In this document: one piece after another, positions 1-52,615 of the stretch
Numbering within the stretch: the stretch's first letter is position 1
Layout of the letters: every line of letters begins with the position of its first letter
Assembly (NCBI RefSeq): GCF_000003605.2
Contig: NW_003135843.1
Location: 1-52,615 of the forward strand
Reading direction: 5' to 3'
DNA length: 52,615 nt
Source of the DNA: Saccoglossus kowalevskii
Taxonomy: Eukaryota; Hemichordata; Enteropneusta; Harrimaniidae
Notes under the pieces: generated by a model
What the model saw: the letters and a program-made list of their open reading frames with translations, nothing else
Databases searched by the model: none
What the model was told of the DNA's origin: nothing
Program-made: the position numbers and the translations under genes

Positions 1-810
1 CATCACTTAAAACTATATGAAAACATTCCCTTTGGCTATATGAGCAATCACAGACGTGATTGCTGACCAAATTGTATTTAACTTAGTCTTTGCGGGCGCA
101 CTCCATTTCGCATGATTACGCAAGAGAGCGTAATGATCTCAAGGCAACGCGATACATCCCACAATGCAACTTAAAGAGTTAGGAGAGTTAAGAGTTAGAT
201 CGTGGTAAGAGTAGAGTAGACAGTAGAGAGTGCAAGGTAGAAGCTCGACGAGAGCGTTGGGTCGACGACCGAATGAACGACAGATCGGTTCAGTACGGCT
301 CACCACTCTGTGTTGATGTACATTTAGGCCTTGGAACGTGCAACTCTGGGTGTGTGTTATATTATAAAGTGATGAAAACGACATACAGTAACTTGCGTAA
401 ATATTGTTGAACAGTTCAAATATCACCTATGCAATTCCCAGAAGGTACTTTCAAAGCCAAGCAACATACCCCAAATTCAACCCAGACGGCGTCACTTATT
501 TTCCCCGGACGACGAATCACAACCAACCAACCTAAAACCCGAGATCAAGCCTCAAACCCAACGACTCAGTCATCGTTTGCCTTGTGCTGACAGCTCTCCG
601 ACATTTCAATATTTGGTAATACTAAAATGAAGCTCAAATAATAACAAAAATAAGCACCAAAAAGCATTAATATTCATTATTATCGCGTTCAAGTGATAAC
701 TAATTTTATACTTGGTTCAGTTAATATATCATTGAATCAGGATAAGAAACTTTACACGCGACTCATACCAAGCTACAAATGTTGATGTCACAATTATCTG
801 TACATCGTGT

Positions 811-826
811 CAATCGATATCCTATA
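811..826 (+). repeat. Short direct repeat CAATCGATATCCTATA, copy 1
   Basis: An exact 16-mer also found at 3081-3096, with looser similarity (a CATCGT stretch) just upstream of both. It may mark the ends of an old insertion of about 2.3 kb. Confidence 0.5.
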
Positions 827-3080
827 CAGAAATATATATTATAGATATGTACAGCATTATATATGCAATGTGATGTAAATGTTATAGTGGCTTGTGGTAT
901 TCACCCTGCCCTTGTGTGCATATAAACCACTTTTTGAGATAAATACAAGGGATACTGATAGTGCACTTACTGTCTCATTGTACTTTATATTAACTGAATA
1001 AACGGAAAAGTAGTTTCGTCTTCAAACTTCATTAATAAAAACAACAATATTTTCATTCGTTTTAATCTTGGATCACAATATACGATTTTACTGAGTTCAT
1101 TTGACTTTTATGAAATGCCTCATCTTAACAAAAAAGTCAAATCCATTGCACCGAAAGTTCGCAAAATGTGCCACACTATTTGACTCAACAATATTTGGGA
1201 AAAGCGGGGATAGATTCTAATGTGAAGATACGTACTCGAGCAATGACATTCACTGTATATCTCAAGAATGTATACAAAGGTCATTAATAATAATAGTGAA
1301 TACCTTATGCTAATTTTCACAATCCTGAATTGCTATTTTATTTAAATTGTCATTTCTCATCAATTTACCAATTCACAGAAGACTTGGTAACTTTAGTTAA
1401 TAATTTAATAATTCCAACAAAGTTCCACATATCAAGGGGTTTAGTAAAATCACTCCGGCAAGAGATAGTCGCATTTTTTATGTTACATTTGTTGCATTCA
1501 CCTGTATAAAATATAACGTTATCACGAAACTATGTATTTTGAGTTATCTTAAGATAGCAGAACGTCGGTCTCGATTATCATTGATATTTCTCATGGGGTT
1601 ACATCGTTCGAATATTAATTAAATAAATGAATAATTATTTTAATATCGATGTAGTTGGTAATTATAACAAACAAATACCGTAAACAGAACTAGAAACGTA
1701 GCCATTTATACACAAACACAAATTTACAATGGATTTAAAACAGTTTATTTATTTATTTATATTTATTAATTAACATTAAAATAGAATTGTATGAAATGTA
1801 ATAATATAACAATGAAGTGATTATAGAAACATACAACTAGTACACACAATCATATTAGTAAAACAGTTGCGATTCGTCTTCCTTGCTGATTTCCTTGGCA
1901 GATTTCGAAATGAACAGCAAAAATCAAAATCCTATGTTCATATTGGAACGTTTCATTTTATTGAATCGCTAGGGGTCGTTTCGGTTATTGGTACATTTTC
2001 AACCGACAGCGAGTCCGACAAGGCGCAAACTACAATGTTACCAGTCACTTCTGTTTTGACGCCCACTTTTTAATCGTTTCGTCATACTCTAGATTTAAAG
2101 CCACGCAAACTGATTCATGGCCTTGCTAATTGAAATTGAAAAAAATGTTTACGCTGAGTATATCAGTGTTCTTGTCAAAGAGGAGACTTACAACGCGATC
2201 AGCTGTCGGTTGGCCGCTCAATATCCGAACACTAGTTGGGTTGTTTGAAAGAAGCGTGAGTCGATTTTATAATCACTGTTGTATACAGCCTCCAATAACT
2301 TTGAAGTGCAACCCATTGTGAATGAGTCTGTCTGCGAACAAAATTATGATACTAAAACATTGCCGACGCAAACCCCAAAATATTATATCACTCAAGCACT
2401 GAAGTGCAAAAAGGGAATAACACTTTTAATAATAATGTTGGGGAACCAAATTTCAACAAATGGTGTGACTGGAATATAGCCACGTGGCGACTAAACGACC
2501 AGTTGCATAATGAACCGTTTGTTTCGCCGCGACATTGTTTGTATTCGTTACTTTTGATGTATAAATATGCAAAAATTGCCACACGGTGCCTCATAATATA
2601 AAACATACAAGAAAATAACTTATTTTGACTCTTATTTTCCAGACAGACAACTAATTTTCGTTACAGACAATGGAAAGTGTTACTGTTCCATAGTGTAGAT
2701 CACCCACGAGGACATCATGTAGACGAAGCGTTGGAAGACTGACTGGACTGGAAACATTGTTGATTCCACTTGCCTTTGATCTATAATTATTTTCGTTGAA
2801 CCCGTGGCCGCCGGCTCTATATGTAACTAACTGATAGTATCCTCGAACAGGATTTTAATTTTTGTTGTTCATTTCAAAATCCCAGTGTTGAAAACTGAAT
2901 GTCGCCACCACAGTCATAACTACGAAAATCACAGCCGAAATATAAATTGTGATTACTTACCAACAATTCATCAATTGAAATTATGTCAAAAACCGAAATG
3001 TTAGATTCCAGAAAATATTAGAAATTCACTTGACCGTCATTAGCGATGCGTCATTTGAAAAACCTGGCTGTCACATCGTC

Positions 3081-3096
3081 CAATCGATATCCTATA
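3081..3096 (+). repeat. Short direct repeat CAATCGATATCCTATA, copy 2
   Basis: Partner of 811-826 in the same orientation. Confidence 0.5.
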
Positions 3097-3163
3097 TAGA
3101 GAACACGTGACGGGATGAATTTCGCATACTTCGAAAATGACTGTTAATAGAGTTGCTATGCAA

Positions 3164-3177
3164 CCGCTAGATGGCGT
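3164..3177 (+). promoter_or_regulatory. CTCF-like motif CCGCTAGATGGCGT
   Basis: Twelve of 14 positions fit the CTCF consensus CCASYAGRKGGCRS. A second, opposite-strand ATAGAGGGCGC lies 122 bp on (3299-3309). Confidence 0.3.
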
Positions 3178-4260
3178 TATTCAATGTTTATACTGATGAC
3201 TCAAATGTACAACTTGATAATATGTAGAGTGAATGCCTTATTTGTTATTCGCGAATGTTGTCAATAACCCAAGTTCTGCCGACAACGTGTGTGTTATTGC
3301 GCCCTCTATCAAAGGTCATAGAAAAATGATTGGTGTTTGTGAGTTTCTCGCAAGATCAAATGTATGCATTTTCCCAGTCGTATAAATGTATATGTTTTGT
3401 TCAAGAGCTAATCCTATTTTAGGTAAATACTCAGAATGCAGTTAGGGATTGAAGTATCTGTTATTCCAGATGTTTGTTTTATTCTAGTATGTACTGTTGC
3501 TGATTGTGGTGCCCCAAAGAAATCAAATCTGAATTATCTGGAAGTTTATTGTAATAACACGTTTCAAGGCATAATAGTGCAATTTGTGTGCTTGTATTTC
3601 AACGAGTCATCACATTTTTATGTCTACACAGAAATTTTGTTTTCATTAAGCGTTTCCGAATTTCGTTCAACTGTATTATCTACTATAAATAGATAACTAC
3701 GAGTATCAAGTGTTTTGTATTATTCTTTGAAGTGTTTTTTTTTCTATTTGTCCAATTTTGTATGACCAAATGATTATGAAATAAAACATAATTAATATTA
3801 TATAAAACACAAACAGGAATAGCTTTTATTTGGCGATAGTAACGCAGCTACATTAGCTACTCTTTGATTTAGAGGAAATAGTGTAGCTAAAATGAGTTTA
3901 AATCACTTGCTTGCGAAACAAACGTGCTAGTCACCCTAAACCCTACAGTAAATCAGTCAGTTGATGTATTATAAACAAACCATAGCTGATTTTTGACAAT
4001 GTCTCATAAAAAATGACTTTCGGTGTTTGCTTCTATTTGTGCGAAATGGACAAATACAATTGTTATTGCAATGTGTTGACAGAAAGATGAAGGAATCGTT
4101 GTATTTACTTTGCTGTGTTTTAGGGCATTTAGAATTGGATTTGAAAATACGTCTCTAGAGTGAGAGGCAGCCATAACGTTTGATTTTACTTCGTTTTTAT
4201 CACGAAACAACTAGTTGTATGTACGTTTTTCTTCTTTATTGACTCGTAAATGTTATCCCC

Positions 4261-4700
4261 GTCTGATACCAGATTAGGTTATCAACTGATAGCACTTGTT
4301 TGTAGAGAAGGTTGACACGAATGACGTCATGTTTTAGTATTATTCATGGGTCAAATGTGAGTGAATATCAAACGAACAGATGATGTCACATGATAACCTA
4401 TTTATCACATGACTAGCCTCGAGTGTTGACAAAAAAAAAAAAATATGCTAATTTATGCTAATTCGACGTGACGTCTAAGCACGTCAACGGACGCGCATTC
4501 GCAGGTACTAACTGTCAGTCGTCATTGCACCTGTTATTGGCGTTCATCAAGCGAGTATTTGTTGTGGTGCAGTTTGAAATATTTATATCACAGCGATTAA
4601 AATCGACGCCATCGCACTATTGTTTTTGCATATTGTTCAAGCACAAATCGAAAGATGACGTTTTGCGTACATATAGCTACATTTAGTGTGACATAACCGT
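4261..4700 (+). promoter_or_regulatory. Duplicated module, copy A: CRE, tandem octamers, CRE half-site
   Basis: It pairs with 28440-28850. Shared landmarks in order: a stretch ending in a full CRE TGACGTCA (4322-4329); GTGAATAT about 35 nt later; a CGAGTGT-plus-A-rich stretch; two octamer-like ATGCTAAT at 4445 and 4455; TGACGTC at 4469; CAGTCGTCATT; and weaker similarity to about 4690. A 37-base block across the octamers and CRE differs from the other copy at only 3 positions. It lies 14.0 kb upstream of receptor A. It could be an upstream promoter or enhancer duplicated with the receptors, or a dispersed repeat. Confidence 0.5.
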
Positions 4701-7700
4701 TGGTGGGTACACGACAACCGAAGTAAATATCATCATTCATGAACCCCGATTACAATCAGTTTATTTTCCATTAGGACAAATTTATAGACACGTATTAGCA
4801 ACATAATTACTAAGTTTGGGGTAAAATCAATTAGTGGCCTTCACACAATTCGTGAGAAACTACCTCCGACCCCCGCTCCGACCTCTGTGAAACACATCTT
4901 CCTGCACGATTAATTCACTAATTGTGTTTTCATGTGACAATTAAATTACAGGGACTGTTACATAGTACACAGACAATTGTATGATGAGCAACTGTGATAT
5001 CCATCGTTTCCTTTCGTTTTAGCAGAGGATGATATTACACTTGACCACGTGACATGTTTTATTTGTCAGTATATCAGTACTGCTTCTATCCGTTATCGCA
5101 GGCATTCACCGCAAATAACCTCTAGGTACTACACTCTTTTGTGACACTGAACAACTCATGACGTATGAGATAAAAAAAACAATGATGTCCACGTAGATCG
5201 TGTGAGTGAGCTATCTCAGTGTCAGGGATTCTAGCTTCTGACTTGGAAACAAGTACAACAATAGCTACAATCTTTACCGGCATTTTCATCTGCAATAAAA
5301 CGCAAGCTGATACGCAGTGTTCCCCGGATTCAGCGCGGGTTTAACAACATCTTCACCTCTAATGGCAGGCTCTGAGCTTTATGATGTTCAAATAACATTA
5401 AGAAACGCAGCATTCCTTGTTGTTGACACTTCTAAATGGGGGTTACAGTGGCATGGTTACAGTGTTTTTGTTCATTGATCTTTTTAGCCAACGTGATTAG
5501 AGGGAAAACTCCATATAGTTGAGATGTCTGCTTTTTTTAAAAAAAACAAACAATAGTCATGTCAATTAGACTAAAAGTTCGGAAAATGTGCTACCTTACT
5601 GAACTCAGCTATATTTGCCAATTTTTAAACCTGGATTCTAAAGCAGTAAACATCAGTTGGTGCCATGGAAACAACCATTTATTAGAGTGCCACCAGTGCA
5701 GCAGACTTGATACAATGATACGTATGTATCATTAATACAATGATAAGTTAATAATTCCACACCGCAACAGTTTATGATAATTTACTTTTGGGTATCAGAT
5801 GTTTAGTACAATCAACCCGGAAAGATGTATGTTGTTGCATTGTGAAGTTGATCTCAACTGTACCAAAAATACACTATGTGTTCTTTGTGTACCGTATTTA
5901 AATCTTTTTTATCTAACGGGAAAATTCTCATGACATATCGCCCTCTATTGACTCCACTGACAAGATTCACATTTGACTTACCAAAACGAATACGAAGTCT
6001 TTTTGAAGAGTTTATTTTCCATGACATTACGATATAGAAAATGAAAAAAAAAGTCTTTTATTTTGTTGCTGGTGAAAGTAATCTTTCAATATGTAATCGG
6101 TCACATTGAACATTCACTATATTTTTTCGTTTTGAATCCAATATTAATGACTTAACTTGCTGAGTTCTCATGTTGATAACAATTTTCTATTTTAGAAATG
6201 TTGCTATCTCTCATACTGCATATACAGAATAGTTACCCTGGCTCTCTCGGGTAATTACCAAGTGTAACGTCGGCGTGTGACATCATTTCAGGTCTACCTC
6301 ACGTTAATCAATCGATTTCGTGTCTGAAAATGTTACTCATCAGTATTCTGTCAAGGTCGTTCGAATATTCCCCTAGTTAACCGAAGCGAACGAAGTATCG
6401 CAACTTTGTTTATTTCAAATTATCGATTTATAAACCACTTCTCGAACTTTTGGGGTTCCATCCAGTGTAAACTATGTTTCGTTTAAAAGCACTGAAAAAA
6501 AAGCAAGAGTGGGCTTTTTGTTGTTGTTTCTATCTAAGATTTTACGTTGAAAAATTATTATTCAGTAACTAAATAAATAATATTTATCATGGGAACGCAC
6601 TAGATTAGCAGTCACTTGACGGCTATTTTCCGATCCTATTCTCACTTATGTTCTTGCATTGTATTTAGTTTTTGATTCTATTGGTTATAATAGGGAGAAT
6701 AAACTTAAAAAGGTAAAAGGCTAAAAAGATGTCACTTACATTGATGTTTGACCCGTAGTTCAGTGACCATATATTGTTATGAATAGCAGCTTAATATTGT
6801 ACAATTCAAAATAATTTGATCATATGTTTTAATGTTATGCAGCTATTATAATTGAAAAAGCAAATGAAAACACACCACGTCCTTCTTAACGTGAAGATCA
6901 CGTGATATAATATTAAAGCACTCTGTTGCATATTAGCGTTGCTGCCATTACTGTATAAATCAACTTATATTTGAATAAAAAGCTTTCGCAATGCTCTCGA
7001 TATACAAACGTATCATGTTAGCGAATGCGAAGTGATGTCGGCCATCGTGATTGACACGGAATTGTTAAGAGACGTAGTCACCGAAAACTATCCTAAGGGC
7101 ATACAACTGTGCTTAATTGAATAAGAAGTCAAAGTTATCAAAATGGCAATTTACCACTAGTATACACGCGGAGAAGACGTTTCATTTAAAATGTTCACCT
7201 GCAAGCTTCGCTAAGTGCTTCTTGAATTTGATACACCGCATTACATACCGTGCATAGCATGTTTCACTTATAACTTCATTACTATCGACAAGCGTACACT
7301 TAATCACAATATATCGCTGTTTCGTGAACTTATCTGGCATTAAAATGTTATTAGATACCTCTGCCTAGTATCAATTGAGTAACAAATACACTCATTCTTC
7401 CAAGTGAAGCAGTGAATTACCGAGTATTAATGTCGAATCTACTTAACAACTTCATTAACTCCAATGTACAAGGAATTCAATGAATATACTGCAATCATTC
7501 GCCGATGATAAAAGCTAAGTGAACTTTGATAACAAACGGGGATGTAAATACTCGGATGCAAGAAAAATGTCAAAATACTTCAAAAAAAACGACATTGCGT
7601 GTTTTTTACTTCTTTTTGCTATTGTACAACATGAACAGTTTGCATTGTAGTGAAAACGAAAATTGATTTGCAATTTCATTAGCTTGCATGCATACATACC

Positions 7701-10700
7701 TTGAATTGTTAGTGCGGAATTTCGTACAATTGCGTTGTTAATTATCGGCTAAATGAAACGTTTTAACATCTGGATTTAGGTGTTATATAGAAAGGCGACA
7801 AAATTGACGGGAAGTATATAGAATGATTGGGATGGATATGTGATGACGATTCATAATCAACTCATGTCTTCTGTCCATTTCATGCCAATGTGGTATGTAT
7901 GTCGAGTAATCTGCTGTCTTGTTCATAGCCAGCCGATCGATCATTTAAATCATACTCCAAATATTATTTAGAGCATCGAATAATGAGTAAATGTTTGATA
8001 CTTCGAAAAATCCCGAAAAAGTAGTATTTGTTGCACTACTTTACGCGATATCAATAGATTGAAAACGCGTTGCTGACGTAATCAGACAGAATATCACGTA
8101 CACGAGAAACCGGCATACAATTCATTGATTTGAGGCAGAAAACATTCTATACACATTTGTTTAAATAATGAAGTGACAGTGATCAATGGTAGCATCGTGT
8201 CGTTGTCGTGACAAATGTGTCAGGAGACTTTTAATAAATAAATACACAATTGGCTACTCACGAATCCGGGAATTGAATTTGCGAGAGTTTATTTTTTATT
8301 TTAAATCTTATCTCTCTTGCGTTTATTCACTTAAAAAAATAGATGATGTTAGAAAAGAATGCAAACAACGAAATCCAATGGTCTTTATTTTTCATTTCTA
8401 GTGACTAACAACAAGGTTTTGGAATAGAAAATGATGAGCAAATGTGTTGAATCTACTCATTGGACACATAATACACGACACATTTCAAAGGCGATCGTTA
8501 CACGTCTCTATCTATCTGTCCCAGGCTTCTGGAAAATAACAAGCTGTCAGCTTTATGTGTATGTCAACTATACCTTCTGAGATCCATTAGCAGGACTCAT
8601 TTGCAGACAGAAATGTTTTTTAAATTTTATAGTGGCAACTATTCTTATTTCAATTACATGTCAGATAGATGACTACAACTGCTTTTAATCACATAAAAAA
8701 ACGTATTGACATTCCTTTCACGTATGTAATATACATGAATATAGTACTGTGTTCACTTCGGTTTAACGCTCAACAGACCCCTGTTCTGCGACCATACATA
8801 GTTTTGCAATCATTCTGTATAGAAAAAAAATGTGTTGCGGAAATTTCGTCACCCAGTCCTTGAAAATTACCCAACCACCGCGACATATATGTACCACTCC
8901 AATACACGTATGATGTACGGGGTCCCAAGATACCCAATTTTAACGAAGTGGTTCGCCAATAGCGCCACGGGCACATCAATATATTGTCACTCAGCAGGCA
9001 GTATGTGTCGGCAAGAATGACCTCACGAGGGGGCAATTGTGTTACACGCTACATACGTACCAACTGCATGCTCATCGGAGCATTCAAGCGTGACTAACGA
9101 GCGTCGATTCTAGCGATTTCTGATATAGCGACAACATGGACTACACCGCCAGCTTCAATATTGCCTCGGGAAAGACATAGACGTTTAATGTGATATATAC
9201 TCGACACGAAACATAATCTAATTGCCAGGCATGTTTTATTTTTCTGTTCTTTATCTTTAAGCTCAATCCCAAAACCATAAGACCCGCATGTACCCAAGAA
9301 AAAGTCGGATTTCCGTGGATTTTTGTAAAAAGACCTTAGGCTAGAAACAGTGGAACTTGTTTTACCTCCCAGTCAGTATTCAATTATTTCTCGTTATTTC
9401 GTTCACAATTCCCATCATTTGTGTAACCATGGTATTAGAAACAGTGAACGTGATGGTGGGAGAGAAATTAAAAGCTCTATTTGAGAGACGAAGAACATCG
9501 CTACATACTCTTTCTTGCTCTCAACGAGATCTCCGCCATTTGCGTTGAAGGTATAACCATGCCCCACCAGATATGACTGATGGTTCAGTTATCGAGAACG
9601 ATAAATTTATTGCCACAATTAATCGATATATATAGTATTAATATATATCATTGAAAGATATTTTCAGACTAGACATTTGTGTCTCTTTTCATTTAACCTC
9701 AAGACATATATGGAATAAAACACAATCAATAGTTTTACGTATATTTCAAAGGGACTTCAGATACAAGGGTTAAAAAGAAAGACTTATTTACTTGTATATT
9801 GTGTTACTTTTCCCTATAGTGGAATTTATCTCTAAATGAGGTAAGCTCACCAGACTGAGACAGTCACCTGACGCGGATTTTATTTAACAACACAAACATC
9901 AGCAAGATATGAGGTTTGTTCGCCAATCTCCTGATGTAGAAATATGATTTGTAAGACGTGTTATTTGAGGACTTGTTAATAATAAAGAATTGTAATGCAT
10001 ACTAATCTAGTGAATGTGTTCTGATTTGGAGATAATCTCCATTTTGCAGTAAAGTTCGTTGCTGTACTAAATGTCGGTGACGGGATGTTCCATACTGAAA
10101 TAAAATATGCGCTTCTCGTATCGGAAATTTGAGATTATGTAGAAGATGTACACTGAGAGTATGTACCAGGCACTACAGACACTTTATTTTTAGATCGAAA
10201 CAAATGATCCTTGAATGTATCGATAAAAAAATAATTACTGTTCTGTGTTGAGTTTTCGTGAGTAAAGATCAGAATGTGTGTTTCAATTACAGTGGTAACT
10301 GAAGAAAATACCACGATGAACTGATCTGTAATTGAATCAGTCTCTGTCTGCTACTCAAGTATAATCCAAGTGCTTTTACTGATGATTTGAATGGTGACGT
10401 TATTTCACCGGTTACTTTTCTATACGGTACACGCGTACACACACCGGATCACGTACTTACAACAGTAGTTTCATGAACACACCATTTAATTGTGGGCGCT
10501 TATATAACACTCGTATATTATTTCCAGGAAACAAGACTGTATGTTCTTTCAGATTATGTACACAGAACTATAATTTCTGAAAGTAATTGAAACGGTAGCA
10601 TGGTTGTCGAGATCTCGTTGAAAGCGAGAGGGTCACACGACCTGTTTCAACATTTGCTTGTTATATCATTTAATCCCACACAGTGATGGTCTCTGCTGGT

Positions 10701-12800
10701 AAATCTTATTGAACATCAAATATATATGCAATTATGAAGCTATATACTAAGTGTTGTTTGTATATTTTAGAGATTCGGCTTCCACATTTCGATTTATTTC
10801 TTGATTCGTATAATGTAGATTCAGTTAAATACAAAAGATCATGTCCATGTCAGTCTGACGTGAGCAGGTGTGATCGTGCGTTCTAATCTCAAGTTCAGTG
10901 CTGTATGTCTGTGTGTCTTTAATTGCATTCCTATAATTTATTAATTATACTAAATAATATTTCCATCTGAATTTTAAAATGTAAAGTAGCTTTATTTTCC
11001 CTTTGATGATGTGTGTCTTGAATTTGTCTCTATATGTTGAATTTCGAGCAAACTGTATGACAAAAGAGTTGATTTTAATTTCATCTTCTTCCGTTTCCCA
11101 CTCTCTTGCGTATAGAATGTACATTCTCCAGCTTATAATATGGCGAATACTAACACTATTACATAGATGATATGAAACGGCTTCATTTGTCAGATGTAGA
11201 CCTCAGGTTTCTTACATAAACCAGTGACGTAGGAACAAAATCCATGTAGGCGTTGGAACAGTGTCACGTCGATTACCTAGTCAAGGCAACTTCTTTCAAA
11301 TAGGGTCGTAAGTCAGTACTCGCTGAGTGGTTGTATTCAATTGGTAAAAACCTTAAAGTTCGAACTAGGTTATGATCATCATCTTCCGGAATATTCTTAA
11401 TTATTATGTGTAATAAGGTTATATTTAGGGTCATGACCCCAAACATAGTCCTCGTAGCTGTGACAAACAGTATATGCCGATTATTCTGTATTCGCCGACT
11501 TTCGTTTTGGAGTCTTTTTGTGGATTTCCTGTCAACCGTTTGACTATGTTCTGTCGTGTACTTATCAGTTGTGACTCGAATTGAACAACTCGTCTAGACG
11601 CACCTGAACATCCCTCATGTAAACTATGAGGTCCAAAGAGCTTTTTTCCGATTTCCGATTTTGGTGCACTCGTCGGTTATGTTGTACGTGTGGATTGATT
11701 GCTAATAAATTGTGTTGAGTCCACGAATTGGAAATTGTAAATAATTATCCATTTTGGCATAGTTTGAGTATGTTTTGTACATTTTGTCAAAACTGTAGTA
11801 TCACTAATCAATTTCTGTTTTGTTACCGGTTCCGGTAAATTAAAGAACGTATTTTCTGAAAGTCCCCAATATTTATTTACATTAAGTTATTTTGTATAAT
11901 CCGTCTCGATACTCGCCTTTTATTACGTCATTGAGCATAAATACCATTGTGTAACATCTACTTGTGAATGTTCAATGATAATTGTTCATAGAGGTTGGAG
12001 TATGTTGGCTTCCTAAAAACTGTTGCAACGAATGCAAGAAATTAACCAATCATCATTTACTGAATTTAGAATGCCCTAAAAGTTAATCACAATCCATATT
12101 CTTCTAACCTTGTTTAATTTAGACCTATGGAATAACTATACTATATGTGTGACGCTTAATTTTTTGTATACCTGAACAGTTGAGGAAAATGTTTTAGACA
12201 TATGACTACTTTTAAATGAGACATTAAGTGTGAGTTGTCGGTACCGCTTTGTTATGTATTCGCGCGAGATTTTGTTGGTGCGGCATTTTATGCTGTGATA
12301 ACCCTGGGTGAAATATTTATAACTAGCGGCTTAGTATCAAACAGTAGTTATTATCTCGCTTGTCATAATTTTAAAACCTAAATATAGAAAATGATTTCGT
12401 GGGTTTTTTGGTTGTAGCGGTATTTTATTTCGATAGCATAATCATATAATAATAAGTTTCATAACTATAGTATGACATAATCGTGTTATTAATTATGTCA
12501 ATTAATGCGTTTACGATTGGTATGAATAAAATCATCAAAATGTGATTGACCAGGGTAACTTTAGAAGGTCGTATGTATATGTCAATGGCGTCAAACATTT
12601 ATCAAAATACGAGAATTTGGCTTGTCGTGAAAAAAGAGGGTCAAGCCGGAATCTCCTTTTTCTTTTTTTCCCAAGAATCAACGACATAATTCTACAGTTA
12701 CTGAAATGGCATCGAGCGCAACTCATAAAATAGACGCAATGTGTGAACAGCAATAGTTTTAATCTCCTACGACGTAGCATTTTCATCGGCAATTTGCATG
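4701..12800. other. AT-rich intergenic stretch
   Basis: No supported gene in 8.1 kb. It holds a near-palindrome AATGATACGTATGTATCATT (5716-5735), an X-box-like site (5659-5672), ATAGAGGGCGA on the minus strand (5938-5948) and the GC-richer patch at 8840-9120. Reading frames here are short and show no recognisable motif. Confidence 0.6.
9023..9034 (+). promoter_or_regulatory. CTCF-like motif TCACGAGGGGGC
   Basis: It matches the CTCF core at 10 of 12 positions and sits in a locally GC-richer patch (8840-9120) of unknown nature. Motif only. Confidence 0.25.
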
Positions 12801-12843
12801 GCATTAAAAATTGATCAGTGCTAAGTGTGTGTCACTCTGTTCA

Positions 12844-13173
12844 ATGACATGGTGTCTCTATGTTATCACAACTGCTTCACTGAGTACTCCAAATGTCATT
12901 TCACATATTCCAGATCAATATAAATATGGCGGGTCATATCCATCGCGCCCGAAAAGACAAGTCTACGTTTCAATTGCTAGATATGCTCCTGGCTCACCCA
13001 CCACACAGATTGCCACACAATTGCCAACACTTGATTACAACATACCTATCACAAACAACATCCAATTACACAACACTGTAGCACTTTTTCCATTCTCAAA
13101 GCTCGTAGTCGATCAACCAATTAATATTCAGCCAGCATTACCAATAATATTTACACGGTTTCAATTTTTATAA
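12844..13173 (+). CDS. Candidate small secreted precursor with furin-type RPKR site, unrecognised
   Basis: A 109-aa reading frame from an ATG at 12844, open 5' to 12808. I do not recognise it. Residues about 1-15 are a hydrophobic WCLYVITTA-like stretch that could be a short or partial signal peptide; if the true start is in an upstream exon joined near an AG at 12817-12818, the hydrophobic part is longer. A motif S-R-P-K-R follows, matching the R-X-K/R-R proprotein convertase consensus, with Gln next, which could become pyroglutamate. The rest is rich in Pro, Thr, Ile and Asn, has almost no Cys, and has no Gly-Lys-Arg amidation signal. Poly(A) signals lie about 60 nt after the stop. It could still be a chance frame; AT-rich DNA of this length yields a few frames of about 100 codons. 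Confidence 0.3.
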   Translation: MTWCLYVITTASLSTPNVISHIPDQYKYGGSYPSRPKRQVYVSIARYAPGSPTTQIATQLPTLDYNIPITNNIQLHNTVALFPFSKLVVDQPINIQPALPIIFTRFQFL

Positions 13174-13234
13174 TTTATTTACGCCTTGTGCTAAAGTATT
13201 ATTTGTATTCAACACACGAAAACCAATTTACTTA

Positions 13235-13244
13235 AATAAATAAA
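13235..13244 (+). terminator. Overlapping poly(A) signals after the 12844-13173 frame
   Basis: AATAAA occurs at 13235-13240 and again at 13239-13244, about 60 nt past the stop of the candidate small precursor. Such hexamers are frequent here, so this is only supportive. Confidence 0.25.
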
Positions 13245-15736
13245 TAATTACAAATATAGTTCAGTGATCATTGATGTGGAAGATGTATGAATGTTTAGTA
13301 TATTCGAGTTAATATTATCTGTGTCATCGCTGCTTCTCACAGCTGTGCAATATATATATTATTATCACGAATGACTGCAACAATCACTTTTTTATGTGGG
13401 TTATTGTGTGCATTTTTTATCTACAGATGGTTGTCACATTTCTATGAATAATTAATAAATATGTGATATATATCATCTCCGCACATCTATGTTGCATTTC
13501 AACTGTACGAACAATTGACCTAATCGTGGCAAAACGTGTAAATGCAGATGTTGAATGTGATTGTCTGCTATTATATTGTATTGTTAATTAATATTCACAC
13601 GGAAATTAGTTCAGCGAAAACAATCTTAGAACCCCAATCTCGTTAGTCACTACAAGGGATTATGACACAGTCGATTTCAAAGAAACCGGAGAAAAATTGA
13701 ATTAGTTTTCATTTTGTCGACAAAACATGATACTACAGACAAAGTACATATGTGGCGTCAATGATTTCTGACCTACTTTTGTTTTCTGCCAATGAATCTT
13801 TGAATACGATTCCAAACCCCTTGTATTACACACTGTGACTATATGGGAGTCGCCTAAATTGGACATTTTTGACAGACACAGAAAGACTCCTCATTATAGC
13901 TGCCATCATACTTTGTATTATCAACGTTGACGGTCAGATGATGCGAATAAAGTAAAAAGAAGGATTTGTACATTCATTTCATCAGACAATTTTAAATACA
14001 ATGACACCCTTACCTTGCGATTTGTGTTTTCGTATATTGCTCTTGACAAATATAGCATCATACCGCACTGTATTACGTGACAGTGAAAGTTTTCGATGTT
14101 CATACATATCCATAATTTTGCAAAGATAAATTAGTTTTTCTGGTAAGCAAATTTGTTTATTTGTTTGATAATTGTAGTATAATTAGTGTCTAAGTTTTCC
14201 CAATAGTACTAATATGATATCCATATTATGTTATCTCACTTTATTTGTAATTACGTCATAAATTGCAATTAATGATAGTTTATGAAAACCAAGTAAATAA
14301 ATAACATTCTAGCACTATTAAAAGAACGTTGATTTCATAAGTCACTTTTCAAATGCAGTAATTTCCAGGTGCAATTTTTGTTTTTTCATATGGTCGTAAA
14401 ATGTAGGAATTTGTAGGTTTTACTGCATTTAAAAAGTTATAATATCCAAGTTATTGAAATATCAATATATACTAATTATTACAGGACCAGCTGCAGAATA
14501 AAAGATTGAGTAATGTTATATAAGTAAGTGAATACCAACATATCTAAGAAAAATCGTGTTAATTTAAAAAGCCGATTTCCAATGTATGAACATGCTTCGA
14601 CGAAAACCAGGTCAATTCACTTCAACTGTTAACAATAACCATTGATTGTCTGTGTCTTAACAGAAGATTCGTCTGTAGCATAACAAATTATTATGCTAAT
14701 GAGGAGAGACTTCAATGCTATATTTTGTATCAATGAAGGTCTCAACCCGGGTGGTAAAAATAACATGATTATATATATATTTTTAAACTGTAATTCAGTG
14801 TATGATATGTAAAGTTAGAATTTAAATGTTTAAAGGTTTCAGTGGTGAATTTGCTTTGTACGAATGGAGATGGCAGTAATATGATATAATTCGCTCCCAC
14901 GAGTTATCTGACGGTTCGTTTTACTGTATTGTAACAAATATACATCCATATGTGTTCGGAGCAATTGCTTTATGAAAGGACCAAATGTTCAACACCATAT
15001 AGCATATATTGTATATTCCGGTAATACAAAACCTAATTGTTATGGCAGTAGTCGTCATGTACTCATCTCAACATGCCCGACCTTTTATCGATTTCATTCA
15101 CTTGTCAGTATCGTCTGGGTTGCTGACATGACCGCATTGTAATACGTAGAAACATATGTGTTTGTATGCATACCACGCAATCGGTAAAGTTGAACGCTTG
15201 TTAGTATTTTAAACATGGGTATTACTTTCCGAGTTTGGGATAAGCATATTGATTTCGTCACAGTATTTATGAATTCAGAAATACAATTAATATATTGTAT
15301 ATCCGAAAAATAACTAAAATATCAAACGGGAGTGCGTGAATTAGTGTGGAAATGTTATGACGTAATAGCAAATAAAATGAGATAGCATAATATCGGTAAC
15401 ATGTAGGGGAACTGGTTACTATAGGAATACTATAGTTATTATTTACGATAGAGTAGTTACTAATATTATACTTTAATTATGAAATTATGGTTGTTATCAA
15501 TAGAAGACTAATCACATACTTCTTATTATCAATCAATTATTAAAAACGATGAACCCCTATTCTTATCAGCATTAAGAAAGAATATCGATTTTCGTAAAAT
15601 AAATTATAGTTTATGGAAATGTACTACTATTATCAACACAGTACGATACGATATGAATGTGGCAAATACTAACTACTGATGACAAAGGTAAATCCACAAA
15701 TGATCACCAATACATTTGTTTGGCTTAAATCCTATT

Positions 15737-15869
15737 GCAAAGGGCAGTGATCGTCGTGGCGCGTCCTGTTCTATATGGGACTCATAGCGACGTATACAAC
15801 GCGAGTAAAATACATTGTTTGTTTACATGAAATTCGAACACGCGCTGCGCGACGACCACCGCGCTTTAA
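15737..15869. mobile_element. TTAA-bordered inverted-repeat element (MITE), copy 1, 133 bp
   Basis: The left end AAAGGGCAGTGATCGTCG and the right end, read in reverse complement as AAAGCGCGGTGGTCGTCG, form imperfect terminal inverted repeats. TTAA is present at the right border; the left border has GCAA. The inside shares a stretch around GACTCATAGCGACG with the copy at 38655-38770. No coding capacity. Confidence 0.7.
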
Positions 15870-16875
15870 AGTTTCCTTCTTATTCTTGTATTGAATAATG
15901 ACCCCACTGCCAATCATTGTTTTCTGTTTATAATCAATGTAAGGAGTGCATTTAAAGACATGAACAGATTTGTAGGAAAAAAACTTGTCTTTTGAGAAAA
16001 TTTTGTGGACAGCATTCACAATTACTACTAGATCACGTTTGATTTGTCAAAATTATATCCTTACTTACTTAATATTTGATTTGTGTAAAAATATAAGACC
16101 AACCATGATGGGTGTGAACAGTCATCAAGGTAAGCTTGCTCATTCCTAACACTTGGTACTACCTTTAAGACGTCAGTGATTTATGATGTTAATTACTCTA
16201 TTTTGTTAACAGTGATCTACGTCTTGTGGTCCTAGCAACATTGTGTTTCTTTGTAACGCATCGAACACTCCTCATATTTGCCTTATTTTTTCCTCAGTCG
16301 ATTTTGAAGACCTTTGTAAACGTTTTACACGCAACTGGTGATTTTAGCGGACGTGGGTTTTAAAATATGGAAATACATACAATTGTTAATTTACGTTTTT
16401 CTAATTCATTATGCACACTTCTACCTTGCACCTTCTACTGCTTGAACATAGCTTGACTGATTTGAGCGGATAAGAGAGTGTCAATTTCGTCGTATTTGGT
16501 CTCTTAATTAGACCACTTTGAAAATTAGATTGGATCGCTTTTTAACAAATGGCAGCAGATATATATCCCTGTCTGGAAAATTAAAAAAGAAACGGTAGCC
16601 AAGAACAAGAAAAATAACCCTCATTGACAGATTGAACCAGAAGTTGTGATAGAAGCCTATTTCTAGTGACACAACTTCTGAATAATCATGCTAAAATTGC
16701 AAATACTTTTTCCACTGTTGGCGCCAGTATTATAATCGTTTTACTTTGTCTATGGTTGCCGAATTGTCAAATTCCTACTATATACAACTAGTGTAATATC
16801 GAGTAAAGTCATTGATCATTACTCCAATAAGAGATGTTTTCAAAACGAAATATATAATATAAATGCTCATGCTCT

Positions 16876-16889
16876 GTTACCGTGGTAAC
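16876..16889 (+). promoter_or_regulatory. RFX X-box-like palindrome GTTACCGTGGTAAC
   Basis: A perfect pair of RFX half-sites (GTTACC / GGTAAC) with 2-bp spacing, 1.6 kb upstream of receptor A. A second, weaker match lies at 17048-17061 (CTAACCATGGTAAC). Confidence 0.35.
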
Positions 16890-18319
16890 GAATGGTTACC
16901 AAAATTGGTTTAATAATAAAACGTTGTTCTTTTGAATATCTATGGTATACTAAACAGTGGTATGGTTTGTTTTACTGAAAGGTAACGACATTTATACTCT
17001 TATATATTATATTTATATATAACAGGGATAACTATTGATAACTATTGCTAACCATGGTAACTTCAAATACTTGAATCTATGGCAGACATTTATCAAATTA
17101 AATAAACATTCATTCTTTTTATAACCTCATACATATTCATATTGAGTATTTCTTCTTTACATCTCAACCCAGAGAAGTATGATCCTACAATATATTCAAT
17201 AGAACTGAAAAAAATCAAAACAAACATTCGATTGTAATCTTTAAACTATATCATTTAAATTATTTGAATTTCCCGATGTTCTCGTCTCTATTACATTGTA
17301 TTGGGCACCGTATATTTGCATTTTTTATACATTTATTTTCATGTTCACTTGGAAATGATAAACTTTTTTTTTAGAATTTTATTGTGATTGTCACTTTCCG
17401 AATTTTAAATGTCGTACCAGTAATTATATAGTCACAGTTTAATTATTATAGTTTATCTGTTAGATAATGTAAACTAAAAGTGAATATAGAGGGAGTAATG
17501 AATGCCATCGTTCTTCATAATTCAGGCACGTGTCGGTGTGCCCGTTAGTTGGTTAACTATTTCCTCTGGTGTACAAAGTGAGATTATATTGATATGCAGC
17601 ATTAATCTTTCACACAGTTGAGTAACATCGTCGCCCCCGCTAGCTAAAAAAAACAATTATCAAATTAGGTTTTACGTAATAAGAAAGTTGTTCAATTACA
17701 CAATTGTGTAATGATATATTTTTTGGCAATATAAAATTTGTATTTAACCTTCATGAATAATTACTGCCCGGTATTGTCGATGTCAAATGTCTTATCACAG
17801 ATCCAAATGATTAATGTTTTTTCATCGCTGTATTGATAGCATACTGGGAATTGTACAACCACTCTTCGGTGTGGACACAACACTCATACAATCATCACCC
17901 TGTTGCTATTGGCAACTGGTCGTTAATTAATATTTCATACATGTGACACGATTGTCATTTGTTTGTGCCAGCGGTTACAACCACATTAATGGGGAATAAT
18001 ATTAGGTTTAATAAGCATCCTTCATTGCGTTTATACGTGTCTCGGTGCCACTATCCTACAAGCCAATGTAACAGTGTGAATCACTGTGTGGATCACTTTC
18101 TCGTAAACTGATTGTTATATCAATAGATCGCGTGCATGCCTTCGCCAATCAACAGACGTCTCGAAAAATCGCTACAGTTTACCTATCTCTATTTGTATTT
18201 GGCGGATTTGTTGTGCGACACGACACTATGGAGAGAGAAGCACGCATCAGGTACCGGGGTATGTTTTTTAAAATGTTTTCTTGCGTCGATCGATATTTAC
18301 ATTATGGATGTTCTCGCTC

Positions 18320-18344
18320 GGTCTGCACTATGTATAAGCAGACC
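18320..18344 (+). promoter_or_regulatory. TATA-like motif in the loop of a 7-bp inverted repeat upstream of receptor A
   Basis: GGTCTGC (18320-18326) and GCAGACC (18338-18344) can pair around an 11-base loop that contains most of a TATAAG (18333-18338). It lies about 150 nt before the chosen start of receptor A, so a start of transcription near 18360 is possible. This is motif evidence only; one such motif is expected by chance in AT-rich DNA. Confidence 0.25.
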
Positions 18345-18486
18345 GCGGCTTGCTGAAGTATTCGCTTGAGCTGCAGACGTTCTCCTACATTAGCTGATCA
18401 TATGCCACTATCAATATCAATACAGTGGCTCTGAGAACGATGACAATTCTACTTAGTTGATGAGCAATTCCATAGTAATACAAAAT

Positions 18487-19527
18487 ATGGAGCAGGCGTA
18501 CATTTTGAACACTACTTTTAACGGACCAGCTAACCCAGCCCTGGCTAATATCTCTACGTTCGATAATACTGTTAATCTACAATCCTTTCGGATAGTCATT
18601 TCTACGATGTTTATTTTAGTTTGCGTGTGTGGTCTCCTTGGAAACGGTTTAGTTATCTTCATTTTGCTCCGTTTCAGCGATATGCGAACTGTTCCGAATG
18701 TATTCATCTTAAACTTGGCGTCCAGTGATTTTCTCTTCATGCTAGGGATTCCGTTTCTTCTGCAGTACAACATGCAAGGACAATGGATATTCGGAAACGG
18801 CATGTGTAAAATAGTACAGTGTATTGATTACATCAACATGTTTACTGGAATATTCACCTTAACAGTGATGAGTTGTGATCGATATTTAGCGCTTGTTTAC
18901 CCGTTAAGATCAATGTCACTACGGACAGTTAAGCACGCTCGCATAACCTGTATCATATTGTGGATTATTTCTATTCCATTGACTTTACCGTTGTGGTTGT
19001 ACTCCACCGTTTCCCAAGCTACCGACGGGTCAAACAAGACATTGTGTGTCACGAGCTGGCCTAATGAGTACATTGAGAATGGTTTTTTTTTACTCGTATT
19101 CATCGTTGGATTTGCACTTCCCATATTGCTAATATCTCTCTGTCATATCGGCATTTTACGACATGTTGTCTACATGAAGAAGAGGATTAACCTTGGAAAA
19201 AACTGTTCTCAGTTTTCAATGAAAATAACCATTATAATCCTTCTAACTGTTATCGCATTTGCGATATGCTGGTTGCCATATTGGGTACTCTTACTACTCA
19301 GAGCACTTGGAGACCAGGAGGTTACTCTAGAGTACTTCATAGTCTTCAATATTGCCGTGTGTTTGAGTTATTTCAACAGTTGCCTTAATCCGATTATATA
19401 CACATGCGTGGGCAAAGATTTCCAAAACAGAATGTCTGGTTGTTTTCAATGTTCCAAACGAATAAGAAGCAACAGCAGACGATACACATCGCCGACCACA
19501 ACAAACGCTCGTATGACAAGATTATAA
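18487..19527 (+). CDS. Receptor A: somatostatin/allatostatin-C receptor-like class A GPCR, single exon
   Basis: A seven-helix peptide receptor of 346 aa, expected in the plasma membrane and G-protein coupled. Visible in the protein: N-linked sequons at N8 and N21 before TM1 (about 33-61); D81 (2.50) in TM2; C107 and ECL2 C187 as the conserved disulfide; D114 (3.32) and N117 (3.35) in a DYINMFT stretch very like somatostatin receptors; DRY at 131-133; an ECL2 sequon at N183; the Trp-Pro after the ECL2 cysteine typical of somatostatin/AstC receptors; CWLPYW at 261-266; NPIIY at 301-305; a C-terminal -TRL that fits a class I PDZ ligand. An in-frame ATG lies 27 nt upstream at 18460 (355 aa). I prefer 18487 because it has a better Kozak context and gives the same length and sequon spacing as receptor B. 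The upstream in-frame stop at 18454 sits in a possible splice acceptor, so a non-coding 5' exon is possible. Melanin-concentrating-hormone or opioid-type receptor is the nearest alternative. The ligand is unknown. Confidence 0.95.
   Translation: MEQAYILNTTFNGPANPALANISTFDNTVNLQSFRIVISTMFILVCVCGLLGNGLVIFILLRFSDMRTVPNVFILNLASSDFLFMLGIPFLLQYNMQGQWIFGNGMCKIVQCIDYINMFTGIFTLTVMSCDRYLALVYPLRSMSLRTVKHARITCIILWIISIPLTLPLWLYSTVSQATDGSNKTLCVTSWPNEYIENGFFLLVFIVGFALPILLISLCHIGILRHVVYMKKRINLGKNCSQFSMKITIIILLTVIAFAICWLPYWVLLLLRALGDQEVTLEYFIVFNIAVCLSYFNSCLNPIIYTCVGKDFQNRMSGCFQCSKRIRSNSRRYTSPTTTNARMTRL
18667..19010 (+). repeat. Gene-conversion tract, receptor A copy
   Basis: These 344 bp match 33818-34161 in receptor B at a constant offset of 15151 with only about 7 differences, all synonymous. 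The run 18781-18980 is a perfect 200-bp match. In the 66 bases just to the left (18601-18666) I count about 18 differences, and divergence jumps again immediately to the right in ECL2. Silent sites are therefore homogenised only inside the tract, which selection on the protein alone does not explain. Confidence 0.9.
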
Positions 19528-19794
19528 TATTTGGAGGCGTATACAAAATCTGAGATAAGTTTTTCCTTTTTTGTAGATCCGCATTTAATCAATATTTAAA
19601 CAATGTTAAAAGATGACTCGAAGATTTCTGTCAAAGAAATGCGTTCAAAAATAAGTGATAGAAAGAGGCTAAACAAACAAGTACGTAATTATGTTCTGAA
19701 GACTTACAATATAATTACGTTACAGAGATAGAGCTGTTAGTAACTGGTATTATCAGATTACCACCGGTGTTCAATGCGTTTTGACGATGATGTC

Positions 19795-19860
19795 GTTCTC
19801 GTCGTTGTTGTTGTCGTTGTTATTGTTGTTGCTGTTGCTGCTATTGTTATTATTGCTATT
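19795..19860 (+). repeat. Imperfect trinucleotide repeat (GTT/GTC/GCT)n
   Basis: About 22 triplets of GTT, GTC, GCT and ATT, beginning about 270 nt after the receptor A stop, probably in its 3'UTR or flank. Confidence 0.85.
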
Positions 19861-20455
19861 TACAAATGAGTATAACAATCGCTGTCATGGTGCAGTATAA
19901 CATGATAGACCACGTAATGTTAGACAAATTTAATGAAGGCTATATTTTAGTTTACAAATCCACATTCTGACGTGTTGACTTCTGTATTCCTACGTTCACA
20001 TATGTTCACCAACGTAGAAGTTGCGCTATTTGTGACGAAGCGCTTTTGTGACATGAATGCGCGTACGTGACTCGGTTCACATATCGATATTTAGATCTGT
20101 TATCGACCGTCCCCAAACAGTACACAAACAAGTTGTTCATTGTTACGTCACAGAATCGCCTGGTTGCTAGAGGGTGCAACTTTTGTGGCATTCCTACAGG
20201 AACTGATGTTGTCGCTATGCCGTGAGTTATTGCGATGCCGCTGCTATCTCTCCTATCATGGGAGCCTAAGAGTAGTTTTATCTATAAATCTTTGTGATTT
20301 ATTTCAAAGTCATTAATTCATAAGCGTATTGTTTTATTGAATATTTATCAGATGTTTCTATAGATAGTGTGTTTAATCGTTTTAAAATAACAATTTCCAA
20401 TGATGTTCCACTTTTATTTCGTTCATTCACTTTCTCAAGTTTAATGAATTGGCTG

Positions 20456-20461
20456 AATAAA
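20456..20461 (+). terminator. Possible poly(A) signal for receptor A
   Basis: This is the first clear AATAAA I find after the receptor A stop, about 930 nt downstream. The distance makes the assignment weak; a variant hexamer nearer the stop could be used instead. Confidence 0.25.
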
Positions 20462-21018
20462 AAAGATCATTCGGGAATAAATGACTGCAAGTCATCAGAA
20501 TAACTACATACAATCTTGTGAACACCTTCTTCTAGAACTGCAACGGATTTGACGACTGCACGTACATGTATAAAGTCGATATTATATACTCCTCAAATCA
20601 TTTCCAAAGCTATACGCCTCATTTTAGATCATGTAGCTCGTTCTTTCTGATTATCACATTGTTACAGTTCAATTATATCAAGTCGTGCGGTACTTGCAAT
20701 AAATACAACACTCTAATGTACCATATTCTTCTACGGGTGGAAGTAACACATCGTAGCGATGTGCCAGTCGATGTTATGGCATATTAGAATTTTGCACATT
20801 CTGTACAGGAAATGCAGTCATTTAGTGATTGTGACATCGTGTGTTATTATCGCAGAGTATTCGCAGCCTCAATATTGATAGAAATCGTTGATTTGTGAAT
20901 CTAAAAAGTGACGGATAATCATTTGTGAATTATTTTGCATGATATACATAAACCTATGCAAATATTATCAAATGAACTAGACATGGCAATGTGACATTGA
21001 TTATGTGGTTTAGTGAAC

Positions 21019-21087
21019 ATGGAATCGGGGTCGCCACGCCGCGTCGTGTTCGATAAGTGTACTATTCCAAGTATACAACGCGTGTTG
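21019..21087. mobile_element. Probable partial MITE, copy 2, cut by assembly gap
   Basis: TCGGGGTCGCCACGCCGCG followed by GTATACAACGCG matches the left end and interior of copy 1 (GTCGTGGCGCG and CGTATACAACGCG at 15791-15802). The right part is lost in the N run from 21088. The left border is not clear. Confidence 0.45.
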
Positions 21088-21770
21088 NNNNNNNNNNNNN
21101 NNNNNNNNNNNNNNNNNNNNNNNNNNNNNNNNNNNNNNNNNNNNNNNNNNNNNNNNNNNNNNNNNNNNNNNNNNNNNNNNNNNNNNNNNNNNNNNNNNNN
21201 NNNNNNNNNNNNNNNNNNNNNNNNNNNNNNNNNNNNNNNNNNNNNNNNNNNNNNNNNNNNNNNNNNNNNNNNNNNNNNNNNNNNNNNNNNNNNNNNNNNN
21301 NNNNNNNNNNNNNNNNNNNNNNNNNNNNNNNNNNNNNNNNNNNNNNNNNNNNNNNNNNNNNNNNNNNNNNNNNNNNNNNNNNNNNNNNNNNNNNNNNNNN
21401 NNNNNNNNNNNNNNNNNNNNNNNNNNNNNNNNNNNNNNNNNNNNNNNNNNNNNNNNNNNNNNNNNNNNNNNNNNNNNNNNNNNNNNNNNNNNNNNNNNNN
21501 NNNNNNNNNNNNNNNNNNNNNNNNNNNNNNNNNNNNNNNNNNNNNNNNNNNNNNNNNNNNNNNNNNNNNNNNNNNNNNNNNNNNNNNNNNNNNNNNNNNN
21601 NNNNNNNNNNNNNNNNNNNNNNNNNNNNNNNNNNNNNNNNNNNNNNNNNNNNNNNNNNNNNNNNNNNNNNNNNNNNNNNNNNNNNNNNNNNNNNNNNNNN
21701 NNNNNNNNNNNNNNNNNNNNNNNNNNNNNNNNNNNNNNNNNNNNNNNNNNNNNNNNNNNNNNNNNNNNNN
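21088..21770. other. Assembly gap (683 N)
   Basis: A run of N between a probable MITE and the 369-bp tandem array. No feature can be read here, and frames passing through it are meaningless. Confidence 1.
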
Positions 21771-21831
21771 GACGGGTTTCACGTTCTCTGCACGTAATAA
21801 GCTCGGTTATTAAGCATCCTTTTTTGGGGAT

Positions 21832-21922
21832 GCCCGGTGGCCGAGGGGAAGACGTGTAGTGGCGTGAAGCTAGGCGATTAGGTGCCGTACGCGAGCGCCG
21901 GTTCGAGTCACGCACGCAGTAC
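21832..21922 (+). ncRNA. tRNA-like sequence with Pol III A and B boxes, unit 1
   Basis: TGGCCGAGGGG at 21838-21848 resembles the A box of Ser/Leu-type tRNAs, and GGTTCGAGTCA at 21900-21910 matches the B box. The boxes are 62 nt apart, as in tRNAs with a long variable arm. The T-stem does not pair well, so this is more likely a tRNA-derived SINE or decayed tRNA than a working tRNA. Confidence 0.5.
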
Positions 21923-22200
21923 GTATTTACTATAATTAGACATAGTCTTTACCTTGCCGTTTATTCGGTGTTATTTGCTTACTTTACTTCCTATGTCGAC
22001 AGCAACTATGAGTTTAAAAATTATTTCTCAGTACTTATTCACTGTTAAAATGCTGTACCATTACTTTCACCATCCTACTACAGCCAGATCTGAAGGCCTT
22101 TGCCGCATTCTGGCCATGCTGTGTGGCGCGTATCGCGTGGACGGGTTTCACGTTCTCTGCACGTAATAAGCTCGGTTATTAAGCATCCTTTTTTGGGGAT

Positions 22201-22291
22201 GCCCGGTGGCCGAGGGGAAGACGTGTAGTGGCGTGAAGCTAGGCGATTAGGTGCCGTACGCGAGCGCCGGTTCGAGTCACGCACGCAGTAC
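22201..22291 (+). ncRNA. tRNA-like sequence with Pol III A and B boxes, unit 2
   Basis: Identical to the copy 369 bp upstream, with the A box at 22207-22217 and the B box at 22269-22279. It is followed by unique sequence from 22354. Confidence 0.5.
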
Positions 22292-22353
22292 GTATTTACT
22301 ATAATTAGACATAGTCTTTACCTTGCCGTTTATTCGGTGTTATTTGCTTACTT

Positions 22354-25300
22354 GTGTATACAGGGGCTTCGAACGCACAGCTGATGCCATTAAGCGCTGT
22401 CAAAATTTGAACACGTCCAATACAAAGCGATGTACACATCATATGTGATTAGAAGCCGAGATGATTAATGAATTGCAACATGAATACGATTTAGTCGTGT
22501 GTTTGCTTGGATTTGTGTTTACATACAAGTACAGTAATTTATCATCTCCATGTTACGCACACTATGATTGGTTCAGATCACAGAACATTGGATAACATGA
22601 ATTTCTTTGTCAATATCACGAAATTGAATGATATGCAGAAGTATTGCCATTCTACCAACGTAGCTTTCAGATATGTTGAATACATTATATGATTTTGTTT
22701 AATTACTCTGACACTAAGGTGCAAATGCTTGGAAAGTTGTAGTTTGTTGCTGCCAATTGGAATATAATGTTACTGTCCGATTTATGGTCGCGGCATTGTC
22801 GAATATTGTTGTGTTTATTATTCTCAGTTTAGCGAAGAAATAACACGATATAATACTAATTACTCATATTAAATAAAATAAAATATTACATATTATAAAC
22901 ATTGGTGTGTTTATTATGTGTAAAAGGTATATTTGTGCAAGAATATCATTCTCTACTTTTACCTCATACATATTCATTACCTATGACATCACACATAATT
23001 TTATCTAATAAACGAAAAAGACGAGATATTACGAATTGAATGCCATTCTACGTTTCGATGTCGGCACAACATACAAATTTCTGTCAAACCGTTTTCTGAA
23101 ATCACACTACCAAAATGTTGACTGTGTAAAATTGTTAGCAAATTGTTTCATTGATCATTTTTGCTTATAATTCAGTGAAAACTAAAATAGATAAAAGTGT
23201 TTAATAATCCTGGAATATAATATTCATAATACTTCTGATTGCTATTTTGTCAATTCCAGAGATTGCATATTGTTGAATATGACTTAATGCAATTATCTGC
23301 GAATCAAAACGGCTACTTCACACCATAATTTTTTTTGTTACAGTCGTGGTCTACACTTCGATATTTGAATTATTCCTATCGCATACCAAGAAAATAAAAG
23401 GGATTAACAGAAACGGATATGTGGAGGCAGAGGTCGGTATATCAAAGAAAAAATTATTTGGAGAAATCAACAAATATTTTTCCCGTCGATATATTTTGAA
23501 GAAAATATTGAATCACGTCATTTAGAAATATATAATGATGCATATGTTGATAACACGCACATATTCCACTCAACCTAGTGAACTTTCTTTAGCCTATATG
23601 TCCACAGCTGTGTGATGTGTAAATACTTCGCCGGGATGGTTAGCAAAATGTATTCATATAAAGAACACACAGTTAGAACGCTGTACTAAAATGCGTCAAT
23701 CACAATTCATATTTTACGAATGGCGGTTTTAGTTTTACAATTAAATATGATTGTTCTTTAATTTAATTTAATTTAATTTAGAGTTTATTCATGGCAAAGT
23801 CGTCATTTAAGATGCTGTTTGCTAGTAAATAACATTGTATCTTTGGTATGTATTATCATGGATTGACTTTTTTCAATGTGTTGGTCGATTCACCACCTAG
23901 TGTTCCACTGTAATTAGACAAAACGGACAAATACCTGGGCAAGGCACACTCTTTAGTATTTCCTTGTTAACAGGGTGATTTTGTTGGCTAGAACGTCTTA
24001 TTCTAATATTGACTCGCAATATTAATTAGACTACCCAGACACCCAAGACGCGCTTTTTTGATTAGAATGAAATCATGTCCTCCTTGATGGGGCGACAGTA
24101 ATTTATCATATATAAGGTGTGTTCCTGTTCAGCGTGCGCTATAAACTCAGCCATCCCTTGTACTCATATAAGTAACTCATTACTAACTATCTAACTGACT
24201 GACATTCTATCACTGTCGAAAATGTTGCAGGTGATAGGAAAATTTGAGAATTTTGAATATTAGTATAAGTTATCCATGGTATAATATTTTTTCCACGAAC
24301 ATGTTCCAAAACGGCCGCTTTTTAGTTCAAGCATGATGGTGGTGCAGATTTTCGCTGTTCGCGGTATTCTATATATCCATGTTTCCTGATATTCAAATAT
24401 TCGAATTAATATAATTCCTAACAATTCTTTTATCGACATGTAATATGTACAACCACCAACACATTCAGGTGCCTGTATATTTCGAAATTGACAGTTCTGA
24501 CGTAAAATTTCAATCTGCATTGACCAATAAGATTACTGGGTTTATTATTACACAGCTGTATTGTATTGCAATGAAGGTTTGATTTTCTGTAAGCAAGTCA
24601 TATTTGTTTTTGGGAAACGGAATAATTCAGGTCTTAAATTCAATTGATTTCTATATTCAACGCCATAGATGGTCAACATGACTTGTTGTAGATCAGACAC
24701 GTCAACTTTAGTGAGTAAGGATTGTGAACTCTGACATGTCAGCTGTCAATCAAAGCCATTGTGTTCACACTGATGTTGACTAGAAACCACTCTCCGATTT
24801 ATTATGTGGGACTGTCTATCATTTCCAGAAATGTCACGTAGACAAAATATATATTATACGTACACAATAAAAATGTTGTTAAGTTGGATGAGAAACTGTT
24901 AATTCAAATGCGTCCAGAAATTCACAGAAGCCGGATCTTTTAGGAAAGCATGTTAAATCTTTCAGTGTGCAATAAATTACATTGGTTATGTGGGCGGCAG
25001 ACATTTGCAGCCCCATTCGAACCTAAATGCGTCTGCTCAAATGAAACCATTACATGTCACAGCAAATACATCATTTTGGGAATATTCATTTATGAGGAAA
25101 AACATGGCAATTCCAATGACGAACTCAGACGACACTATCACGTGATTTGTAAACTTGGGAAATGTATATTGCACATGCAACATTTCTAAAAGTTTTTACA
25201 GATTTTCAAGACATACGCCTGCATTGTATATTCCCTCACTCATGTCAAAACAAAGCTATTGCAATGTACTATTGGTATGGATTACCTCCGCTCGGTATTG

Positions 25301-25429
25301 GCTAATATAAATGTTTCAGTCCTTTGATCGAAGAGCCATTATTCTAAGAATTGTTCTTAAAGCTCCGAATGCAAAGGAAAAAGCAATTCTCATTTGTGGG
25401 TGATGTGGCTTGTACCAGCATATCTAATA
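22354..25429. other. AT-rich intergenic stretch
   Basis: I see nothing coding. The only notable item is the (ATTTA)n run at 23759. Confidence 0.6.
23759..23781 (+). repeat. (ATTTA)n microsatellite
   Basis: Four to five pentanucleotide units; such tails can mark LINE 3' ends, but no LINE coding is seen beside it. Confidence 0.8.
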
Positions 25430-26110
25430 ATAACGAGAGATATGACTACTCAAATATTTGATTTACGAGGGCATTCCTCGATATTACATTTATGTTATTT
25501 TTGATGTATTTGACTTTAAACCAACGGCTAGTAAACATGTACCTTCAGATGCACACTGTATCATCTGAGATTTTATGTAGCTTTCCTTAGTTCTGGCTCG
25601 GATATATCGACATACATGTACAAGGAATTGTATCGATCAATTTGTATTTAAATGTACATCACGTATTTTATTGAAAAGTGAACGTTAAAATACTCTCTGT
25701 TGACATGAATAAATTCCATTTACTATATTTTGCAATGGTGTTATTGACGACAAGCTTGTAAACGACTTGTCAATACGCCTATCAACGACTTGTCTAAAGG
25801 CTTGCCACAATGCTTACAATTGTATACATGTGCCGTATTCAGTGGTGCAGTCATTTTGTAAAAAATCAACTTATTGTACTCAGACGTGGCTTTGCAATCA
25901 AGTTACCTTCCGCGTATTTATTGTTTTCTGTCTGTTATTTTTTTTCTATTAAAAATGTCACATTTCAGTTTCGTAGTTAATATAGAAATCACGTTTCCAA
26001 TTATAAGTACTATTTACTTTTTTGATTTACGATAAAAGTGAAGAAAATTACAATGCATGGAATAGATGTGACATTTTGTCACCATTAATGTTTATGGTGA
26101 TTGCACAATA
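25430..26110. repeat. Ancient duplicated non-coding block, copy 1
   Basis: It aligns in order with about 30060-30620. Shared stretches include TTAAACCAA-x-x-GCTAGTA, TGTACA-x-x-x-AATTGTATCGATCA then AAATGTACATCA, TACTC-GACRTGG, a T-rich CTGTC stretch, and GATTTA followed by ATTACAAT and GTGACA. There are many small insertions and deletions, so the event is old. No coding frame is conserved. Confidence 0.55.
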
Positions 26111-26238
26111 CAAGGAATGATTGTGTCGTGTTTAATATGATGCCTGCATTTTGGAAAACAAATTCAAGTAAAATAGATTGCAGCATGTACGATAGACGCA
26201 AGACTGTACACTATTCTACAGTTGTTCGTTGAAATGGG

Positions 26239-26262
26239 AATAAATAAATAAATAAATAAATG
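26239..26262 (+). repeat. (AATA)n microsatellite
   Basis: Six tandem AATA units, with a shorter run about 15 nt further on. Confidence 0.85.
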
Positions 26263-26637
26263 TAAGTCAGGTAGAAATAAATAAATGAGTGAAGACATCT
26301 GATTGGCGACTATTTATGTCAACAAAATTGTATTTTGTGATTTGATCCAAAATAGTCATCTGGTTTTATTTTCTTTTATCCTCGAATCCTTGAGTATTTC
26401 TCACTATTATTTTGCAAATATATCGTTTTTGTTTCAATTTGTTACACACATGAATATCTGCGATAGATATCAATATCTATGTCGGTTTCTCCCTTGATAT
26501 CAGAATGTACTGCAATCGCAACCAGTTATGTATGTGGCCTGAACATGTTTTATATAGATGAAAACTATTTTTCTATCCATTATTTATTGGGTTATTGGCC
26601 ATGTCAGAACATTTGTCGAATAATTTCAGATAAATGC

Positions 26638-26700
26638 TGCTCAGTTTAGCGCGTTGGCCTTTTCTGATGTTCACAAAGGAATCAGGAAATTCGAGATTTG
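26638..26700 (+). repeat. Possible tRNA-derived SINE relic
   Basis: GCTCAGTTTAGCGCGTTGG is very like a tRNA A-box region, and AATTCGAGATTTG about 40 nt later is a worn B box. Short and isolated. Confidence 0.3.
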
Positions 26701-27971
26701 AAGTTACGAGACTGAGTTACTTGAGTAGTATATTGTTTCGGCTATTGATCAGGTGAGCGCTGCAGTTTTTTTGTTCCCTTTTTCATTCTGAAGAATTAGG
26801 TGTTATGTTGGAGAGTAGAATATCAAGATATAAAAAAATATAAAATTTGGAGAATGTCATTTAGCACAAAAAAATATGTAACAAATTGTATGATTTTACA
26901 AATGTCGCTATTCGGACACGATCGACAGAGTTCCTTAGCAAATTCACATGCTCAATGTGCTAACTATGTAATGAATATGTAGTGTAAATACTCACTATGC
27001 AGCATGTATATTTCCTACACGCTTATGAGTAAAGATTTACGAGGTAATTATTACTTGCATGCTGAATGTAGCATGTTACTATTAACAGCATCTGAAAGCT
27101 TATATATAGCAGACGAATACTGTAATAGAAATGCGGCATCAATGTGTTTCTAAGGAATTAACCGACGGCTAATTTCGCTATTGTGATTTTTGACTATTCT
27201 AATTATTGAAAACGCAGTTTTTAAACTTTCAGTCACGAAAATGGCCAGTGAATTAGCAAAGACGCTCGTAACGATGTAGGCTAGACGATGCTTGTTCTTT
27301 ATTTGCGTTCGTTTTCTAGCTTGGAGCAATTAACAACAGACATGCTACTGACAATCCGTGGAACGTAGCATAGCTGTAGCCCATGTTACAGTATAACTGT
27401 GTGAATATATGGGCTGCAGTGCTCTATAATGCATATTGTTTAATAGTATGTGTAACGTGTAGAGATGCAGAGCATGTCGGCAGATAAATTTCAGTGATAA
27501 ATAAATATGATAAACAGTATGAAATAATAAATCTCAACAATCAAATCTAGAATGTAACAGATGGATGTCTCGAGTAAGCAATATTTGCATATGTACTGAA
27601 TCTATTGTTAATGTAATAACTTTGAAGTTGAACCATGTAAACTGATATGCTTTTATGCGATAAATATGTTCATATTCAACACGCTTGGCAAAAAAACATA
27701 TTCGGTACATTGCCACACCGCAAATGTTTTCCTGGTCGTGCCTATAGGCCATAGCCATGCACGGTACACGCTGTTTCGCTACCATACCCCTCGTCATGTT
27801 AACGCTTATGTCATTTTATTATTTCCTAACATGTCTATATTCTCTACATTTGCATAAATTTCTTCAGGCATCCTAGTTTTCTATGAGTTTACTTAGATGA
27901 TAGTGATATCCAGTCCAGATGTGACGAATTATAGTTGATAGTCATCTTATATTACTGTTTACTCAATACGG

Positions 27972-27991
27972 TTTGTGTGTGTGTGTGTGTT
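27972..27991 (+). repeat. (GT)n microsatellite
   Basis: About nine GT units. Confidence 0.85.
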
Positions 27992-28439
27992 TCGTATTTT
28001 GATCAAACATCACTCTCAAAAAACACTGCACTGACAATGTGATTGATAAAATACTAAACAATATATAGTATTAAAATCCTTCTCAGATAAAATTGTAATG
28101 TATAAGTTGTTTTTGTATTCAAAACTTTATATCGTCCAAATTGGTACACTGATGTGCGAAGGTATCCGCGAATTTTGTTAGTCGGGGAAAAAGGTGGTAA
28201 AGGAATATTTTTAGACGATAAAACAAAAAAAAATACAGTCCTCCTCCTAAACGTGTTTTATAAATACCGGAGAACAATAACGCGTAACGAGAATATCGTG
28301 TATTTCAGTAGCGCTATTTCACGTCAAATGGTGTTCGTGTGGTAATTGTATAGATATTCTGAACAAGTGTGACGTCATCACCAGACTCGCTTATCAGTAG
28401 GCAGATACAGTTTAACACACTAGCATTAACTAGTCCAAC

Positions 28440-28850
28440 ATGATGTCACATAGAGCTGATTGATACGAGTGACGTCACTCGCTAGTATGTCCACCAAACG
28501 TAGGTGAATATATATGATAAAGCCCATGACTCCCACGAGTATCAACGAGCTCTACGAATAAATTATATCAGGTTTTATAAAAGAATATCTCCGAGTGTCA
28601 AAACGACAGAAAAATGCGCTATATATGGGTCATATGCAAATTTATGCTAATTTGGCGTGACGTCTAAGGCTCCGACTGTTTCGAGGTCCCGTCTTTCAGT
28701 CGTCATTATTATGAGTTATTGTCTTTGTTGATGCGAATAATTACTTTTACTTAGTTTTTCATACCACAAGTGACAAAACGATGTCATCGCAGATTTTTCA
28801 GACTGACTTTTAGCATGTGTATTTAGTGAATAAAAGTGACTGCTGTAAAT
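28440..28850 (+). promoter_or_regulatory. Duplicated module, copy B: CRE, tandem octamers, CRE half-site
   Basis: Counterpart of 4261-4700, 5.0 kb upstream of receptor B. It contains TGACGTCA at 28470 (and another just outside at 28370), ATGCAAAT at 28634, ATGCTAAT at 28644 and TGACGTC at 28658. The spacings of 10 and 14 bases are identical to the other copy although the surroundings have drifted with insertions and deletions. That pattern fits constraint on the motif cluster. Confidence 0.5.
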
Positions 28851-30059
28851 GATATGCATATGGTCATGTGATACTACTATGTATCATGTTTGTAGTCGTT
28901 TGTCTCCGTGACTTACTCGTTTCAGCAAATTTTGGTTAAAAAGATGACTGTAAACAGACAACTGCAGTTGACGCAGCATCTGGTATCTAAAAGATTACTA
29001 AACGTCGGTATGTCAAGTTTTCGGAAAGGGCGTACTTCAATAAACATTGCTCTACCAAATGCTCCCAGGGTAAGGTAGTGAGGCAATTACCGAATAAGCG
29101 TACCTTACATAGATGGCAGAGATGATGTAGCGAAAAACGCCGTTATCTACAATATCTAGGTTTAGTAGCTCATGATTTATCGTATTTATTTATTCATTAC
29201 AATTTAACATTATGCGCCGCCATATAGTATTAATAGGTGCATTTGTTTACAAGGTATTGCAAGAAATAAACAACAGTTGGGACATTATTACACAGTGTGT
29301 ACTAAAGGACTGGTCATTTCGAAACGTACACCTCCATGCTTTGTCCCGTGTTTTGTATGTAGGGGATTTAACTATTGAGTTTTGCTACTGCCTGGATTGA
29401 TACGAAATTCTGGCGGCATTCACGTATAACTACTGACGTCAACGTCAATATCAAGGGACTGTATAAATAAACGATTTTCAAACGTCGATTTTTAGGATCT
29501 TTATGTTAAATATTTTAAATACTTCTTAATGCAATAAATAATAACAATTTTAGTTGTTGAGTGACACTTTACTCGTAACAGCATATTTGTAATTCTAAAG
29601 ATATTGAGAGATGCTATATTATAGATGTTTTTAATCTATTTATTAGTGATTCAATCATTTGTTTTGCATATGATATATAATAATTGACGGCTTCATTAGC
29701 TGACGTATATTCGATTCGTTGACGTACTGAACATTTATAATTACAAACTGCAGTCATGTAATTAGCACCGTAAAATTGACATCATAGAAATAATGAAATA
29801 AGTATGCGATATATGTAATTAATTAACTTTAGCCTTAAGATGAATCTTCGCCTACATGTATACGTGTTATTAAACAGATAATTATTTCGAGCGCAGAAAC
29901 AACTATTAGGTCACAGACAGGCCGATGAAGATGAACTCACTCATACGTCAATATATTTTAGATTGTTCGTTATTACGTACGCGAACCCGCATTGTAGCTT
30001 AAACATCAAGCGTATACAACATTAATTTACCCCACCTGTTGTAGTGTCGATGCGAGAAA
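28851..30059. other. AT-rich intergenic stretch
   Basis: No supported feature between the octamer/CRE module and the duplicated block, apart from a weak CTCF-like AGATGGCAG at about 29114. Confidence 0.6.
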
Positions 30060-30620
30060 CACCCCCCCCCCCCATCATTCTAACATTAGATATACAAAGA
30101 CATTCCCGATATATACTGATATATTCGTTTTACGATTCGGTTTAAACCAAGAGCTAGTACATATGGACGACGCTGTTTTTTATAACTACCGCGTAATTGT
30201 GCCTTGGGTATAATAACCCTTGTGACACAAAACAAATTCACCGGTGATATGCATGTACAAAAAATTGTATCGATCAGTGTATAAATGTACATCATGTATT
30301 ATATCGAAAAATGAAAGCACGAATAAATTATATTCACAGTAGTTTGCTTTGATACATTTCTTAGTACAACTCTATTATATTTTATACTCGGACATGGTCT
30401 TATACTCCCTCAAACTTCACAGTCTGTCGTTTTTTCCCTCTTTGATATTATGTATATAAAATTTCAATTATTATATTGCTCACGGTTACGATTTATACAC
30501 ATTATTTTGATTTATAACACCGACAAAAAAAATCATTTACAAATTTAATTACAATACATCGGAAATCGTGACACTTAACCATCATTTCCGTGTTATGATA
30601 AATATTCAACCAGTTTTATT
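30060..30620. repeat. Ancient duplicated non-coding block, copy 2
   Basis: Counterpart of 25430-26110, 4.6 kb to the right and in the same orientation. The best-kept part is around 30254-30300. It starts next to a run of 12 C (30062-30073). Confidence 0.55.
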
Positions 30621-32561
30621 ATGACTACTTTCGAAGAACAAATCTATTTTTTTAATTGAAATACGTATACGCAATTTGTTATCATTGTAATAGACATGAT
30701 CTCGTTGAGATGAATACGTAATACATTTCAAGAGAAAAATATCGAATGTGGCATCTGTAAAATGTGTTCAACTGAAATCGGAGATAATGTAAAGGCAAAT
30801 CACGTTCTTCCACCGACAGCCAGAAAATGCGTGTCATTATGTAAGTACTCAGTTGCCATGGTAGTGACTATGCAAACAAATTATAATTTTCAAACAAGAT
30901 AGCAGCCACACACCTCGTCATATTTTTTTGCAAACAGAAAAGGTACTCGTTATAAAAAAATAGTTTGTTTAGTGTTTAAGGAAGTGGGAGTCACATTTAA
31001 ATGTCATGAACAAATGTGCTCTGTACATGTAGTACCAAAACAAACATACTGCATTGATTCAAAGACGTTGAATAATTGTATATTTTCATGAGTATTTATC
31101 AAATTCATGTCGCGGGTTCGCATGTTCTTCAGTACCGCCCTCTATGTGCAACGCTGATTTTGCCCTAGTTTCGCATTCGTTGGTAAATCATTGTATTGCG
31201 AAAATTTCGTTTTATTTTATTAAACGTATTTTCAAAAAAAAATATTTTGAAAATAAATATAATGCACAAAGTGTGATGTAGTAAGGTGTATTCACTATAA
31301 CAACATGTTCTAAATGACAAAATTTTTAAACAGCACTTTCTTTAAGAAATTATATCCCCAAAGTTTTTTGCCGCAAATCTTTTTACTATGTCTGGTTTCA
31401 CATGAATAATTTCTAATAAGTTTTATTAGGTCGAACATTATAATTTCAACTTCGTCTTGAAAACTCAAGTTAGTTTGATACGATTTAAGTTAGTTTGACA
31501 CGATTTAAGTTAGTTTGACACGTAGTTCAAAGCAACATCCTCACTATAATGTGTTAACTGTGCGATAATATCTCGCGCTATTTTACCATATATGTAGATA
31601 TTTGGTAGAAAACAAAGGGGGATAAGTAAAACCGGGACACGATCTTCTACCCTGACAGCGCTGCGAAGTCATGTACAATTTCACGGGTCATTAATACCAC
31701 TAAAATTGTTACCGAACGGTGTTTTCAGTAAGCGGAATGGTCAGGAATACAAAATAGCAAAAATTGATATTCGTCAAATAATAAACATAAATAGATAGGT
31801 ATTTAGTAAACCTTTTATTTAAAGAGAAAGTACGGGAAAACAACATTGTGCTTGAATATAAATGTATATTTTTTTTATATTACATTTCATACTCGTCGAT
31901 CCAGTTTGCTGTACCTGTTCTCGGTGCACGTACTCCGTGTCATTGTCGTAATGATTAGCAGATTACCGCGGTGTAACTGAATTCTCTGTCACCTCAGCTC
32001 TTTTAAAAAATACCAGTAACCTAGGGATGCTAGGTACATTTTGGTATCGTTTTCCTGAACATCAAACCAGAATATTTATAATTTACTGCGCTGTATCAGA
32101 AAGCTTTTGAGTCAAATTTATTTTAATCTGACTAACAATCTATATTACGGGTATCACGTGATTTTTATGTGAACACTGAAGATATATTTTCCTCAAAACT
32201 GAAATCAACTTTTAAAGACATCTGCGTCTAGTGGAGTAATATAATGAGTGATAAAAAATTGATCCTCTAAAACATATTTGTTTTGATAGTTTCAAATATT
32301 TTATGTCAAAGCTATATAATACAAACGACTGACAAGAGAGACGCAATCCTTGGAAGGGAAGATGCATGTAATTAGTTACAGTTCCAAAGTTGGAGCCAAT
32401 CAAGTGAGCTGTTCTATGGACAAATCGCACATTGGGACATAATTAGACCATTATCTAATTAATATAATTGCTACCTGGTTGACAATTCTGTGACTAGTTG
32501 ATTCGTAAACTCATTAAAATTGTGTACGTATTGCTCTGAGAAAATACACTCTCCAAATTCT
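30621..32561. other. Distal upstream region of receptor B
   Basis: The 20-bp minisatellite at 31467, an X-box-like site at 30852-30865 and ATAGAGGGCGG on the minus strand at 31135-31145. No gene seen. Confidence 0.6.
31467..31522 (+). repeat. Minisatellite, 20-bp unit, nearly three copies
   Basis: AAGTTAGTTTGACACGATTT is repeated almost three times with a single T/C difference in the first unit. Confidence 0.9.
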
Positions 32562-32583
32562 CTGGTTAACCAGGAAGTATAAA
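32562..32583 (+). promoter_or_regulatory. Candidate core promoter of receptor B: 12-bp palindrome plus TATAAA
   Basis: A perfect 12-bp palindrome, CTGGTTAACCAG (32562-32573), is followed after 4 bases by a canonical TATAAA (32578-32583). Transcription would begin near 32610. A CTCF-core-like ATAGAGGGCGC (32592-32602) sits between the TATA box and that point, and a strong splice donor follows at 32770. Together they make a coherent promoter and first-exon model about 1 kb before the receptor B ATG. Inferred from sequence only. Confidence 0.4.
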
Positions 32584-32609
32584 CGCACAGTATAGAGGGC
32601 GCACTATAT

Positions 32610-32775
32610 CACACACGACATTATCTCGTCCGCAAACTCGATTTGTGAGTGTATTGGAGGTGGTTCTACAGAATGTATTCATACTTATTTATAACTGACT
32701 GACAACATATTACTGGTGAGGTTAATTGCGACCATGTGTTTCCACTGAGCACTGGAATACGACACGACCGTAAGT
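32610..32775 (+). other. Candidate non-coding first exon of receptor B, ending in a GTAAGT donor
   Basis: The sequence from about 32610 runs to a consensus 5' splice site GTAAGT at 32770-32775. An acceptor for joining to the receptor B coding exon could be the AG at 33486-33487, after a weak pyrimidine tract, but I cannot choose it firmly. If correct, receptor B has a spliced 5'UTR and an intronless coding region, as in many peptide GPCR genes. Confidence 0.35.
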
Positions 32776-33634
32776 AAACTCATGTATTTTTTTCTTCTAT
32801 CGAAGATAATGTTGTTTTATAGTTATCTATTTTTTTATGAATGCATAATGATGATGCATTTTACCTCCACACAGTCATAATAAAGACGTTCACACGCTTT
32901 TCGATGAAAACTGACGTGAACGAATTACATGAGTAGTCATTTTACTGTCAAGTAACTCTCTGCTGATGACACTGGCGATCCGTCGTTGCTACTAACAACC
33001 AATGTGATTCCTGATACATACATAATTAACATCAATGTATTATGTAATAGATAGATGTGGCGGGTGAATGATGGTGAAGAAAAGGAAACAAAGCTGGGAA
33101 ATGACGATGATGATCCTCCACATTGTTATCAACTATTCACAAAGCTATTCGACGAAATAATGGGACACGAATCATAATTAATTCATTACTGGTTAAGTGA
33201 ACAGCGTCGGCGTATTGCAGTCCAATTGCAATGAGATGCGATCAACTTTGCCGTCCTGAATTCTGCTAAACTCTCCGAATTTGGGAAAACGTCTCCAAGA
33301 AGAATTACGTGCTAACGTGCAGGAGTGTGATATGCGGATGATATGCACGTTTTCGTAAGCTGTAAACGTCGCTGTCAGACATTAAGAACCCGTCTCTACC
33401 ATCTGTTAATATGATTGTGTGTTCCTAATATATTACAAGACTATCATGAAATGTGCTTGATTTCCGTTCCTGAAACACATTCGCAGAATTGTTGAGTTTA
33501 GTGTCAGTGGGTACTTAGGTAGGTGTATCTCTTTAACTGGTGGTGTGTCGTGAGAAACTACCTATGGGCTGTGTCATGGCTTGACAAGGAAGTATTCCTC
33601 GTGTTGCGCATTGGCATATTTCACCTGATCAATC

Positions 33635-34675
33635 ATGGCTCAGGTGCATCCCGTGAACTATTCATTGAACGCCTCAGCTGATATAGAACAATTCAATATC
33701 TCGTCATTATCTACAACCGACTTTGACATGGAATCTTTTCGGGTGGTGATCACCACGTTGTTTATACTAGTCTGCGTGTGCGGTCTTCTGGGCAACGGTT
33801 TAGTCATCGTAATCCTACTCCGTTTCAGCGACATGCGAACTGTTCCCAATGTATTCATCTTAAACTTGGCGTCCAGTGATTTTCTTTTCATGCTAGGGAT
33901 TCCGTTTCTTCTGCAGTACAACATGCAAGGGCAATGGATATTCGGAAACGGCATGTGTAAAATAGTACAGTGTATTGATTACATCAACATGTTTACTGGA
34001 ATATTCACCTTAACAGTGATGAGTTGTGATCGATATTTAGCGCTTGTTTACCCGTTAAGATCAATGTCACTACGGACAGTTAAGCACGCTCGCATAACCT
34101 GTATCATATTGTGGATTATTTCTATTCCATTAACCTTACCGTTGTGGTTGTACTCCACCGTCTCACATATCACTGATGAGTTTAATCAACCTAAGACGGA
34201 GTGCGAGACAAATTGGCCAAACGACTACATTAACCATGTGTTTTTTATATTCGCATTTGTCGTCGGATTTGCCCTGCCTATTTTATTAATATCTCTTTGT
34301 CACGTGGGTATTTTACGCCACGTTGTATGCATGAAGAACAAAGCTGATCTGGGACGACACTTTCCACAGTTTTCTATGAAAATAACGATGATCATACTCC
34401 TTGCATTGCTCGCATTCGCCGTGTGTTGGTTGCCATACTGGGTACTCATACTACTCAGGGCGATTGGAAACCAGAAAGTTACCCTGGAGTACTATGTGGT
34501 TTTCAACATTTCCTTATGTCTGAGTTATTTCAATAGCTGTCTCAACCCTTTGATATACACCTGCGTTGGTAGAGATTTTCAGGAAAAGATGTCACGTTTT
34601 TTTCACTGTTCCAGAGGCGCCGATATTAACTCTAGGATGACGACCACAGGAGACATGCGAATTACCAAGTTGTAA
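33635..34675 (+). CDS. Receptor B: somatostatin/allatostatin-C receptor-like class A GPCR, single exon, paralogue of A
   Basis: A 346-aa seven-helix receptor, the tandem paralogue of receptor A. The start ATG has a good context (A at -3, G at +4). Seen: N-terminal sequons at N8, N12 and N21; D82 (2.50); C108/C190 disulfide pair; D115 (3.32); DRY at 132-134; Cys then Trp-Pro in ECL2; CWLPYW at 264-269; NPLIY at 304-308; C-terminal -TKL, again a class I PDZ ligand. Residues 60-177 (end of TM1 through TM4) are identical to receptor A, while the N-terminus, ECL2, TM5-TM7 and tail have diverged; ECL2 lacks the sequon seen in A. Inference: the two may share G-protein coupling and part of the pocket but differ in ligand preference or regulation. 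A TATA box and splice donor about 1 kb upstream suggest a spliced 5'UTR, and an AATAAA follows the stop by about 210 nt. Confidence 0.95.
   Translation: MAQVHPVNYSLNASADIEQFNISSLSTTDFDMESFRVVITTLFILVCVCGLLGNGLVIVILLRFSDMRTVPNVFILNLASSDFLFMLGIPFLLQYNMQGQWIFGNGMCKIVQCIDYINMFTGIFTLTVMSCDRYLALVYPLRSMSLRTVKHARITCIILWIISIPLTLPLWLYSTVSHITDEFNQPKTECETNWPNDYINHVFFIFAFVVGFALPILLISLCHVGILRHVVCMKNKADLGRHFPQFSMKITMIILLALLAFAVCWLPYWVLILLRAIGNQKVTLEYYVVFNISLCLSYFNSCLNPLIYTCVGRDFQEKMSRFFHCSRGADINSRMTTTGDMRITKL
33818..34161 (+). repeat. Gene-conversion tract, receptor B copy
   Basis: Partner of 18667-19010. The perfect 200-bp core here is 33932-34131. It encodes the end of TM1, ICL1, TM2, ECL1, TM3 with DRY, ICL2 and TM4. 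The direction of transfer cannot be told from two copies. Confidence 0.9.
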
Positions 34676-34886
34676 ACAAAACGTCATTTATAATCGATAG
34701 TATTCCTATTTCCCAAAAACAACATCTGTACTTGAAGAGGACTTTTTTTTGCACCTATTTCGAACATTTTATCTTGTGAGCCCTTGAATCATTGTATTAG
34801 AGAGTGGTGATCGTATTTGCTGATGTTGACATTGTTTCGGGTGTGGGTCATGTTTTTGTTATTGATTATGCGAAATTGAAACGTAA

Positions 34887-34892
34887 AATAAA
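34887..34892 (+). terminator. Poly(A) signal AATAAA for receptor B
   Basis: A canonical AATAAA lies about 210 nt after the receptor B stop codon on the same strand, the first such hexamer I see downstream. Confidence 0.5.
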
Positions 34893-37800
34893 ATCGAATT
34901 TGTCGTTCTCAGTCGCCTTTAACACATTATGCATTCTTGGTATTCTAATCACTAATTAATAATAACGAACACATCAAGGTAGCGACACGGTAAACTAGTC
35001 ATAGTTTAATTGTGATTATGACTTTACCCGTCTGCTAATAAGCAAGTAGCTGCATATGGCAATGTATATGTTTTCAGAAAGCTAAGATACAGAAGAATAC
35101 GATCGTGGATTTTCCGTGTTAATATTTGCTCAGGGATCAAGTTACGGACATTCGCGTGAACCTCCTAAAAAAGGGTTTTACGCGGGATTAAGTTGGCGGT
35201 TGTTCGTTTTTTCTATGAGTTCGATTTTTTCGCTGTTGCTAAGATAAGATAAGATAACGATCCTTGACACTGGGTCTCGGAATATTTACGCGTCTAATAG
35301 ATCTGGGGTTACTGTCCTTCGAATTATATGGACTACATTTCATGAATGTATCTGTGGTCTCAAGCCTGAATTCAAAATCAACGCCTTGCTGTAATGCCTA
35401 TAAGACGTTATTTTTAGTCCAATTCGCGATGAATGGATGTTGTAATTTGTGTATCGTTAGAGTGAAAGAAAGTTACGTTAGTACTAATTAGTTTCCGTAA
35501 AAACGCCATAAAACGTTTCTTTATATTGGGCTTTGGATAAACATATAAGTAATTAACAAATGTATACCATTTCGATCACAATTATACATGTTATACTATG
35601 CTTATACGATTGCTAGACTATCTCCGTTCACCGAAAGTGATGGTAACTTCAGCAAAATGACATATTGCACAACTAATTTATTTAAGCAATTTATTCCCTT
35701 TGATATGTTAAACAGCTCCAACAGTACAATTGGTTCTATGAACCCCTGGGCCGGCCATGTTACAACATTTACTGTACCGTTATCAGATATTTGATAACCA
35801 TGTTAGCGCTAAATGTTTGCCTCCTGATAAACAAATTGAACGTAGCGTTGGCTATGCTGTTGTATAACACAGTCCCTAAATACTGGAGGGGTGGTGTAAC
35901 GTGAATTATGTTCATGCGCACATTTATGTTTATGCACACAATTTTTTTGAAAATTATCATTCAACATAGGCGCTTTAAAACATACACGAAACATAGAAAA
36001 AAATCAATTCGAAATTTCTGTGTTCACCTTTCTTTGTCTTGATGCGGAATAATATGAGTGTCAACATACGCCATATTTTGGCAACATTTGGACCGTGCGA
36101 ACAAGATTATTTGTTATGTAAATATTGCCAGTGAGGTCTCACACAACACTGTCTATAGCCTGTGGTGAATGAACAAACACTGACATGGCAGAAAAAAACG
36201 TTTCAGTCATTTAAAAAAAGACACTGAGAACAGTTTAAAGTACTATAGTGGGAATGTTTGGTTGCGCTTAGAATGCCATCGCGTAACAGTCTGATTACAC
36301 AGGACATGTCAACAAATCAGTATGCAAATTAAACTTTCAGTCCGTCACTCAACCTAATATGTATGTCGAGGAATGTGTTTACCCATAGCTTGGTTGATAA
36401 CAATAAACCAAAATTACGCACCGAAAGCATCGTGCACAGTAAATTTTGAACAACTTAGAAAGTACAAAATATAATGTTTATTATATATGTATTTTTTTTT
36501 TCATTTTCCATCTCGCTACTTTAAGTAGATATCATTCTTGAATTTAGTCCGACTTTTTTCTTACATTCCTACCCTCATTAAAATAATTGTTCTGCCCTTA
36601 ATGCCGGCGGTATGACTTAATCACTTCTACTCACGTCTTATGTTTGTTATGAATTAAATATGGTGACTGGTGATCTTCGTGTGATTCTATAAATCATAAC
36701 GGTGTGTTGATCTGATTATACTAAACCCCTGAAGGTGGATACGTGAATTGACGCCTACATTTTACATGATAGTCTGTAATATTGCTTGTTCGTATACACG
36801 GATGATAGCTAATATAAAATGTGCAAATAAATATTTATCAGGGGGTATTCACTACGGCGACGTGTTTAGTCATGCAAATACTGTGCAAAATATTTGTGTA
36901 ATACCTTCTTTTACCGTGCATGTATTAGCGCAATGTACGTTATGTGTGAAGCAGAGATGGGTTAATTTCAGTGGGAAATGAACATCCTGGTGGATTACCA
37001 TAAATGGGAATATGTTTTATTATGATCTAATTCGAATTAGAGTTCCGAAAACGATTTTTCCTGGGTTCATTAACAAACGATTGCCATATTCAATATCTTA
37101 CACGTGCGAATTAAGATAACGTGTTACGAAATATGTTACTGTTTCTTTATAAAATTGCAACATCGAACTTCACGATCCTTTGATCTAACACCAACTAAAT
37201 TCTTTACATACTTATTGTGTTGTAGCGTCGCTACGACACCAGAAGTGTGATTGTAATTACGAAACGTGTTGCGATGGTATCAGTTCAACGGTGCTTGATA
37301 AAGAACTAGATTTTACCATACAAATCGTACAATTAAAGTAATTGCGTTGACATCCGATGCGTAACCACGCATCGCAATTGCTAGTGCTTTGTGACATTTA
37401 AAAATAATTACAAGATCCATTCTTCTGTATCAGAAAACAATTGTATGCATATTAATATATGCGGATGGAATGGTAGCCTTCTTGTTTATGAGAGCTTTCA
37501 TTATTTAACTGATGTTGACTCCAACTATTCGTAATTTGACATTTGTTCATTCGAGTTTACTGTCCTATCACCTAGACATATCAACTAAAACAATCGCATC
37601 GTTTACTCGGTTTTATTCTCTGCTAGTCCATCTATGCCACGTGTATCACATGGTGCATTACTAACCAGAAACATACTAGGGGTTACCAACTGATTGTTCG
37701 TCCAAGGACTGTCGGTGACGAGTCATAATCCGCTAGGGAATAATAATACCTCAAAGCAACCACCAAAGGAATTCAAAGCAGCATATTTACTGTGGAATGT

Positions 37801-38654
37801 ACTTTTTTTATAATTGGGTGATCTTGGGAAAAAACCGTGCCTTTATGGACTACAGTTGCCAAAATAATTAGATTTGTTAGTACGCCAATTTGTGTTACCT
37901 GTCAAAAAAAATAAAGCCACATATATTGTTTTCAAAAATGGTAACAAAGACCTGTGGCAAAATAGTAATTGAATTCAATCGGACAAATTTTATTTTTTTA
38001 AATGCAGAAAAATAACATAAACAGTTCTCGTCCCAATTTTGACGAAATAAATATTGTAAACAACTTGATATAATTTAGATTGTGGTGTGTAAATATATTT
38101 TATTTCTGTTTACTCATCATTTATATGATTTGCGATTCATATTGAATAAAATATTGAGGTTACAGTGTTACACTTTAATGCGATTTCCGCCAGATTAAAT
38201 TAATGCAGATATTACTTTACATTACTGATATCAATATTGCCCCATCCTTTTGATCCAGGCTTATCGGGTGGTATAAGCCAATAAGATTGGCACATCGCCT
38301 TTGGTGCGGTTTTATATTCCTTATGTATCCGATGACTAGAAGCTTAGCGTGTACAATGGTTATAGGTCAAGGGTGATTGTAATTAGCATATGTCTTATGT
38401 CATATGTATTGATCTTGAAGCAAACAAAACCGTTCTTTGACTTGTGTTTGACAATATTAGTCGCATCGCACCAGACTTTGGACAGAATTAATTCTCATCA
38501 AATCGTCCACGTGTATGAGCAAATCCGCCAAATTTGAATGAAATGCATGTGTCGGGTCAGGTTGTTAAAATGATGATGTGAATTGTGTGCCATTTATTTC
38601 AAAGCAGTTGTTTATTTCTATCGTTAATGAAATGAACTACTGACAAACATAATA
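34893..38654. other. AT-rich intergenic stretch
   Basis: Contains tandem GATA motifs (AAGATAAGATAAGATAA, about 35238-35256). Short frames only; nothing I recognise. Confidence 0.6.
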
Positions 38655-38770
38655 TTAAAGCGGGGGTCGTCATCTGCACACGCGCGAGAATTGAGTCCCA
38701 ATCGACGATAGCAACACACGCTAAAAACGTGATATGACGCATGCGCAGGTGACGACTCTCCCCGCTTTAA
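38655..38770. mobile_element. TTAA-bordered inverted-repeat element (MITE), copy 3, 116 bp, best preserved
   Basis: TTAAAGCGGGGGTCGTCATC at the left is mirrored by a right end whose reverse complement begins TTAAAGCGGGGAGAGTCGTC. TTAA flanks both sides, the target site used by piggyBac-type elements. The interior matches copy 1. The element sits just before the LINE at 38.8 kb. Confidence 0.8.
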
Positions 38771-38863
38771 ACGATTTGTTTTGTGACCACTATACAGATT
38801 GTTTTGGGAGTCATTTAACGTGTTCTCGCACCTCTGATAAAACGATTAATAAATTTATATTGA

Positions 38864-40543
38864 AATGTAATTATCTTTCAACATAGTGTCAATTATTCTA
38901 CTCCTAAACTAAGGTGGGACACCAAGGGAAAACCAAAGTATTATAATAATATTAATTTACAACACGTTGAGGGGATGCGCCATGATTTTCATGATAATAT
39001 TAGGCAGGGAAATGTAAGTAAAGCTGCAAATAATTTAGTTGATATTATATATGCTTGTAACACACATATGATGCACAAACCTAATTATGTTGGCAAGTCA
39101 TATTTTAACTCCTGGTTTGNNNNNNNNNNNNNNNNNNNNNNNNNNNNNNNNNNNNNNNNNNNNNNNNNNNNNNNNNNNNNNNNNNNNNNNNNNNNNNNNN
39201 NNNNNNNNNNNNNNNNNNNNNNNNNNNNNNNNNNNNNNNNNNNNNNNNNNNNNNNNNNNNNNNNNNNNNNNNNNNNNNNNNNNNNNNNNNNNNNNNNNNN
39301 NNNNNNNNNNNNNNNNNNNNNNNNNNNNNNNNNNNNNNNNNNNNNNNNNNNNNNNNNNNNNNNNNNNNNNNNNNNNNNNNNNNNNNNNNNNNNNNNNNNN
39401 NNNNNNNNNNNNNNNNNNNNNNNNNNNNNNNNNNNNNNNNNNNNNNNNNNNNNNNNNNNNNNNNNNNNNNNNNNNNNNNNNNNNNNNNNNNNNNNNNNNN
39501 NNNNNNNNNNNNNNNNNNNNNNNNNNNNNNNNNNNNNNNNNNNNNNNNNNNNNNNNNNNNNNNNNNNNNNNNNNNNNNNNNNNNNNNNNNNNNNNNNNNN
39601 NNNNNNNNNNNNNNNNNNNNNNNNNNNNNNNNNNNNNNNNNNNNNNNNNNNNNNNNNNNNNNNNNNNNNNNNNNNNNNNNNNNNNNNNNNNNNNNNNNNN
39701 NNNNNNNNNNNNNNNNNNNNNNNNNNNNNNNNNNNNNNNNNNNNNNNNNNNNNNNNNNNNNNNNNNNNCCCAATTCTCCTCTACGGTAGTGCTATTTGGG
39801 GCACACATTCTGATATTAATGATGTGGAGAGAGTACACAATAAATTTTGCAAATTTTTACTAACTGTTAGTTTGGTTGCCACTAATTCCGCTGTTAGGGG
39901 AGAGTTGGGTCGGCATTATCTTAGAGTGTATGTAAATGTTGAAATTATTCGTTTTTGGTTAAAACTAATACGTGATGTTTCTCCACATATTTTAAAAGAA
40001 TCGTATAAATTTCAACTTAATATGGCAGGAGCAGGTACTATCTGCTGGGCTTTGACAGTTAAAAATCTTCTCTATAAATATGGTTTTGGACATATTTGGA
40101 TTGACCAATATGTAAGTAACTCTATTGCATTCCTGGAACTATATAAACAGAGGTGCTTTGATATTTCCAGACAAGATTGGAGCTCTGAAATTAATAGAAG
40201 TCTCAAACTAGTAACTTATTGTAAGGTGAAACATGAATTAACATGTGAGAAATATCTTACAAATATTGGTCAGTCTTATGCAATATACAGAAATGCTTTA
40301 TGTAGATTAAGGATTTCGTCCCATGTACTACAAATTGAAAAGGGTAGGGCCAGTGGTACTCCACGTAACCAGAGGTTGTGTCCTTTTGGCTGTAGTGTAA
40401 TTGAGGACGAATACCACTTTACATTAATTTGTCCCAAATATAGCTCCCTAAGGTTGAAGTTTATTGCACAGTATTACTACTCCCCACCTACAGAGATAAA
40501 GCTATTTCATTATTTCAGAATCAAACCCCATATATACAATTAA
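38864..40543 (+). CDS. LINE ORF2-like reverse transcriptase, partial, polymerase core lost in gap
   Basis: The frame is open from 38864 to the stop at 40543 if the N run is read through; the first ATG is at 38975. After the gap come PILLYGSAIWG, a GELGRHYLRVY stretch and GFGHIWIDQ, all typical of the region behind the polymerase in LINE ORF2. Next is a cysteine/histidine motif (CPFGC, then EDEYHF and CPKY) seen at the C-terminus of many LINE ORF2 proteins. The gap of 649 N would hold only about 216 aa, roughly half of what normally separates the two visible parts. Either the gap is under-estimated or the copy is internally deleted. The in-frame agreement across N is not evidence of an intact gene. 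The catalytic YxDD box is not visible. Confidence 0.75.
   Translation, partial: NVIIFQHSVNYSTPKLRWDTKGKPKYYNNINLQHVEGMRHDFHDNIRQGNVSKAANNLVDIIYACNTHMMHKPNYVGKSYFNSWFXXXXXXXXXXXXXXXXXXXXXXXXXXXXXXXXXXXXXXXXXXXXXXXXXXXXXXXXXXXXXXXXXXXXXXXXXXXXXXXXXXXXXXXXXXXXXXXXXXXXXXXXXXXXXXXXXXXXXXXXXXXXXXXXXXXXXXXXXXXXXXXXXXXXXXXXXXXXXXXXXXXXXXXXXXXXXXXXXXXXXXXXXXXXXXXXXXXXXXXXXXXXXXXXXXXXXXXXXPILLYGSAIWGTHSDINDVERVHNKFCKFLLTVSLVATNSAVRGELGRHYLRVYVNVEIIRFWLKLIRDVSPHILKESYKFQLNMAGAGTICWALTVKNLLYKYGFGHIWIDQYVSNSIAFLELYKQRCFDISRQDWSSEINRSLKLVTYCKVKHELTCEKYLTNIGQSYAIYRNALCRLRISSHVLQIEKGRASGTPRNQRLCPFGCSVIEDEYHFTLICPKYSSLRLKFIAQYYYSPPTEIKLFHYFRIKPHIYN
39120..39768. other. Assembly gap (649 N) inside the LINE
   Basis: A run of N within the LINE ORF2-like region, most likely caused by the repeat itself. 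Confidence 1.
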
Positions 40544-40748
40544 ACCTTGGTAAATTTATAATTTATAGTTTTCAAGTACGTCAGCTTATGCTTGAAGAGA
40601 ACACTTAATTATGCATGTATTATGATTTTATATTTGTTTTTCTTTACTTGTTTCTGCGACCATTCCAATCTAATTTATTATGTATTTATTTGTATCTGTA
40701 CATAAGGCCAATGGCCACAGTACGAAATAAAGATATATATATATGTTA

Positions 40749-42289
40749 TCTTCATCCAGAATGTACCTTGACATGTGACCTGTACACATCATGTATAAGT
40801 CCTATACATGTTCACTCTCATGCTTCTGAAATGTTATTCAAACATTGAAAAATAAACAAATACTGACGATCATTGCTTCAATAAGCAACTTCTAAACAAC
40901 ATATTTACGGCATCGACCTAAGGCGATTGCGCACAATAGACCATACTCGCACTCAAACCTCGGAAGTCAGTAAGTGGTACATTAACAGCGTAGTGACGAG
41001 TCTTGTCCGCAATTGTTGTTCGGTGACACAAGTATAACATCGATTATAGGGTACTGCTCCCCATCTTGATGTATGACACAGTCTCAACAACCGGATATGT
41101 GAATATTACTTTGATAGCTGCGATGATACAACATTGGAACACCGTTGAATTGTTTCCGGGCAGTGTCAAGGAACAGAACGAGTGAATTTCCTCTGTGATT
41201 GATACCTGTATATCTCCTGATAATATCCATTTAATTTATATGTCAAATATTTCAAATATTGCCGGAAGTTTCAGAATCAAACGAGAGGGAAGTAGTAATT
41301 ATCACAGTATTGCGTATGCTGATCGTACTTTATTATCTACTTATTGTAAAGTGCTTAGAGATATCTCATCCTAATTGTCAGTTGACGTGGAGTTGGCGTG
41401 AAATTTTCAGAATGAGTAAAAGTTTTATCATTCTAAGTAGAACATTGCTTCGTATGCCTAATTTCACTGCTAAAACCCAGCAGAAAATACTAACAATTAC
41501 AGAATACGCTATGTCCATATTATGTAGAATGGTTGATTGATACGTGTGTTTTGTGAATTATTCTCAATATTACCTCACTTTCACAATGATGCATGGAGCA
41601 ATACCCAAAGTGACGTCAACACGCACGCGGAAACGCTTAATTCATTGTTCACATAAAGGAACGGATTTTTCCATTGCACGGGACGGTAGCCGACTACATT
41701 CCGTAATTTGTTTGTTTGTTTGTTTGTTGATTTGTATTCAACAAAAAACGTCAACGAAATAATCTGATTACCTATCTATTACAACTTAGTTTCGACATCA
41801 CATCCGCGTGTTAGTAAATCAAGGTCAACCACACAAAGAAAAAGGATATTTTATCATTTCCAGTCATAATTTGTTCAGCATAACCCGCGTCAATCTGTTA
41901 TGCTATTTACTCTCATATTACCGTGTAATGAAATTAGACAGTTTTTATCACTCCCATGGCAGTCATCTATTATAATTATAATTATGACTTAATATCTATT
42001 GGATTATGCAAAACGAGTCATTAGTGTTTGTTATTGTTTATTTTAAATATACCATGCAATATTTAACCGGAGAATTAAATGTCATTAGCATATACGATAA
42101 AAGGTCCCATCTTATAATGAAAACTTAATGTTGTCTGAGCTATTTATTCGTTATTCTGCGCTGCCCATTATTAAAACAGCGTTACCAGAATAGCCGCCAT
42201 TCATTAAAATACAAACAGTACAAACATTGTAATCACGCCATACTTGAAATGTTTAATAAATTCCTGTCGAAGTTTTTTTCAGTCATCAG
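40749..42289. other. Intergenic stretch between LINE and AlkB-like remnant
   Basis: A (TTTG)n run near 41709-41730 and an (ATT)n-like stretch near 41968. No supported gene. Confidence 0.6.
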
Positions 42290-42700
42290 GTATATTCAAA
42301 AAGGAATTGCGTCCGGACATCCAGTGTTGCATGAAAGTTTCATTCCTTGGTTAAACAGATTGCAAGTATACACTATCAGGGATCCTTCAACAACTACTAT
42401 CGATATAACCGTAAATGTGAAACCATATCCGATGACGAGATATTATACACCCATTTGATACCTCGATGGTTTACTGATGTTTTGACTCGTCTAGATGTCC
42501 CAATCACGGTTAAATCACGTGTAATTTCATCCCTCAATACGTTATTTTCTGTTCAATATGACTATGTCACCGCTATGTCATAGTCGGACATTAACGCTTA
42601 GTTATTGCAATTGGGAAACTATTGCCATGATCCGGTTGTCTGCCTGTAATCACATTTCAGCAGTGACATTTTTTAAATTTAATAATATCGGTGTTTTGAA
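42290..42700 (+). pseudogene. Decayed AlkB-like 2OG-Fe(II) dioxygenase remnant
   Basis: Three consecutive pieces in alternating frames follow the order of motifs in AlkB-homologue domains. First is PWLNRLQ (about 42342-42368, frame of 42249). Then comes IHYQGSFNNYYRYNRK in the frame of 42347, recalling the HYGY-Y-Y motif, then IPRWFTDVLTRL (cf. LPxWxxxLxxRL) and LNTLFSVQYDY (cf. the N-x-Y strand). Third, in the frame of 42558, is SPLCHSRT where the iron-binding HxD would be, then ETIAMIRLSAC (cf. TIxxxSLxS). The frame changes, the in-frame TAG at 42581 and the missing Asp make it non-functional. This is motif-level recognition from memory without a search, so origin and subfamily are open. 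Confidence 0.4.
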
Positions 42701-42774
42701 TTCTGTGAAGCACACACTGGGAGTTACCTTGTCTGTATGTATGTATGTCAGTATGTATGTCTGTTCCACGGATA

Positions 42775-43290
42775 TTTCAAAACCGCTGGAGAGATTTCAA
42801 TGAAACTTGGAACATAAGTACTTTAAAACAACCTGATTAGTTTTGGGTCAGTCAGTCAATCAGTATCTACCCAATTTGCATAAAAGTCAATTTTTCGGCT
42901 TTTTCAGTGATAAATGTTGGTACATAGTTGTTCCGGGACAATGCACACACCTGATCGGTTTTTGGGTGAAATCCGAGTATATCAATTAACTAATTTTCTG
43001 AATAAATTGTAAATCTCAATTACTAATGATCATATTTAAATAAAACTTGTTACATAGATGGTATAGAACAATGAATAGACCTGATCAGTGAATATTAATT
43101 ACTTAATTTGCATAATAATTCATATTATTTCACCTGTGCCTGTGGACAATGCTGAAGATCAGATTAGTTTTGGATTGAAATACTAATTGCTATATTTGCA
43201 TAATATACATAATCATCACAGCAGATCATTGAAATTTGGTTCATAAATGCTCTGAAATAAATTACACTGCAACACATTGATCACATTTAT
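42775..43290 (+). repeat. Decayed tandem repeat, about 100-bp monomers
   Basis: Four to five diverged monomers recur with the phrase order TGAAACTTGG, TACATAG, ACAATG-ACACACCTGATCAG, TTTTGGGT and AATTTGCATAATAATTCAT. It follows a (TATG)n stretch at about 42735-42763. No function is visible. Confidence 0.6.
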
Positions 43291-46200
43291 TTTCACATTT
43301 ATTTTCTGTAAGGATTTTTTGTAAGCTTTCTTTTATAACACACATTATATAGGTATTGGATAAAACACACGATCGTAAAATACAAAGAACTGAGGGTGGT
43401 ATGATTTATTAAAGCAGAATCGTACGTATGTGTTTTGAAATGTCAACTATTAAAACAGCAACATATAATGCAAAAACTGACAAACAGCGTTAAAAATAAA
43501 ACGCCATTAATCATTTCCACAGCAGCATTTCATTTTCATGAATAAATTTTCTTACTGGTCAGGACGGCGTAATCATGCAATTGAACTGCTGGTATGATGT
43601 AAATTGACAATATATCACAGTTTTCTGTGTTTAGAAGTAGGCCCAAAAGTGATTAATACACAAAAGGGTTTAATCTTTCTATCAACAGGAAACTTTAAAA
43701 ATAATAGACACGCCACAGACACAGACACGCTCGTATGCGTTCGTTTGGTACTTGAGAGGAGCATGTATTCTACTTAACAAAGATTTGCGTTGCATTCCAC
43801 CTGTAACATCTGGATAAAGCTAAATACAAACTTTAAGTGTAAATATTATCATATCACTAGTAATAGCCTGATCCCATTGTTAAGAGTGTGCATTCGATTT
43901 GCATTGAATACGCAATAAAACCATCATCATTAACTAATAACCAGCTGCACGCACAGTGACATGTGTACATGGATGCGTACTGAAGGTATGTATATATGTT
44001 GTTTTGGTTACGAACATTATGTCAATTTTTGATTTGTGAATCCAGTGAATTCTTTTTTTTCATTTGTTACAGAGATTGACTTGCTATCAAAAAAAAACTA
44101 TTTATCATAACATTTCTTTTATTGTGGCCATCTCTAGTGAGATGTGTTTATAACAAGAATATAAAACGTGATCTGATTTTTTGAGATTTCAATTAATAAT
44201 ATCGCATGGTTGTACTTCAATTTTTGACATTTGAATTCTCTGTCACAATATGCAGCGACATTTTGAATCAAATAAAGACGATCAATATTATTCAAAAATG
44301 AGAATAAATATGTGGGTTTAATTTTGTGAATAGTAATAACTTTTACGTAAATATGTCTGGAAAGTGTAATAATAATCATATTCTTACCAGCAACAGTAAA
44401 TTGGTGTTGCTAAAACTACAGAAATCATTTCCATCTTCATTAATGATATCACTTATAAACGAAGTATTTTGGTTGATTGCAGAACAAATAACAATTGTAT
44501 TATCGTGTGGTGTGGCATTTTACATTAAAGCTGACAATTTTAATGTCAGAGTTTCCAGACTTGTCATATTTTTACATCGTATTCTTCAATGTGCCCCGAA
44601 AACAATCGTTCAGAATTCTCATAAAATACATAAACACTGTCAAATATATTGTATTGATTTGCATTAACAATATAATCAACGCATTTATAAACAAATACAA
44701 TTATTTTTTTTCCAATTTTACATTATGCTACAAATGTATCAAGTTGCCATTTTAGATGTGACAACACGGAGATGACAGTACCAACATATTTGATAAGAAC
44801 ATTACACCATTGCAGTATAAAAACCGGATATTGAAAATGTAATATTATAGTTTTAAAATTAAATTGGATATCATTACAGTTTATGTTATATTGAAGAGAT
44901 ATTATACAGTAATACGGTGATGTTAAATAATAATATAGAAACCTGGAAGACATTGGGGTTTATCGAGTTCTTTAAAATTACTAAGCACGTAAACGCTAGT
45001 TACAATATATTGCGTAGATCTTCGTGTGTTTTGAATGTATAGGTAATACAGTTGAATAGTAGTTCTAATATTAACCTAAGATTATAGCTGATTATTATTG
45101 ATTGATTTTTTTCTATTGTTTTGTGTTTTTTGTAACTGAGCCGAATCCGTGATCAATAAGGTTTCAATCTCGTGCGAATACAAACGAGATTACAATTGGA
45201 TTGATGGCGCACAGAACAATACTTTTACCCGCATAAATATAATATAGTTAACAAACGTAACATAACTTTTTTGTAATACATATTACAATAATGCATGTCC
45301 TTACCATTATACAAGCGATAATCAACACGTCATCCCGAAATAACGTTTTTATATTCTATAGATTCGGAAATTACGTGAATGGGAAGAAAGAATATAAACA
45401 CATTATAAAATCCATCAATATTGAACGACATGTCTACTTTGTATTCTACGTCATAAGCTACACAATCGTTCAATCGTATTTGTGGATTTTTGTAGATAAT
45501 TGTGTGTGGTTACGGTGGTGTGACACGTTTGCTACAATGGTATTCACTTGTTTTTCTGTGATAACTTCTTTATTGTTCATGTGCTGTGTGCGTGCAATTT
45601 GATGATGATGCAACCTGGCAATGCTGTATGAGGAGCTATTTTTTTCCATCTAGTTTGTAGCGTAGTTCGACACAAATGCAGACGAAATGACGATTTGATT
45701 TGCATAAATTGATGTGTGTATTGTGATTTTATTTCGTTCCACGTAACTGGCTCTCTTACAATCAACTTAGCCTACAAGAATATGAGAGTTGAAAATACTC
45801 TATGTTCCTGCGTGTCCACTGCTATATTAAATTCTCCCCCACACACCAGGTCCACTTTAAGGTAGAGATGCAGTTTACCTGACAGGTATTTTAATTAGTT
45901 AATTAGGAAACCAAAATGACCTCCCTTGTCCACAAAACTTTATATTTTCGGAAAGCTTATTGTATGAATTTTAAAATTTTGTAAGTATTTGTTTATGGAC
46001 ACTGTAGTTTGAAATATGCACAAAAATGTGCTTTTTTGGTCAAAAGTCATTTAAAAAATTAGATTCTAAGCCATGCTTCTGTTTCCTATCAAAATTGGTT
46101 TTCGGGTACATAGTTTTACTATGAAGAAAGCGCCGTCTTGAAAACTGTCTACCAGTTGTCAATTTTGTAGGGGCAGCAGCTCAAATTTCATTACTTCAAG

Positions 46201-47400
46201 TTTATGCATAAATTAACACCCAGGCTAGTTGTCTGAACGATTGCTGTAACACTATTCAACTAAAAACAATGCCCCAACGGCGTTTTGAAGATAAACACAT
46301 TGTCAATCATTTGTGAAAATTTCAAAGCAAAAGGTCAAAGCCTCTAGGAGCTATTTTTTTTTAAGTTCTGGGATGTGCACTAAAAAGAAGCTGAGATAAT
46401 TGCTAATTTGCATAACAATTCACTCAGTAAGAAGTTTGCTAATGCTCATAATTAAAATGGCTGTAACAGTTTCAAATTTAAATGTATTACCGTTTTGTTA
46501 AACTTTAAATAAAGTGCATAATATGGAGATCCCGTCATTTCTTTTTTCATCATGTTTCTTTTTTATTATTTATGTACAGCCTTGCTAAATCTTGCTAAGC
46601 TTCAAAAGAGAGAATGTTCGCACCTGTTATCTATATTTTAAAATCGTCTTTTGAGTATGTTTCACTATTCAAAATTCTACAACAGTCTATAGCCAAGACT
46701 TGAATAATAAAAGGCAAAAAAAAATATTCACTCCCAAGTGCCCACGAACCTGCAATTCTACCTTATGTGGATATATTTAATATAATATTAGTTTCGTGCT
46801 CCCGGGGAAAAATTATAAGGGAAGCAGTAGAAAATAGTTATTGATAATGAATAATCAAATAATTGACGTTTTCAGAAGGAAATGTTATTGACATTGTGCG
46901 ACCTGTTACTCGTGTGGCATTCCCCAATAGAGGAATCGAGCAGAATGCGCGTCATTGCTTATTCAGAAAAGTTGTCAACAGTGTACATCAGCCAATCTCA
47001 CGGAGCAGAAAAGTTAAACTAATAGTAAGTCTGTTAAAGTCCCAATGAATGGCATTTTTGCAAATAATGAGTTTGAACCACCTGAAATAAAAATGTATTA
47101 CAATATTATAACCATAGATCACGTAAGTAGTTTTCTGCATTTAAAAAACAAACAAACATACCCTTAGAAATTAATGTGTGTATGAGCACCCTGATTTATG
47201 TGCCATCGATGCTGAAAACGGGCGAAGCACTATTTATCCTGAATCGTGAGGCTTGATTCATTATTTTATGTGTTTATGATATTTATAGATTCACAATTCA
47301 AACAAGTGGCACTTACACTAAACCTGTACCGGGTTGTCAACATATTTACTTTCTCATGTTATGACCGATCAGGAACAATGGAATAAAATAATGTTAGTAG

Positions 47401-47480
47401 TGACGTCAGTCAATACCCAAATATGAACAGTGATATACGTTATTTGTGGAAAGAAGAACAGACAGCTCTTATATATACAC
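47401..47480 (+). promoter_or_regulatory. CRE plus TATA pair without an obvious gene
   Basis: A full CRE TGACGTCA (47401-47408) lies about 65 bp before a TATATATAC (about 47471). No convincing reading frame follows within 500 bp, so it may be chance or serve a spliced or non-coding transcript. Confidence 0.2.
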
Positions 47481-47573
47481 TCGCATTCATTACTATGGAT
47501 TCACGAATGAAGAGTAAATCTTCGTGTTTAAATATGCATACGTAATACAATTACCCAAGCAGTATAACATTTA

Positions 47574-47620
47574 CACAGCTAGCGCGTGCTTGACAAGTGT
47601 CACGAGTTCAAACCATATTT
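47574..47620 (+). repeat. Possible tRNA-derived SINE relic
   Basis: CTAGCGCGTGCTTG then GAGTTCAAACC suggests decayed A and B boxes. Weak evidence. Confidence 0.25.
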
Positions 47621-48324
47621 TCTAGACAGTGTCTTTTATATGACCTAGCTAATGGTTATTATTCATAAACTGTGTGTTTGTGTGAGGATTAAATTGAATA
47701 CGAGGTAATTGGAATCCAGTTTCAGGTAAAATATTCATAACTTTCCCACGGCTAGACCATTTCTTAATGCTCCGCTAGATGTGTTTGAATTGTTAGCCCA
47801 AGTCCCACATGGTTTGGAAGATCTGGTCCCTTCCACGTCTTTTTTGGCGAGGTTTTTCAACGCCTGCGGAATATTTTATTTTTGTTCATTTTCCCTACTG
47901 TTTGGACAGTGCTCCCCTGTATTCATTCCAGAAATTTGTCCCGCTCTCCATAATTAATTCACGCCTCCACCAACATCGCATAATGTTCCTCTTTTCTCTC
48001 AGGAATTGCACACGATTTTCCCGACCCTTAGAAATGCAACGTATACTGCACCCACTGCCTATCACAAAGCATACGTACACGTATGTACGTCTGTGTACAT
48101 ACTAGGATATAAACATCTAGACCGGTCACACAATCATCGCAACAACAGTAAGTCTGTTCGATGCATCTTGGACAATATATAAAAATATTCATATGTGTTA
48201 TAGTGACAGTGAGTTTTAATATTTCATTTACAAAGAGGAAACTACATTGTGTGATTATGTATACGCGTCAATCGTAATCACGTTAATCTACATTTCCGAA
48301 CTTTCTGCATTTGGTTAGACAAAG

Positions 48325-48475
48325 ATGGTTCCGGTTGGGTTGGGTTGACTGGAATTAGGGTAGGTTGATTTTATTAGATCGCGTTTGCGTTGTGTTCGAC
48401 TTAGACTGGCTTGGTTACTTGGAGTGAGGCTGGGTTGGATTTGCATAGGATTGACCTGGGTTGGTTTGAAGAGTT
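48325..48475 (+). repeat. Degenerate GGTTG/GGGTT-rich stretch
   Basis: Repeated GGTTGGGTTGGGTTGACTGG-like phrases spread over about 150 bp, G/T-rich on the + strand. It could be a worn minisatellite; it resembles telomeric G-strand repeats only loosely. Confidence 0.6.
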
Positions 48476-49813
48476 TGAGGAAAATTACACAGTCTCATAC
48501 GTGCTAAACACATTCAAATGTTTCAGTAATGCCTGCTCATAATAAATTATCTCAAATTATCAAAACATATATAATCAATGCATTGTCTATCCAAATATCG
48601 TGTCTGACAATATTCAATATAGTAAACACTCGAAACGTTCACGGAATGCATGATGTGGTATTGACATCTTGGTTACACAATCAAAAATAAGTCGACTTAG
48701 AGCTATGTGATATCACGCAGTGCGTACAATCCACGTATATGCTCAGACAAGATGGCATTAAATTACTAATACGTTTGGAAACATTTATTGACGGAAATCG
48801 TCGACAATGTAAGGATGAGTCATACCACTTAAAGGCAGACATTTAGCAGGTCGAAGATTCATACAATTAAAGTTGTTACTATTCAATTTGTGCCGTCTAT
48901 TTGTGATAATGAGCAACACAAACTGTAACTAATAGTAGGTATTATGTCTTTTCCCAGAGGTGGGTGCTAACCCTGCTGAACCTTCTCCCTTGATTTGTCA
49001 GTCTGACGTGCATTCCCACAAGAACTCTTGGTGATAAACTTAGATATTTATAAAGCCACTGTCTCGCAATTCTCGAATGTTGAAAATAAGGAAACAATGG
49101 TATAATAAAAACTTGCTTTTACATTTAAATATTGTTTCATTTGCCCCCATCGTCACGTTTTCAAATAATATGGTAGTGAATAAGATTGAACACGAAAACA
49201 GAATATAATAAAACATTATTAAAAAAAGTCTCGTGGTTTTCTTTTTCTCAACGAAACCTCAATGGAACAAATATGCATTTGTTTTTTTTAATTTTTTCTT
49301 TTACTTCAACTGAATTGTATATGTCTAAAACATTCTATGAGGACTTTAACTATTTTTCTGGTCATATTACACAACATTCCATTTATTATTAGATGTTTGG
49401 AACCCGATAATCTTACTTCATCAAATGATGTTTGTTAATAGGATTGAAACATAAAGAAGCGAGTATATTTTATCGTGTTTTTGTAGACAGCGTTCGCAAA
49501 TTAGAAAAATACTTACATCTATTTACCAATGCCAGGTAAACGTTATGCGCAAACACGTTGAAGGTAGCATAACAATATGGTACAGCAACTGACAGTTTTT
49601 ATGATTACTGTCTCTGTGCGTTCTGTTGTCATGGAAACAGTTCAAACATCAACTTAATTGATGAAACTTTGAATGAAACATTTTTACCAGTTGCACTACA
49701 TATATACAGACGCACGATAAAGTGTTATTTAAAGAAAACTACGCAAAATAAAGTGGTATATTCTCGGTAGTTATTCCTGTTATTAAGGGTAATCTTTGGA
49801 CACTAAATTAACA

Positions 49814-50084
49814 TTAAAGAGCAGTAGTCGTAGTGACACGCATGCGTGAGATATATGGTTCTCATATAAACAAAGATGGCGACTTTGACTGTTGCGCAGA
49901 TCAATGTGTACAAACTGAGACGTTACGAAGCTTTAATTAGGTATTTTTTAGGTGGCTGGAAGGTATCGAACGAGTCACCGACGGTAATTTGTGCAAGTCG
50001 CGCCTAGGTAAAACCTCATATTCGTGATTTCCATTAGAAAAGCGCATTGGATTGTGGAAAATCAACACGACTTCCGCGCTTTAA
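49814..50084. mobile_element. TTAA-bordered inverted-repeat element (MITE), copy 4, 271 bp, longer interior
   Basis: The left end TTAAAGAGCAGTAGTCG and the right end (reverse complement TTAAAGCGCGGAAGTCGTG) belong to the same family, with TTAA at both borders. The interior is about 150 bp longer than in copies 1 and 3 and contains the ATG-led frame at 49876-50007, so it may have captured other sequence. Confidence 0.7.
49876..50007 (+). CDS. 43-aa frame inside MITE copy 4, possible captured first exon
   Basis: ATGGCGACT in an AAGATGGCG context (YY1-like, common at vertebrate initiator codons) opens a 43-codon frame that includes VYKLRRYEALIRYF. Its codons are less AT-rich than the surroundings. 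AG|GTATTT and AG|GTGGCT sites lie inside, so it could be an exon fragment. I do not recognise it, and chance is quite possible at this length. Confidence 0.15.
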   Translation: MATLTVAQINVYKLRRYEALIRYFLGGWKVSNESPTVICASRA

Positions 50085-50148
50085 AGCACCACAACCATGT
50101 TCAACAATGATGCCACATCTGAACCGCTCTATAAACAACCGTGGTTAA

Positions 50149-50975
50149 ATGAAATCAGCTCTAGAACTAGCGATTATAGATGCATCGAGTAGGAGCTCAA
50201 ATTCCCACCTGTATTTCGGCGTTGCGAGAATTATCTATGTAAATTCTCATTTAAACAATGTTATAGACTGGTGCGATACAAATAAATCAACAATAAATTT
50301 AAAAAATGAATACATTATATTTAGAGGTAAACAGGCATCAATACATTCAACGGGTACAATTAGTATAAACGGGATAACAATATATGAAGTTGAAACAACT
50401 AGGTACCTTGGTGTTGAATTGGACAATAACCTTGACTGGAAGAACCATATACAAAAAGTAAACAAAACAATAAGTAGTAAAGCAGGTATTCTTTTCAAGT
50501 TGAGGGACATTATTCCACCATCTATTCTTTTACTATTATATAACTGTTTCATCCTACCGCATATTCCCTGGGCACTAAAAGTTTTGGGGAACACGTACTC
50601 AACTTACCTGAAACCCATACATCTCACAGAGAAAAGAATTGTACGCATAATAACACGATCAGATCGCCTCTCATACACTTCTTCATTTTTTAATCAGCTC
50701 CATTTACTAGATATCTATAAACAACATAATTTGCAAATGTCTTTGTTTGTTCATGTTATTCTCAATGGCAAGTTACCGCCAGGGTTTACTCAATATTTTA
50801 TCACACAAAATCAAAAGCATTAGGTAATATTCCAAAATACCATACTAATTCGGGGCAACATTCAATCAAATATACTGGGGCTAAGATCTGGAATAAACTT
50901 CCAGAAGGAATTCGTTCCATGAGCTCAAAAAATTCATTCAAAAAAGAAATGAAAAGATTTTTACAGTATGCATAA
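50149..50975 (+). pseudogene. LINE ORF2 fragment with frameshift near 50815
   Basis: The frame 50149-50823 carries NLKNEYIIFRG, then RYLGVELDNNLDWKNHI (palm/thumb motif of LINE polymerases), SKAGILFKLR and EKRIVRIITRSDR. It stops at 50821-50823. The family's C-terminus continues in another frame from about 50808: IKYTGAKIWNKLPEGIRS and SFKKEMKRFL, ending at the TAA 50973-50975. The catalytic aspartates are absent, so the copy is non-functional. The first 30 or so residues of the frame (50149 to about 50235) look like flanking DNA rather than element. Confidence 0.75.
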
Positions 50976-51074
50976 TTGAGTTGATGTAAATCAGTGTTGT
51001 CTGTATTATATTCTTATATGAATGTTGCCTGTAAATTAAGTGAATGAAATTAAATTCAATTCAATTCAATTCAA
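50236..51074 (+). mobile_element. 5'-truncated LINE with pentanucleotide 3' tail
   Basis: It begins within the polymerase domain just past where the catalytic F/YxDD box should be and runs through the thumb and C-terminal region to a stop at 50975, then a short 3'UTR and a (TTCAA)n-type tail at about 51054-51074. 5' truncation with a simple-repeat tail is the classic outcome of target-primed reverse transcription. It belongs to a different LINE lineage from the one at 38.8-40.7 kb, judged by its C-terminal sequence. It lies about 150 bp right of the inverted-repeat element at 49814-50084. Confidence 0.8.
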
Positions 51075-51865
51075 ATCATCCCAATAATTTTAAAAAATCC
51101 ACGCAACCGAAATGCGTGTTGACGATCGACCAAAGTTCCGGGCTTACAAGTCAGCCAATGCAGACGGTAACTATTTTTTGGAGTCGTTCTGACAGGAATA
51201 CATTTTTCTCATGCCTTTATTTTGGATCTAAATACCCAAAGATTGTAGCTTAATCTTCCAGTCGTTACGTACGTCCAATGCGCAAAATATTATTTTACTG
51301 ATATCCGTTGAAATTCCCTTTTTTTATTTATCACGTTAACTTTGTGGTCTAGTTGTAAACACAGAATATCGTGGAATATCTGTTTAAGGTGGGACACTAT
51401 TCATCAATGCAAATACTCGGGACTTCATAGTGCAATAAAGTGTACTTCTTAACAATGTGAGAATATTGACTTAAAAAAAGCTGAGGGTCACCAAACAAAT
51501 TCTCGAAAAAAAAATGTTATTTCTATTTTAGTGGTTAGTGGCTATTTTGTAAATATTATAACGTTTTTTACATACGTTTCTGTGGCAAAGAAATTATGGC
51601 ATATCTTAAATTGTGACATGTGCTGTGACAATTATGAATGACGGGCATTCTGTAGGTATGAGGCTCCAATTTTTTATTTTTTTTTAATATTTTTTTTTTA
51701 TATATATAACCGTTTATATTATATTTATTTGTATTTTAGTTTGAATATGTCGATTTTTTTGGTTTTTCTTGCCGTTAATCAGTCTTAGAAAATTGTGTCC
51801 CACTCTCCTCTAACTACATCTGACTCAATGCCTATACAAATCTCGTACAAATCTCGCACAGGGAC
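51075..51865. other. Intergenic stretch right of the truncated LINE
   Basis: AT-rich with the T-rich run at 51664-51712. Nothing coding seen. Confidence 0.6.
51664..51712 (+). repeat. T-rich / (TA)n low-complexity stretch
   Basis: Long T runs ending in TATATATATAA. Simple sequence only. Confidence 0.85.
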
Positions 51866-52018
51866 CAACCAATCAGATCACGGGTTACAAACGCGCCTGA
51901 GCATGACTCAAAACATGGCGGCGTACTGCTGCTACTTTTGCGTGAGCTGGACCTCATACAACTTATTAACAACGCAGTTCTTTCGATGATGGATCGTTGT
52001 CTAAAATAACAAGTAAGT
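51866..52018 (+). promoter_or_regulatory. Candidate promoter and first exon at the right edge
   Basis: An ACCAATCAG CCAAT box (about 51868-51876), an AP-1-like TGACTCA (51904-51910) and ACATGGCGGCG (51912-51922) precede a consensus splice donor GTAAGT at 52013-52018. The region is less AT-rich than its neighbours. The ATG frame there closes after 24 codons (stop 51986-51988), so the exon would be non-coding or carry a short upstream ORF. Confidence 0.35.
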
Positions 52019-52281
52019 AGCATTCATTAACTCTTTTGGCCTTGATTGTATTTTATTTCTGTTTGGTGGCAGATGAATTACATGTAATGTTGTTTTTTGC
52101 CTCTGTATCGGCGTCGGTGATCCGGTATCAACTCTACAAGTCGTTTTATCCCAATCAAAATCTTTACTTGAAAATTCATTTTAGTCGATCGTTTCTAAAC
52201 TAACAATTCACGAAAAATGGATGTTTTTTCTACTGCTCCTGATTGACAGATTGTTCACCGTCAATACGCATGTTTACGATC

Positions 52282-52294
52282 GGGGGGGGGGGGG
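52282..52294 (+). repeat. Poly-G run of 13
   Basis: An uninterrupted G run, rare in this AT-rich sequence. A mirror-type run of 12 C lies at 30062-30073. Confidence 0.9.
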
Positions 52295-52328
52295 CAACGC
52301 TCGCTATCAATTCACCATGTTCCATGTT

Positions 52329-52442
52329 TGTTTGTTTTTCAGGAAGAACGTGACACCCCAGAAACAATTACCCCCCAGGGCAGATGAATGTGTTCATTGT
52401 GGTTTGTGGATTCGGGTTGATTTGTATTTCTCTTAAAATAAA
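52329..52442 (+). other. Candidate terminal exon with strong acceptor and poly(A) signal
   Basis: The pyrimidine tract TGTTTGTTTGTTTTTCAG (about 52325-52342) is an excellent 3' splice site. The following sequence has a 30-codon frame with CVHC that ends at a TAA at 52434-52436, directly before AATAAA (52437-52442). The frame does not join productively to the candidate exon ending at 52012, so if both are used the product may be non-coding. Confidence 0.3.
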
Positions 52443-52581
52443 AAATAAAAAATATCCGACCGACCGACCGACCCAATTTTTCAATTTTCCGACTTGAGGA
52501 CAACATAAGTTGTTTTTTGGTCTTATTGGAAATAAAATACTAACGTCCGATTTAAGATATTGCCAGTTTTAGGCATTTGGG

Positions 52582-52615
52582 TTAAAACGGGGGAGTCGTC
52601 ACCTACGCATGCGTC
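52582..52615. mobile_element. MITE left end, copy 5, running off the window
   Basis: TTAAAACGGGGGAGTCGTCA and then CGCATGCG match the terminal repeat of copies 3 and 4. The rest lies beyond the window. Confidence 0.6.

Follow-up and report, generated by a model that had tools for sequence, protein, structure and literature searches.

Gene conversion of the kind considered here for two tandem receptor genes, A and B, of the hemichordate Saccoglossus kowalevskii is an ordinary process that already is known from similar receptor pairs. In Rhinolophoidea bats the CCR5 conversion tract comprises residues 66-191, beginning within TM1 and ending within TM4 (PMC8877049). Like A and B, CCR2 and CCR5 are adjacent class A GPCR genes, and the tracts are similar in size and occupy nearly the same helices (PMC8877049). 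The pairs differ in that 18 bat species provide both the events and their direction (PMC8877049) whereas A and B are known from one genome, and in that CCR2 and CCR5 are chemokine receptors whereas A and B are somatostatin-like. CCR conversions lie mainly in transmembrane regions and some extend into extracellular loops (PMC2880985, in part).

The TLR1 and TLR6 genes also are tandem receptors with a diverged ligand part and a homogenized remainder, for which the same functional reading as for A and B has been proposed in the available part of PMC2077338. They are not GPCRs, however, the tract there takes in most of the signaling (TIR) domain, and nine species display independent events with nearly the same limits (PMC2077338). 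The human red and green opsin genes form a tandem GPCR pair ~24 kb apart in which low-divergence conversion stretches adjoin a diverged functional part, and conversion and selection are in contest there (PMC3924837, in part). In contrast to A and B, which are single open frames whose silent divergence beyond the tract has reached saturation, conversion in the opsins falls mostly in introns (PMC3924837). Tandem duplicates of AST-C receptor-like genes in oyster resemble A and B as invertebrate somatostatin-type receptors, but the term 'gene conversion' has 0 occurrences in the available main text of the article that describes them (PMC8514136), and is absent likewise from that of a paper on vertebrate SSTR evolution (PMC3560075). 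By title, none of the matches listed described conversion within a pair of somatostatin-type receptors from an invertebrate, in a search outside which most subscription papers lay. At deeper levels, recombination among GPCRs has been argued to be frequent in the part of PMC2684142 that was available.

The receptor pair

The window, the whole stretch of 52,615 bp that was analyzed, has a G+C content of 34.9% and, with N included in the length, a CpG observed/expected ratio of about 1.09. CpG is therefore not depleted, in contrast to typical vertebrate DNA. Judging from the receptor genes, the window reads as animal DNA. The two genes lie on the same strand, 15.15 kb apart from start to start, with B downstream (Table 1). 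The start of gene A was taken as the ATG that aligns with the start of gene B; a second in-frame ATG at 18460, 27 bp upstream, may extend the N-terminus by 9 residues.

Table 1. Positions of the receptor genes, the tract and the gaps within the window.
Feature	Position	Strand	Basis
Receptor gene A, somatostatin/opioid-like class A GPCR	18487..19527	+	one open frame, 346 aa, Pfam 7tm_1
Receptor gene B, paralogue of A	33635..34675	+	346 aa, uninterrupted frame, Pfam 7tm_1
Proposed homogenized tract in A, TM1 end to TM4 end	18667..19011	+	115 codons, codon alignment with B
Proposed homogenized tract in B	33818..34162	+	codon alignment, 15151-bp offset
Perfectly identical 200-bp core in A	18781..18980	+	A-B comparison
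Perfectly identical 200-bp core in B	33932..34131	+	offset 15151
N run	21088-21770
N run	39120-39768

Both proteins matched the Pfam 7tm_1 profile over its entire length (1-260 of 260) with E values of 2.6e-66 for A and 5.3e-66 for B, which places them among the class A GPCRs. The top relatives with solved structures were SSTR3, SSTR2 and SSTR4 for A, and SSTR4 and SSTR2 for B, with the nociceptin and opioid receptors ranked after the somatostatin receptors. In the printed alignments, Asp3.32 of A and B is aligned with the Asp of SSTR2, 3 and 4. Judged by the best solved structures and the kept Asp3.32, A and B belong to the somatostatin/opioid receptor group.

Searches of the window with both proteins by tblastn, at E values up to 1 and blind to the 1,332 N bases, revealed no third copy or pseudogene; besides A and B, one weak match of 21 aa was returned (12636-12574, E about 0.2). 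Any further copy elsewhere in the genome, outside the window, could have acted as a donor. No relative of A or B was found by tblastn in a viral contig collection (19 pattern matches) or in a prokaryote genome contig collection (55 pattern matches). Noncoding homology between the surroundings of the two genes was scant: when ~4.6 kb around A was compared with 5.1 kb around B, the single strong match was 18487-19456 of A, and the two remaining matches were weak (E 0.52).

A near-identical tract between diverged flanks

The codon alignment of A and B comprises 343 codons, over which 805 of 1029 nucleotides are identical. The sequence-only reading had described a stretch of 344 bp with ~98% identity, a perfect run of 200 bp and synonymous differences only. 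The alignment bears this out: positions 18667-19010 are identical at 338/344 sites (98.3%) with six differences, a seventh lies one base beyond at 19011, and the uninterrupted run is exactly 200 bp. The seven differences (18681, 18696, 18735, 18780, 18981, 18984 and 19011) all are silent with no amino acid changes, and all fall outside the central 200 bp. The run of 118 identical residues noted earlier was located at 18661-19014, slightly longer than the tract of low dS; three of its codons, two at the start and one at the end, lie outside that tract and differ silently. The flanks had been thought to differ at about a quarter of sites. They are indeed strongly diverged, but that estimate was a little low: the 684 bases that flank the 115-codon tract include 217 mismatches (32%), with 23% mismatch in the 60 bp 5′ of the tract and 38% in the 60 bp 3′ of it.

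Silent distance is far from uniform along the gene when assessed codon by codon. Values of dS were 1.67 in the left 60 codons, 0.10 in the 115 codons of the tract and 2.39 in the right 168 codons, and the corresponding dN values were 0.31, 0 and 0.22. The silent sites that flank the tract are near saturation. Among codons for identical residues other than Met and Trp, 7 of 105 differ within the tract compared to 73 of 137 outside it (Fisher p about 1e-15). The longest identical run was assessed under three permutation schemes, each run 20,000 times: all columns were shuffled in the first, silent codons in the second, and silent codons inside each residue class in the third. The observed run of 200 exceeded the best all-column shuffle of 65, the observed run of 60 silent codons exceeded the best of 31, and the best within residue class was 36; the observed value was attained in 0/20,000 shuffles under every scheme. 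The best-fitting single segment of low divergence is 18697-18978, in which 2 of 86 silent codons differ, and 18667-19008 fits 0.6 log units worse. Fits within 2 log units place the start at 18667-18706 and the end at 18969-19008, yielding two bounded breakpoints in homologous sequence. The seven differences are concentrated towards the tract edges with p 0.017 in a test that was chosen after the data had been seen.

Conservation of the protein was weighed against the other residue-identical runs of at least eight residues in A and B (n=4). In these runs 8/16, 9/14, 2/6 and 7/11 silent codons differ, compared to 10/108 in the run of 118 residues; the value of 2/6 also is low and trends in the opposite direction, but the run is tiny. 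Similarly, 11 of 17 flank codons differ silently where local amino acid identity is at least 0.95, and 19 of 37 where it is 0.85-0.95. Because other residue-identical runs mostly differ at silent codons, protein constraint alone is insufficient to explain the tract. Moreover, identity between SSTR chains across the tract-equivalent region is only 64-66% (two pairs), so that 115 identical residues out of 115 are unexpected from constraint. The chance of that outcome is ~2e-12 at the identity of the other helices (84/106) and 0.003 at 95% identity.

Selection at the level of DNA or RNA, through an overlapping element, RNA structure or codon choice, might instead have kept the tract constant in both copies with no exchange between them. 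This stretch encodes protein, and its residues are conserved, but the silent sites of the other residue-identical stretches mostly are free to vary. The tract shows no unusual RNA folding (z -0.85, with 17 of 100 shuffles as good), and no Rfam family reached its gathering score within the window. Five frames of at least 30 aa occur at 18600-19100, among which that of gene A alone spans the tract, and the antisense frames at 18453-18803 and 18897-19124 leave the middle of the tract uncovered. We regard this explanation as extremely improbable.

Where receptor pairs carry conversion tracts, gene trees and predictions of ligands can be misled. The duplication that produced A and B would date as recent from silent distances in the middle third of the gene, and as old from the remainder.

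Probable gene conversion and the placement of its limits

The silent-site pattern supports well the earlier suggestion of gene conversion. A and B are old tandem duplicates between which interlocus gene conversion probably copied ~340 bp far more recently than the duplication, an explanation to which we assign a probability of about 0.88 on the basis of one pair in one assembly. Under this explanation, A and B would derive from a single peptide receptor gene. Long after the duplication, a break in one copy would have been repaired from the sequence of its neighbor, replacing a segment of ~340 bp from the end of TM1 to the end of TM4 and leaving the rest of the gene unaltered. Judged by silent distance, the tract would have a small fraction of the age of the duplication, although the flanks are saturated. 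A single unequal crossover was rejected because it produces one breakpoint and the tract has two, and we favor conversion over a double crossover. According to the part of PMC2720389 that was available, conversion is frequent at such distances and drops off beyond 55 kb, within which A and B at 15 kb fall.

An error of assembly or polishing, in which reads from one gene were applied to its neighbor and made the middle identical, also was considered. The two N runs, one of which is abutted by an exact repeat of 214 bp, mark the sequence as a draft scaffold. However, no gap lies inside the receptor genes, the nearest being 1.6 kb beyond the end of A and 4.4 kb beyond that of B, and seven tract differences persist, every one beyond the core. 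A misjoin within an identical stretch would swap halves without creating identity, and a collapse would presuppose that near-identity already was there. An artefact of this type is very improbable.

More than one conversion event seems likely, as flanks with 32% mismatch would be expected to recombine poorly and the core appears more recent than the edges. The clustering of differences at the edges favors two or more events, or a recent, shorter event within an older one. Because recombination between sides that are so diverged should be rare, either previous conversions would have preserved the similarity of the middle, or one event would have begun in a conserved stretch. Against multiple events, linked neighbors can undergo conversion even when they are moderately diverged and share only short identical tracts, as reported in the available part of PMC3966223.

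Codon usage of the tract leans to that of the A flanks (ln Bayes factor 4.7 to 9.8), whereas its GC3 leans to B. Assignment of the donor by codon usage was rejected: held-out blocks of B also were A-like in 7 of 7 overlapping 76-codon blocks and in 9 of 10 57-codon blocks (alpha 1), held-out blocks of A scored either way (5 of 10 57-codon blocks A-like), and random exchange of flank labels gave p 0.05. Codon usage cannot tell the donor because held-out pieces of B also lean to A. Transition bias was set aside as a measure of age, with silent transitions at 6/7 in the tract and 46/71 in the flanks (p 0.41, not significant).

The limits of the TM helices in A and B were set from class A motifs together with the alignments. 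The landmarks were N1.50, D2.50, D3.32, DRY, W4.50, P5.50, CWxP and NPxxY, with segment limits of our own choice. An AlphaFold model of the two sequences (pLDDT 38, pTM 0.25) was left unused for this purpose. By these landmarks the tract begins at the cytoplasmic end of TM1 and reaches the outer end of TM4, as the sequence-only reading had proposed. Besides ICL1, DRY/ICL2 and TM2-TM4, it includes ECL1 and those faces of TM2 and TM3 that are turned to the ligand pocket, with the ligand-pocket residue Asp3.32 in TM3. The divergence ascribed previously to the N-terminus and ECL2 is evident, with 11/34 and 13/23 identical residues, respectively. Identity is 20/26 in TM5, 21/27 in TM6, 21/27 in TM7 and 8/11 in ECL3, and coupling parts beyond the tract also diverge (ICL3 12/21, C-tail 16/33). 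The proposal that conversion keeps a coupling half uniform while a ligand half evolves thus would fit ICL1 and DRY/ICL2 but not ECL1, Asp3.32, ICL3 and the C-tail; on these segment limits, a clean division into two such halves does not match the sequence.

In alignments made via A or B, which are approximate, SSTR2 and SSTR4 share 75/114 residues over the segment equivalent to the tract and 57/128 after it, and SSTR3 and SSTR2 share 73/114 and 67/129. In the SSTR chains compared (two pairs), conservation is higher in TM1-TM4 than after it, and conversion may therefore have occurred, or been tolerated, simply where the genes were most alike.

Alternatively, concerted evolution may be maintained by selection, in which repeated conversion of TM1-TM4 is favored by shared coupling or heterodimer contacts and the other regions are protected, a view also put forward for TLR1/TLR6. 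At the 3′ end the tract limit coincides with the change from conserved to diverged protein, and the edge-clustered differences, tested post hoc as noted above, suggest more than one event. Nevertheless, neutral landing in the most similar segment accounts for the same limits, and 16 identical residues directly 5′ of the tract (18610-18657) were not homogenized, with 8/16 silent codons differing. ICL3 and the C-tail, which likewise are coupling parts, diverge. Furthermore, the restriction of CCR2/CCR5 conversion to structural domains was argued once, but was not found by later studies (PMC8877049). Concerted evolution of this type is unlikely, and its odds lie inside those of conversion, of which it is a refinement. 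We likewise consider it doubtful that recurrent, selection-limited conversion has held a TM1-TM4 module of this invertebrate neuropeptide receptor pair identical over the long term, with saturated silent sites to either side, while the N-terminus, ECL2, ICL3 and tail diverged; A and B would then be two receptors built on a common core, possibly heterodimer partners. Whether selection or similarity sets the borders was left open by the authors of the bat CCR2/CCR5 study (PMC8877049), and those of the TLR1/TLR6 study state, in the part available, that they cannot settle it (PMC2077338). If sister species share the limits of the tract, the A/B pair would test selection against mere similarity as the factor that sets conversion borders.

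Repeats elsewhere in the window

The exact 214-bp repeat occupies 21771-21984 and 22140-22353, 369 bp from start to start, and its first copy is the one that abuts an N run. By eye it bears what we take to be a tRNA-like box A/box B pair of SINE type; ARAGORN and Rfam reported nothing for this repeat. The two copies either are a young pair of SINEs or arose by duplication of a contig end at the gap. Open frames at 38975-40543, which span the second N run, and at 50149-50823 were judged by eye to be, presumably, parts of LINE-type reverse transcriptases; Pfam gave no match at 0.001 for the transposon-like frames 39770-40540 and 50149-50820. A direct repeat of ~74 bp with 82% identity is present at 25609-25682 and 30246-30315, both copies lying between A and B.
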